From NCBI GenBank assembly GCA_029204225.1, contig CM055103.1, positions 44,092,604-44,156,603 of the forward strand: a stretch of 64,000 nucleotides of DNA. The letters are read 5' to 3'. This document shows positions 1 through 64,000 of the stretch, in pieces (position 1 is the stretch's first letter; each line of letters begins with the position of its first letter). The notes under the pieces are model-generated. The model saw only the letters and a list, made by a program, of their open reading frames with translations. It was not told where the DNA came from and did not search any database. The translations under genes were made by a program, and so were the position numbers. This stretch comes from Diphasiastrum complanatum (lineage: Eukaryota; Streptophyta; Lycopodiopsida; Lycopodiales; Lycopodiaceae).

Positions 1-3000
1 CAATGTCAAATACTTATTCTTTGGATAGACGATAGTTCCAAACATCTTGAGGCGTCCCTGTGCAATGCAGAAGACTGCAACTTAGTCATCAAGGTATAAA
101 GAGTCTCTAATCACATCTCTACGACCAAATCTCTCATTTGTGCTACATATTAGTACCTACAAATGTTCAATTTATAGATATCAAAACCAAGTGGTTGCAA
201 CTTGCACCTGTTTCTTCACAACACTACCGAAGTAACACATTTCTTTTATTCTACCAAAGTCTATAATGAAAGCTTGCCTGAGGGAAGTCAACATATAGGA
301 TGGGGTTTCTTGAATCCAGATTTGCCAAATCCCCAAATTTCCCCCCAGCAACAGGTGCCACAAGCCCTGGAAATGCAAACAAATACTTGCTTTTCCTCTG
401 CCCCCTCTTGACAATGTCCTTTCCATCACAATTCAGCACCACTGACATTAAACACAAAATTTAGAGCAAATATTGTGGCAAGACTATCCCATTGTCAAGA
501 AAATTGCAAAGAACTCCGTTGTATTTACATAAATATAACTCCTAGTAATATTCTTCGACAAGAGATTGTGAAGGAGCACTGATTGAATATTTTGAAAATA
601 AATGCTGATATCAGCGACAAAGAGAAAAATTCTAAATCCACAATGAAAGAAATAAGAACAACCAATACATCACAATAATGCTGGAGATTAGAACCACATT
701 CTACATAAAGAAGGATGGCAATCAAAGTGTCACCAACTTTGTAACCTGCACCACCACACTGCTCAATGACTCTTTCAAGCTCATCAATGTAAATTCCAAA
801 AAGAGGAGGTGAAAGAAAACCGCCCTATTTCACCTCAACGGTGCTCTATATATGCTCTAAGATACATCTATCACATTGAAAATGACCTATAACTCTTATA
901 AAGTCCCATCACTGGTAGGACTATGTCAATGGAGAAACTGAGATCGTGTAGCCTCTGCATGATAAGGGAATGTGGGACAAAGTCAAAGGCATTCTTGAAG
1001 TCAACAAAACAGCAATGAACCTACTCTCTCATCTTTTGCCACAATGAGAGCCCAAAGAGTACAGACATGGTCTATAAGAATAGCTAGCTCAGAAACCTGC
1101 CTGGCCTAGTGCATGTAGTCTCTTGGTCTCAGCTTTCGAACTTACCGTTGACTGGAGGATAGTACCATACAACTTTGCAATAACGTGCTCAATCATGATA
1201 GTGTGAACCAGAGACAACCGCATGGTTGAGGAGAGTGGCTAGAATAGGTGAGAGTATGCCAACAACATGGATCAGTGACTCAAACTCAAGGTCCTCGATG
1301 TCCCTGGTCCGATGGGCCTTCATCCTCTTAATGGCCGCCAAGACCATGTCAAAAACGAAGAAGGCAAACACATATGGATAAGGAGAGATTGACATGCGTA
1401 TGTCAGTGGGTTTATCCAGTGTCCCATGCGCCCAAATGCATGCAGTCCCTCTGACTCTAGCACGTGCAAGTGCACATGCAAAAGAAGACTCTTTCTCTCC
1501 TCTCTATATTAAGGCTAGGAGGGCGTGGAGAGAGCATCATTTTGCTCTTGGCTAGTTTGGTGAGGAGAGCTCTCTGCCGATTCATTCCTAGAGAGGCTGA
1601 TTGTCTCCCTAATGCCCTGCAGTCCAGACCTTGGGTTCCACGGAGGAAGAGGGCCATTAATTGTAATCTAGATAGCATGAAGACAGTGTTAGAAATCCAT
1701 AAATCATAATATGGATGGACAAACTAGGATTCGAACCCAGGACCTCCCTCATACCGGATGGGATGCTCTACCACTGAGCTATCCGCCATGTTTGATAGTT
1801 CTCTCTAGAGTGTTGATTGATATTCCAACACCCCCCCTCAAGCCACACTTGGTTGGGGTCCTAGCTGTCACCTGCCCCACAACTTGGGCCACCCAACCAT
1901 GGCTTTGACACCATGAACTGTTAGGTCTAACTTGGCTCTAATACCATGTTAGAAATCCATAAATCATAATATGGATGGAAAAACTAGGATTCGAACCCAG
2001 GACCTCCCTGATACCGGATGGGATGCTCTACCACTGAGCTATCCGCCTTGTTTGATAGTTCTCTCTAGAGTGTGGATTGATATTCCAACAGACAGTTGGG
2101 ATAGCAATGATCCCCAGCTAATTCATTTTGTTGATCTTGTGTTGATTAATTTCAGGATTCTTAAACCTGAAAATCGTTAATTTTTGGTGCTACCTTAAGC
2201 TATCTTTTGTAATAGAATTTGCGTGTGGACTGCATGTAGGTTGCATGTTAATTTTATTAAGTTGCATGTGGCTGCATGTACATGCATGTGATTTAGAAGA
2301 TCAAATTTGACAAAATTTGCTCCTCCTAAAGTATCTTTGTTTACATGCAAATTGTTTCCACATAAAGATCCTTTGGAAAGGACGTAAATCCTAAAGGATT
2401 AGAAGATAAAGTAGAGCCTTTGAAGAGGAATTGATCCTAAAGGCTTAGTTTTTTCTACCTTTTGTAGGATGGCATCTTCAGGAGGGAATCTGATGGACAC
2501 TACAACTCCTTCGAGTTCTAGTGATCCGACTAATCCTACAGTTATGGATGCTAGTACCCTGCAATCAGTGCTTCAAGCTTTGCATCACCAAATTCAGCTG
2601 ACTCAAGCTCAGAATGCCCAGCTTGAGGACAAAAGTAAGAGTTTGGAAGCTGGCATGATGAACCTGTATCAGGTTCGACAAGTGGTACCCCCTCATTTTG
2701 GAGCTTTCAAAGGTGACAGGAAGGAACGAGTACTTTAGACAATACAGCCTTGGCTTAATAAGTGGACTCAATTGTTTCGGATGAATAACACAAATGAAGC
2801 AGATCGCACAGTCTTTTCAACTATGTATTTGGAAGGTAAAGCCCTTACTTGGTGAGACGACTTAAAGGTTAAACCTAATGTCCCCAAGACTTGGGATGAA
2901 TTTTGTAATGCCTTCTATCAACAAGCTTTCCTACCTATATTGGATGAATTTGAATTTTACAGGAAGTTTCAGGCTACCTCCATGGGAGGAAAAGGTCTTG

Positions 3001-6000
3001 AGGATTATGTCCAAGAGTTTACGGAAGTCCTTACTCCTCTTGGGGGTGAATATCCACCCGACTTTCAGTTATTGAAATTCATTTTAGGCTTGCCCAAGGA
3101 CTATCAAATAGAAGTCCGAAGGAATAAGCCAAAGACTGTTGAAGAGGCAATTAAGTTTGCCAAGTTATATGATGAAGCTCCTCAGTTTTGTCGTGAGCAA
3201 TCTTCCACAAGTACATCTCCAAAGAAGAAACTTTTCAATAAGGGAAAGGAAAGAGAAAGCACTGCTGGAAATGTGGATGGTCACGCAAGGAAAAGGCCCA
3301 AAAGAACCTTCCGCATGTTGTAGGAGAAGGATTTTATTTTGGCTATCTCAAGGCTTGTGCTACTTATGCCAAGAAAAGGGTCATTTGGCAAAGGATTGCC
3401 CAAAGAAACGACCTTATAAATCTCCTACTACTGGTATGGTAGAGATTGTAGAAGAATGTTTTATAGGCAATGTTGCTTTTAGACCTCAAGATGTATTTGA
3501 AATCTATGGTTCTATCATTGGCACTAAAGTTAATGCATTATTTGACAGTGGAGCAACTCATGACTTTATTAATGCAAATGTCGTGCAGAACCTCAAGCTT
3601 CCCACAAACAGCCGGGATAGAACATATCGGGTGATTCTCGCAACTGGAGAACAGTCTCAGTTGTGGGATTTTACTATGCCTAAGTTCCCATTTGTATTCA
3701 TGGATACAAAGAAGATATAAATTTTCATGTGATGAAACATGACAGTGTAGATGTTATTTTGGGTCATGAATGGTTTTACGCCAAGAATGCTTCTCTAAAG
3801 ATAGACTTTGTGCATCATTTGATATCTTTTTAGCATGATGAATCCTTAATTGAACTTGAAGCTGGAAAAAATGTAGAAGATTTAATAAAAAGTGATGTTG
3901 TTTCCCTTTATCTTTGTGTGTGTAAAGATGTACAACTCTTGACTACCATGGATGAATCTCTCTTAACTCAAAATGTATTCTTGCACAGTACTAAAGTAGA
4001 GAAATTAAAGGAAGCTACTCTTGAATGGAAAGCTTTCCAAGAACTCTGAAAAGAGTTTGATGATGTGTTTCCAAAAGAATTTCCTAAAGGATTACCTCCC
4101 GCTCGTGGAGTTGATCAGAGGATAGAACTATTACCTGATACCTCTCATATTGCGCTAACCCTTATAGGCTTAGTCAAAAGGAAGAAGAAGAGATAGAAAG
4201 ACAGTTGAAGGAATACCTTCAACAAGAATTTTGTTAGGCCAAGCAAGTCTCCTTGGGGTGCACCGGTCCTTCTTGTTAATAAGAAAGATGGTGGCATGAG
4301 ACTTTGCGTAGATTATAAGAGACTTAACAAACGAACCATAAAGCACAAATATCCATTACCTAGAATGGATGATCTATACATTGATTGCATGGTGTAGTTT
4401 TCTTCACCAAAATCGACTTAAGATCAGGATACCATCATATACGTATCCGAAAAGAAGATATCCCTTTGACGGGATTCCGTATGATGAATGACCTTCTGAG
4501 GCCATATCTTGGAAAGTTTGTGGTTGTATTTTTAGATGATATACTTACTTATAGTAAGTCTCTAGAAGAACATGTGGAACACATACGAATTGTCTTGCAG
4601 TTGTTAAGACAAGCAAAGTTGTTTGCTAAGGAATCAAAATGTGATTTCTTTGCAACTAGACTTCTCTACTTAGGTCATCTCATCTCTGTACATGGTATAG
4701 AGATTAACTATGACAAGATCAGAGCTGTTATGGAATGGCCGATTCCACAAACAATTAGAGATGTCAAAATCTTTTTTTGGTTTTACTGGGTTTTTCAGAA
4801 AGCATATCCCTAAGTATGCGGAGTTAGCTTTTCCTCTAACCCAGGCTCTAAAGGGCATTAAGAAACTCAAAACAAAGAGCAAGATCAGTCCACCAATTAC
4901 TTGGACAGCAGAGATGAATTGAACTACTCAAAAGTTGTGTAACTTCTGCTCCAAGGTTGAGAATTGGTGATCCATCACGTCCTTTCATTGTAAAGACTGA
5001 TGCTAATGATCTTGCGATAGGTGTAGTATTGCTACAGGATGGACATCCGATAGCATATGAGAGCAAGAAGTTGAATCCTGCTCAAAGTAGATATTCTACT
5101 TATGAGAAGGAACTTTTTGCTATTATTCATGCACCTAAGATTTGGAGACACTACCTTTATGGTTCCAAATTTGAAGTGTATGCCGATCACCAGTCCTTGC
5201 TGTATTTCTGTGATGCCACAACAATAACGTGATTGACTGGTCCATCAACATAAGCCTTGAATCTCCTAGTATAATGGGCATTTGAATTTGCATATCGAAC
5301 AAAGTTCACAGCTCATGTCCTCACTTGGGGTACCCTTGTATTTACCTGTCTCGATCTGGAGGTGATGTGAAGGCACTCTCATTGGTCCCAAAGTGTAACT
5401 TGGGGCAATGATAAATGTTAGTTTGAATTGAAAGGCCTCCTTGGAGCTCGTAACTTTTACTGAAATGTAACATATAGACATATTCAAGATTCAAGTTGTG
5501 ATTGCAATGCTTCCCGGTTCACCTTTGTTTCACATCTCTACATAGTATATCAAAGAAATACTCGTAACCCTAGGAAAACACACTACTAAAACGGTACTTC
5601 ACCAGCATGCCTGGTTCAGAAATTCCAAACCGAACAAAATTTATGGCAGCTTAGTCCAGATATATGAGTTGCAGAAGCTCCCAAAACCCTGCTAGTAGCT
5701 TAAGGAAACAACAGTTGGGCGTTGGAAATTGAAAGCATTCAAGTCACATCAAAGCATGAAAGAGGATGCCAGAAAATTCACAACTAAAGATCATCTCGAA
5801 ACACCCAAATTTTGTACACAAACAACGATCACTACCAGCTTCTAATCTCCGACAGCAGAAAATCATGTAAATCACCTTTGGAAGGCTTCAATGCAGCTCC
5901 TGGATTGGCTTGACTGCGAGAAAGCAAGCCCCGTGCAATTGCCAAGTCGCGCAAGCGCTTGCTCACCTGATCTGCCTTCTTGTCCTCGGCACTCATCCCT

Positions 6001-6029
6001 CCTGCATCATGCGCCTGAGCCTTTCCCAT
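1..6029 (-). CDS. RHL1: RHL1-like topoisomerase VI complex subunit, 5' part of gene (exons 5876-6029, 278-441, 1-57)
   Basis: Three exons can be joined on the minus strand. Exon 1 (6029-5876) begins [11 protein letters not shown] and ends ALKPSK with donor GTGATT in phase 1. Exon 2 (441-278) follows acceptor AATGTCAG, restores codon GTG, and encodes [30 protein letters not shown] and [10 protein letters not shown]. Exon 3 (57-1, running off the window) encodes [19 protein letters not shown]. All phases close exactly. The order LKPSK, FAFPGL.AP, NP.LY.DFPQ, G..K.FGTI.YPKN is what I know of plant RHL1 (ROOT HAIRLESS 1), a nuclear DNA-binding protein acting with topoisomerase VI in endoreduplication. 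Intron 1 (442-5875) is 5.4 kb and full of transposons. Intron 2 (58-277) has a GC donor (CAG|GCAAGC). The 3' half of the gene lies outside the window. The start was chosen as the methionine leading directly into the conserved region; upstream is a GA microsatellite. Confidence 0.85.
720..1400 (-). pseudogene. LINE (non-LTR) reverse transcriptase remnant in RHL1 intron 1
   Basis: Read on the minus strand, with frameshifts and stops, the stretch gives recognisable non-LTR RT pieces in the right order: [13 protein letters not shown] near 1150, a LH.LGQAGF block near 1110, [12 protein letters not shown] near 990, then a block ending [19 protein letters not shown] near 770-830. These correspond to the RT core around the DFxKAFDxVP and GCPLSPxLF motifs. 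The catalytic xADD box was not found and no intact ORF remains. It lies wholly inside intron 1 of the RHL1-like gene, in the same orientation as the gene. Confidence 0.75.
1464..1686 (+). pseudogene. Possible RNase H-like tail of a retroelement
   Basis: The plus frame reads [19 protein letters not shown] and continues across the TRIM insertion. The pattern F(I/V)PREA..LADAL is typical of the end of retroelement RNase H domains. The match is short, so the class (LINE or LTR) cannot be fixed. It is the sequence into which the TRIM inserted. Confidence 0.3.
1687..1830 (-). repeat. TRIM 3' LTR with tRNA-like block
   Basis: 3' LTR of the minus-strand TRIM, 144 bp. On the minus strand it contains GGCGGATAGCTCAGTGGTAG at its tRNA-like 5' end (box A-like) and GGTTCGAATCC (exact pol III box B). 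The implied D-stem GCUC/GAGC and T-stem CUGGG/CCUAG pair. The acceptor stem does not close well, so this is tRNA-derived rather than a working tRNA gene. Confidence 0.88.
1947..2090 (-). repeat. TRIM 5' LTR with tRNA-like block
   Basis: 5' LTR of the minus-strand TRIM, 144 bp, same length as its partner and differing at four positions that I can see. It carries the same tRNA-like block with A- and B-box sequences and is followed directly by the Met-type primer-binding site. Confidence 0.88.
2469..5232 (+). mobile_element. Degraded Ty3/gypsy element: gag, protease, RT, partial RNase H
   Basis: Domains occur in order with several stops and frameshifts. Gag spans 2469-3325 (stop at 2738; retrotransposon gag core with [12 protein letters not shown]). 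A CCHC knuckle [14 protein letters not shown] lies near 3358. The protease motif [11 protein letters not shown] is near 3538. RT contains [20 protein letters not shown] (4240-4300), [16 protein letters not shown] and the catalytic [11 protein letters not shown] (about 4522-4555). RNase H has [15 protein letters not shown] (from 4993) and ADHQSLLYF (about 5180). RT lacks the usual segment between TGFR and MNDLLRPYL, an in-frame internal deletion. Integrase and LTRs were not found; the element stops around 5232. It sits in intron 1 of the RHL1-like gene, opposite to that gene. Confidence 0.9.
5233..5875. other. Unassigned part of RHL1 intron 1
   Basis: Between the gypsy remnant and exon 1 of the RHL1-like gene no coding or repeat signal was recognised beyond short frame shadows. 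Confidence 0.5.
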
Positions 6030-6167
6030 ATCACCTCTCCCACTGACACTAATAAAATGCCTTGCCGCCCACAAAGAGCGAGTATCATCCAACGATCTGT
6101 TTATTGCAGCAGCGCCTTTCTCATGGAATACAGCAGCAAAACAAACAAACGAGAATTGCCCTAAAAA

Positions 6168-6171
<4 letters not shown>

Positions 6172-6221
<50 letters not shown>
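6172..6221. repeat. (CT)25 / (GA)25 microsatellite
   Basis: A perfect run of about 50 bp CT on the plus strand. It lies about 140 bp upstream of the RHL1-like start codon, so it is GA on the gene's sense strand, probably in the 5' UTR or promoter. GA tracts are common there in plants. The Glu-Arg run it would encode is not considered real. Confidence 0.95.
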
Positions 6222-6225
<4 letters not shown>

Positions 6226-6390
6226 GTTTGTTTAGGTACAAAATTTTCACATATTTTGCTACAAATTTTTGAGGTTTGATGTGCATTATGGCCAACTAAA
6301 AAAAAATGGATCAATCATGTTGCAACAATTTAAACATGTGTCTATCTATTTGATCCATTTACAATAGATTTAATCCATTTACATGTATTG

Positions 6391-6480
6391 AGTTCTTGGG
6401 TTGGCTCAGTTGGTTAGCTTGGTATCCAAAGTCTGTTTCGTCCCAAGTTCAAGCTTGCCTTAGAAACCAAGACGCATTCG
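6391..6480 (+). repeat. Candidate tRNA-derived SINE head
   Basis: GGGTTGGCTCAGTTGGTTAG (6398-6417) fits a pol III A box, and AAGTTCAAGCT (about 6445-6455) is close to a B box (GGTTCAANNCC). The spacing of roughly 40 bp is right for a tRNA. No clear 3' tail or target duplication was seen, so this is only a candidate. Confidence 0.4.
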
Positions 6481-7689
6481 CACTTAATCAAATGGCCCAA
6501 TCAAGTTGCATTGGTCCATTTACACTTCTCTCGACCAACTTTAAAACATGGGTGTCCCCTTTAGAGATCACCTTTGCCGCAATCTTAGTTGTTGGTTTGA
6601 AATCATTTTAAATGGACCTTATTGCCTTGTGTGAAATAAAGGTTTCTTATGCCATTTTCGAGGCTGCTTGCAAAGTGCAAAACTGTGTGCTCCTAAGTTC
6701 AAGTTGGTCAAGGAATTGTGTGAAAAAGTCAAGTCAAAGAAAGTGCCTAGTCTCTTTGAAAACTTGCTTTGGTAGATCATATATGCTTCATGTTCAAGAT
6801 TTTTTTTTTAAATCGAAGCAAAAGGCATCACTTACAACATACATGCATACTTTATACACAAGTGTATCATGATAGGCTAATTATCATGAAAGATGGAATG
6901 GCATAGAAAATGATTATTTGATTTGAGAAGACTCTTAACTTATGATCCAAATTATGAATGTCCGTGAGATCCAAACTTATGAATGTATGTGAGATCTCAT
7001 CAGTTTAGAAAAGTGATGTATGATCACTAAACCATCATAAGAACTCTCGTAGAGCTCACCATAAGCATTTCTCACCCAAATGGACCTCCAATAAGCTCGG
7101 TGATAATTACTTGTGAGAGAATAGTCAAAAAATGGACCTTGCAAGAGTTCAATCAGAGGAAGATTTCAGAACCTTCGCAGGCCATCAAAATCATCAAACC
7201 AATCTTCACAAGCAGCATAAATGAAATTAGAGAAGTCAAATTGACTTGCCTATAGGTTTGGTTGCAGAAAATTGTTGTCAAGAGAAAGTTGTGCGAGAGT
7301 TCCTTCCCTACGAGTGTTGAACCTCGCCAGACCTTCAAAACTCTCGTAGGCCATCCATATCAACTTCTGGACCTTCGCCAACTTCTCTGGGATCTTAGAA
7401 AATTATTATGAAAGTCCCTACCAAATGGGACATTTTTTTGCCACCTATTCTTTTTCATTCTAATAAAGCCCTGACATCAAACAAAATTGAAGACCAACTT
7501 CCAATGGCCAGATTGTATTATAGAGTGACTTTGATCAACGATCCATGGCTTGCAAAGGTCCAGACCTAGGTCATGCAATTTTGGTTGGAAGGCATGCATC
7601 CTGGTTTTTTCCCACTAAATAAACAACATGATCTTCAACACCTTGAATTTATGGAGCAAGTCACTAGCTATCTCATAAAGCGGCGTTGT
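6481..7689. other. Intergenic stretch, nothing recognised
   Basis: AT-rich sequence with short open frames only. Repeated phrases around 'accttcgcaggccatc' near 7170 and 7340 suggest an old local duplication, but no domain or RNA gene is visible. Confidence 0.5.
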
Positions 7690-8190
7690 GAGTCTTGATG
7701 TTCTCCATAGTGCCGAGGGACCGACACTGCTTCAGGTCGGGGGCCCTATTGTGAACAAATATATGTACATAAATAAATTGGCCCGTCAAAAATAATAAAT
7801 AATTTTCAAGAAATTAAAATAGGTGTGAGGGCCGTGGCATCCTGCGTGCGTAAGCCCATAACCCAATGAGCACATTTGTAAAGTGTAGAATATTGTAACA
7901 TAAAATAACATAGACTTGGGCCTTGTAAATAAAATAATAATAAAAAATCCAAAGTCTAAGTTACAAAGTTCTAAGTTAGAGTCAAAGTCAAAATGGTGGT
8001 AAGTGAGATCTTTTTTGTTTTTTATGAAGGGCTTGGATTGCAATCCTTGCCTTAATGAAGTAGCCAATAGTAGCAAAGGGGCAAGGGTCTCCCCAAGAAT
8101 AAAAAGACACCTCTTGTATTCATTTTTCTATGCCTAATAGAGAGGAGGAGACTCTACCATTTTGATTTCGCAAGCATCCTCATGTGCTTT
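7690..8190 (+). repeat. LTR-like repeat, homologous to 46660-47190
   Basis: This stretch shares its whole course with the reverse complement of 46660-47190: the entry GCCGAGGGACCGACACTGC, then GTGGCATCCTGCGTG, a YAAGCCCAT..CCCAATGAGCAC block, AGTCAAAATGGTGGTA, AGCCAATAG.AGCAAGGGGC, the TATA-like AATAAAAAGACACC, then AATAGAGAGGAGGAGACTCT. A G-rich tract GGTCGGGGGCC just before TGTGAACAAAT (from 7750) looks like a polypurine tract followed by an LTR start. I infer the 3' LTR of an otherwise unrecognised LTR element. Confidence 0.65.
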
Positions 8191-8559
8191 GTTTCTATTT
8201 CTAATGTTATTATGTATGTTTGCTCATTCTTAATGCTTTTCGTTGTTCATTGTTTCTGATTTTTTGTTACTTTACCATCATGAGCTAACCTCTCTCATTC
8301 TCTACCCTCTCTCTCTCTCTTTTTTTACTATTATGGATTTGTTGTGTGGTTAGAGTTAGTGGGGTGGGAGTTTACAACAAGATTTAAGTAAGAGCTCTGC
8401 CTTGTGTTCTAACCCCTTTTGACAAGCCTTCGGGCTGCTCACTGACTATCCATACACTCTACATTAATCTTAACTACATTTAATGGAGACTGATTGTGTT
8501 ATACATTTTGTTTCTGTCAATAATGTGAGTAAAATTGCAAAATAGTTCCACATTACAAA

Positions 8560-9150
8560 TGATTTCACTAATGAAATTTGACAATTTGGACATGTGAATT
8601 TTGATAATCTAAGGTTGATGAAGAAACTTGGGATGGTAAATGGTATGTGCCCTCGCTAAATGATCAAGAAGCGTCTGGACGTGAATCATGTGTTTATGCA
8701 AAGCAACATCATGAAAAATTCAAACCTGATAGTGCTACAAGAGCAAATTTTTATTTTACTTGATTCATACAGACCTTTGCAAACCTATGAACACAATGTA
8801 ATTGGATGGTGTAATGCCATAATATCAATGACATGTCAATAAAATCCTATATTCACTTTCTTAAAAAAGATTCATTAGATGAGTACGAAATTTTCAAACA
8901 ATTCATAGAAATAATCAAGAATCAAACTGATAAGAGAATCACGATACTCAAATTTGATAGTGGTGTTTAGTACAAGTCTATTGAGTTTGAAGTTTTCAGT
9001 AAGCATAATGGAATCAAAAGATGTTTCACTCAAACTCATAGTCCACAATTGGGTTAGTTGAGCAAGAATAAAACTATTGTATAGAGCGCTAGATCCATGG
9101 CTACTCACATGAGTTATTAAGGACATTCTGGTCAAAAGCAATGCATGTAG
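8560..9150 (+). pseudogene. Ty1/copia gag-pre-integrase and integrase remnant
   Basis: The broken plus frame reads FGHVNFDNLRLMKKLGMVNG (about 8588-8645), which fits the GAG-pre-integrase region. It then reads IIKNQTDKRITILKFDSG, SIEFEVFSKHNGIKRCFTQT and HSPQLG (8915-9060), which fits the copia integrase core (LRSDNGGEY, F...GI.R..T.P.TPQ.NG). Several stops interrupt it. Zinc-binding histidines, the first catalytic Asp and the flanking pol domains are not clear. Confidence 0.8.
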
Positions 9151-9208
9151 GTTGTGATACTATTTTTGATGAGTTGAATAAGTATGATATTCACATATTA
9201 TGGAAGGA

Positions 9209-9327
9209 GCCGGGCAGAGGCCATTCTGCCCGGTAAGGATTTCCAGAATTTTTTAGGCGAGGCCCGGAGGGGCCGAGCCTAAATTTTTTTTGGAAATCCG
9301 AACCGGGCAGAATGGCCTCTGCCCGGC
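9209..9327. repeat. Nested palindrome / foldback element
   Basis: A 26 bp arm at 9209-9234 (starting GCCGGGCAGAGGCCATTCTG) has a perfect reverse complement at 9302-9327. Each arm is itself palindromic (CCGGGCAGA..TCTGCCCGG). The interior also folds: GGATTTCC with GGAAATCC, and TAGGCGAGGCCC with GGGGCCGAGCCTA. The whole 119 bp can form one long GC-rich hairpin. No open frame. Confidence 0.85.
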
Positions 9328-9341
9328 CCTAGCCATTGCGT

Positions 9342-9550
9342 AATGGATTTTTGGACTCTTTTTAAACCAATCCTTTGCTGCCACGTGGCAGGCACAAGCA
9401 AAATCAGCACTTAAAAAATTTGAGACCAATCCGACGCTGCCACGTGGCAGACACAGGCAAAATTTACACTAATTTTTTTTTAAAAAACAGGTGATTATTC
9501 TGCTTTTTAATCTGTTCAGAAATGGGAAGAATAGTCACCAAAAATCCATT
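9342..9550. mobile_element. Small MITE with 13 bp TIRs
   Basis: AATGGATTTTTGG (9342-9354) is the exact inverted complement of CCAAAAATCCATT (9538-9550), and GCGT flanks both sides (9338-9341, 9551-9554). A longer direct match CATTGCGTA overlaps the ends. The interior holds a 59 bp tandem duplication beginning ACCAATCC (9366 and 9425), each copy with the palindromic G-box GCCACGTGGC. It ends about 345 bp upstream of the PPR start codon at 9896. Superfamily not determined. Confidence 0.65.
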
Positions 9551-9895
9551 GCGTATGAATACAAGAGTCTTAATGACAAATAGGGTTCGAAAGATAATGC
9601 CTTCAAAATTTCCCTTAAGATAAAATCAGTTTTAACATAAAAAGGGAAAAATATATGTAATGTTAAAACTGATTTTATTACTTATTGGAGTAGTATTGAA
9701 TTAGCCAAAGGCACTCCAATTCTAATATTAATTTCTACTCTTTCTTGTATTTTATGGAATGGTTTCATCCATCCTCCATGACTGAGGACTACTTTGTGAG
9801 ATCAGATCCAACCCAACTCAATCCAAGCAAAGCAAAGCAAATCAGGCAAAGATCCGACCCAATCCAAGCAAAAAAGCAAAGCAAATTAGGCAAAG

Positions 9896-12800
9896 ATGGC
9901 AGGATTAGGAGCAGCAGCAGGAGGTGGAGGCCTTTGTTGGATCCCAAATCATCAGCATCATCAACAAAATCAAGATCAAGGAGGTGCCCACTTCCTATTG
10001 TTTCTCCTGTTGCTGTTGATGCGCATCCTCCTTAAGTTGATTTATATAATTCAGTCCTCCCCCTCCATTTTGTGCCCATCACATCCCCTCACAATCAATC
10101 TCAGCAGCCTCCTTTAATCCTGTCTGTTGTGCAGGAGGCCAAGTACGGAGGACAAGACAATTTTGGAAGAAATTCTTCTCAGATCCTTCGCATTGGTGGG
10201 ACAATAGGACTGACAAGGTGATAAATCACTACCCTATCCATGGCATGCATTCATTCATTCATTCACTCCTTCATTCATGCAAAAGGTATATAATATGAGA
10301 AAGGATTTTGCTCTCAAGCTAGCACTGTACGATTTTGCTTTTTCAGGGCATGAGTGCTTTGCTTGCTTAGAATTGAGCTGGCAATCCAGTTTTCATATAG
10401 ATGGCTCAGCAGCTTGCCCAGCCTGCTTGATGATCGCAATGGACCCATCTAGTCCAAGACCTGAGATGATCTGCGATCATTCATTCTAGCACCTTGTGGA
10501 GCTTTGCGATCACAGTCTACTCTATTTCCAGAGTTGTGATCATTATAGTAGGTTTGCTTGAAGCTAGCTATGGCTGATGCTGCTGCTTTTCTTCAGAGAA
10601 ATCCAACTTTTCCGGACTTTGAACATAGGAGTACTGCAGAGAAGGCACTATGGACCGATAACAGGTTCAATCCTCCCTGGGCAAATACCAGGCTAACTAT
10701 CATGGTACAAGTTCAAGAACAGAGGAGATCCGGGTTTTCAACACCTGAAACCTTTGGTACGCTTCTTTTTTCTCATTGCCTGGCATTTTTTTTCTTCATC
10801 AGCCTTCCCTGACTGAGGAGAGAGGTGAATATGCAGACATGTTTACCCTGGCCACACTAAGATCCATTGACAATATTTCACCAATGTTATGATGCATGCA
10901 GGCAAAATAGTTGGAGTGGAACTGCTCTGGCACAAGTTTTTCTCAGATCCATCGCAATGGTGGGACAACAGATTCATTAAGGTGTGATCCTCCATCTGCC
11001 TTCACAAAGTCCCTTGAAAATGACTTGTAAAATGAGACCCAGAGAATGGTTTTGGACTGTTTATTTCAGGCTTCAGTTTCTTTGGGTAAGGCTTTTGTCT
11101 GGTGCCCACCTATGGTACATGAGGCTGATAGATTGGTTATTGTAGTGATTTTCCTAATTTATGCTCTTATGTCTGCTGATCTTCACCGTTACTGTTATGT
11201 AGAAAAGTCCAAAGTACCCGGACTTTGAATATAAGAGTACACACGAGGGTCTATGGCTTGAAGGGTGGCTGAATCCACCCTGGGTTAAAGTAAAGTTGGT
11301 CACTATGGCATTGAATGAAATACAATCTGATGGTGGATTGAGATCACGGTATGGTTTTAATCCTGGTGTGGACTGTGGAGCTCTAGGCTGAGAGCACATC
11401 TCTTTTTTATTGTTGGTCTTTCAGAATTTCCAGTGCAAAATTCTTTTTTGGTGATCATTATATCTTTCGCTGAGCAGGGTGCCTAATTTCGTGGGTTGTG
11501 GTGGGAATGTGAGCAAACTCTGTCAGGAGGGACGATTAAATGAGGCAGTGCATATGGTGGAACTTATGGCTCAGCAAAATTTCCGAGCTCCAATCAACAC
11601 CTATGTTTGCCTTTTGAAGGAGTGCACCAAAAGGAAAGCCCTGGCAGAGGGCAAGAGAGTGCATGCCCTCATGGTCCAAACAGGACTTGATTCTAACATT
11701 TTCCTAGGGAGCACCCTTATTAAAATGTATGCCAAGTGCGGTAATGTGCTGGATGCACGCGAAGTATTCGACTCAATGCCTGAACACAACGTGTTTTTAT
11801 GGACTACTATCATCTCAGCATATGTCAATCACGGACAAGCTGAGGAGGCTTTCAATCTTTTTCATAAAATGCAACAAACAGGCATACCACCCAACAATGT
11901 CACCTACGTTGTTCTCCTAAAAGCGTGTGCCAGCATTGCAGCCTTGGAACAGGGCAAGCAGCTCCATTCTGACATCATTAGAAATGGCTTTGAGTCGGAT
12001 GTGGTTGTAGGGAGTACCCTTGTTGACATGTATGCAAAATGTCGGCAAATAGAGGATGCACGCAAGGTGTTCAACAACATGCGTACTCGAAACCTGGTGT
12101 CATGGAATGCAATAATTGCTGGATATTCACGGCATGGGCTTGGCAAGGAGGCCCTTGATCTGTATGAGGAAATGAAAGAAGGTGTGCAGCCTGACATTGT
12201 CACATATGTTGTTATCCTAAAAGCTTGTGCCAGCATTGCAGCTCTGGAACAAGGCAAGCAGCTCCATTTGGACATTATCAGACGTGGTTTTGAGTCAGAT
12301 GTGATTGTAGGGAACACCCTGGTTGACATGTATGCAAAAGGCAGGTGCATACAGGATGCACGTCGGGTGTTTGACAATCTGCAAGAACGAGATGTTGTGT
12401 CATGGAGTGCAATTATTGCAGGATATGCAGAGCTGGGGCATGGCAAGGAGGCTCTTGATCTGTATGAGCAAATGAGACAGGAAGGTGTGCGCCCCAACAA
12501 TGTCACATATGTTGTACTCCTAAAAGCATGTGCCAGCATTGCAGCTCTGGAAAAGGGCAAGCAGCTCCATTTGGACATCATTGGAAGTGGCTTTGAGTTG
12601 GATGTGATTGTAGGGAGCACCCTTGTTGACATGTATGCAAAATGTGGGCGCATACAGGATGCGCGTCAGGTGTTCAACAACATGCATGGACGAGATGTGG
12701 TTTCTTGGAATGTGATGATTGCAGGATATGCACAGCAAGGGCTTGGCAAGGAGGCTCTCACACTTTTGGAGCAAATGCAAAGGGAAGGTATAAAGCCTGA

Positions 12801-13353
12801 TAAGGTGACCTATCTTAGTGTTCTATCTGCATGTAGCCATTCTGGCCTAGTAAATGAAGGTTGTCACCTCTTTGAGTCCATGTGTAAAGATCCTGGTGTC
12901 ACACCAACTATGGATCACTATGCCTGTATGGTAGATCTTCTGGGCCGTGCAGGGTTCCTGCCTGACGCCGAGGATCTCATTAGCAAAATGCCAATCGAGC
13001 CTAATGCTGTGGTTTGGATGACTTTGCTTAGTGCTGCTAGAAACCATAGCCATGTGGAAATAGGAAGACATGCCTTTGACTGTGTTTTGAAGTTGGAACC
13101 AGAAAATGCTGCAGCTCATGTGCTTCTATCAAATATCTATGCAGCAGCTGGCCAGAGGCGCGAGGTAGCAAAAATAAGAAAAGCAATGAATGATACAGGC
13201 ATGAAGAAGATGCCTGGGTGCAGCTGGACTGAAGTAGGCAACCAGGTGGATACCTCAGATGTAGGTAATACAACTCATCCACAAAGCAAGGAGATTGGAT
13301 CTGAACTGGCTACATTAGTGGGGACGATAGAGGAGGGCAGGCTATATGCCTAA
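9896..13353 (+). CDS. PDF-motif/PPR fusion protein, PLS class with E domains (six exons, 810 aa)
   Basis: Exons: 9896-9983, 10135-10217, 10597-10756, 10902-10981, 11203-11348, 11478-13353. All introns are GT-AG and phases (1,0,1,0,2) close exactly, giving 811 codons with the stop. Residues 1-29 are Gly/Ala then Gln/His-rich. PDF motif 1: WWDNRTDK at 50-57, PDF at 63-65, ALW at 74-76, NPPW at 82-85. PDF motif 2: WWDNRFIK at 130-137, PDF at 143-145, LW at 154-155, NPPW at 161-164. From about 187 a PLS-type PPR array runs to the E1/E2 region (LLSAARNHSHVEIG, LLSNIYAAAG, PGCSWTEV). PLS PPR proteins bind organellar RNA base by base; PDF motifs are known to me from OSB single-stranded DNA-binding proteins, so an organellar nucleic-acid role is inferred. 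An in-frame TAG just upstream fixes the ATG at 9896. The stop falls where a DYW domain would begin. Confidence 0.88.
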
Positions 13354-13604
13354 TTTGAGCGTTCGTGCTGCATGATAAAAGAAGACAAGGAGAAGGAAAA
13401 CGCATTGTGTGAACACAGTGAGAAGCTGGCCATTGCTTTTGGGCTAGACACCTATCTGAATCAATAAAAAATCTTTGGATATGAGTTGACTGTCACAATG
13501 CCACCAAGAACATCTTAATAATAGTCAGTTGCGAGTTCATTGCAAGGGATCTAAACCAATCCCATCACTTGATGGATGACTCTTGTTTCTGTGGGGACTA
13601 TTGT
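13354..13604 (+). pseudogene. Dead DYW deaminase domain downstream of the PDF-PPR stop
   Basis: After the TAA at 13351-13353 the same frame continues MIKEDKEKENALCEHSEKLA, the DYW-domain stretch with the zinc/catalytic HSE (codons at 13414-13422), until a second stop near 13464. After a frameshift the sequence reads NLWI, a TGA where the first Cys of the CxxC zinc motif belongs, then VDCHNATKNI (13485-13514), and finishes CEFIARDLNQSHHLMDDSCF followed by CGDY and Cys instead of Trp (TGT for TGG, to 13604). The full domain is therefore still readable but broken by two stops, a frameshift and loss of the terminal W. The domain performs C-to-U RNA editing in intact homologues. Confidence 0.88.
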
Positions 13605-16100
13605 GATGGCATGTTAAAAAGGCAGGTGCACCAGCTTACTTAGAAAAGAAGAAGGCTGGTTTTGGAGTTATTTTGGCAGCCTTAGTTTTCACATAGTGCA
13701 GTCCAATTCTTATGGGGTCTTAACCTTATTCCAGATAATTTGATGTCCCATAGCTTTTGTGCTTTCTCTGTGGAAGAAAAAAACTTGTAGAGATGAAATG
13801 GAACGCCAAAGTGTAGAGCAAGTTTTAAGCAATGACATTTTTGGACTGGTATTCATGGTATCAGTATACTGAAGAGAATGCGAGTCATGGACCTCCTCCA
13901 CCCAGATTATCTTCAGTTCATGATACATTCAAAATACATGCAAGCAATGATGTGATGCAATCTTTGATTTGAAGTCAGTTTGTAATCTTTATGCATTCTC
14001 TACAGACATGACAAAGAAACAGTTGTAAAATCAGCTTACAAGTTTCTGGGAGGGTAATATTCTGAAATAAGTTAGTCTTTTGAAGCGTCTTTTTGAAATG
14101 GCTTTGCATATGTCAGTGAATTTCTTATATCTGTGTTTATGCTTGCTTTGTCATATGATTTGTCAGTTCACCAATTTCATACATCATTTGCTAGCTGTCA
14201 TGCTATTAGTTCCTTAATGTTTGCTCTCTTAGTCACGTCCTTCTCACCCTATGTATTATTTTAGCATCATGACATCCATTCTCACCAATTTGATTGGTGA
14301 TAGAAGATCACATAAGGATGTTGTCTATGTCAACATTGTTATTTGGTGAGGATTGTGAAGAAGAATTCTTAACAAAGTTGGAACTAAGAGATTGTTGAGG
14401 TTGGGAACAGTTTCATTAAAGTTTGTGGGAGCTTGTTACCTCAAAAAGGAATTGTGAAGGCAAAATATTGTTCAATTGGGTTGCAAGGTACTGAGACCAC
14501 TTTAGATTTTATACCATACAAACAACACAAACAAGGCACAAGTTACATTTAGTGTGTAAGTTTATGGAATTCATTCACATGCACGCTATATTGTTGTGTC
14601 GTCCATACATTCTTTGTACCAGCACGAGTCTTGCAAGCATATATAGATTACAAGCTAACAGAGAAAAGTTTTGATTGGAGGTGCTATGATCAATATGGGA
14701 CTGGGGTCTTATTGATTTGCCATTATTAAAGTCATCTACTAGTGGGTATACTCTTAGACTTGTTTGCTTTGGCATTCCTATTTGTGCAATGTCCATGTAA
14801 TCTCAATCCATGTCAGCTCCCTCCAATTTTACTTAGTCACATTTCACAACATATTGGCACATATCTACTTGATAGGAGCATTTTAGAAATATCCAGGATA
14901 GGTTTTAAGATTATTATTTTCAAAATTTCTTATCAAAAAGTTATCATTTCAATCACTTCTTGGTGATTCAAATGTTTGTAGATCTATATTGTAGTTCTAT
15001 AATTCTTTTGCAAGTCATAAAAAAAAAGTTTCAGTTATTGAATTAGGAACTCAAGACTTTTTACAAGTATACCTCTAGATGACTGCATTGTTAACAATTT
15101 GTTGTTGTGAGACATATGATATTGTCAAAATTGTAAAATTGTGATTTTGGAATTATGAAATCATAAATCCTAAATTGGAAATTTACGAATACCGATTGAG
15201 AAATTGCAGATACTAAATTGTGAGATTGATTGATTAATTTCCGGTTTACATCAGTTCTTTCATTCTAGTTGTCATCCATGCTAGCTAATGGATTTCAACT
15301 CATAGACTGTGATCAAAACAAGTTTTAAGGTCTAAAAGATGCACCATTGCAAGTATATATTTTGTTTTCAATATCTTAATATCTTTCAATGCAAAAAATT
15401 GTTCACTGTTTGTATAGTGAAAGACAATTGTGGCACCAAGTGTTGGATGACATTTCAAAAAGGTTATGACTTTGTATATTCACATATTTTGTTTCAAACA
15501 TCAACAAATAACTATTGAAATTTTTTGCTCTAGATTAATTACATATACAAGTCTCTAATCTACTTCAATACAATTGGAAAATCATCAAACACAGATTGCA
15601 AACATAGTATCTTAAAGATCCTACCTTTGTATTGCATTGTTTTCATCTGATATTGTGAAGCACAAACAAAAATACCAATTATTATCGATATCTTTACATA
15701 ATAATCAACTTTATCAATTTGCAATCATTATCTTACTCATTGACTTGCAAATTAACGTCTTAAGTTGACATCACTAATGTCATAAAAATCAATTAAATAC
15801 TAGCTTGAATCACCCATTCCATTAAAGATAGGTCGTCAAATGCATTTATATGATATACTTTCAATATTTCCTTGTTTTTTTTTAATTTCTTATGTTCATA
15901 ATTTCAACCAAATTCCATGTCTCAAGCTGAGGAAAGAAAATGTCAACCACTGGTGACATTTCTAAACTAGCTGTTTGGCAAAATGACAAATCACTTTTTA
16001 TTCAGACTTAATCATATCTTTTTAGTTCAAGTACTAAAAATTCCAAAATATAATCATTATGATTAAGCCCTTCTAAACACCACAACATCCTAGGCTTGTA
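13605..16100. other. AT-rich intergenic stretch, nothing recognised
   Basis: No gene, RNA or terminal-repeat structure could be supported. Around 15120-15230 there is a run of degenerate AAATTGTGA / AAATCATAAAT phrases, low complexity. Part of this is presumably the 3' UTR of the PPR gene. Confidence 0.5.
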
Positions 16101-19100
16101 TTTATTTATTATGGGTTGAACATCTGTGGTTCTGCTCCTTCCCTTTTCCTGTTTCTTGGGATTTTCTTTCTTGTCGATTTCCTCACTGGTGACCTTGCTC
16201 TCCCCTCAATCTTCTGCCTTCTCTGTATTTTTCAACATGGATATGTGGCTCTGCTTCTACCTATTGGTTGTTGGAAGTGTTTCTCAACACTCTGCTCTCC
16301 CCTTCCAGCTGATTGCCTGTTGGTTTTTTTTTGGAAAGTGTGCTCTTCTCCTGCCTTGTGAATCTTGGAACTATTTTTACTGCCACACATGGCCTCATAA
16401 ACGGGGTAAGTTGGCACCTCCTCCTTGCTTTGCTCTTAATCATGATAGGATCTCCTCTACTCCCGCTTTCATCAATGCCCCCAATAATATCCCGATTAAC
16501 CCTAGACGCCTTCTCCCTCTTCCAGTCTTTGCTAACCCTGCTCCCAGTTACCTAGCAGCTCTCTTGTCCAGACTCTGCTCCTCTGCTTCCCACTGTCCCC
16601 ATGAGGAGTGGACTAACTTTAAGCAAGTTAAGATCTTTGTCGAATCAAGAAAGACTGTAGATGGTCTTCTTTCATTCTCTTTTCTCTCGGACCTCGATGC
16701 TCTTAGTGCATCTCAAGCTTCATTGTTTGATTCTTCTGTGGCTCTTTTCTTTGGTGACCTGCTTCTTGATCTTCCTCTTGTCAAAGATTTCATCAACTTG
16801 CTCATTATCCGCCGTTCTAAAGCCTTTTCTGGATTAGGCACTTGCTGATAACTGTTTCCTCCTTCACTTTAGCTCCAGTGTGGACATTTAGGCGATTCTT
16901 TTATCCTCTCCATTCAGATTCAATAACTCTGTTGTTCATGTATTTAAGTTTAGTAAGGTCTTTAATTTGTAGAAATCAGACACTATTCTTCTTCCCATTC
17001 ATCTCTCGCTTCCCTTCTTTCCTGCTAGATTCAAATGTCTCCTGTTTTACTTGCTCTCTAGCCTTGGAAAAGTTCTAGATATTGAAGATGACCTTTAGTC
17101 CCTTTTTTCGCCGCACATTAACGCGTGCATCCTCTGGAAACTACCTGACGACTTCCGGTGCATTCTGAGCATCTTTGATGGGGAAATTTTTGTCAATCAG
17201 ACTGCATTTCGTGCTCCTTCCTTCTGCAAGCTCTGCTCTAGCCTCTTGCAGTGCTCCTGCAATGACACTTCCTGCTTTTCTCATCTTGGAGCCTTTCAGC
17301 AGGTTGTTAGCAAGGAGAAAAAAGCCACTCGCGTTACCTCCATAGCTTCGCTAAAGACACCTAATGGGTTTGGACTGCCTCTCTTGGCAAATCACTAAGT
17401 ACAACTGTATGGACAGCTCAGCTAATGGAGGCTCTTCTCTGCCCAGCTCTTACTATGAGGCTGTCATAAGCGATTTTTGCTGAGATGACCCTAGTGATGG
17501 GAAACTCAAAAGCAAAGCTCTTTCTTTAGACTTCGAAAGCCCTTCTACCAGGTAGCTCAAAAGTCTCGGGCTCTACAACTCACCCAGTTCAGGCTCTTCT
17601 CCTAAAACGAACATTATTGATTGCCTTTTGAGACAGGAAAATGACAACTCAGAAACTTCTTGCAAAAAATATAAGGAACTGTTGAAAGACACATATCGAG
17701 AGACTCCTGATAGGTCAATAAATGCCATTCCATTCTATCTTCTAACGACACAAGAATGCGGAGCAGCAGATCCTTGGCCAGATACAAACAGACAAATCTC
17801 GGCTAGAGGCAATGACAGGCCAGAGAGAGATCCTAGACCTAACAGCTCAAACTTGCCTCCATGGCAGAATGGATAGAGAATTCCAAACGGACAAAGCAAT
17901 TAATCTAGTGGAACGATGTTGTTGCCCTCATTCTGTAACTTGCAACAGACTTTTGCGGAGTTGATTGCACCTGCATCTGAGGCTGTATCTACCTCACAGA
18001 GATCTGAACTGAATACTGCCACGGACATACAGACCTACTCAGAAGACAAGACAGAAGAGATCTTAAGATCTTATGCAAGCAGATTACATCTAAAATTCTA
18101 AACCCTTGCTCTGCTCAAATTCTCATGGTGTCCACAGACCTCCCAGACCATGATGGTAAGGAGTCCACTTTTCTCATAGGCAAAGTTGCAAGCTCCCAGA
18201 TAATCCATCTTGCAAGCTGTGCAGACAGGGAGACGAGTCCTCAACCAATCCTCTATAATCAGTGATGCCCTGAGACTATAGATTTTCACCAGTCCATTGC
18301 AGGACAGGTTCCCCTTGATGCAGGGACAGAAGGGAGCGCATTTCTGTTCAGGGTTCTCCACAGAACGAGGCTCCAGGCAATCTGAACTCGAACTCTCTTT
18401 ACAACCCTAGAACTGCTCAGTGACTAATGATAGCCGCAGACTACATTTGTGAACCTCCAGTTCAGAGCGAGGTAGAACTCCATCTCCACGCAGACAGACC
18501 TGTGGATTTCTAGGCAGCGCATCGTGCATTCTGCGCAGACAAGGAAGTGGACTACCAAACAACCTACTTGCACGACAGTCCAGCGAAACTTAAGTTTCCA
18601 TGGGTACTGTGCCCCATGCTGATTGCGTGCAGACATATTCTTCTGGAAAATGCAAGACCTCCAAGATGGCAAAGGAAAGGACAACAAGTTGATACCCTGC
18701 TACGAAAACAATGACATTGAGAGATTGGGCCTTGAAATTGTTGAGTACTACAGTTTTGCTCCATGCTGAAGCAGGTGCTGTCCAAGCAAAAACCCATATT
18801 ATGGTCCAAGCAACTGCCATAGATTCTACACAGAATACTCACAGCAAGGCGAATATTCTCCAGAAAGCCTCAATGGAAAGACCTTTTGGCTCCAAAGGCA
18901 AGACATTCATGGAGATCCTTCTTTCTACAAGTCCTTTTGGCAGCATCTCCTTAGACTCTGAAGTTCAAGAACATACAGTCTTCCCTAATGGTGCAAGGAA
19001 AGACAAGGGAAACCATTGGAAGTGAAGATTCCTTTGATGAGCTGTCACACGAGAGCCTCCTATCTGCTCATCCGGCTCCTCTCACGCAACTATGGAGTCC

Positions 19101-22050
19101 TCATAGGAAATGGGACAACTTCAAGGCAAGAAGATTGTGACCCGTAGCTCTCTCAAGGCAATGGCTCATGCCAAAGCTAAGGATTCACGTGCTAATCTCC
19201 TATTTTGCATTATCTGTAGACATGCTTCACCCTTCTTCTTCAACCATACGGTTTCCCATGAATGTGACCTAGACATCTGCCTTCAAGAAACCAAATTGAG
19301 TGGCTTTCTCCTGGACGTTTTACTAAAACGTTTGCCCGCAACTTCAATTACTCCTGCACTCTTGCGGATGGCACTCGAGGCGGTTTAATGACCCTAGTTT
19401 CCAGAGATTGGAGGCTTGTTTCTCACTTCTCTCTTCTGGGAGGGCGTGTCAATGTCTATACTATTTCTAAATGTCGATTCTCTTTCAACATTTTTAACAT
19501 CTATGATCCAAACTCCCCCCTTCCTTGTGGGAGACTTTAATATGTACCTAAATCCTCTTGACGGTCCTAATCGCATCTCTTTTGCTGAAAGTCAGACTTG
19601 GGATTGCATGATGGACAATTTTTGCAGCTCTGATGTCGTATCTCTCTACGATTACCCGCGTCTCCATACTTGGACCAACGGTCGTTCATGTCATGCCCAC
19701 AACTAATCTTGGATTATTATCCTGTTAGGAGGTCAGTAATCCTACCTTGACCCGTGATTTAATTATGATTATGAGGGGTTTGGGGATCTCATGTGTATGT
19801 GGTCATAATTAATGGTTGGAGGCCTAAACTCAAGATGGTGGATTTTTACGGGTCTATTAGTGAGTCATAGGGGAACTAGATGGCATGGCCCAATTAGGCT
19901 GCAGATGTGTTCAGTGAGGTGTCACAGTGCACTACTAGTTTGTGCGTGGGCCTTGGAGGGTATAAGTATACCCATTGAGCTCTCACTAGTGTATGCTTAA
20001 TTGTGGTGCTAGTAGCTACATGCTGTTGGTATGACTCCTCTATCCCTTGTGAGTGATTGATCCATAGCTTGGGGGCTAGATCCGTTTGATCTAGGCTTGG
20101 TTGGGTTGGTTTGTCCACCATCGAATTCCCTTGTGTAGCTTTGTTGCGGCTTGCTTGGCTAGTTTATCCTTGGTGTAGGAGTTTATAGTTCCCCTCCCTT
20201 TTACACTTCAACTATTCGGCCAGTCTTATCTCCTCTTATACCATTCCCTCCCTCCCGCTGTCGGACCACCTCCATGTCAACCTTCATTTCAGGCTCTTCC
20301 CAGCCAAACTGTTTAAGCGGCAATTGGTCTATATCATGAACAACTCCTCGATCTAGAATAGAAACCTTTGTATTGCATCCTCCCATCTCGAATCCTCCCT
20401 GAAACAACTTCTCTTTTCTATTTTGCTTGATAGAGCCTATGCTACTGATCCTTCACTCCGAGCTGACGAATTTCTATCTGCTACTAATCGTCTTAAAATT
20501 CTTGATCATTCTAAGGTTGCCATTCTAAGGAAGAGAACCCATCTCAACTGGCTACGTGAAGCAGACCTGCCTTCTGCCTTCTTCCTTAGGAAACTCAAAG
20601 TTTCTCAACATCGTCCCTTTACAACCCCGTTATTCCTCCCAACTCTCCCAATTAGCACATTTCACTTTATTGTTCTTTTCCCTCTCGTTTATCCAATCCT
20701 GATGCCACCTCACTCTCTTCCCCTCTCACCCTTGAAGAGCTACACTAAAGCCCTCAAATCTCTTAAAATAGATAAAACTTCGGGCCTTGACGGAGTAACC
20801 CCTGACTTCTTCCGGGCGCACTGGAATCATGTTGGGCCCTCTTTATTATTAGCAACTAACTCTGCAATCTCATCGGGCTCCTTCCCTTCCTCCTCCTCCC
20901 AGGGACTCATCAAGCTCGTTCCTAAATCCGAGTCCCCTTCTAAGATCTTTGACTACCGCCCTCTTAGCATGCTTAATACTTCCTATAAGATGGTAGTGAA
21001 AGCCGTTGCTAGAAGGATTGCCCCTCTCCCCATCTCACCTATCCAAAAGCCAGTCTGGTTTTGTGAAAGGTAGATCCTTACTTGACAACATCTTGAATGT
21101 TTGGTCTGCCATTGACTCTTCTCTGTGGTTCAACTATCCGGCCTTGTTGTTTAAGATTGATTTTGACAAAGCTTTTGATCGCATCAGCTGGAACTACCTT
21201 CTCTCATGTTGCTCTTCCTTTGGCATCCTCGATTACATTATCAATCTTATTCGTGCTCTCTTCTCTTCAGCCAAGTCTTCCATCCTCTTCCAAGGGATCC
21301 TTTCACCCTCTTTCACTATTTCTTGTGGCATTAGACAAGGGTGTCCCCTTTCCCCTTATCTATTTGTTATTGCCACTGAGCCGCTCATTTTTCATCTTCA
21401 CAGACTTAATGCCTCTTCCTCCTTCCGCCCTTTTATCTTTAGTGATGTTCTCCTTGGACCTTAGTTCTTCGCTGATGAATTGGCCTGTGTTATTGAGCTC
21501 CACCAGCCTTTGGCTTCCATCCTGCTCCTTGAGCTCACGCGTTTTTGCATTTTCTCTGATTCGAAGATCAACTTGAAGAAATCTAATCTTATTGTTCTCT
21601 CCCATGAGGCTACCCCGGATTGGTGCCAGGATATAGGCCTTAATGTCCTCCAACATGGAACCATTTTCAGATATCTTGGTTTCCCCCTTGGGTGCTTCTC
21701 TTTCTAATAGAGACTGCTTTAATTGGATTATTGCGAGAATTAGATCCAAAATCCTTACTTGGAATTCTTTTGATCTTACCTTTCCTGCTAGATTCATAGT
21801 CCTCAAGCACATCATTTTTTCTTACTTCACCCCTTCCTCTTCATCTGATTTCTCCCTCCTTCCTACTCCCTTGAAATTGCCAAGACCTTTAGGAAATTTC
21901 TTTGGAATAATGGTCCCAGTTTGTTGAACTGGAATATCTGTTTGGCTCCTAAAAGGTTGGGCGGGCTGGGACTTCTCGACCCCTCTATCACTTCCCTCTC
22001 TCTTTTGTATAGGCGTATTCACTCTAACTTTGATTGTCCCCAGACTAAAT
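16100..22050 (+). mobile_element. Degraded L1-type LINE (ORF1-like, endonuclease, RT), interrupted by a solo LTR
   Basis: Plus-strand order: ORF1-like frames at 16126-16848 and about 17100-17390, including FCKLCSSLLQC (possible zinc knuckle); a poorly conserved middle; APE-type endonuclease with CDLDICLQETKLSG (19263-19304) and FLVGDFNMYLNPLDGPNR (from about 19521); then after the inserted LTR an RT with KIDKTSGLDGVTPDFFRAHW (about 20767), FKIDFDKAFDRISWNYL (about 21150), GIRQGCPLSPYLFVIATEPL (about 21330) and FRYLGFPLG (about 21670). The catalytic FADD box reads FFADE (21465-21479). The 3' end fades after NWNICLAPKRLGGLGLLDPS (about 21930-21985); no poly(A) tail was seen. Multiple stops and frameshifts make it non-functional. 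The 5' boundary is approximate. Confidence 0.85.
19689..20205. repeat. Solo LTR inside the LINE
   Basis: TGTCATGCCC at 19689 and TTTACA ending at 20205 bound a 517 bp block that interrupts the LINE endonuclease frame (HTWTNGRS before, the LSDHLHVNLHF frame after). Flanks GTTCA (19684-19688) and CTTCA (20206-20210) fit a 5 bp target duplication with one mismatch. A TATA-like GGGTATAAGTATACCC lies near 19958. No internal region remains, as expected for a solo LTR. Confidence 0.7.
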
Positions 22051-24061
22051 CTAGTTGAAAGATCTCATTAAGCTTGTAGCACCACGTAAAAAACCTTTTG
22101 CATGTTATATACTGCAAAGCCTTGACCTACTATTTCTATCTTATTTGATTTAATGCTACTAGGCGACATTTGATCTCCTCCCACCATAGAATCATAGCAC
22201 ATGCACAATTCTATATTGGTATACCATTGGGTTTGTTTCTCTAAATGCACAACTTGTGCTCCAACCAGCTTTCAGAACTCAACACCAACATATCACAAGC
22301 TAGAATCAAGTTGGCCACATTTACTTCTACACCAACTATAACATTAGGGTGACAATTGTGGCATTTGGAGGAATTAGGGATATTGTCGGGACAACTCGAG
22401 TTAGGGAAATGAAAATATGTGATTATTCAACACCTAAAAACTAAGCACAAATTTTGCTAGCCAACCAACCAACAAGGTGATGCCATCGTCGAGCACTATG
22501 AATGGAAGCTAGTTTACACCATCACTTCCAATGAGTAATTGTCTTCAAAAGATCCATAACAAGTAGTAGTAACAATACAAGGTGGGGAATACATTGCTTT
22601 GAAGATACAAAGAAGCAACACCTACAAAGGTGTTTTGGCTCACAACCACTCCCTAGGGACAAACAAATCCGAGTCTTCCTAGATATGCAATGAAGGACAA
22701 GAAAGAAGATATGCTAAATAGATTTGATCTACAACTGAAGTGGTGCATACACTTCTTATAGAAAAAACAAAGCTCCTCCAATACCATTTTGGTGCACCTC
22801 GAGAACTACAGGTCAACCCAAGGTTCCACTCACTTAAATGCACAAAAAATTGGCTTACCTTCAATACACATGACTTCAAAACCTTTGTTTGGTTATTGAT
22901 TTTGTCTAAAAAGGAGTAGATACAAATATGAATTTCAATCAAACCTTAGATAATTTCAATCCAAAATATGGGGACTCTTCAAACCTTATATTCAAACAAG
23001 CAGTAGGAATTTGCAAGGCCCTTATAGCTTCCTCAGTGAAAAGTTAAAACTAGAAATGATCCTTGCATAAGCTTCAGTTTAATACAAATAAGGAGTTATT
23101 TGAGGCCAATCACCGACAACAACTCTTGTTGCAATCAAATAGTATCATGCAACAATGGTGGGCTCCCAATACGTGAAAGTGGTTGAAATGTGACAAGAGA
23201 CCAAGTGGCTAAAGAAAACGTTCCACATCTTTGGGCCACAAGGTGTTGGCTACAGACTTCGTCCGTAGTCAAGCGACAAATACGGTGACCTTATCTACTA
23301 GATCAAGAAGCAACATGCAGGCTCCAAAAAATCAAACAACCTACAAGATCTAATCTTACCCTATGCTTGCCTACTCATACCGTTCTCTTTCATAAGACTC
23401 TAATTATCTATGCATGTTGATCTTCACTAGGCACAATGTTAAGGAGAAGGTAGATGTTTGGCAACGACTAGATTCCTAAATGGACATGTTGCATGGATGG
23501 TGGAACTACATCTGACTTGACAACTAATTTGATTATTATTGCACTAATCATTAAACTCACGTAATTTCTTTTTGGATGCCAATTATCTACAAAGTTCGAT
23601 GAATCAAAAAAATGACACACCACAGTTTTTTGATCTTTGAACTCCACTACTTTAAACAAGCTATTGCAATACCAATCAAATCAAAAAAATTTGCATGGGA
23701 ATTAGGCAATTTCAAAACTAAGAATACCCTTTGGAAGTAAAGCAAAAACTAACCATACTTGTGCCCGAAGCACACAAAGTAGTTATTTCAATAAACAAAT
23801 TTCAATATTCATTTACACACCCACATTAAAAACAATGTCGTAGCGCATGAGTATTAAGGTCATTTACAAGGCCATTTATGCCTCTATGACAACATGTAGC
23901 AATTGAGCACATTATTTCTCTCCAATAATGTTGTGTCACCCTATTTTTTGAAGTGATGCAATTAGGGTTTCCTAACAGGATCCTTTAAGGTTTTCCAAAG
24001 GACTACAAATAAGTATAAGAGACTTGTATATGAGCTTACATTATTGATATGCTTGGGCTGT
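22051..24061. other. Intergenic stretch, nothing recognised
   Basis: No conserved frame, RNA gene or terminal repeat could be supported on either strand. Confidence 0.5.
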
Positions 24062-24262
24062 TTGTGAAATGACTCGGTTACATTACCATTAGGACTTTGT
24101 CTATGACTATTGTGATGATCTTTAGTAATCTTGAAGGAGCATAGTCATTGATTTTTGTGAAATAGCTCGGTTACATTGCTTGTAAGACTTTGTCTATGAA
24201 TTTTTGTTGATGATCTTTAGAACTATCTTTGAGGAGATTGTGGCTCATTGATTTTTGCAATT
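24062..24262. repeat. Two-copy tandem duplication, about 95-100 bp
   Basis: The phrase GTGAAATGACTCGGTTACAT, then AGGACTTTGTCTATGA and GATGATCTTTAG, then a CATTGATTTTTG end, occurs from about 24065 and again from about 24158 with scattered changes. Non-coding. Confidence 0.7.
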
Positions 24263-24595
24263 TATGCTTTCTGTAAAGTGATATATTACTTAAGTCAAGA
24301 CTAAAAACTGAGGGGTAAGTCCTTGAGCCTCGATGAATCTCCGCTAAGCATGAGAATAATCCCATAAGCAAAGGGTGGTGGGCACCCATCTCTTTGCCTT
24401 ATTTGAGAGAAGTCCCACTCTGCATTGTTGTTACTTTCACTGTGTACTTGGCTCGAGGAGAGGTGTTACCAGCTCCTCCCTCTTGTATCCTCTAAAAAGT
24501 TGGCTCATTGGTGACTTTGGTGGGAAAATTAATCTTCTTGGCCTAAAGAATTCTCCAGATGAGTGTTTTTGGGTGACAAGTATCCGAGTCTGGTT

Positions 24596-25167
24596 GATTC
24601 AGTCCATAGAATCAATGAACCGTCAGCGATTCAGAACCGTCGTACAGTGAACCGTACGGTTCTTAAAAAATTTTGTCCAGAACCGTGGTGAACCGTATTG
24701 ATTGATTAATTAATTAATTTATTTATTTATTTTTAGTTTCCCCCCCAAAAATATGCAAAACAAAGGCCAAAAAAATCTGTGGAAGTCTGTGAATTCTGTG
24801 AAATCATCTGTAAAATCTGTCAATCATCTGTGAAATCATCTTATCATCGATTTATCTGTCAAATCATCTGTACATCATGTGAAATCTGTGAAATCTGTCA
24901 AATCAGTGATGATTTCAGATGATTTCACATCTGTCAAATCATCTGTATCATCTGTCAAATCATTTGTACTGTGTACATCATGTGAAATCTGTGAAATCTG
25001 TGTCATCTGTAAAATCTGTAAAATCTGTGAAATTTGGTATTCACAGATTGCACAGGTGATTTAGTAATTAATTAATTAATTATTTATTTATTTAATTAAA
25101 TAGAGGAACCGTACCACGGTTCCTCCCACGGTTCCCAGAACCCACGGTTCTGAGAACCGTGGGTTCT
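24596..25167. repeat. AACCGT/ACGGTT-rich foldback with TCTGTGAAA tandem core
   Basis: Both ends carry GATTCAGTC or its inverse next to AGAATC/GGTTCTA and several AACCGT...ACGGTT palindromes (24616-24665 and 25108-25162). Inside lie two similar TTAATTAATT...TTATTTATTT blocks (about 24700-24735 and 25065-25100). They enclose roughly 260 bp of degenerate 9-10 bp repeats of TCTGT(G/C)AAATCA (24770-25035). Looks like a MITE-like or foldback element that captured or grew a microsatellite core. No credible coding. Confidence 0.6.
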
Positions 25168-26353
25168 ATGATTCAGTCATATGTAGACTTTTTCTCTCCT
25201 CTAAAAGGGCTGCAAGTTGTCATTGGCCCTTCGTTTTTTGTATCAGCGATTTGACCCCAATTCTAGTATATTTATCAAAGTCATTCATATAGTGGCTTAT
25301 GATTTAAAATATTCCTGTGTTCTCTGTAAGAACAGATAAATTCTTTCCAAGAATCAAGATGTAACCATGCATGCATATATCTTAGAAAATACATTGATTT
25401 TTTCAAGGTTTAAGAATCCCTAATCACCACTTTATCAGGCTGCAACCATCGGGGAATTAACAAAACATATTCTCATTAATCATGTACTGCTTATTGTACA
25501 CACTTCAGTGCACTTATTTGAAACAATCAAGGTCATCTTTCTTTGTTCCGTAGGTTGAAAACAATGACACAAACGTATCTTGCAATCAAGCAGAAGATAG
25601 AAAGTTGAGGTGGAGGTGCACACCATATGTTAAACATAGATCTATGATATTGTCGTGATTTAGAGCTCCGAAGTATCTTGAGTCCAGGCAATTTACCCAA
25701 TAATCAAGCACATATGAAATTCTTTAGCATGTACAGAATATGCTCCAACAGTCTTCCTATCAAGATTTGTGCCTGAAAATTCCTCTTGGTCTCATGCACT
25801 AGAATATGAAACAACAGACTTGCGCCATCCAAGAAATTTGCTTGATCTAACCTTTTATGAGTAGCATTTTCCAAAATTGACATAATTGAATTGGCCGTCG
25901 GTGTTCACTATCCATGCTAGTAAGGATGGAATCTTAGTTTGCCTACTTTTGAGGGTAAATGCCCTTAGTGGTGACTGCTCGAGGCTATATAATTATGCCA
26001 AGCATTGAGAGAGGATCCATTCATGGAGAAGCACTTCCAAGTGGATTGTAAGCTATGGGCAAGTGTGGATCTACTATGGGCAAGTCTAGAGCTGAACTAC
26101 TATGCGAAGTGATCCTCACAAATGAGCATCTACGGCACGAGATGCAGGTGTTTAACTCATGGGTTCAAGCTCAGAGATGGCTGAGGTCTCGGGCTTGGAA
26201 GAAGCTCTAGGAGGGAACTTACAATCGGGTGTGAGTCTGCTAGCAATCTCTTTTATGTTTTAAATCATGCATGTTGATTCATGGTGATGGCATAACAAAC
26301 AAAGAAGCTTCGCAACCAGGTTTGCTTCAGATCTTACCTTTGTGTTATTTCAG
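25168..26353. other. Mostly unassigned; possible LTR remnant at the right end
   Basis: No gene seen. The stretch ends at a primer-binding-site-like sequence, so its last few hundred bases may be a decayed LTR, but no left boundary was found. Confidence 0.35.
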
Positions 26354-26540
26354 TTGGTATCAAAGCCAACTTTGTTACTTTATGTGTCAGATGAGTTAGA
26401 ATTCGGAATGCAACCCAGCGAATTGGAACATTACCCAACTTTACACACAACATGGCTGGTTCTAACGATTCTCGAGAAGTTGCTCAAGTGTTTTACCAAA
26501 ATGATTGAAAGTCTGCATAGATCACTTATATAGTTTCTAG
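26354..26540 (+). mobile_element. Possible retroelement start: PBS-like site and short gag-like frame
   Basis: TTGGTATCAAAGCC (26354-26367) is close to the initiator tRNA-Met primer-binding consensus TGGTATCAGAGCC. About 85 bp later ATGGCTGGTTCTAACGATTC could open a gag, but the frame decays quickly. Low support. Confidence 0.35.
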
Positions 26541-27414
26541 CGATCTCAACCACTGAAATAGCACAGAACGTAGTCTTAGAACAGGACTTTGTTACATATA
26601 TATTCTTCTGGCAGAGGAAGATGCTGCCACCTTTGGTACAATGTTTCTAGCCCAGCATTTCAATTTGGCCAATTTGCCAATTTTGAACCCAGCTGGAGTC
26701 GGGTCCCAAATTTTCAAATCAAAAATTGGTCAGCATTTGAAATTATTATGTCAGATATATGTTAGAACTCTCAGGTAACTGTAGGTTGTAGTCTGTAATA
26801 AAAAAGCAAGTACTCTATTCACTGTTATTGTGTGATCAATGATCATGTACCGATGAATGTTCGCAATACTGACAAATCTGAAAACTTTTCTGAACTCTGA
26901 AGCAAATTCTCCTATTCTAACCAGTTCGATTAGTTTTGAACTGGAATAGAGAGATTCATTCACCAACAAACTGTTATTCGAGGAAACATTGCTGTTTGGT
27001 AACTTTCCAATTAACCTTTTGATCTTATCCGAATCCTAAATATGAAAACCTGGTAACAAGAGCTGCAATCAAGAGCATTTGGAATAACCATACATTTCCA
27101 GTACCTGAGAAAAAAGCAGGCGTTGATGAGCTGAAAGTGGGAGGTAGAGTCATGATATACTGCACAAGGTCACTTCATGCTATCACCATCTCTTTTGCAT
27201 ACCCTGACAGCAGGGACTGTGTGTCTCATGAATAGCCGCTTTCCTCCATAACTTACGAAACCTTAACAAGCCTTGCTCTTGATTTTTCAATAAGGGCTTT
27301 TCCCATATCAAAATAGGAGTAAAAATGGCTCATGACTATGTGCAAACTCTTGTTTTCTCTATGTCACATTTTTCAAATGAGTGCCAGAACTCACAGAACT
27401 TAATGATAATCTAA
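26541..27414. other. Region 3' of the second PPR gene, nothing recognised
   Basis: AT-rich sequence without a supported gene or repeat; the right end should include the 3' UTR of the minus-strand PPR gene. Confidence 0.45.
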
Positions 27415-30400
27415 TTAATTATGCAACTGAACCCAGCTCTGCCGACCAATTTGTGAATGTGTTTTTGTTGTAGTTTCCTGAAAGATTGTTGTAGCATCTG
27501 CCTTGCCAGCAGCAGCATAAACGTTAGATAAAAGAACATAGCCTGGTGCATTTCCAGGGTCAAGTCTAAAGATATGCTCTGCTGCACGTTCACCCATTTG
27601 CACATTACCATAATTTCTGCAAGAACCCAGCAAGGTTACCCATAAAGAACTATCAGGTCTACACGGCATCTTCATGATAATGTCCTCTGCCTCAATAAGG
27701 CAGCCTGAACGAGCAAGGAGGTCAACCATGCAGCTGTAGTGCTCCATTGTTGCTTGAATGCCATACATTGGACTCATGGACTCAAAAAAGTAGCTGCCTT
27801 CATTGACTAGACCAGTATGACTAAATGCTGATAAAAGAGAAACGAAAATACCGGCATCTATATCTACATCTTCTTGGCACATTTTCTCAAAAAGCTGCTC
27901 GGCTTCATTGCCAAGCCCGTGAACTGCATATCCCATAATCATGGCACTCCAAGAGACGACATTGTGTGTGGGCATGTTGTTAAAGACTCTGCAAGCATCC
28001 ACTATGCTGCCACATTTAGAATACATGTCAACAAGGGAACTTCCAACAAACATGTCAGAGTCCAGCCCTTGCCGAATGACTTGCGCATGAACAAGCCTTC
28101 CTTCCTGAAAAGCAGCCTGACTGGCACATGCATTCAAAACTGCAACATAAGTTATGTTATCTGGCTCCACTTGTTCTTGCAGCATTTGCTGAAATGATTC
28201 CAAGGCCTTCTCTCCCTGACCAAACTTAACAAAACCCAGGATCATTGCACTCCATGTAATAACATCATGCACCCGAAACTTCTTGAACACTTTGTGTGCT
28301 TCATCAATACAACCACATTTAATGTACATGTCAACTAAGCAACTTCTGACAAAAATATTGGATTCAATCCCATTTTTGATAACTTGTGCATGGACAAGTT
28401 TTCCCTCCTCGAGTGCCTTAATGCTAGCACATGCCTTAAGAACTCCAACAAACGTGACTGTGTCCGGTTCTAACATATCTTGCTGCATATGCTGAAAAAG
28501 TTCTAGTGCTTTCCGCCCCTGCCCACACTTGGCATAACCCCCAAGCAAGGCACTCCAAGATACGACATTGCGTACGGGCATATTGTTAAACACTCGACAT
28601 GCGTCGTCTATGCTTCCACATTTAGCATACATATCAACAATAGAACTCCCTACAAAGACGTCCAATTCCAGCCCTTTTCTAATAATTTGTGCATGAACAA
28701 GCTTGCCCTCCTCAAGTGCCATCATACTTGCACATGCATTTAACACCCCGACAAAAGTGTTGACATTAGGTTCCACCCCTTCTTGTTGCATGTGTTGAAA
28801 TAATTCCAGTGCCTTCTCACCATGGCCGCAATTAACAAACCCTATAATCATTGCACTCCAAGAGACCACATCATGAACAGGCAGGTCATTAAAAACCTTA
28901 CAAGCATCTACAATTCTCCCACATTTTGTATACATGTCAACCAAGGAACTCCCAACATAGCTGTCAAATTGCAGCCCCATTGAAGTTACTTGCTCATGAA
29001 CAAGCTTACCATACTCCAGTGCTTCCAAACCACTGCAAGCATTCAGAACTCCTGAAAAAGTGAAAGCATCTGGTTCTATTTTTTCGTCCCGCATTTGGTC
29101 GTATAGTTCTAATGCCATGCGTGGCATCTCACATTTGACATACCCCATAATCATCGTATTCCAGGAAACAACGTCACGTGTGGGCATGCCACTAAATACT
29201 TTGTAAGCCTCCGCTATGCTCCCACATTTAGCATACATGTCAACCAGGCTATTTCCTACGAAGATATCTGAGTCCCAGCCAGTTTGAATTATTTGTGCAT
29301 GGGCGTCCCTTCCCTCTTCCAGTGCTGTCAGATTGGCGCACGCCTTAAGAATCGCAACAAAAGTGAAGTTATCTGGTTTTGCATCTTCTCTCTGCATGGT
29401 CTGAAAAAGTTCCATCGCCCTGATGTATTGGCGGTCGTTCACATACTTTATAATTCTCACATTCCAAGAAAAGGCACTTGATGGAATTGTACCTGGTGCC
29501 AGTGTAGATAACTCTGTGTTCACCCATTGAGGAGTTGATGGATTTTCTACCCAAAGCGCTTCCTGTGTCTGCTTGTGTTTGAAATCTGGGTACCTATCGT
29601 TTCTCTGGTTACATCAATCCAGACCCAGCTGATCAATCAGCTCACAGACGAGACTCTCCAGAGACAAACAGAAAGGAGTTACACTTCATGGGGGGAACTT
29701 CACCTTATTAGGTCTGTGATCCCACCAACTGGAAGGATCCGAAAATAACCGTCTCCAAAGTTTCTCTGTGCTTTTCTTTCTGACCTCTACACAGGAAAGC
29801 AAAGCTTTAAATCAGTATGATAAAGAAAGACAATACACGTGCTGAAGAATAGCTATGCACTTTCTAGCTTCTTTCGTCTCTTGTGTGTGTGTGTGTGTGT
29901 GTTTAGATAAAAAGAATATACATGCAACAAGAAAAGCAAGGGATCCATATTAAAACCATAGTATAGAACTCAAAAAATCAAAATCTTGTCCAGGCAGCAC
30001 TACTTTATGTCTCATCAGTACTCAAACATAAGTTGCTATCTGGGTTTGGAAAGAATCTGGATTCTCTAGCGTGGACCCAATGCTGGGTAAGAAGCAAACA
30101 ATCAACAAGAAAAACTTAAAAACAAAACGAAAAGAACCAAGAAAACTAAAAGCAAAATCAGGGAAGTTGATGAGTGTCCAATACATCGAAAGCCTCTCAG
30201 TGGTTTAAGTATACCGTCTCGATACGATGCCAAAAAGACGATTTAAATGCAAATACAATTCTTAGAACTCTAGATTACAGAGAAATGGATAACGCAACTG
30301 ATACTCCTAAGTGCATTATGCTGGTTAGAATCAGGAAAAATTCCAGTGAAATGGATAACACAACTGACATTCCTAATTGCATTATGCCGGTTACAATGAG

Positions 30401-30598
30401 AGAAAATTCAAGCTACTGAGCGCATAACATTTGCCAATGATACTTTTTCTGCTCAGAATCGCATGTTACTGACTAAAAAAGGAGGTAAAAGGGAAAAGAA
30501 GAAGTACCACTTCCAACAAGATGTGCTGTTGATGGTGAATATGTGGAAGACATGAATGGAGAACCCAAATGCGAGAAAAGGCGAGAGCAAGCAGCCAT
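27415..30598 (-). CDS. PDF-motif/PPR fusion protein, PLS class, E type (three exons, 787 aa)
   Basis: Exons on the minus strand: 30598-30508, 29786-29704, 29604-27415. Phases 1 and 0 close exactly with GT-AG introns, giving 788 codons with the stop. Residues 1-30 (MAACSRLFSHLGSPFMSS...) are Ser/Ala-rich with Arg and no acidic residue, a good organellar transit peptide. One PDF motif follows: KLWRRLFSDPSSWWDHRPNK ending at 58, PDF at 64-66, EALW at 73-76, W at 85. From about 104 come repeated PLS triplets of about 101 residues (LKACANLTALEEGRDAHAQI, SLVDMYAKCGSI, VVSWSAMI). The C-terminus has E1 (LLGSCRNYGNVQMGERAAEH, LLSNVYAAAGK) and a shortened E2 ending GRQSWVQLHN. No DYW domain. Exon 2 is 83 nt, the same as exon 2 of the other PDF-PPR gene. 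Likely binds organellar RNA; any editing would need a deaminase in trans. Confidence 0.9.
29882..29902. repeat. (TG)n microsatellite in intron 1 of the PDF-PPR gene
   Basis: About 21 bp of TG repeats within the 721 bp first intron (29787-30507). Confidence 0.85.
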
Positions 30599-31065
30599 GA
30601 CTTCAGTAGAGGAGCGTCTCTTCCTAGACTAGCAATTTGTGATCAGATTTGCAAACAATAGGCAAGAATCTGTAACCCTTGGCTGAGGGCAAGCCTGATC
30701 TGTGAAATTCTTTTGCATGTCCCACCTCACCAAAAAGCTTCAAATGGAGTGAAGGTTCAGATTTTATGGGCAATCACAGCCCAAATGTGAGAAATTTAAA
30801 GAAAAGTTACTCCAAAGAATGAGCCCACAAACCAAAGATGTGGGCCAATTCTTCCCAATATTGAGAAGAATTTTTTTTTTGGGTGAGAAGGTGCCATGTG
30901 GAATCGAGCGTTTAGGTTTGGTAGTATAATCGCTTATTATATAGTGTATCAAGTTCAGGGGAAAGTTTTAGGTCTAAGGTGCTCAAGCACGAGGCTAAAG
31001 GTGGCTTTTCTATGTGAAATCAGGTGTGATGATGTTTTTTTTGTAGACAACTAGGACAACTATGA
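30599..31065. other. Upstream region of the minus-strand PDF-PPR gene
   Basis: The 5' flank of the gene starting at 30598. No motif is firm enough to name as a promoter element. Confidence 0.4.
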
Positions 31066-31106
31066 GTTTACACAACCTTTCGCACATGCAAAAGGTTGTG
31101 TAAAAC
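31066..31106. other. Short perfect-stem hairpin
   Basis: GTTTACACAACCTTT (31066-31080) pairs with AAAGGTTGTGTAAAAC (31091-31106) around a 10 nt loop, with one bulged A. No T-tract follows. It lies about 470 bp upstream of the minus-strand PPR gene; function unknown. Confidence 0.6.
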
Positions 31107-31239
31107 ATGAGTTAACGTGTTTCTCAAGATCCTCTTGGTGAGGTTACACTCATTCTTTCACAAAATCACACAATCTGATTTCATGATTGTATATAGTTTT
31201 TCGTGTTTTTTCATGTGAGTATAAAGGGTGTAAAAAATG

Positions 31240-31242
<3 letters not shown>

Positions 31243-31282
<40 letters not shown>
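31243..31282. repeat. (GA)20 microsatellite
   Basis: Perfect 40 bp GA tract followed by a short (AC)n. Confidence 0.95.
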
Positions 31283-31285
<3 letters not shown>

Positions 31286-31849
31286 CACACACACACATAC
31301 ACTCTCATAAACACCCTCTTTATGTTGTAACTCACTAGAAAGGGGCTTTGTAGTAAAAATCAAATAAACCAGAAAGGCCTCTATAAAAACTCAAAGGAAA
31401 ACGACACCAAAATTGATCGCAATTAGCCTTCTACATAAGGAAATCATCATGAGAATGATGGATACAGAATCTAAATGCAAATACTTGTTGCCCTTACTAA
31501 GGTTACACATATGTCAATTACATCACATATTCGCCGCCCGTGTGATACTATATGTGTAGTTGCATTTGCAACAACTATTTGATGCGATAAAAGGCCATAT
31601 GCACGACAAGGTATTCGAGCCTACGTAATCAATCTAAAGACATTTGGTACATTGGCACCTCAAATGGAGCTTGGGACAACCAACTTAGATTCTTGTGTTC
31701 AACAATTTGCCTAATCATCCAACCATCTACACATAAAGGCTAATATGCAAGCTAGCACTAATATCTACACACTTGTAATTGCCAAGAAAAAGGATGAATT
31801 TGGTTCTTGTCAACCAGGTCGGTAGAGAGATATAGCAAAAAGATGCTAA

Positions 31850-32265
31850 ATCTATTGATACACCAATGGAGTCAAATGTGAAGCTCACTATAAGAGGTAA
31901 TGAAAGATCCTTCGAGGACATTACTCTCTATAGGAAGCTAGTTGGTTCACTCATATATCTAACCATCACAAGACCTGATCTTCGCTATTGTGCTGGTAGA
32001 TCAAGTCAATTTATGCATGACCCTAGCTAGTGTGGAGCATTGGAAGCTAGGCAAGAGAGTATTGCGGTACATCTTGGGTTCTAGAGATTTTGGCATTGTT
32101 TATAGAGGATCACCACCTAAATTGTATGGATTTTCAGCTGGAGATCAAATGAATAGAAAATCCATAAGTGCACATGCTATTTTCATAGGTGATGGAGATA
32201 TCTCATGGATGTCGAAGAAACAAGCAACAATCTCATTATCATCTAGTGAGGCCGAACCCTAACTT
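31850..32265 (+). pseudogene. Ty1/copia RT end and RNase H fragment
   Basis: Plus frames read TPMESNVKLTI, LYRKLVGSLIYLTITRPDL (about 31928-31984), then HWKLGKRVLRYILGSRDFGI (about 32038), and WMSKKQATISLSSSEAE (32208-32258). These are the copia signatures YR.LVGSL.YL..TRPD, HW...KR.LRY..GT.D.G and W.SKKQ..VSLSS.EAEY. Broken by stops and truncated on both sides. Confidence 0.85.
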
Positions 32266-32388
32266 CATGCACAAAGGAGATGCTTTGGATCAAAAGGATG
32301 GTAATGGATATCAACTTATTGGATTTTCTGCATCCAAATTTAGCCAAGATCTTGTTGATCCATTAAGCGTGTTTTGGATCTGAATTTC

Positions 32389-32860
32389 TTACAATAGTTT
32401 GATCTTGGATCCATAGGTGAATCTATGGTTTTGCAATCTTCCATGCCATACTTGTGAAGTACATCGATTAGATATTATCTTTGCAGGCTTATAGTGATTC
32501 TTCCGATCATTTTTGTCTCTTGTGATCTCTATGCCAAGTAGGCAGTGTATTGGGCCTAAATTAGTCATTTCGAATCCCTTAAAAAGTAATGCTTTAGTCT
32601 CATGCAATAGCTAATTTGAGCTGCTCATGATTAGAAAATCATCGACATAAAGTGCTATTATGACAAAGCTTGAGCCTCTATATTGTAGATACACATTAGA
32701 ATTTGCATAACTGGAAGCAAATTGATGTTGTGACAATAATAGATTGATTATTTCAAACCAGGCTCCAAGAACTTGCTTTAACCCATAGAGGGCCTTCTAC
32801 AATTTGCAAATTTTATGCTCTTGAACTTGAAAGACGTAACCTAATTTTCTATTTTTAGAG
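32389..32860 (-). pseudogene. Ty1/copia RT fragment, tail-to-tail with the previous one
   Basis: Minus frames read KALYGLKQVLGAWFEIIN (about 32795), YANSNVYL, FVIIALYVDDFLIMSSSN (about 32680-32630, YVDD catalytic box intact), then LFKGFEMTNLGPIHCLLGIE (about 32585). This is the copia RT palm from KALYGLKQ to FEM.DLG...FLGIE. It points toward the plus-strand RNase H fragment at 31850-32265. Confidence 0.87.
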
Positions 32861-33015
32861 TACCAATCACTTGATTAAGATCTTTTTCTGAAGTTAAAAT
32901 CTGATTGATATCAAGTGATAAAATTTTTACATGTCAGATCAGGGAATAGGTGAAAAAATCTAGATCCAATCTCATTGTCCATTACCTATTTTGTGTTCTG
33001 AAGTAATTCGTAAGA

Positions 33016-33570
33016 ATGGCAAATTTCGATTCTGAACCTCAAGTTCAGTTATCCCAACGTCCTATTGTTAGAAGAACTCCTCGTTTAGAATTGCCAAAGT
33101 ACAATGGATTATCTGATCCAATTAGATTCCTCAAAATTTTTATCAAATCATGCGAAGTCTATGGTGAAGTAATCCAAAGGATAAACTTAAATTATTTCTC
33201 CCTTAACTAAAGTGCACAAGATTGGTTTTACAATCAAGACATGATTGAACGTTTAGATTGGGAAGTAGTAAAAGCTGCTTTCATTACGAGATTTAAGCCC
33301 AAGAAATTTTTGGACGATCCTTTCCTACTTCTAAGTAAAATCAAAATGGAAAAGAATGAGAGGGTACGAGATTATATTGAGCGTATCAAACATCTAAGAT
33401 TAGAATGTGAACCATATCTCATCAACAATGAAGCTATGATAATGTGGTTCTTAGCAGGTCTCTCGAAGAGGATCCGACGTGAACTTAAACGTCGAGGAAA
33501 TTACATGTCATTGCAACATGCAATGGATGATGCAATACGTGAAGAGGATGAGGATTCCGGTGATGTAGCG
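33016..33570 (+). pseudogene. Ty3/gypsy gag fragment
   Basis: Starts MANFDSEPQVQLSQRP; gag core includes RLELPKYNGLSDPIRFLKIF, a stop at 33208, then WEVVKAAFITRFKPKKF, VRDYIERIKHLRLECEPYL and MIMWFLAGLSKRIRRELKRR. Ends abruptly after AMDDAIREEDED where an opposite-strand gypsy end abuts it. Related to the gag at 35711-36157. Confidence 0.85.
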
Positions 33571-34680
33571 GACCAGTACTTGCATAACCGGCTACCGTTG
33601 ATGGGCGTAGCAAAAGGTGTCCCACCCATTGTTTCTAAAGTCACTGCCCCTTGTGATAGGATGTCGATGATGCGATAAGGGCCTTCACCAGTGAACTTCA
33701 GCTTTCCTTTGATTGTCTTTGTCTTGTACATGAGGACCAAATCTCCTTTTTAAAGATCTTTCTTGTGAAGACGACGATAATGCCAAGCCTTGTGACGTGC
33801 TTTCTCTGCAGCAAGAGCATGGACCGCTAACAAGCATGTTTTGCACAACTTGTGTACCACTTTGTGACGAAGATGGAGTGATCTTGTATCATCCAATCGT
33901 TGCACTGTGGCAATGCGAAGAGATGGAACGAGAAATTCCATCGGCATGACTGCATCTTGGCCATACAGTAGTTGGAGTGGCGTTTGTTTGGTGCTACCTT
34001 TGTATGCAGTTCTGAAAGCCCACGAACAGCATGTAGTTTGTACTCCCAATCTGATCTGCTTGCTTCCACTGTCTTTGTCAAAATGCCACACAGAATCTTA
34101 TTAGAAGTTTCGGCTTGGCCATTGTCTCGCGGATAGTAAGGCGTGTTGAAACGGTGGCTCACAAAGAACTCTTCTAATAGGACCTTGATGGTCTCATTGA
34201 CAAAGTGAGTTTTTCGATCGCTAACTATCTCCAATGGGCATCCGAAGCGCACAATGATATTTTCATAATGGAATTTTGCGGTGGACCTAGCATCTGCTAC
34301 GCACACCACTTTTCATGGGGTAAAATACAAAGACGAATGATATTATCCGCCCCTCTCCGATATAGTTGGCTAGCAATCAGTTGATATGGACGAGCTTTAA
34401 GTACAAGTTTACGTTGTTGTGCCTTGGATAGTGACTGATCAAGTTGGTCATTCATCAAATACTCAACTATGTCTTCGGCTGAATATGGTACGACATCCAC
34501 GTAAAATAAAACAACATCTGGTAACTCATCATTAGGCTGGGGATCCTTCTCCGTTGATTTGATTCGTGATACATGATCCGCCTTATAATGTTGCTTGCCT
34601 TTGCATACCACTATTCAGAAATCAAACTCCAGCAACAAGAGTAACCATCTAGTGATTCTCCTTGTGTTGCAGGTTGTTAG
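33501..34680 (-). pseudogene. Ty3/gypsy RNase H tail and integrase, internally deleted
   Basis: Minus strand from right to left: RNase H end (TRWLLLLLEFDF, VCKGKQHYKADHVSRI near 34600), connection (LPDVVLFYVDVVPYS..DI), then directly integrase from ADARSTAKFHYENIIVRFGC, VSDRKTHF (second catalytic Asp), NGQAETSNKIL (catalytic Glu), and the C-terminal region (LYGQDAVMPMEFLVPSLRIA, KFTGEGPYRIIDI). The H2C2 zinc finger and the first catalytic Asp are missing because the sequence jumps from LPHEKW to ADARST. Same family as the pol at 47734-50190. Confidence 0.87.
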
Positions 34681-34699
34681 TCGATATTTCCACATGGAA

Positions 34700-35472
34700 A
34701 ATCGGGTTAATATTGGAGCTTAGATTCGCAAACTAAAAAAAATCGGCATGTAAAACTCGGTTATTAGAAAAAATTGGCACAAATATGACTAGAATTGGGT
34801 CCCAGCCCGCCCCTAAAGTGGCTAGACACGATAAAGAATAGACTTTCGTAACGGTCTTAAGAATCGTCAAAAAATATTTTGTATGGTCAATTTTTGTAAG
34901 ACCGAGCAAAAAGTGCCAGTCCACCTAGAATTGGGTCCCAGCCCGTTCTAAATGAGGCTAGAGCAAACTTTGTGGCCTTAGAAATGGTCGATAAATATTT
35001 TACGGCTTTTCAAAAAAAATGGCCAATTGTAAAAAAAATAGCCGGTATGACCGTGCTAAAATCTCACCATGTACTGAGTCCATATTTTACTGATATATAA
35101 TCACTCATTGTATTTTTCAGGGAAACCGTGTTGTCGTGGGAGCCTTAGTCATGAATGCCAAAAAAGTCAACCACATAAGAAAAAACCGAGAAAGAAAAGT
35201 TTTGGGTAAAAACGGGACCGAGAAATATGGAATCAATGTCAAGGAATCATAGAAACCCTAAAGGCAAAGTTTGGGCAGTTTACGGGCAATTAACGAAATG
35301 TGCGGGCTAAGTGGGTACCCAACACACCAAAAACCCAGAAAAATGAGCAGTAGGCACATGCCCCTTGAAAAAATATCTCCTCTCCTCTTCTCTTTTCTGA
35401 AAATCTGAGAGTTCTTTCCTAGCTTCTGATAGCTTTCTCTACTCCTGCTCCTAAGTTCCCAAACAAGGAGAT
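34700..35472 (-). other. Non-coding interior of a minus-strand LTR element, with internal duplication
   Basis: The phrase AGAATTGGGTCCCAGCCCG occurs at about 34791 and 34927, within a degenerate duplication of about 136 bp. No coding domain was found. The right end adjoins a primer-binding site at 35473-35485. Confidence 0.5.
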
Positions 35473-35790
35473 GGCTCTAATACCAGTGTAAGAGATCCTA
35501 ACACCACAGTAGGGCAAACACTAACTAAACCACCCAGCCTTGCCTACTCCCTGATATGAAGCAAGCCCTCCTAGCCCAGTGTGAGGCCTGGTAGCATGCA
35601 TACTGCCAAGTGTCGGCCACGTGGCTCTGTTGTGGCCGACTGCACATCGGGACCCAACGTGGGCCCTATCCTGCTGACAGGGTCCCTAGGCTGTGTTAGG
35701 CCCACCATGGCTATGGACCGTGCCGGGACACACTACTCACACTGTCTTGCCCGTTGGTCGTGTACACTTGTTTCAATGATGTATATTCAT
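35473..35790 (-). mobile_element. Primer-binding site and LTR fragment of a minus-strand element
   Basis: On the minus strand GGATCTCTTACA ends an LTR (TG/CA end at 35487 on the plus strand), followed after one base by TGGTATTAGAGCC (35485-35473), a tRNA-Met primer-binding site. LTR-like sequence extends right to about 35790, where it is joined to another element's gag. It includes GCCACGTGGC near 35628 and has no matching partner LTR in the window. Confidence 0.6.
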
Positions 35791-36412
35791 CATTGGAACG
35801 AAGTTCACGTCTTATCCATCGTGGGAGTCCAATGAGGAACCAAATTAGGAGCATAGACTCAGTGGGTTGTTCTTGTACCTGACTTTTTAGTCTTTTAAAT
35901 CGTTCAATATAGTCACGTACTTTCTCGTCTTTTGTCATTTTGATGTTACTTAGCTTGACAAAAGGACTTTCTATCAAGCGAAATGGATTGAAGTGTTTGA
36001 TAAAGGCCTCCTTCAAGAGTGACCAGTCACATTTATCTTCACGATCAAGGTTAAAGAACCACTCTCGTGTTCGATCAATCATGGTCATCAAAAAGAGCTG
36101 TACCATGGCTTCTGATGATGTCTCACCATAGAGGTCACATGACGCATGGGTTCCCATCTGTCGAATGGGTTGGTGGATAACTCTTGGATTTCATCCGGGA
36201 ATTTTTCTTAAATTGAGCTTGTTCGGTGGATGGGGAGACCATCTCTGGTGAATAGTCCTCCGTAGAATTCGGATCATAAGGGCGATCCATAACAACTTGT
36301 AGAGTATCGTAGGATTGTGTAAATTGGTGAATTTATTCTCTACGGTTGGATGCGGTTTCCACGGTGCAGAATGGTCACTACAAATCAATGTGGTTGTTAC
36401 GAGTGGTCGCAA
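35711..36412 (-). pseudogene. Ty3/gypsy gag fragment (family A element)
   Basis: Minus frame contains LFLMTMIDRTREWFFNLDRE, WSLLKEAFIKHFNPFRLIES, VRDYIERFKRL and LLIWFLIGLPRWIRRELRSN, the gag core seen also at 33016-33570. Upstream frames to 36412 look like its decayed N-terminus. It lies downstream, in element sense, of the minisatellite at 36460-37215 and LTR A at 37480-38586, so the three form the 5' part of one minus-strand element. Confidence 0.82.
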
Positions 36413-36459
36413 TGACTATAATGCAGTTGAATATGGACTGGATGGTCTAAGGATCGGTT

Positions 36460-37215
36460 GAGATCTGAGAGTATCCGTTGGTCGAGTATTGACGCGAGGG
36501 TGTTGGTCGAGATCTGACGTGAGGTCGTTGGTCGAGATCTGACGCGAGGGCTTTTGACGCAAGGTCGTCGGTTGAGATGTCAATAGAAGGCGTCAGTTGA
36601 GATCTGACTATGGCCTCTGGTTGAGATTCGAGAGAAGTGCACCGGTTGAGATCTGACGGAAACGTGCCGGTTGAGATCTAACTGAACACTTCGGTTGAGA
36701 TGCGAGCAAGTGCTCCGGTTGAGATTTGAAAGAAGCACTTTGGTTGAGATTTGAAAGAAGTGCTTCGGTTGAGATCAGGACTGAAGGGTCCGGTTGAGAT
36801 CTAACTGAAGACTGCGGTTGAGATTCGAGAGAAGTGCACCGGTTGAGATCTAACTGAAGACTGCGGTTGAGATTCGAGAGAAGTGCACCGGTTGAGATCT
36901 GACATAAACGCGCAGGTTGAGATCTAATTGAACACTTCGGTTGAGATGCGAGCAAGTGTTCCGATTGAGATTTGAAAGAAACACTTCGGTTGAGATTTGA
37001 AAGAAGTGCTTCGGCTGAGATCAGGACTGAAGGGTCCGGTCGAGATCTAACTGAAGACTTTGGTCAAGATGTGAAGGAATACTTCGGTTGAGATCAGGAC
37101 TGAAGGGTCCGGTTGAGATTTGAAGATTTCCTTCGGTCGAGATGGCAAAGAGGTCTTCGGTCAAAATCTGGACATATGGCTCCGGTCGAGATTTGAAAGA
37201 AGAACTTCGGTTGAG
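36460..37215 (-). repeat. 24-26 bp minisatellite in gypsy leader (array 1)
   Basis: About 28 units of GGTTGAGAT(T/C)TGAA plus a variable 10-11 bp (AGAAGTGCTTC type) on the plus strand, so ATCTCAACCG in the sense of the minus-strand element. Neighbouring units form higher orders: a roughly 49 bp pair repeats near 36800-36900, and a block near 36650-36790 recurs near 36895-37045. It lies between the LTR A primer-binding site and gag. Confidence 0.88.
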
Positions 37216-37479
37216 GTGAAACTCAGGACATGTCAGGATATTGAAGTAGTGGCTCGGTCGAAAGGTAGTAGGTAGCGGCCCGGTCCAGACTTGAGTCGTG
37301 GAGCTCGGCTTGGTAAGGATCGTGAGATCCTGGTTGAGAAATGAGCGGCACGTTGGTCAGGACCGAAGTGGGGGGCTCTGTAGTGAATGTGTAGGATATC
37401 TCAGGGCGATTGTTTCGCAACATGGATGAAAGAGATATGGCTTGGTTTAGCGTTTGTGTAGCTGTGGAATGGCACCAAA

Positions 37480-38586
37480 TGTTCACAGATTCTTTGAATC
37501 AGTAAACACGGTTCTGGTGATTTCTTTACCTCTTCTTTAGTTACGGTTCTTTATGGTTCTTCTTCTTATTAGAATAGTTACAAAGTAGAAGCGTTACTCA
37601 GATTTCAACATGTATTTCCCAACCTATCAGTGGGAGACACGGTTCCGATACTCAGCTACATGCAGAAACCGACCATGTAACCATCTTTAGCTCGAGAGGA
37701 TCAACGTTTTGGAATAGGGAGCAGACCTACCACTATCTACTGAATCAGAAATCAATCAAGAACAAGATTAACTATTGAACAAGAAACAAGAAACTAGAAA
37801 ACAAGAAATTAGATTCCTAACAGCATTTGACAGTCCAAGAATCAAGAAACACTCATTTCTTGATGCTTAGAATGCCCAAGAACAATCAAGAACTGGAAAG
37901 TAAGAGAGTATGCAAGATCTACACCACTATTCCAGCCTATTTAGTTTACTTGAATGCTGATTTCTACCTTATTTCATAAACAAGAAGTGAATTCTAATCC
38001 GCAACTAAGCAAGAAACTAGAAAACAAGAAACTAGTTAATCCACAATGCAAGGAATTCAAGCATGCTCATAGAAATTTCACTCAGGAACATTGCCATGAA
38101 CTAGGAGCTTAGCAATCATCAAGAACTCGTGGAGAATTCTCTTTATTTGCTCAAGAGAACTTGACAATACATTCAAAAGCTCCCTCACAAGAGAGGGGAG
38201 CCCTTAAATAAGCAAGAAGGCTGGCCATGTGGAGCCCAAGTGGCAATTCCACCAAATTAGAAATTACTTGTGGAATTTGCCCTTCCACTAAAGGTCACCA
38301 TCAAAAGGTGGCTCACTCTAACTAATTTAAGGAGGGGAGTCTACATTTATTTACAAAGCCTAGGAAATATGACTAGCTCCTACATGGTCGTTCCTTCTCT
38401 GGGATACACCATGTAGGCTCACATAGATATTTCACTGTCATCCTAGCTAGTAGTTTCTCGGCTCTCATGCTCGGCTCTCAGCTTCTTCTGCTCTCCTCCT
38501 TCTGAGACCTCCTCGGTCATGGGTGAGAGGTATTCTGTGTCTTCGGCTTGGCTCGACATCTGGGGATTCTCTGGAATCTGCTAACA
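37480..38586 (-). repeat. LTR A (5' LTR of a minus-strand gypsy element)
   Basis: 1107 bp. In element sense it begins TGTTAGCAGATTC (38586) and ends GAATCTGTGAACA (37480). It is followed by TTTGGTGCCATTCC as a candidate primer-binding site, then the minisatellite and gag. It matches the plus-strand copy at 61344-62426 along its length. The element's other LTR was not found. Confidence 0.85.
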
Positions 38587-39199
38587 ATATTTTTCAAACC
38601 AGTACATATTTTTTAATCCTTTGTATAAAATCTGAACCTATGTAATTTTCGAACACTGTCGATCAGAAATCCACCTAACGACTTCACGTTGGAAGTCCAC
38701 CTAAATTGTACAATTTGAGGCAGTTGTAATAACTGTAGAAAATGTTAGTTATAGATATTTTTGAGTAGCATATCAATCCTAGAATCTTCATCAGAAAACC
38801 TCTGCTGATAAATTTCAGAGATTCTGATATCTAAAACTTTTGAGAATTGTTTCTATCAGTTCATTCAGATTGTTCCGTTGCATTTGTTATCACACACAAT
38901 GATCAGAGTTATCACTCTGTTGCCATCATTATCACGCTCAACCAGCTGAAGTAATAACTTCAAGCGATTGTACTCATTTGTTGATATTAATCAGAGTACA
39001 TTTTGTCCCACTGTAGTTGTTGTTCCATTGCGCATTTTCTGATTTCTTCATTTGAACTATTTTGCTGCTAATTGTTCTGCAGGTGGTTAATCAAGAACTT
39101 CCTTTTGTTTTTAAGCTCATGTAACTACCATCACTGGTGCAACTGGTTCATTTGCATTCCTTTGAGGTGGCTTAACAGTTTGTCTTGGTTTGATCAAAA
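38587..39199. other. Unassigned sequence left of a gag fragment
   Basis: AT-rich, without a recognised domain; could be gag-pol interior of the minus-strand element at 39200-40420. Confidence 0.4.
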
Positions 39200-40420
39200 T
39201 TATATTGACTGTACAGTTGGTGTTGCTACTTTCAATCTGGCCGAATAATCTTTATAACAATGTCCATATCCGCATTCATGACAAAATGGTTCAAATTTGT
39301 CTTTATTCAAACATTTAGGTATGTGATGATTTTCTCCACAACCAAAGCAACCTAGTGGAGCCCTTGCCCATTGTCCCAATTTTTGTTGTTGTGCAGCACC
39401 ATAAATAGCATATTGCTCATTTACACTAGAATATGGATATTGATTAGGCGGTATCATTCAATGGTCTTGACTTGTGGATGCTTCTGGCTCCATTATATTA
39501 GCTTGAGGTCAATGGCTTTGAATATCCATGTGAATGCACTTTACCATCGCATCCATTCCATTTGGGTCCTTCATGAAATCCATGTCGGCTATTCTTTGCT
39601 TTATCATTGGACATTCACTCATTGTATCGTTGCACACCAAGCATTCTCCCTATTAGGATATTATTGTTGCATCACTCTATCGGTAACCTTGCTAACCTTA
39701 GCATGTTGTTCTTCTAATGCTTTCAATTTAGTAACGAATTGAGCTTGCATTTGTTGTTTTTGACCAAGCTTTTCGAACTCATCCATCATCAATTCCGCAG
39801 TAGCATTGATGTTGGTAAAAGTTGTGGTAGTCTATCTCCCTATATAAGGTATAATTCCAATATGTGGTTCATCATTGGATACTCATCGCACTACATCATC
39901 CATAGCTTGTTGCAAAGTAGTATACTGCTTCTTTCACTTGAATTCACGCGTGATGCTTTTTGACAATTAAAAACCACATGATCATGGCATAATCAGGAAC
40001 CATCTCTGGATTACATTCTGATCAGAGATGTTTGATGCTTTCAATGTAATCTTGGACATCTTGATCTTATTGAGTAATAGGAACAAATCTTCCACAAATT
40101 TCCTTGGCTGAAGTGCATGATCAAGATAGCTTTTACTAATTTCCAATCATCACGTTCTTCTAGAGTTTGATTGACATTTTGGTGGTTTCAAAACTTCTCT
40201 TGGATTCGGCTAGTGATTAGTAGGTCGAAAAGCAGCGAGAAGTAATTCGTTCTCTAAACAAGGCATACGAACTGCATTTTGTCATACCATTGCTATAGTT
40301 TAAAACCATCTCTCTACTTGAGGTCGTACAAAATGATTCACTACCATAAATGATTTAACTGACCGAGCCCTACCATCGTTCGCTTGAAGGTAAGAGCAAA
40401 ACCCTTCATAAAATTTAGAT
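39200..40420 (-). pseudogene. Ty3/gypsy gag with zinc knuckle, heavily broken
   Basis: Minus strand: the clearest part is 39457-39200, with CFGCGENHHIPKC (CCHC knuckle) and CHECGYGHC. Upstream, in shifting frames, VKAILIMHF, IKHLRSECN-like and AMIMWFL phrases and LQQAMDDVV (about 39900-40170) match the gag core at 33016-33570. Many frameshifts. Confidence 0.7.
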
Positions 40421-41131
40421 GAATATAAACGAGAAATTAAGTAAAGTAGAATGTTACAACAAATCCACAAATAGCAATGAAAGTCGAATCATACCTCAAA
40501 ATGCCGTTAGCCATTATGTGTGGATACTCTAGTCATGACCACCAAAAACAAGAACCCACATTACACAAGCAAGTACTTGATCAAAAGAGACTCTCTAGAG
40601 CAATGATAGTTGGATCCCCTCCTATGAAGCCCAGAGATCCAAAAGTAACGGATCGAAAGAAAGAGCTGCAGAAAAAAAGAAAGATGAAGAAAATCGTGAA
40701 CCTGTAAAATAAAGTGAGCTCCTCACCCAACAAGTGGTGGTCAAAGCTCGACATTGCAAGGGTCCAAGGCTGCAACTATAGAACTATCAATTTCTTCACC
40801 CTTCCACCAGGCCTTCATCATGTTTCTTTGCCATCACCAAACCATCTGTTTCTACCACCAATGTGTGGATGAGTCCATTCTCTTGAAGACTGATAACCAA
40901 GATTTGTGCTACCTATCAGGAAAGAGCATCGACAAGACTGGAACTTCAACTGAGAAAAGAATTGTGGAACGCCCATAAGCAAAATGGAGGATACATTCCT
41001 CCCAGAAGTTAGTACCTGCCAAGAAACCAGAGATGAAACCGTCAATGGCAGATACAAGTGATAGTGGAAGCGAAGCGACATCATCCAATATGAGTTGTAA
41101 TGAGTCCTGCAACACATTAGGGGTGGGATGA
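40421..41131. other. Unassigned; right end resembles a polypurine tract
   Basis: No domain recognised. The last bases TTAGGGGTGGGATGA directly precede LTR B at 41132 and look like its polypurine tract, so this may be the 3' internal end of a plus-strand element. Confidence 0.45.
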
Positions 41132-42000
41132 TGTTGGCTGATTCTGACGAATCCCCAAGATACTCGGATAGAGCAACTCAAGAGCACCTCTCACCTTAGA
41201 GCGAGGAGGTCTCTGAGAAGACGAGACTAATGAAGATTGAGAGCCGAGGAATACTAGTAATAATGACAAGCAAGAACTGTGTAAACCTCATGGTGAATCC
41301 CGAAAGATGGAATGACCATGTAGGAACTAGTATTTCTATGAAAATGTAATAAATGCAAGTAGACCCCTCTTAAAGAAAGTAGAGTGAGCCACCTTTTGAT
41401 GATGACATCTAGTGGAAAGCATTATTCCACTTGTAATTTGTGAAATGTGGAAATTTCACTAGGATGCCACCTAAGGAGCTCTCTTGCTTATTTAAGAGAT
41501 TCTCTCTTTGTGAAGAGGAGCCTTTTGCATTGTATCTTCTCCATGCTTAATAAGAAGATTTTCTATGAGTTTGATGCTACACTAAGCTCCTTGATCATGA
41601 TGGCTTTCTTGAGTGATGCCCCTATGTTCATGCCCTTCAATTAATATTGTGTGTGGTTGTGGACTTTAGAGTGGATTAGTTTTCTTGTTTTCCTAGTTGT
41701 GGATTAGTTTTCATGTCTTGTTGTGAATTAATGTAGGAATCAACATTCAAGTAAACTAAACAGGCTAGAAATGTGGCACTTTTTTTTAGATATTTCAAAA
41801 TCTCACCATTGGATTTTCACAATAATTTTACAGTAGTTAGATCTTGCATATCCTCCAACATTCTAGTTCTTGATGTTCTTGGGATGTCCAAGAATCAAAA
41901 GACTAGTTGGTTTCTTGATTCTTGGACTTCCAAAATGCTGTAGATTAGTTCTTGTTTCAGCTTTGTGATCAAACCAACCTTTGCCCACCTAGAAATACGT
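41132..42000 (+). repeat. LTR B copy 1
   Basis: Begins TGTTGGCTGATTCTGACGAA and runs in parallel with 51126-52080: CTCTCACCTTAGA.CGAGGAG, GAATGACCATGTAGGAA, GTGAGCCACCTTTTGATG, GCTTATTTAAGAGA, TTCTTGATGTTCTTGGGATG. Preceded by a polypurine-like tract. The 3' end is not clear; similarity fades after about 41960. Confidence 0.75.
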
Positions 42001-42504
42001 TATGCCACATCATCAGTACCTACAGTTAGTCAGGCAAAGGTTATTTCCCAGCCAGTTTGTCAAATTTGCCAAAAAAAACAGCCAGAAAAATGAAAAAACC
42101 TTTGTAAAAATGTCCAGAATCTTACAATAGCAATGTACAGTCTCTAGCGAAGATTCTTAGATACCAAAAATAGAAATTTGCCATCAGAACCCTCGCCAAC
42201 TTCAATATTTGAAAAAGTACTTTACTGTAAACCTTTGCTAGTTTGCCAGTAGCTACTTTTTGATGTTTTCTAGCTTCAGTGAAGTTGGCAAAGATTAATA
42301 TTGAGAAAAGGTGGTCAGGCGAACATTCCCAGTGCTCAAAATAGTCATAAAATATTGTTCTGAAGTATTTGTGAAGTTAACAAAGGTTAATATTATTTGT
42401 AACTAGTCCAGTGAACGTTCTCAGCTCTCAAAAGTGCTAAATTGCCTTCTGGACCTTCTCGAGACTATCTCTCGCCATGAGAACCTTAGTCTAACCCTTG
42501 TCAG

Positions 42505-42720
42505 CCCTCTGATCATCAATCCGTATAAGGCACTATACGGCCTCAAGCAAGCTCCCCAGGCCTGGTATGAAAGAATCAACCACTTCTTGTTGCAGCATAA
42601 TTTCACTTCTTGCTCCGTAGACTCTAATGTGTATCTCAAGCGTAAAGGGTCAAGCTATGTTATTATAACATTGTACGTTGATGATTCTTTAATCATCCGT
42701 TGCTTAAGTTTTGTCCTTTC
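42505..42720 (+). pseudogene. Ty1/copia RT fragment
   Basis: Plus frame YKALYGLKQAPQAWYERINH (42524-42583), SVDSNVYLKRKGSSYVII and LYVDDSLI (catalytic YVDD, about 42672-42695). The frame is lost immediately afterwards. Isolated copia palm fragment. Confidence 0.88.
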
Positions 42721-42774
42721 CTCCTCAGTTTCTTTGCTTAATTTCTTATGTGTTCTAGCTGTTTTGTCTGCTTC

Positions 42775-43320
42775 TTAGATCTTCGTTTGGCTGATCAACC
42801 ATTGTAGGCTGTAGTTGGTCTCCGCAGGACATTTGCAATAATCTATCAGCTGCTTCATAAGACTATCAAAAAACTGGAGATTTCTCAGAAGAACAGTGAA
42901 ATGATGATAAACAAACAGATGGAAGGTAGAATGGAGGTGGTGACATCGGTAGATGGTGTGAATAATAGGCATGAGAATGGGCACAGAAGTATGGCAAGAG
43001 GCCAGTTGAAGGAGACTGATTTTCCAATGCTTTTGTTTCCCTTTTTGAAGGATCTTCGTTGTGACTAGGGTACTTCTTCTGATTGAGTTTTTTTGGATTA
43101 CCCATCTGTCTTCTTTAGCCTTTTCTTTTTCATATTTGACTTGTGACCTTGGCTGTCGATCTTGCTGATGTTGTTGTTGGTAGTGTAACTGCTCCAATGG
43201 ATCCAAGCAGATCCACTCTCCCCCCTCCCCCAAATCTGTTGGTGGGGATGTTGTTTGTGATAATTGTTCATGCTTAAGATTGGATCGGCGTGTGGAACAC
43301 GTAGTTGAAACACGTTGAAC
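42775..43320 (-). other. Unrecognised minus-strand open frames
   Basis: A 152-codon frame (43233-42775), Gln-rich near its start (HYQQQHQQDRQPRS) and ending SLMKQLIDYCKCPAETNYSL, overlaps a Pro/Ser/His-rich frame (43105-42866). Switching between frames may reflect a frameshifted retroelement gag, but I do not recognise the family. It lies left of a gag-bearing minus element. Confidence 0.3.
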
Positions 43321-44172
43321 ATGCGACTGGACTAAAGATTGAACAAATTTTAATTAAATTTGTTTCAATCTTGCTGTAGTTGACTCAAAAATGAATATGA
43401 TGATGAGATTCAGGGATCAACTCTAATGTGACAAAGATTTCTCAAAGTTTCAATATGCTCAAAGATTGTAAACTTTGTGCAAGGTGATCTGAAGGTGGGT
43501 ATATGAATGAAAATGTGTTCTTGAGATGCTCTACGGAAGACTCTCGTGTAGTAGGTATTTCTCATGCAAAAATCAATCACACACTAGGAATGAAGAGCAA
43601 CAAGGAAATAAACAAACTATACAGTTGTCGAACAAAACTTGTATTCATCAACATTGATAATTTACCTTGATAGTTGCAATATGTCATTTGCTTTGTAGAG
43701 TAATGTGACTTAATCTGACATGCCCTTGTCAAAACAAGACAGAGTTGGTGACACTAAAATCTACCATAATTGATAGCATATGTTGTAAGATATAGCTTGA
43801 GATGCAGGTATGGTTGAGGTACTATGTCCTGAGGACCTCTCTGAACAAGAGATTCAGAACCAAATCTCTATCTAGATTTCCGAATCCTAGATTTATTGTG
43901 TATTCGCACATTGAAAATCTTATCATCATGTGTAAAGGCAAATAGATTTGAGGTTGTGAAAGGGGAGAAAAACTGTCAATTCCCTGTGGAGATTGCTCTT
44001 GGTTGGACATTGTAGCAGATGACAGAATATCAGTTTCACTTTCTTTCGACAAGGACTCATTTCATATTAGTGTCTTTTTGCATTATGGAGCTAGTGTATT
44101 GTGCAGTAATGTAGAAGTTTGCAAGAAACTTCTCGATTGAGCAGCAGGTTTAACTGTTGGTTGCCATGGTGC
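43321..44172. other. Nothing recognised
   Basis: No supported gene or repeat. Probably interior of the minus-strand element whose gag follows. Confidence 0.4.
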
Positions 44173-44974
44173 TCATGTTGTTGTCGTGAGGATCCTATCG
44201 TGATTCATAACTGACGTGACGGGCAGGTAGGATCTTAGTTGGTTGTTTCGGACAGTCTTTAAAACTGTGTTTTCTGACAAAGTCGGGACACTTAGCATGG
44301 TACTTGGTCTTAACTGGACAATCAACCATGAAGTGGCCAGTTTCACCACATATGAAACATCTGGTGTGCAATGGCCCTTGTATAACTGCATAGCCATCTT
44401 GTATGGCTAGTGGTTCTGGACTTTCTGGTGGGTATTCATGATAAGTCAAGGAATGTCCAGATGGTGACGATTGTTCTTCATATCGTTGGACTGTATGTGC
44501 GAGGATAGGTTGATATGAAGGACAAGCATCAGCAGGATGCGTAGCTCAGCAGTGTGGGCACCAGATTGGTTTTTGTCTATAAGGTATATGTGCAGGGTTT
44601 GGCTGACCAGACATACTGCTTTGGATAGACTTCATGGTAGTTTGAAACTCATTGGTGAGTTTCTCCATTTGTAACTGATGTTGCTTATTAAGCAACTCCA
44701 ACTGGAATTTCCAAAGCTGATCGCGAGTGTCTTCGATCGACTTCGACTCATGGACAGGATCATGTGGTGCTTTCCTTTCCCTGGATTTGTCAACATCTGA
44801 TCCTTCATCCTCCTCCTCTCTATCGAGTTCTTGTCCCTCAAATGGGTCTGTGGATGGCTCTTGGAGTTGGGACCGCATTCGGTAGAACCTATGACGTCGG
44901 ATTTGTTCAACTGTAGGGGACCTTACCTCGTATGGATAATCTTCTGGGATTTCAAGATCTGTATGTTGGTCCAT
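44173..44974 (-). pseudogene. Ty3/gypsy gag with coiled coil and zinc knuckle
   Basis: Minus strand: MDQHTDLEIPEDYPYEVRSP, an acidic middle (DREEEDEGSDVDKSRER), a probable coiled coil (LWKFQLELLNKQHQLQMEKL), SIQSSMSG and WCPHC; after a frame change the CCHC knuckle CFICGETGHFMVDC (about 44363-44322). The coiled coil and WCPHC recur in the plus-strand gag at 52290-52691. Upstream in element sense lie minisatellite array 2 and a piece of LTR B. Confidence 0.8.
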
Positions 44975-45254
44975 TGGGTACTGTTATGTCTTTTTGGTGT
45001 TGGGTATGAGTTGCTGGTGTTTTTGAAATTTTTGAGTTTTTTTGTATTTTTGATTTTTTTTGGTGTTTTTTGGATTTTTTAGAGTGTTTAAGGAAGTGAA
45101 GAGGGAGACTCTGTATGAAAAGGGCTTTCTATTGATATAGGTTTTATTATTTTGGATTTTTTTTGGTGTGCATGTCTTTTTTTGTTTTTTAAGACTCTAA
45201 GGTGTTGCAAAGATGGTGGTTTGGTCGAAATGACAATCAGAGTCTCGTTTGAAA

Positions 45255-45800
45255 GTTTTGTGTTTTGGTCCAGTTGAGATGGTGAGCAACTCCTTCGATC
45301 GAGATCGGACCATAACCTTCGGTCGAGATGTGATCGCTTCCTTCGGTCAAGATTTGATCGAAACCCTTCGGTCGAGATTTGATCGCTTCCTTCGGTCGAG
45401 ATTTGATTGAAACCCTTGGTCGAGATTTGATTGAAACCCTTCGGTCGAGATTTGATCGAAACCTCTCGGTCGAGACTTCAGCTACAGCCTCCGGTTGAGA
45501 TTTGAAAGATAGCTCTGGTTGAGATTTCACAGAGGGGCTCCGGTTGAGATTTTACAGAGGGGCTCCGGTTGAGATTTCACAGAGGGGCTCCAGTTGAGAT
45601 GTCACAGAGGGGCTCCGGTTGAGATGTCACAGAGGGGCTCCGGTTGAGATTTCACAAAGGGGCTCCGGTTGAGATTTCACATAGGGGATCCGGCTGAGAT
45701 TTCACAAGGGGCTTCGACTGAGATTTTATAGAGGGGCTCCGGTTGAGATTTCACAAGGGGCTCCGGTTGAGATGTCACAAAGGGGCTCCGGTGGAGACAT
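45255..45800 (-). repeat. 24-26 bp minisatellite (array 2)
   Basis: About 21 units: first GGTCGAGATTTGATCGAAACCCTTC types, then a homogenised run of GGTTGAGATTTCACAGAGG plus GGCTCC near 45505-45790. Element sense (minus) reads ATCTCAACCG. Positioned upstream of the gag at 44974-44173, as array 1 is upstream of its gag. Confidence 0.88.
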
Positions 45801-45983
45801 GGAGAAGAATGGCCGTTGGTAGGACGTCTGCAGGAGCGTGAGAGCTCTGTGTTAAAATTGTTGCAAAAGTGTCTGGACTTGGCGTTGAAAGAAGTGCAGC
45901 TCTGTTAGTGTGTTTGCTAACAATGAGGTAGCCAACGGATTTGCGAGTGTATCAGCCAGTGGATTTGGGCAATGATGTAGCCA

Positions 45984-46165
45984 GTGATGTGGCTTTGTCC
46001 AATTTATAGAAACTCAGATGTGTGGAAAGATTGGGAGTTTGTTTGCAGGGATCTGAATGGGGACAATGTTGCAGCTCTTATGGATCTAGAATGCATTGGA
46101 GTTCAAGTGGCAACGACGTCAAATGTTGACAGATTCCCTGCTCCAGAGGATCTGTTTACTGTTTC
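45984..46165 (+). other. Unrecognised open frame, possible captured coding fragment
   Basis: The frame reads PIYRNSDVWKDWEFVCRDLN then GDNVAALMDLECIGVQVATT; composition looks protein-like rather than repeat-like. It lies between minisatellite array 2 and the LTR B piece, where leader sequence would be expected. I do not recognise the family. Confidence 0.25.
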
Positions 46166-46179
46166 TTTGTTTACTTCTA

Positions 46180-46567
<388 letters not shown>

Positions 46568-46659
46568 GTTAACTTAAATGCTCAATGTCATTGCTTATGG
46601 AGAAACCTTAACTAGCACAAAGCAAAAAACATGGAAACTAGAAACAACAAGCAAAAGAT

Positions 46660-47190
46660 AACAAGAGCATAAGCAAGATTGATTAGCAAATGAGGATGCT
46701 TGAGCTCTCAAATTAGTAGAGTCTCCTCCTCTCTATTAAGAATGGAAATGAGTTACAAATGGTGTCTTTTTATCCTTGGGGTGGCCCTTGCCCCTTGCTT
46801 CCTATTGGCTACTTGCAAAAGATGGGATTGTAATCCACAGCATCCACAAGAAACACAAATGAATCTATGGTGTAGGAACAGATACACCCCACCTACCACC
46901 ATTTGACTTTTGACTAATCCAAAAAACTTAGCAACTTAACTTAAGCTTAGTTTTGGCCTTCTAATATTATTTTAACTACATGGCCCAAAGTCAAGTTTAT
47001 TGCCAAAATTATTTATTAACAAGTGCTCATGGGGCCATGGGCTTATACACGCAGGATGCCATGACCTTCGCAACTATTTCTACTAATTTTGACTTTTTAT
47101 TTATTTACATCATGGTGGGAATACCCCCAATAGGACCCACGGCCTGAAGTGGTGCCGATCCCTCGACACTATGCCGGTTTAGTAGAGGCT
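46660..47190 (-). repeat. LTR-like repeat, homologous to 7690-8190
   Basis: Reverse complement of this stretch follows 7690-8190 from GTGTCGAGGGATCGGCACCA through CATGGCATCCTGCGTG, GCAAGGGGCAAGGG, GATAAAAAGACACCA and AATAGAGAGGAGGAGACTCT. Inferred LTR of the same unrecognised element family, opposite orientation, with TATA-like ATAAAAAG. Confidence 0.65.
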
Positions 47191-47733
47191 CTTCTTTGGT
47201 GTTTTTGGTGATATTTTAGGATTCCTTGATTTGTAATTCTTGAAAACTAATAAATACCGACATCCAGATCAGATCTGACTTTGGAAAGTTCTTTGGGAAT
47301 TCTAATGGACATTTGGTAGCTGATCCATTTATTTAAGTGATTTTTACCCCTATTTTGTTGTTTTTTCTCGAGATTGTCATCTCTGATTTGCAAGAATGGA
47401 GGCTTATTGATGTAATCTGATGATCTGCTGCCCCTTGATCCTATATGGATCTAGAGCTCATTTGGATTTTATTGGATCTTCCTTGATTTGTCCTAATCTT
47501 GCCTGATCTTGATGAATCCTGACGGATCCTACTTGATCTGACTAGATCTCATCCAGATCTGGTTTGGTTTTATTGGATCTGGGTGGAATGACTTCGGATG
47601 AGGCTTGATCTGATTATTGTATGCGTATTGTATCATCCACATCCTGGATCTGTTCACCGAGGTGGCCAGTACTTGTGAAGTCGGCTACCATTTATGGGAG
47701 TGTTGAATGGTGTCCCATTTATCTTTTCAAGTT
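47191..47733. other. Unassigned, with degenerate TGATCTGGATCT phrases
   Basis: Around 47450-47620, short phrases such as GGATCTGG and TTGATCTGA recur irregularly. No gene recognised. The right edge may be the 3' non-coding end of the adjacent minus-strand gypsy element. Confidence 0.4.
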
Positions 47734-50700
47734 TCACGGCTCCATGGCTGAGGATATCCTTGCCTCTTTGATCGAAGATCCTTCCTTGCGTTGCTCTTTC
47801 TCAGCCACCAATGCATGCACAACTAGCAAGTGCATTTCGAAAAGTTGATGTAATCTTTCATGGCACAATTGTAGAGATTTGGATTCATCAAGACGTTGCG
47901 TTGTGGCAATTCTTAATGAAGGTACCAAAAACTCCACTGGCATTACTACATCCTGACCATAAACCAGCTGAAATGGCGTGTGATCAGTGCTTCCCTCCCT
48001 TCCCTTGTAAGCTGTTTTGAATGCCCACAGAGCAGCATGTAACTTGTGCTCCCAATCAGATATGCTAGCTTCAACGATTTTCGTGATCACGCCACGCAGG
48101 ATCTTATTGGGTGATTCAGCCTGACCATTATCGCGAGGATAATAAGATGTGCTAAACCTATGGATCACGAAGAATTCCTCCAACAGGACCTTGATGGTCT
48201 CATGGACGAAATGGCTTTCGTGATCGCTGACTATCTCCACTAGGCATCCAAAGCGCACAATGATATTTTCATCCCAGAACTTGGCTGAAGCATGAGCGTC
48301 AACTGTTCGCACTGCCTTGGCTTCGACCCACTTGGTGAGGTAATTAGTTGCCACGATAATATATCGGGCTTGTGAACTTCTTGTAGTAGGATGGGTAGGA
48401 CCAATATAGTCCAATCCCCACTTTTCAAATGGCGCTTAAGCTAGAACTGGGTGTAAAAGATCATAGTTCAACTGTGTTGGTCTCCTAGCTCTCAAGCACA
48501 CATGGCACTTCTTCAAGTATTCATCTATATCTTTATGAACCGTTGGCCACCAGCACCCAGATTGCAAGATCTTGCGAACTATAATGTCGGATGCAAAATG
48601 ACTTCATGTGAAATTGAAATAATCTGGGTGGTCTCGTGTGGAAGAACACACCTTCAAAGAATACTATTTGCTCCTCTTCAATACAATTGGTCGGCAATCA
48701 GTTGATAAGGGTCGACTAGCTTTTAGAATCTATTTTCGCTATTCCGCCTTGGGTAGAGATTTATCCAGTTGGCCCCACATAAGATACTCAACAATGTCAG
48801 CGGCCCATTCAGGTATAGTGTCAATGTAAAACAAGACAGTGTCTGGTAGCTCATCGTTGGGTAGGGCTGCAATTTTCTTCCCCTTGATAAGCGACACATG
48901 ATCTGCCATATAGTGTTGCTTCCCCTTGCGAACCACTATCCAAAAATCAAACTCCAACAACAAAAGTAACCAACGAGTGATTCTCCCTGTGTTGCAAGTT
49001 TTATTAACAAGATGAAGCAGGGGTTGATGGTCCGTATATAAAAATGTGTGGCCATCAAGTAATGTCAAAAATTTTTAACTGCATAGATCATAACCAATGC
49101 CTCCCACTCTGTGGTCAAGTAGTTTATCTATGAATCACTGAGCTGTCAGCTAGCAAATCAGATTGAAAAATCCTTGTTGTGTTCATCTGACTGGGTTAAA
49201 ACTGCTCTTACTGCATACTTCGATGCATCCGTATACACATGAAATTCTATGGACCAATTGGGTGGGCGTAATATTGGCGCCAAGACCAATGCATCTTTAA
49301 GTTTCTGGAAAGCCCGTAGAGCTTCCTTTGTCCAATGCGGTTCCATTGTGAGCTTGTAGATTGGTCGTGCTAACTCCACAAAATCTAGAATGAAAATACG
49401 GTAGTAGTTAGCGTGACCCATAAAAATATAGACTCTACAGATCATTCCTGGTGGTGGCAGATCAACAATGATCCTTATCTTTGACAAATCTGTGGCGATC
49501 CCGTGTCTGAATATTATATGGCCAAGAATGAGGCCATGTGACACCCAAAACTGACACTTTTCTGGGTTCAAAGATATCTGATATTCATGGCATTTCTTCA
49601 GCACCTTTTCCAAATTGGATAAGTGCTCAGAGTTAGGTCCGTGCACGCACAGATCATCCAAGAAATTCTCCAAATTTTTTTGCAAATATTCTTTGAATGC
49701 CACCTACATAACTCGTTGAAAGGTACTTGGGACATTACAAAGTCCAAATGGCATCACCTTGTAGGCATAGGTTCTCCATTCCGTGGCAAATGTTGTCTTG
49801 TGCGATCGTCGACGCTACGTTGAAATTGTCCAGGTAACTGTAGGCTTTTGCTCCTGCTACTCTGTCCAGAACGCTTTCCATAAATGGTAAGAGAAAATGA
49901 CCCTTCTTGGTGACTACATTTAACGCTTTCAGGTTCACACAAATTCGTATTTTGTCGTTCTTCTTGGGTACTATGACTATCGATGATACCCATTTAGTGT
50001 GCTCGATTTCATAGATGAAATCGGCATCAAACAATTTCTGCAACTCCTGCTTGATCAATTTTGTATAGTTAGGATTGCAGCAATAGTAACAGCTCACCTT
50101 GGGGACTACTCCATCCACCAAGGGTATGGTATGCGCTGAACTACGGCTAGTGGTATACCCTTTAGATCGTTGTAATTCCAGGCGAAGCAATCTTTGTATC
50201 CCACCAATAATGTGCGTAGTCTTTTGAAATGGGTATCAATTGTTCTTCCACATGTACGATCTTCTCTTCTTCACCTGGCTCAACTAAATTCATAGGTTGT
50301 GTCCACAAAGGTCCTTCAAAGACTTGTTCCGCTGGTTCCTGATCTTGATCGAGTTTTCTTTGTGCTTGCGGCATCATGATTACTACATCGTCTAAAGTAT
50401 AGTTCTTGAAGATTTCTAGCATCTTGTGAACTGGTGTTCGATGAGATTCCTCCTTCAGCATATTGATCTTAGTCCGACTTGTAACCTTGGGTTTATTAGT
50501 CATCTGTGAGGAAGAAAATGAAGCTACATCTGGGTCCATTCGGACCGACTTAAAGGAGTCCAACACTTTCTTTTTTTTCTTTTCTGCCCATGTAGTTGGG
50601 TTCATCCTTGTTATCTTTCTTAGGAACTGGTGTGATATTTGCTTTGTGACTGTGAATATCAATATCCACCATATCTATGGCCTCTTCCAGTAGATCACTC

Positions 50701-50956
50701 CATCAGATCACATGGTTATAATGTTGTCTCAACTAATTCTTCTTGTTGGCAGGTGCCTTGGGTGGATCTATCTTGGAGAGTTTAGCCATTGCCGATCTCT
50801 GTGGTGGTTACGCTAGTTGAGAACAGTCCAAGCACAAGAAATCACACAAAACAAGCTACCCAAAAAACCACCTAAAAACACTCTAAAAAGCAAAGACAAC
50901 TAGAACTGAAACTAAACCAGTTAGTGAAATCTATCCCTGGCAACGGCGCCACTGTA
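47734..50956 (-). mobile_element. Ty3/gypsy element: PBS, gag start, RT, RNase H, integrase
   Basis: Minus strand from right to left: PBS TGGCGCCGTTGCCAGGGA (50956-50939), the type common in Tat/Athila-like elements; a gag start MAKLSKIDPPKAPANKKN (about 50790) soon stopped; gag/protease largely deleted; RT with WVSSIVIVPKKNDKIRICVN (about 49990), then FLDDLCVHG as the catalytic box (about 49640) and SLNPEKCQFWV; RNase H (VYTDASKYAVRAVLTQ, FLYTDHQPLLHLVNKT); integrase with WGLDYIGP (about 48410), IVSDHESHF and NGQAESPNK, so the DDE triad is present. Several stops and frameshifts. Same family as 33501-34680. Confidence 0.88.
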
Positions 50957-51125
50957 GGGTATATAGTTCAGTCGGTGAGCATCCCTTCCAGCAGTCAAAG
51001 AGGGTTCAAACACTAGATAGGTACCTAACTATATCAAGTTGCTAGATTTAGATGCATTCTACACTTTTCCCTAACTCTACTCCACTTTAACACTCCTTTC
51101 ACTAACTCTAATCCACTTAGCACTA
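50957..51125 (-). repeat. LTR fragment adjoining the PBS
   Basis: Sequence to the right of the PBS should be the 5' LTR of the minus-strand gypsy element; in element sense it ends CTATATACCCTACA before the PBS. Only about 170 bp remain before LTR B begins at 51126. Confidence 0.55.
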
Positions 51126-52080
51126 TGTTGGCTGATTCTGACGAATCCCCAAGATACTCGGACAGAGCAACTCAAGAGCACCTCTCACCTTAGACCGAGG
51201 AGGTCTCTGAGAAGATGAGACTAATGAAGACTAAGAGCCGAGTAGAGCTGAGAAATACTAGCTAGGAAAGACATGCAAGAACTGTGTAAGCCTCATGGTG
51301 AATCCCGGAAGATGGAATGACCATGTAGGAATTAGTATTTCTAAGCAAATGTAATAACTGCAAGTAGACCCCTCTTAAAGAAAGTAGAGTGAGCCACCTT
51401 TTGATGGTGACCTCTAGTGGAGAGCATTATTCCACTTGTAATTTGTGAAATGTGGAAATTCCACTATGATGCCACCTAAGGAGCTCTCTTGCTTATTTAA
51501 GAGACTCCATCTTTGTGAAGAGGAGCTTTTTGTGAATTGTATCAACTCCATGCTGAAATGAGAAGAGCGTTCACGAGTTTGGTGCATCCATTGAGCTCCT
51601 TGATCATTCTTGTCTCTTGTGTGATGCATTTATGATCTCGCCCTTCCCTCACTTTTGTGTGTGGTTGTGGACTGTAGAGTGGATTAGATTTGCTGCTTTC
51701 GTAGAGTGGATTAGTTTCTTTTCTTGTTTGTGGATTAATGTAGGAACCAACATTCAGGTAAACATAGGCTGGATTTGTGGTGTAGTTCTTGCATATCTCT
51801 TTACAATCCAGTTCTTGATGTTCTTGGGATGTCCAAGAATCAATAGACTTATTGGTTTCTTGATTCTTGGACTTCTAACATGCTGTAGATTAGTTTCTTG
51901 TTTCTTGGTTTGTCAATTCATGCAAGTGTAGCTCAGCTTAGTAAAGTTTAGGCTTTGATTCAATTCGTTTTTAGGAGTAAATAGCTGTAGAATCCATTGA
52001 ACGTTCATTTGGGTTGCACTCTGATATGTGAATGAGCGTTCTTGGCTTGCATCTATGTATGAATGTAAGTGCGTTCAAGA
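51126..52080 (+). repeat. LTR B copy 2
   Basis: Begins TGTTGGCTGATTCTGACGAA and matches copy 1 at 41132 closely for several hundred bases, including TTCTTGATGTTCTTGGGATG. It appears inserted into the LTR of the minus gypsy element. End placed near 52080 where repeated GAACGTTCA/GAGCGTTC phrases stop; this boundary is approximate. Confidence 0.75.
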
Positions 52081-52289
52081 GAGTTCGTCCCTGATTAGTC
52101 CTCTGACAGACAGGACAAAAAAATATACTACAATGACGTACCTCCCAATTTTTTATAGCCTCCAGGGTGTTTTGGCATTTATTATCTAAATTTTAGGTGA
52201 GACCCTTTTTAAACCCCTATTTTTAATAGGCGACCTTCATTTTTCTTTGGGGCACATTTGTTTTTGGCCATGCTGACGCCATTCGAGAG
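52081..52289. other. Leader between LTR B copy 2 and gag
   Basis: No feature recognised; by position it is the 5' leader of the plus-strand element. It lacks the ATCTCAACCG minisatellite. Confidence 0.4.
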
Positions 52290-52691
52290 GAAGATGAGGG
52301 CTCTGATGTCGATGAACCACGTGAACGGAGAGCACATAGTGTTGTCCAAGAAGCTTGACCAAATGACGAAACTCGAGAACAGTTGTGGAAAACACAGATG
52401 GAGTTGCTTAACCAGCAACACCAACAACAGATGGAGAAACTCACGAAAGAGTTTCAAAACATTCTTAAGTCTATCCAGAGTTCGATGCCGAGTCAGTTAC
52501 CCACTGGCCAAATCCACCATAGACGAGAGAACACGTGGTGCCCTCATTGTCGAGGTGCACACACTGGCAATGAGAGCACTTCATACCAACCGGTCCCATA
52601 TTCTTCCTTGATCAAATGTGACATCTGCGACTTTATGGGGCATACCTCTCTTTATTGCTATTATAACCCGAGGAACCAGCCTCACAACTAG
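52290..52691 (+). pseudogene. Ty3/gypsy gag fragment (family B)
   Basis: Plus frame reads WKTQMELLNQQHQQQMEKLT, EFQNILKSIQSSM, TWCPHCRGAHTGN and CDICDFMGHTSLYC (knuckle-like). It parallels the minus-strand gag at 44173-44974. Truncated at both ends. Confidence 0.8.
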
Positions 52692-52795
52692 CCAGGAGGA
52701 CATACTCTGTTGAATTCACACATGTGGGACACCCTACACATGTATTTTTGATCTCCTAAGCCCAACAATACCATAAAGATCAGACTAGCATTGAT

Positions 52796-53323
52796 TGACA
52801 ATAGGAAAGCTGATCATACAAGAAATATTATTGTGTTACAAGCAAGATCTGTCAACAAAACATGAAACTAAGCACAATAAATGCCTCAACTCGGCTAGAG
52901 AGAGAAAACGAAAGTACAAAACTCGAGTAGAGAGAGAGGGCACAAAGAGCTTAGTCTCCAAATTTGCATTACACACAAATTTCATCATATTCTCAATGAG
53001 AGTACATCACATATATATAGATCCATGGACTCTCCTCCTACTTTGAGTTGAATTGGAGTTGTGAATCCACCTCTCAAGCTATCTAGACTTATTCAAGCCA
53101 CCTCACTATGTCTAATTGTGCCACCTAGTCTTTTCATGCATTAAATGTGGCATGCAAAGTACAAATGCCAATTCTTATGGTAGCTCAAGTTTCTACTTCT
53201 ACCTACCTTGAATATTTTATTCTAAGATGGGTCTTTACTAAGCCAAAAGAGCTTAATTCATCTTTGGCATTTTTAGGACCCCTACTCACAACATTAGATA
53301 GATTTTTCTGATATTTTGACACT
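52796..53323 (-). repeat. Ty1/copia 3' LTR
   Basis: In element sense begins TGTCAAAATATCAG (53323) directly after the polypurine tract TTTTTAGGAGGAG (53336-53324) and ends TTTCCTATTGTCA (52796). 528 bp with TG/CA ends. It follows the copia RNase H fragment in the expected order. Confidence 0.75.
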
Positions 53324-53339
53324 CCTCCTAAAAATGTAT

Positions 53340-53950
53340 CTAATGTGGATCAAGCATCGATCTTGAGATAAGACCAAGATTAGATCTATGCTTTGAGAAG
53401 GCACTTTTGCAAAGTGGATTTGTGAGAAGATCAGCAATACATGAAAATGTGTCGACGTGTTCCAAGTTGATTTCACCTCCAATGAGCTTTTCCCTTACAA
53501 AATGGTGTGCCACTTCTATATGCTTGCTTCTTGCATGAAAAATAGGACTGTTTGCAAGAGCTTGGGCTGATATGTTGTCACACTTAATCAAGGGAAGATC
53601 ATCCTCTTTGATGCACTTTAGCTCCATGATTAACCTCTTGATCCAAAGCACCTCTTTAGTTGTTGTAGTGAGTGCTTTGTACTCGGCCTCACAAGAAGAT
53701 AGAGATATGGTATCTTGCTTCTTTGAAGGCCAAGACACAAGGTTGCCTCCAAGAAAGATAGTATATGCATTAATGGACTTTCGATCCATTTTATCACTTG
53801 CAAAATCGGACTCCGAATAGCCAACAATGGTTAGATCTTCATTCTTGTACAATAAACCATAATCTTGAGTAGAAGATACATATCTTAGAACTCTCTTGGC
53901 CATCTTCCAATGTTGGATCTTAGGATCTTGCATAAATTGACTCAATTGGC
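53340..53950 (-). pseudogene. Ty1/copia RNase H (C-terminal pol)
   Basis: Minus frame: SQFMQDPKIQHWKMAKRVLR (from about 53940), YVSSTQDYGLLY, DRKSINAYTIFLGGNLVSW, SKKQDTISLSSCEAEYKAL, HIEVAHHFVREK and IADLLTNPL. Nearly uninterrupted, ending next to its polypurine tract and 3' LTR. RT and earlier domains have been replaced by a plus-strand gypsy fragment starting near 53925. Confidence 0.92.
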
Positions 53951-55435
53951 CTGTAAGACGGGACAAATAGCTCGATGGCTGCTGATTTTGGAGGAATTTA
54001 ATTTTCGTGTAGTTGTTCAGAAAGGGACCCAACATTTCATGGCGGACCACCTTTCCAGACTAGCAAGTGCTGAAAAAGCAACTGCACCAGTCAACGATGA
54101 TCTTCCTGATGCATGCCTTTTTCAGATCAATGCTACACCCTTATGAGCTGAGAAGATTACTCAGTTTCTCACAACAGGCAGACTAAAAGAAGGCCTGAGT
54201 ACAACGGAAAAAAAAAAATTCCTACTAAAAGCAGCACCCTTTTAGTTAATAGCGAAACAACTTTACAAAAGGGGCATTGACGACATTATTCGACGATGTT
54301 CTTATGAATCTGAGATACGACCGATAATATCTCAGGCTCATGAGGGCATTGGGGGTGGCCACTTTTTTGCTGAAGCCACAATGAAGATTATCCTTCGAGC
54401 AGGATTGTGGTGGCCATCTTTGTTTAAAGACATGTTTGTTGTCATTAAAGCGTGTGATGTCTGTCAATGAGCAAAGAAAAATACCAAAGTAGACTTCACG
54501 CCACTGACTCCCATTATAGAAGGCGAAGCCTTTCATAAGTGGGGGATTGACTTTGTTGGACCAATCAGTCCAGCAGCAAAACACACCCAAGCTCGCTACA
54601 TCCTCATAGCCACAGATTACGCCACTAAGTGGGTTGAGGCTTGAGCAACGAAGGACGCCAATGCAAAAACAGTCGCACGTTTTCTTTACGAAAACATTAT
54701 TACACATTTTGGCTGTCCCATAGAGCTAGTTAGTGACCGTGGCACGTATTTTTTAAATGTTGTCGTTGATAACCTCCTACGCCATTACCTTGTTGTTCAC
54801 AGAAAGAGTACACCGTACTACCCTAGATGTAATGGCCAGGCTAAATCAACTAACAAGACGATCTGTAAATTTTGACTAAGATAGTTGAAACTAGTCGTTC
54901 TGATTGGGAAACAAAACTTTTCTCAACTGTTTGGGCTTACCGCACCACCCCGAAGAAAGCCACTGGGTGGGTTACCCCTTTCCACTTAGTATATGGTCAA
55001 GATGCGATAATGCCAGTAGAATTCTCAGTCCCATCATTATGAGTCGTGGAAGCTTTTTCAACAGATCTCTGTGAAAAAGCTACAATCGAACAACAACTCC
55101 AACCCAGGCTATTTACGTTAGCCCAGTTATGCGAGACGAGACTAATATCTTATCACACACAACTAGTTAACAAACGATGCCAAAAGGCCTGGCATGACCG
55201 TCACCTGCGCAATAAAGATCTACACTTAGGTGACCAGGTGCTTCTTTATACATCAAAGAAGCACCCCGACAAATTGAAATTCATAAGTGAGGGGCCATAT
55301 GTTATTAATAAAATCTTTCCTAATGGTGCAGTCCAGTTGCAAACACTTGACGGGATACTCCTCGATGACACTGTCGTAAATGGTGGTTGTCTAAGGTGGT
55401 ATTACGAAGAGTTGTTCTTTGTTGACCCAATTTAA
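53925..55435 (+). pseudogene. Ty3/gypsy RNase H tail and integrase
   Basis: Plus frame: RNase H end ARWLLILEEFNFRVVVQKGT and HFMADHLSRLA; connection; integrase H2C2 finger (SQAHEGIGGGHF ... CDVCQ, 54330-54470); [20 protein letters not shown] (first catalytic Asp, about 54541); FGCPIELVSDRGTYF (second Asp); then NGQAKSTNK where Lys replaces the catalytic Glu (about 54835). After stops the C-terminal region includes LHLGDQVLLYTSKK, EGPYVINKIFPNGAVQLQTL and LRWYYEELF, ending at 55435. The Glu-to-Lys change and stops make it inactive. Confidence 0.9.
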
Positions 55436-55844
55436 CATAATTTCCCTAGTAAATATTATTTATTTATTTATTTATTTAATTATTTTTCTATTTTCTTATT
55501 TTCTCTTAGTTCCTTGCTTGTACTTCTCGTTTTGCATGCCTATTGTTCGCCTAGTTTCTTGTTTATACTTCATACCATTACTTATGTACTTTCTATGCAT
55601 TTTTCTTTTTCTATACATACTCATGGGTCATGGATGTTCTACATCAACAAATGATAGGCTACACCATAGGCAATGATTCTCACACTTTAGCCACCTCATC
55701 TCTGTCTGACTAGTATCTAAGGCATACAAACATTTTTGGAGATACACCTTTTCATAAGGACTTCTACTCTGAGCCACAGTCATATTTTTCCTTTGAAGTT
55801 CTTCACTTGCATCAAACAGATCCATTCCTTCATAATGAGGTTTT
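55436..55844. other. Post-integrase non-coding stretch
   Basis: Opens with a TTATTTATTTAT run; no domain recognised. Confidence 0.4.
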
Positions 55845-56015
55845 TTCAAATCTCAACCGAAGTGCTTCAGTCACACCTCGACCGAAGCACTCAACTCAAA
55901 TTTCAACCGGAGCACTCAGCTCAAATTTCAACTGGAGTACTCAGCTCAAATCTCAACCGGAGCACTCAGTTCGAATCTCAACTGGAGCATTTCGTTCAAA
56001 TCTCGGCCAGATGAC
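55845..56015 (+). repeat. 24-26 bp minisatellite (array 3)
   Basis: About seven units of AAATCTCAACCG plus variable GAGCACTCAGTTC type sequence, plus strand. Downstream of integrase in the same plus-strand orientation. Confidence 0.85.
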
Positions 56016-56754
56016 CTAAATTCAAATTTCACGAACCGGCACGTCCCATCTCTCTCGTCCAAGAAGACGGCATCCATAAATGCCCTCACCACGACGCCAT
56101 TCGCACCTCAGCGAAGTGCGGACTCTAGCATTTTCTGGCGATGATCTGCTGGCAATTTCCTTGCTCCTGTGACTGATCTTGGCGCTTAGCTGTTCAATCC
56201 TTCTGTTATCGTCTTCACACCATCTCTACAGACTATCAACTACCATTGTTACTAATCCATTGGGAGCACCATCACTAAAACCTTACAACCTAACGTCGTC
56301 GGCAGAATACATCATATTACAAGTCTTCGCAAGCTGAGGGGTAGTGTCACGCGAGCACCCATCACGCTCCCATTACACTATTGAACATAATCAAAATCAA
56401 CATCACAAAACGTTAGTCTTCCGCCCAGTCCATTACTCACACATATCCACCTTCACAAAATCACCATCCTTGACAAACACCTCCACTTTCTGATATTCCA
56501 CTTTCCAGCCTTCTTGACCCCACCACCTCATTCTGTGCCCACCTTTTTTACATCATATTTTATTTGCCACCCACATTCCACACGGTTTTGTCTAACACAA
56601 CCCACACTCCACAACGTTCTCTCCAACACAACCCACTTCTACACACTTTTCATTCCAAACCCTCCATCTTTCACAACTCTTTTTCATACAGCATCGTACA
56701 TCCCTTCCCACACATATTCCAAACCCTTCTACACCGCCATTTTTTTCCTTCAAA
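56016..56754. other. Pyrimidine-rich, ACCC/CACA-rich spacer between minisatellite arrays
   Basis: From about 56380 the plus strand is strongly A/C/T with few G (CACAACCCACACTCCACAAC style). No LTR boundary or gene was recognised. Confidence 0.4.
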
Positions 56755-57015
56755 ATCGACCGATGCCAGTCCTTCAGACTCGACCGAAGCCAGTCCTTCA
56801 CACTTGACCGGAACCACTCTTTCCATCTCAACCGGAGCACGTCCATCACTCTCGACCGACACCGTCTTTCAAATCTCAACCGACGCCAATCCTTCAAATC
56901 TCAACCGACACCGTCTTTCAAATCTCAACCAACGCCAATCCTTCAAATCTCAACCGACGCCAACCCACCAAATCTCAATCGAAGGCCTTCACACTGTCTG
57001 CACTCTCAACCGAAC
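56755..57015 (+). repeat. 24-26 bp minisatellite (array 4)
   Basis: About ten units mixing CTCGACCGAAGCCAGTCCTT and AAATCTCAACCGACGCCAAT types on the plus strand. It ends about 40 bp before the start codon of the next frame at 57054. Confidence 0.87.
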
Positions 57016-57053
57016 CAGTTTTTCCAGAACCTTATTTTTTCCATTTCTCCACC

Positions 57054-57938
57054 ATGTCGTCCAATCCCAATTCCAGTTCTGAAGATCCTGAAGCAAGTAA
57101 GCTTGACATCCAACTATCCAAGTTAGATTTTACAGAGATGCAGACATGGTAACAGCAGGCGGAGTTCTTCTTCAAGGAAATTGAATTTCAGATCCCTGTC
57201 CTGACAGGTTATCAAAGCCCGTACCTGGTACACATGGCCTATGCCAACTATCATGCAACGGCCAGGTCCTGCCAAATCATAGTTCCACCTATTAGGAATT
57301 ATGTTTATAACGTATCGTTTGCGGTAGCCGACTTGCAACCTTATGGGTTCCCGTGAGGACCAAATGCTATCTCAAGGACACTCCACAAGATAGAGCAAAC
57401 GACATACTTCAAGTACATCGATCCCTCTGTGACCAAGTGGAAGAATAAGGATGGGTACAGAGTGGAAGCCATCAATGACTAGGAGCTCCAAGCAGCATGT
57501 GCCTATCTCACCAGGTGCACACAAAAACCACGGACGAAAGTGCTAAGGGTACCCATGTCCATGTTTCACATGATGGCAAATTCACGACTGCATGCCCAGA
57601 ACCTCTATGATTGGGCATAATTTTTTTCGAACTGCCTACATGAGTGCATTAAGAACAAGTAGCCCATCACAGTATTGGGATATCTTATGACAGACAATAC
57701 TCTTCACCAAGTACAGAACGGGCCAAAGCTTCTACAACACCTGCAGCTTGCACACAAGGCATGTGACATCTCCATTGAGTCGTCCAAGTGTGCACGATCA
57801 AGAACTACCTCCCCATCGGGATCCCAACCTAAAAGGGTCAACACAAGTATACTCCCACTAGTACGGAGGCAAACAAGCCTACAACCGTGTGAAAAATGCA
57901 AAAATAAGCTTGGTAGAGGCCAAAAATCTTGTATATAG
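57054..57938 (+). pseudogene. Unrecognised retroelement-associated ORF downstream of minisatellite array 4
   Basis: Frame from ATG 57054 (MSSNPNSSSEDPEASKLDIQ) continues through several stops: QAEFFFKEIEFQIPVLTGYQ, YLVHMAYANYHATARSCQII, RNYVYNVSFAVADLQPYGFP, FKYIDPSVTKWKNKDGYRVE, LHECIKNK, VLGYLMTDNTLHQVQNGPKL. About 290 codons, no zinc knuckle, no RT or integrase motif. By position it is either a divergent gag after its leader or an extra ORF of the kind found in Tat/Athila-type elements. Family not recognised. Confidence 0.5.
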
Positions 57939-57945
57939 ATAAACA

Positions 57946-58712
57946 CACATGTGTGGAGCCTGTTCCCACATGTGAAAATAGTGTACTTGTCATGTACCAT
58001 AATCATATAGGTTGTACATATGATTTAATTCAAGTTCTAGTGGCTAAAAAGGCCAAAAACTAGTTTTCTAGACATATGACACATGACCTCAATCTATTGA
58101 TTGCATGAGCCACATCCTTTGTTAGGTGTCATATCACATGTGTAGAGGACAGCTCACATGTGTGGAATAAGCTGAAGTAGGCAAATTTTGACTTCTAGAA
58201 GATTTCCAAGTAGATCTCCATATAGAAGGAAAATGGACCAAAAGTGCTCAAGATAGAAGGTTTTGTCCAAGTGTCAGTTTTGCATGATGAATCATCATAT
58301 GACAAAGCACCTCCACACATGTGGGATCAGAGGGATGATCAGTACCACGAGCTCTCACTTATTGTATATATAGAGCCACATTTGGCCATAATCATGGTGA
58401 GACACCAATCTTGGTTTTGGAAGCAATTTTGAGTGATTCTCTCCATTTGTCTACATTTGTTCTGATTGTTTTGAGGTTCTATCAATGTGTACTTGATTTT
58501 CAGGTTGGAGTCCATACTTAGACAGTATTTCACATGTGTAAAACCATAAAGTACACTTACCTTCAATTAATGATTGTTCTTGTTAGAATTTTGTGTCTAG
58601 AATTGATCTAGATTGATCTTAATCTGAAGTAGATTGATAGATCAAGTAATCTGACAACCAATCCCTCGTATCAGATTAGGATCCACTCTTGGTCCTTTTT
58701 GTACTTTTTGCA
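57946..58712 (+). repeat. Probable copia LTR with repeated CACATGTG palindromes
   Basis: The right end is set by the primer-binding site TGGTATCAGAACC at 58715-58727 (initiator tRNA-Met type), two bases after a terminal CA. The left end is uncertain, perhaps TGTGTGGAGCC at 57950. Contains six CACATGTG palindromes (57946, 57967, 58135, 58155, 58316, 58531) and a TATA-like TATATATAGAGCC near 58363. Confidence 0.6.
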
Positions 58713-60143
58713 CATGGTATCAGAACCTAGTACAAGAGGTTTTGTTGAAATTGATAGGGTTAATCCAAATCAAAGCCAAAATCAGCAGTTTTTTGGAAAC
58801 TAGTCAAATTTTGTGTAGCGAGTTGGATTTGATAGCTATCCTCAAAATTTTTGGTCCAGATCTTGTTGTGGGCTATAGGAACCCTTTTCACACGGGTGAG
58901 GCCATACAGCTCCGGTTTTGGCTGAGTGTATGTTGAAGTTAAGAGAGATTTTGCTAAAAATCATAGATTAAGGAGTGATATGCAAGGTGAGAGGTTGAAA
59001 TCCATTGTACCATCACTCTAGATTTGTTCAAGAGTGATAGGGTCAAGTTTAGAAGCATCAATTTGCTAGAAAACATCTTTGGATTTGTCCTCCAAGTGAA
59101 ACCTTTGAGAGTTTCTAGTGCATATAGAGCATCTATGCAAATCTTTTGTAGAATTTGACATAGATTGGCTTCAATTGAGAGTTCTAGAAAAGAGATTGAG
59201 ATCCAAGTCACATTGTTCAACCCTACTCAATTTGTTTGAGTGATTGTAAGGTTTGAAAAGAGTCATTAAGGTGTCTATGGAAAATGTGTAGAGAGAGATC
59301 CAATTTTCTAAGAGTTCCTTCCTTTGTAGAGGGCAAGATCTAGAAGCTCATTATGTGTTGTTATTGGTGGAGAGTTTGTCTCTTCCTAGGTGATCAAATC
59401 TTTCTAAGTGGCATTAGCTCTTTGAAGCACAATATCTTATTGAGAAAAATCACCACTTTTGATTTTAAATTTCATTCCAAGTCTTAAGCGGTAGAGTAAT
59501 TGGTGGAATCCAATAGGGGTGATTGAATGAATTTATTGAGCAAAAATTGACATAGTATGTATCAAACTCAAATTAGTTCTATTCAACTTTCTTTGTGAGA
59601 GTGTGAGGGTCAATTTGAGATCCCATTGGATGTCCAGAATGAGGAGGAGTCCATATTTGAGTATTCATGCATGGTTGAGATCTTTGTGAATCTCTAGTTG
59701 TCTAATTTTTTAAGCGTTGTGAAAAATTGGTGGTATAGTTTGTTGTCAAATCCAATCAAATTCATTCTAAATCTCAAGAGTGAGATTATTTGGGTCAAGA
59801 GTGAGTCCAAAAGAAGTGATTAAGTTTGATTTTCATGTGTTTGAAACAAAACCCATCTTTTGTTCAAGAATCTCTCAAGTGTTGAGAGAACTAGCCAAGT
59901 GAAAAGGAAAATCTAGGTGTCAAATCTTTTCATATCCACTTCAATTCCTAAAAAAAAGAGTCATTGGTATTTGATGAGTCCAATAGGAGATTGGATCTGA
60001 TTTCTTTTGTGATTTGATTCAAAGATTGTGTGCTTTTGTCTTAGTGATCAAAGCAAAGTTTCCAAGTGACTAGTCATTAGTGTGAAGATTGATTCTTAGG
60101 TTTGTGAGCTAGATATTTTGTAGATCATTCTAGATTATTAAAG
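58713..60143 (+). mobile_element. PBS and decayed leader/gag of a plus-strand copia element
   Basis: Begins with the tRNA-Met PBS. The following 1.4 kb is AT-rich with many stops and only short frames; presumed leader and N-terminal gag without recognisable motifs. Confidence 0.45.
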
Positions 60144-60704
60144 ATGTTCAAATCTAGTCTCTTGAAAGTCACAAATTACATTTGTAGAATCATATCACAG
60201 GTTTTTATTCACATGACATCAATAGGTGGCATCCTATTGAAGGAAAGAAAGGATCTTGAGTGCAACCTTTGTGGCAAGGGAGGATATTTTTTCTCAAGAT
60301 GCTACAAAAAGAAGACCAGTCCATCCAAGGAGAACCAAAGCAAGGGGGCCGAGGTGAAGGATGGAGCTTCAAGTTCAAAATGCAAATACAAGAAGGACAA
60401 GTCCAAGGAAAGGTGTTTCCTTTGTGGAAAGGTGAATGAGGCTTGGAGTCTCACAAGGACTTGCAAGATTTGTCTTCAAGAGTCCATCACAACACATGTC
60501 AAATCTTTTGAAATTTTTCATTTGGAAGTGCATTATTTGGTTCAAGATGCAAAGATAGATGTGACTTTCATGAGAGTAACTTGGATTTATTTTATGTCCT
60601 TGGAAAGTATTTTGCTTGGACTTTGGACAAGTTCAAACTTATTGTTATTATCCAAGAGAAATCAATCAAGAATAAGGAGCAATTACAAAATGAAAATAGT
60701 TTGA
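60144..60704 (+). pseudogene. Copia-type gag end with degenerate zinc knuckle
   Basis: Frame of 186 codons with KDLECNLCGKGGYFFSRCYK, a zinc-knuckle pattern C-x2-C-x9-C whose His is replaced by aromatic residues, a Lys/Ser-rich linker, and a second half-knuckle RCFLCGK. The later part drifts out of frame. Fits the end of a copia gag after the leader. Confidence 0.6.
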
Positions 60705-60847
60705 TTTATGCTCTCATGTCAACTTATGAAGAACCATTTTGCTTTGAAGAAATTTTTGTATCTCAAAGGTAGATTAAGGCAATACTAGTTGAGTGTGATG
60801 CCTTAAAAGATAGCAAGATATGTTTTTCTTGTAAGATTACATTAGTT

Positions 60848-61343
60848 ATGAAGTCAAGGAAATGGAAATATCTTCATAATGTAGGATCTTTTGGTTTCAA
60901 TAAGATCATGGATGATGTGTTCATTCATAAAGATGAAAATTGTAGATTTTCAATCTTAAAGGCAAGTTGTAAACTTCTTATGAGAATAAGTGAAGCATCC
61001 AAAGTGGACACTTATATCCATAAGCAAGTAGTTAGCCTTATTGAGATGGAAATACCTTTTGATTTCAATATTGGAAAAATCATGCCAAGTTGTGGTGATT
61101 TTTGGACTTATGTTTCTAGCATAACTAATCTTGATAATCATAGGAAGTGCATATTGAATGGTCATACTTGTTGTGATCATTATGAGACATGGCGGTCTCG
61201 GATTTCCATAAAAAAGGAGCACCATGAAGAAGATCTTAAGGAGTCATCTCAAGGTTCAAATGTGCCAAGGATTGAGGAGGAGAATCCTTCTCAAGGTTCA
61301 AGTGTGCCAAGGATTGAGGAGGAGAGACCTCCTCAAATTGTAA
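60848..61343 (+). other. Unrecognised ORF, cut by LTR A
   Basis: Frame MKSRKWKYLHNVGSFGFNKI, IPFDFNIGKIMPSCGDFWTY, RKCILNGHTCCDHYETWRSR, then a 42 nt unit repeated twice (61247-61330) encoding SQGS.VPRIEEE.P. The frame runs into LTR A at 61344, which supplies a foreign C-terminus to 61408. Family not recognised; position suggests part of the preceding retroelement. Confidence 0.4.
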
Positions 61344-62426
61344 TGTTAGCAGATTCTAGAGAATCCCCAGATGCCGAGCCGAAGACACAGAATACCTCTC
61401 ACCCATGAACGAGGAGGTCTCAGAAGGAGGAGAGCTGAAGATGTTGAGAGCCGAGAAATTACTAGCTAGGATGACAGTGAAATATCTATGTGAGCCTACA
61501 TGGTGTATCCCAGAGAAGGAACGACCATGTAGGAGCTAGTCATATTTTCTAGGCTTTGTAAATAAATGTAGACCCTCCCCCTCCCCTGCCCTTAAATTAG
61601 TTAGAGTGAGCCACCTTTTGATGGTGACCTTTAGTGGAAGGGCAAATTCCACATGTAATTTTTAATTTGGTGGAATTGCCACTTGGGCTCCACATGGCCA
61701 GCCTTCTTGCTTATTTAAGGGCTATCGTCTCTTGTGAGGGAGCTTTTGAATGTATTGTCAAGTTCTCTTGAGCAAATAAAGAGGATCCTCCACGAGTTCT
61801 TGATGATTGCTAAGCTCCTTGTTCATGAATGTTCTTGAGTGAAATTTCTATGAGCATGCTTGAATTTCTTGCATTGTGGATTAACTAGTTTCTTGTTTTC
61901 TAGTTTCTTGCTTAGTTGTGGATTAAAATTCACTTCTTGTTTATGGAATAAGGTAGAAATCAGCATTCAAGTAAACTAAATAAGCTGGAATAATGGTGTA
62001 GATCTTGCATACTCTCTTACTTTCCAGTTCTTGATTGTTCTTGGGCATTCTAAACATCAAGAAATGAGTGTTTCTTGAATTTTTGGACTGTCAAATGCTG
62101 TTAGGAATCTAGTTTCTTATTTCTTGTTCAGTAGTTAATCTTGTTCTTGATTGATTTCTGATTCAGTAGATAGTGGTAGGTCTGCTCCCTGTTCCAAAAT
62201 GTTGATCCTCTTGAGCTAAAGATGGTTACATGGTTGGTTTCTGCATGTAGCTAAGTATCAAAACCGTGTCTCCCACTGACAGGCTGGGAAATACATGTTG
62301 AAATCTGAGTAACGCTTCTGCTTTATAACTGTTCCAATAAGAAGAAGAACCATAAAGAACCTTAACTAAAGAAGAGGTAAAGAAATCACCAGAACCATGT
62401 TCACAAATTCAGAGAATCTGTGAACA
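61344..62426 (+). repeat. LTR A, plus-strand copy
   Basis: Begins TGTTAGCAGATTC and ends GAATCTGTGAACA; 1083 bp, collinear with the minus-strand copy at 37480-38586. The 5 bp flanks (TGTAA, AATAT) do not match, so no target duplication is visible. No PBS follows, suggesting a solo or truncated LTR. Confidence 0.82.
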
Positions 62427-62651
62427 AATATGTTGTGGGTCAAATTTCTCAGGTTTGGAAAAATTAGTCCGGATCCGAAGATGTTTGAAGGTGCTTAATT
62501 TAGCAAAGGTTCGGAAAAATTCCGAACCGATCCGACCCGACCGGAATTTTCTTTCTAAAGAAAAACTCGAGCCTTTTGTTTTCTTGGTTTTGTAAAAATT
62601 TCAGGATGCTCATTAACAAATGGATTTGAGACTGAGCATCAAATTCCAACA
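62427..62651 (-). repeat. Copia LTR fragment
   Basis: In element sense starts TGTTGGAATTTGATG at 62651, directly after polypurine tract TTAAGGGGGAG. It contains a CCGGTCGGGTCGGATCGG stretch and is cut by LTR A at 62426. Confidence 0.7.
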
Positions 62652-63760
62652 CTCCCCCTTAATGTGGATCTTGAAAAACTTTGATCTTCAAATTTAACTT
62701 GTCGTTGAATCTGAGCTGGTGTTCTTTTGTCAGAGCCATTGTGAAATAATCTACTGCCATCAGATATGTTCTGTTGGTTCGATTTTTGTACTCCGTGATA
62801 GTAGTTGGCTGGAATTTTATCAGACCTTTTGAAATCCAATGCTAACTTGCATTTTAGATCCTTCATCAGATTCAGATTTATACTGAATAGTAGAATATCA
62901 TCTACATAAAGAGTGGAGTTGATGAAGAAATCCGGTACAAACTTGAAATGAAAACTCGAGTCTACCGAGTTTGGATAGAAACCATTCTCATTTAGTAATG
63001 CAGATTTGGCGTCCATTGCTGCTTCGCACTGGTCAACATCAGTAATTAACTTTGCCTCAGAATGAACCTGATTCCTGCACAAAGTAGTAGGCTGGATCAC
63101 CCATAAAATGGGATGGAGGCTGTCTAGGTCGATTTGTCCTTCTTGGTTAAAATTTGACCCTCTGATGTGATTCGATCGGTTGAGATTTTGCCTCATTTTT
63201 TGAGTCAGTATCAAATTTGGTTGTTCAACCCCGAGTTTAGAAATTGATTGTTCGACCCTGGGTTCGAAAACTGACTGTCCGACCCTGGGTTCGAAAATTG
63301 ACTGTTCAAAATTTTGTGCAGCCTTCTCTTTGTGGTCAAAAAATTGGTCTTCCAAAAAAATGACATTTCTGCTCGTGAATGCTTTTTGAGTGTCCAGGTT
63401 GTAGATCTTGTATGCTTCTAATCTGGAGAGTAGCCAGTAAAAATTAATCTGCTGCTATTCGACCCTCTGTTCGGATTTTTCTGTTGATCAGTAGAGATCT
63501 AATTGAAGGCTTTGAATCCAAGTACTCTAATATTTGTGAGTGATGGCTTTGATCCTATCCACACCTCATAAGGTGTCTTGCCAATCAGGGCTTTGTTAAA
63601 GAATCGATTTTGTAAGTAGGTTAATGTAGTAACAGCTTCTGTCCAGAATTTCTTTGGAAGAGAGGCATGGGCCAACATGGACTTGGCACAACAATGAGTG
63701 TCTGATGCTTCCCTTGAGCTGCACCTTTTGACTGAGGTGAGTGGCTGATTTGTAGTTCTA
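62652..63760 (-). pseudogene. Ty1/copia integrase end and RT fragment
   Basis: Minus strand: AKSMLAHASLPKKFWTEAVT, YLQNRFFNKALIGKTPYEVW and NIRVLGFKAFN (63690-63500) are the integrase C-terminal signatures. A linker with repeated E(P)RV(G/E)QS phrases follows, then part of RT up to STLYVDDILLFSINL (about 62910, YVDD intact) and LKCKLALDFKRSD. RNase H is missing: the frame passes straight to the polypurine tract at about 62660. Internal deletion. Confidence 0.87.
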
Positions 63761-63896
63761 TTCTATTGGCCTTGCAATAGAAATACTTCCCCTCCATCAG
63801 AGCGTAGAGCTTTGATTCTTCTCTAGTTCAAATTTTTTGTTGATGTCTTGAATTGCATGAAGAATTTGAAGGTATCAGATTTTTCCTTTAAGAAAT

Positions 63897-64000
63897 TGTT
63901 GGCTGATTCTAACAAATCCCAAGATACTCGGACAAAGCAACTTAAGAGCACCTCTCACCTCAGACCGAGGAGGTCTCTGAGAAGATGATACTAATGAAGA
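63897..64000 (+). repeat. LTR B copy, start only (runs off window)
   Basis: Begins TGTTGGCTGATTCTAACAAA and follows the LTR B course (ACTCGGACAAAGCAAC, CACCTCTCACCTCAGACCGA) to the window edge. Confidence 0.8.

Follow-up and report, generated by a model that had tools for sequence, protein, structure and literature searches.

Do the short exons upstream of a long PPR reading frame in Diphasiastrum complanatum, a lycophyte of the Lycopodiaceae, belong to the same gene, and what would they add to its product? The locus lies in a 64,000-nt stretch of genomic DNA, referred to here as the window, and the gene predicted at 9896-13353 corresponds to O6H91_12G080900 (deposited protein P0002). The initial annotation had read the upstream exons as coding for two copies of a PDF module and as splicing exactly into the PPR frame. 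Both points were borne out by the sequence. With predicted splicing of the window DNA, six exons (Table 1) gave 2433 nt, an open frame of 810 codons plus the stop with no internal stops, and two domains of the product were recognized by an OSB profile. All five introns, at the junctions originally named, are GT...AG, and the junction phases are 1, 0, 1, 0 and 2.

Table 1. Coordinates of the PDF-PPR genes and associated features in the window
Feature	Position	Strand	Description
Exon 1	9896-9983	+	N-terminus, residues 1-29 plus 1 nt; GT donor, open frame
Exon 2	10135-10217	+	83 nt, phases 1/0; 5' half of PDF module 1, from ~10161
Exon 3	10597-10756	+	160 nt, phases 0/1; 3' half of PDF module 1, to ~10701
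Exon 4	10902-10981	+	80 nt, phases 1/0; 5' half of PDF module 2, from ~10925
Exon 5	11203-11348	+	146 nt, phases 0/2; 3' half of PDF module 2, to ~11301, and linker
Exon 6	11478-13353	+	PLS-class PPR array, E motif at ~13045-13233, stop; Pfam matches, open frame
303-nt tandem repeat in exon 6	11890-12758	+	P-L-S triplet, 101 codons; 2.9 copies, 82% matches (Tandem Repeats Finder)
Decayed DYW remnant	13354-13601	+	Past the stop; more than one frame, in-frame stops; ends ...GDY; tblastn
Second PDF-PPR gene	27415-30598	-	Exons 30598-30508, 29786-29704 (83 nt) and 29604-27415; 787 aa, one PDF module

From residue 58 to its end, a length of 753 residues, the predicted protein is identical to P0002. 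P0002 itself opens with nine residues encoded by the final 27 nt of intron 2 (10570-10596); because its start falls within that intron, the deposited protein lacks exons 1 and 2. Exon 1 is backed by paralogues, as judged by eye: MAGLGAAAGGGGLCWIPNH in the window gene corresponds to MAAAGGRGGGIGLCWNPH in P0007, the two having a GGxGLCWxP stretch in common, and the exon more loosely resembles the N-termini of P0003 and P0013. Exons 2 and 3 together form a 243-nt cassette that is 1-1 symmetric, and because of these phases the unit could be gained or lost without a change of frame.

The initial annotation had also assigned the modules to the OSB-type PDF motif, and this assignment held. An HMM constructed solely from OSB sequences (25 PDF modules from 13 OSB-type proteins) matched the window protein at residues 39-92 (60.6 bits) and 119-170 (68.3 bits), and the whole protein matched with E 1e-38 at a search space of 70. 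Shuffled controls, in which the first 300 residues of every searched protein were composition-shuffled once, gave no matches to this HMM. A chance likeness to the OSB motif was ruled out by the OSB-only profile together with these controls. The two modules are 54% identical to one another over 56 columns (E 8e-23, two-sequence comparison). A Pfam scan of the window protein gave no match in the PDF part, no Pfam model matched any of 12 PDF modules, and an NCBIfam scan of P0008, P0002 and P0070 named no PDF family. AlphaFold modeled the module of P0077, a relative with a single PDF, as a compact helix-strand-strand-helix unit (block means of 80-96 over residues 51-110, in a whole model with pTM 0.46), and this module model found no match among solved structures. 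With neither a Pfam model nor a structural match to point to the modules, the fusion may have escaped notice.

The composition of the modules bears on whether they contact nucleic acid at all. They might instead serve protein contacts or oligomerization, for example as docking sites for OSB or editosome proteins. W, F and Y are abundant in both window modules (11 of 55 and 12 of 54 residues), which are only slightly basic (K+R of 9 and 8 against D+E of 7 and 6), and AtOSB2 is reported to be a tetramer (PMC6963530). However, an OSB2-like module has the same composition, and the PDF motif of OSB1 is reported to be sufficient by itself for binding ssDNA (PMC6963530). A role confined to protein contacts is considered distinctly improbable.

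Since the deposited model of the locus begins inside intron 2, the PDF exons could in principle represent a separate upstream gene that was joined to the PPR exon by prediction alone. A second PDF-PPR gene in the window, whose PDF was called by the OSB profile, speaks against this. Its 83-nt exon equals exon 2 of the first gene in length and its PDF is interrupted by an intron at the homologous phase-0 site; in both genes the modules are entered in phase 1 and split across two exons at this site. A single exon encodes the 3' half of its PDF together with the complete PPR array, and the fusion is thus independent of splice prediction. PDF is also joined to PPR in the JGI fragments P0077 and P0079, and an unbroken PDF followed by PPR is found in P0079 (939-nt contig) and P0069 (3090-nt contig). 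The order of PDF before PPR is, moreover, common to 67 deposited proteins. An exon-joining artefact was rejected for the family on the strength of the single exon in the second window gene, and for the first gene such an explanation can hardly be right.

The initial annotation had suggested looking for PDF modules in other PPR genes of ferns or lycophytes. A search with residues 30-190 found 69 proteins among 132 candidates: 67 from D. complanatum, one Kingdonia protein with multiple PDF modules and one Logan protein, P0069. The 67 Diphasiastrum proteins carry 64 locus tags, with two proteins at one locus and three at another, and some of these tags are on unplaced scaffolds and could be alleles. 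Each has one to three full PDF modules ahead of PPR repeats (one in 44, two in 18 and three in 5, by the OSB profile), and a further partial module is present in 11 of the 67. In their precomputed Pfam lists, inspected by eye, PPR domains are given for all 67 and PF00436 for none. The PDF-PPR fusion is therefore a large family rather than a single oddity. Even this number understates its size, as the search did not return the second window gene. Apart from P0077, that gene is the nearest relative of P0079 (50.6% over 178 residues, against 38-41% for the next rows), which indicates that its subfamily has members beyond the named matches. A search with residues 15-110 of P0069 recovered only P0069 itself among 45 candidates, which were limited to 0.55-1.75 times the query length and to proteins sharing exact 5-residue words, and so says little about other plants.

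Conservation across the family was assessed in 68 rows, which include isoforms and the window gene twice (as itself and as P0002). Mean pairwise identity was 0.755 for the PDF adjoining the PPR array and 0.700-0.762 for the first PPR motifs, and the linkers flanking this PDF were less conserved (0.442 before and 0.560 after it). Twenty positions of the PPR-adjacent PDF are the same in at least 65 of the 68 rows. Upstream PDFs, as a group, are conserved less strictly than the last ones. A module tree of 127 rows contains one cluster of all 29 upstream PDFs plus a single last PDF, that of P0037 (SH-aLRT 96), and another of the remaining 67 last PDFs (SH-aLRT 94); the tree rests on only 53 columns and 83 of its 117 inner branches are open. 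The separation of the two clusters suggests that the tandem duplication of the cassette seems to have preceded the expansion of the family. The P0069 module clusters with the OSB module of Marchantia, at an SH-aLRT of 84 that falls under the 95 mark, again over 53 columns.

The remainder of the window protein resembles known editing factors. Pfam models PF13041 and PF01535 matched 9 and 10 stretches, respectively, and 12 PPR motifs occur in a repeating L-S-P order. PF20431 (E_motif) matched residues 709-771 with 85.4 bits against a cut-off of 27.3. With P-L-S triplets and a C-terminal E motif, the predicted protein fits the E subclass of PLS-class PPR proteins. The triplet repeat in exon 6 (Table 1) is expected if the PPR array grew by triplet duplication. 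From the 12 motifs, the RNA core predicted for the protein is 5'-nAAnAUnUAnGU-3', as given by a crude motif reader and the PPR code. The same reader found at least 8 motifs in only 44 of the 67 family proteins, and these 44 have 42 distinct code strings; in P0008, in P0069 and in the second window gene it recognized only 4.

No DYW match was obtained for the window protein in Pfam, and an intact DYW deaminase domain is absent. The stop codon falls in the segment that precedes the DYW domain in relatives, and tblastn with the ends of 20 DYW paralogues as the query recovered a decayed DYW remnant beyond it (Table 1). Over 13467-13601 this remnant is 46.7-62.2% identical to the paralogues in the 13 of 20 comparisons listed, against a median of 83% among the 20 intact ends themselves (190 pairs, isoforms included). 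Twenty of the 67 family proteins, from 18 loci (three from one locus), end in DYW; an HxE motif is present in 19 of these ends (P0056 lacks the E) and CxxCH in all 20. We read the window gene as a former DYW protein that would now be of the E type, with selection on it perhaps somewhat relaxed.

This raises the question of whether the gene is decaying towards a pseudogene, in which case the fusion would still be real in the family and the other readings discussed here would still be compatible with it. Consistent with decay, the remnant past the stop changes frame, contains in-frame stops and has diverged well below the intact ends. The first PPR motifs of the window gene, at 67.5% mean identity to the family, are second lowest of 67 rows (median 73.8%). 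Its last PDF carries Y where H is shared by 65 of 68 rows, and the end branch of its upstream PDF is long (0.42, against a tree median of 0.11). Together, these three features suggest that the window copy may be under relaxed selection. However, all 810 codons are open and the five GT-AG introns are intact. The last PDF is ordinary, at 73.2% identity to the family (15th lowest, median 75.4%), and keeps 19 of the 20 conserved positions. Loss of the DYW end is, furthermore, common, as 47 of the 67 family proteins lack it. Ongoing decay is possible on these grounds, although doubtful.

What might such a protein do? The reading that we prefer, with a probability of about one half, is that the PLS-class PPR protein reads one particular transcript of an organelle and most likely serves as a specificity factor in RNA editing, and that the PDF modules, probably derived from OSB proteins, add a grip on single strands. 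The two N-terminal modules would have been taken long ago from an OSB-type gene, probably as an exon cassette, and would contribute a sequence-independent hold on single-stranded nucleic acid. The N-terminal repeats of a PPR array face the 5' side of the bound RNA and the C-terminal ones its 3' side, and the modules would consequently lie just upstream of the recognized site, where they may raise affinity or keep the RNA unfolded. The ancestor carried a DYW deaminase, a domain that the window copy has lost; if still working, this copy would need a DYW protein in trans. E-class factors use a DYW protein in this way. We infer that the family as a whole would act on particular sites in organellar RNA, mostly in C-to-U editing, and that PDF would give an extra single-strand grip on the 5' side.

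Several observations support parts of this preferred reading. Twelve positions (W, W, D, R, K, PDF, K, LW, P) conserved in at least 90% of 26 OSB modules are also conserved in at least 90% of the 67 last modules of the family, and nucleic-acid binding is therefore expected. Given the neighboring PPR array, RNA would be the likeliest ligand, with DNA tethering next. Retention of PDF through an expansion to at least 64 loci suggests that it does something useful. Other observations count against the reading. The reported PDF ligand is ssDNA and not RNA, and AlphaFold confidence was low across the PDF region of a two-PDF paralogue. In addition, the first 40 residues of the window protein contain 3 R and 0 K, with R at 34-37 in exon 2, and by this composition alone its N-terminus would appear to be a poor targeting signal. 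The comparison was made by eye on the first 40 residues of 11 proteins, among which the product of the second window gene begins with a stretch rich in Ser and Thr (12 of 40).

The PDF modules could alternatively have kept the ligand of OSB proteins, single-stranded organellar DNA, and tether the PPR protein to the nucleoid or to the DNA strand that transcription displaces, coupling editing or RNA handling to transcription or R-loops. This is suggested by the ssDNA binding of the OSB1 PDF cited above, by the report that OSB1 restricts R-loops in Arabidopsis mitochondria (PMC8330923) and by the 12 shared positions. A PDF-like motif found outside plants points the same way. Four viral contigs (L001-L004) encode a near-identical protein of 180 residues (96-100%) with a PDF-like C-terminus (L003 3001-3117), which scored 38.0 bits against the OSB profile (E 5.4e-8 at a search space of one million); the best of 5000 shuffles reached 15.8 bits. 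The gene lies next to ORFs with matches to the exonuclease and DnaB-like helicase families of phages, so that a PDF-like motif ends a small protein in a phage DNA-replication neighborhood. The finding hints at an origin of PDF before plants, or at an exchange, and at an affiliation with single-stranded DNA. The viral protein had no family match in PHROGs or Pfam, neither it (E up to 0.01) nor a single OSB module (E up to 1) matched an annotated phage record, and 11 pattern stretches in bacterial or archaeal genomes yielded no confirmed PDF. Against DNA tethering stands the SSB-like OB domain of OSB proteins (PF00436), which was not found in the window protein in a Pfam scan at E up to 1 or in the Pfam lists of its 67 relatives. 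Tethering to DNA is, on balance, rather unlikely.

In a more elaborate form, the family would be a class of editing factors of the Lycopodiaceae in which the PPR array holds nascent RNA and the PDF holds ssDNA of the same bubble or R-loop, with dozens of specificities. We regard this as a speculative and improbable proposal; if true, such a hold on RNA plus ssDNA would couple editing and genome maintenance in one protein. Designed PPR editors would gain a ready-made component if PDF increases the affinity for RNA or unfolds structured RNA; DNA binding by PDF would connect organellar RNA editing with the nucleoid. The fusion offers a natural test of PDF binding in which the OB domain is replaced by an RNA-reading array.

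Comparison with known systems shows both shared and distinct features. The PDF modules match a Marchantia protein named single-strand DNA-binding (P0070, 59%) and a Mercurialis protein named OSB2-like (P0078, 55%), each over ~40% of the query region, and OSBs and the PDF-PPR family both have one or several PDF copies. In OSBs, however, an SSB-like OB domain precedes PDF and there is no PPR as far as described, whereas the window protein has PDF first, PPR after and no OB domain found. With PLS-class editing factors of the E and DYW subclasses the family shares the P-L-S triplets, the E motif and, in the 20 relatives, the DYW end; unlike these factors, it has N-terminal PDF modules. Kingdonia uniflora P0001, a protein of 1160 aa, also has tandem PDF modules, 12 by the OSB profile, but no Pfam domain is listed for it, hence no PPR, and an OB-like segment is visible by eye. 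An overview of moss PPR proteins gives RRM, LAGLIDADG, SMR, NYN, CBS and SAP as additional domains, a list without PDF (PMC9459714). E+-class sites have been linked to DYW2 (PMC7076377), and PPR-DYW proteins of moss reportedly carry out editing in E. coli (PMC6397227). The initial annotation knew of no description of the architecture, and none turned up for PDF modules in PPR proteins when an open-licence full-text library was searched. Since PDF modules match no Pfam model, the architecture would be overlooked in further lycophytes and in ferns wherever annotation relies on Pfam.

The window contains further features. Two tRNA-family matches lie on the minus strand at 1716-1788 and 1976-2048, the first of which was also read as tRNA-Thr(GGT); these are possibly inserted organellar DNA. 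Broken ORFs at 3139-3720, 20423-21464, 33827-34309, 47734-50662 and 53340-54050 look, by eye, like pieces of retrotransposon gag, reverse transcriptase and integrase. A unit of ~25 bp around CGGTTGAGATTTGA forms tandem arrays at 36569-37215, 45291-45797, 55846-56004 and 56746-56958, and arrays of this type occur in both orientations, spread over 20 kb.
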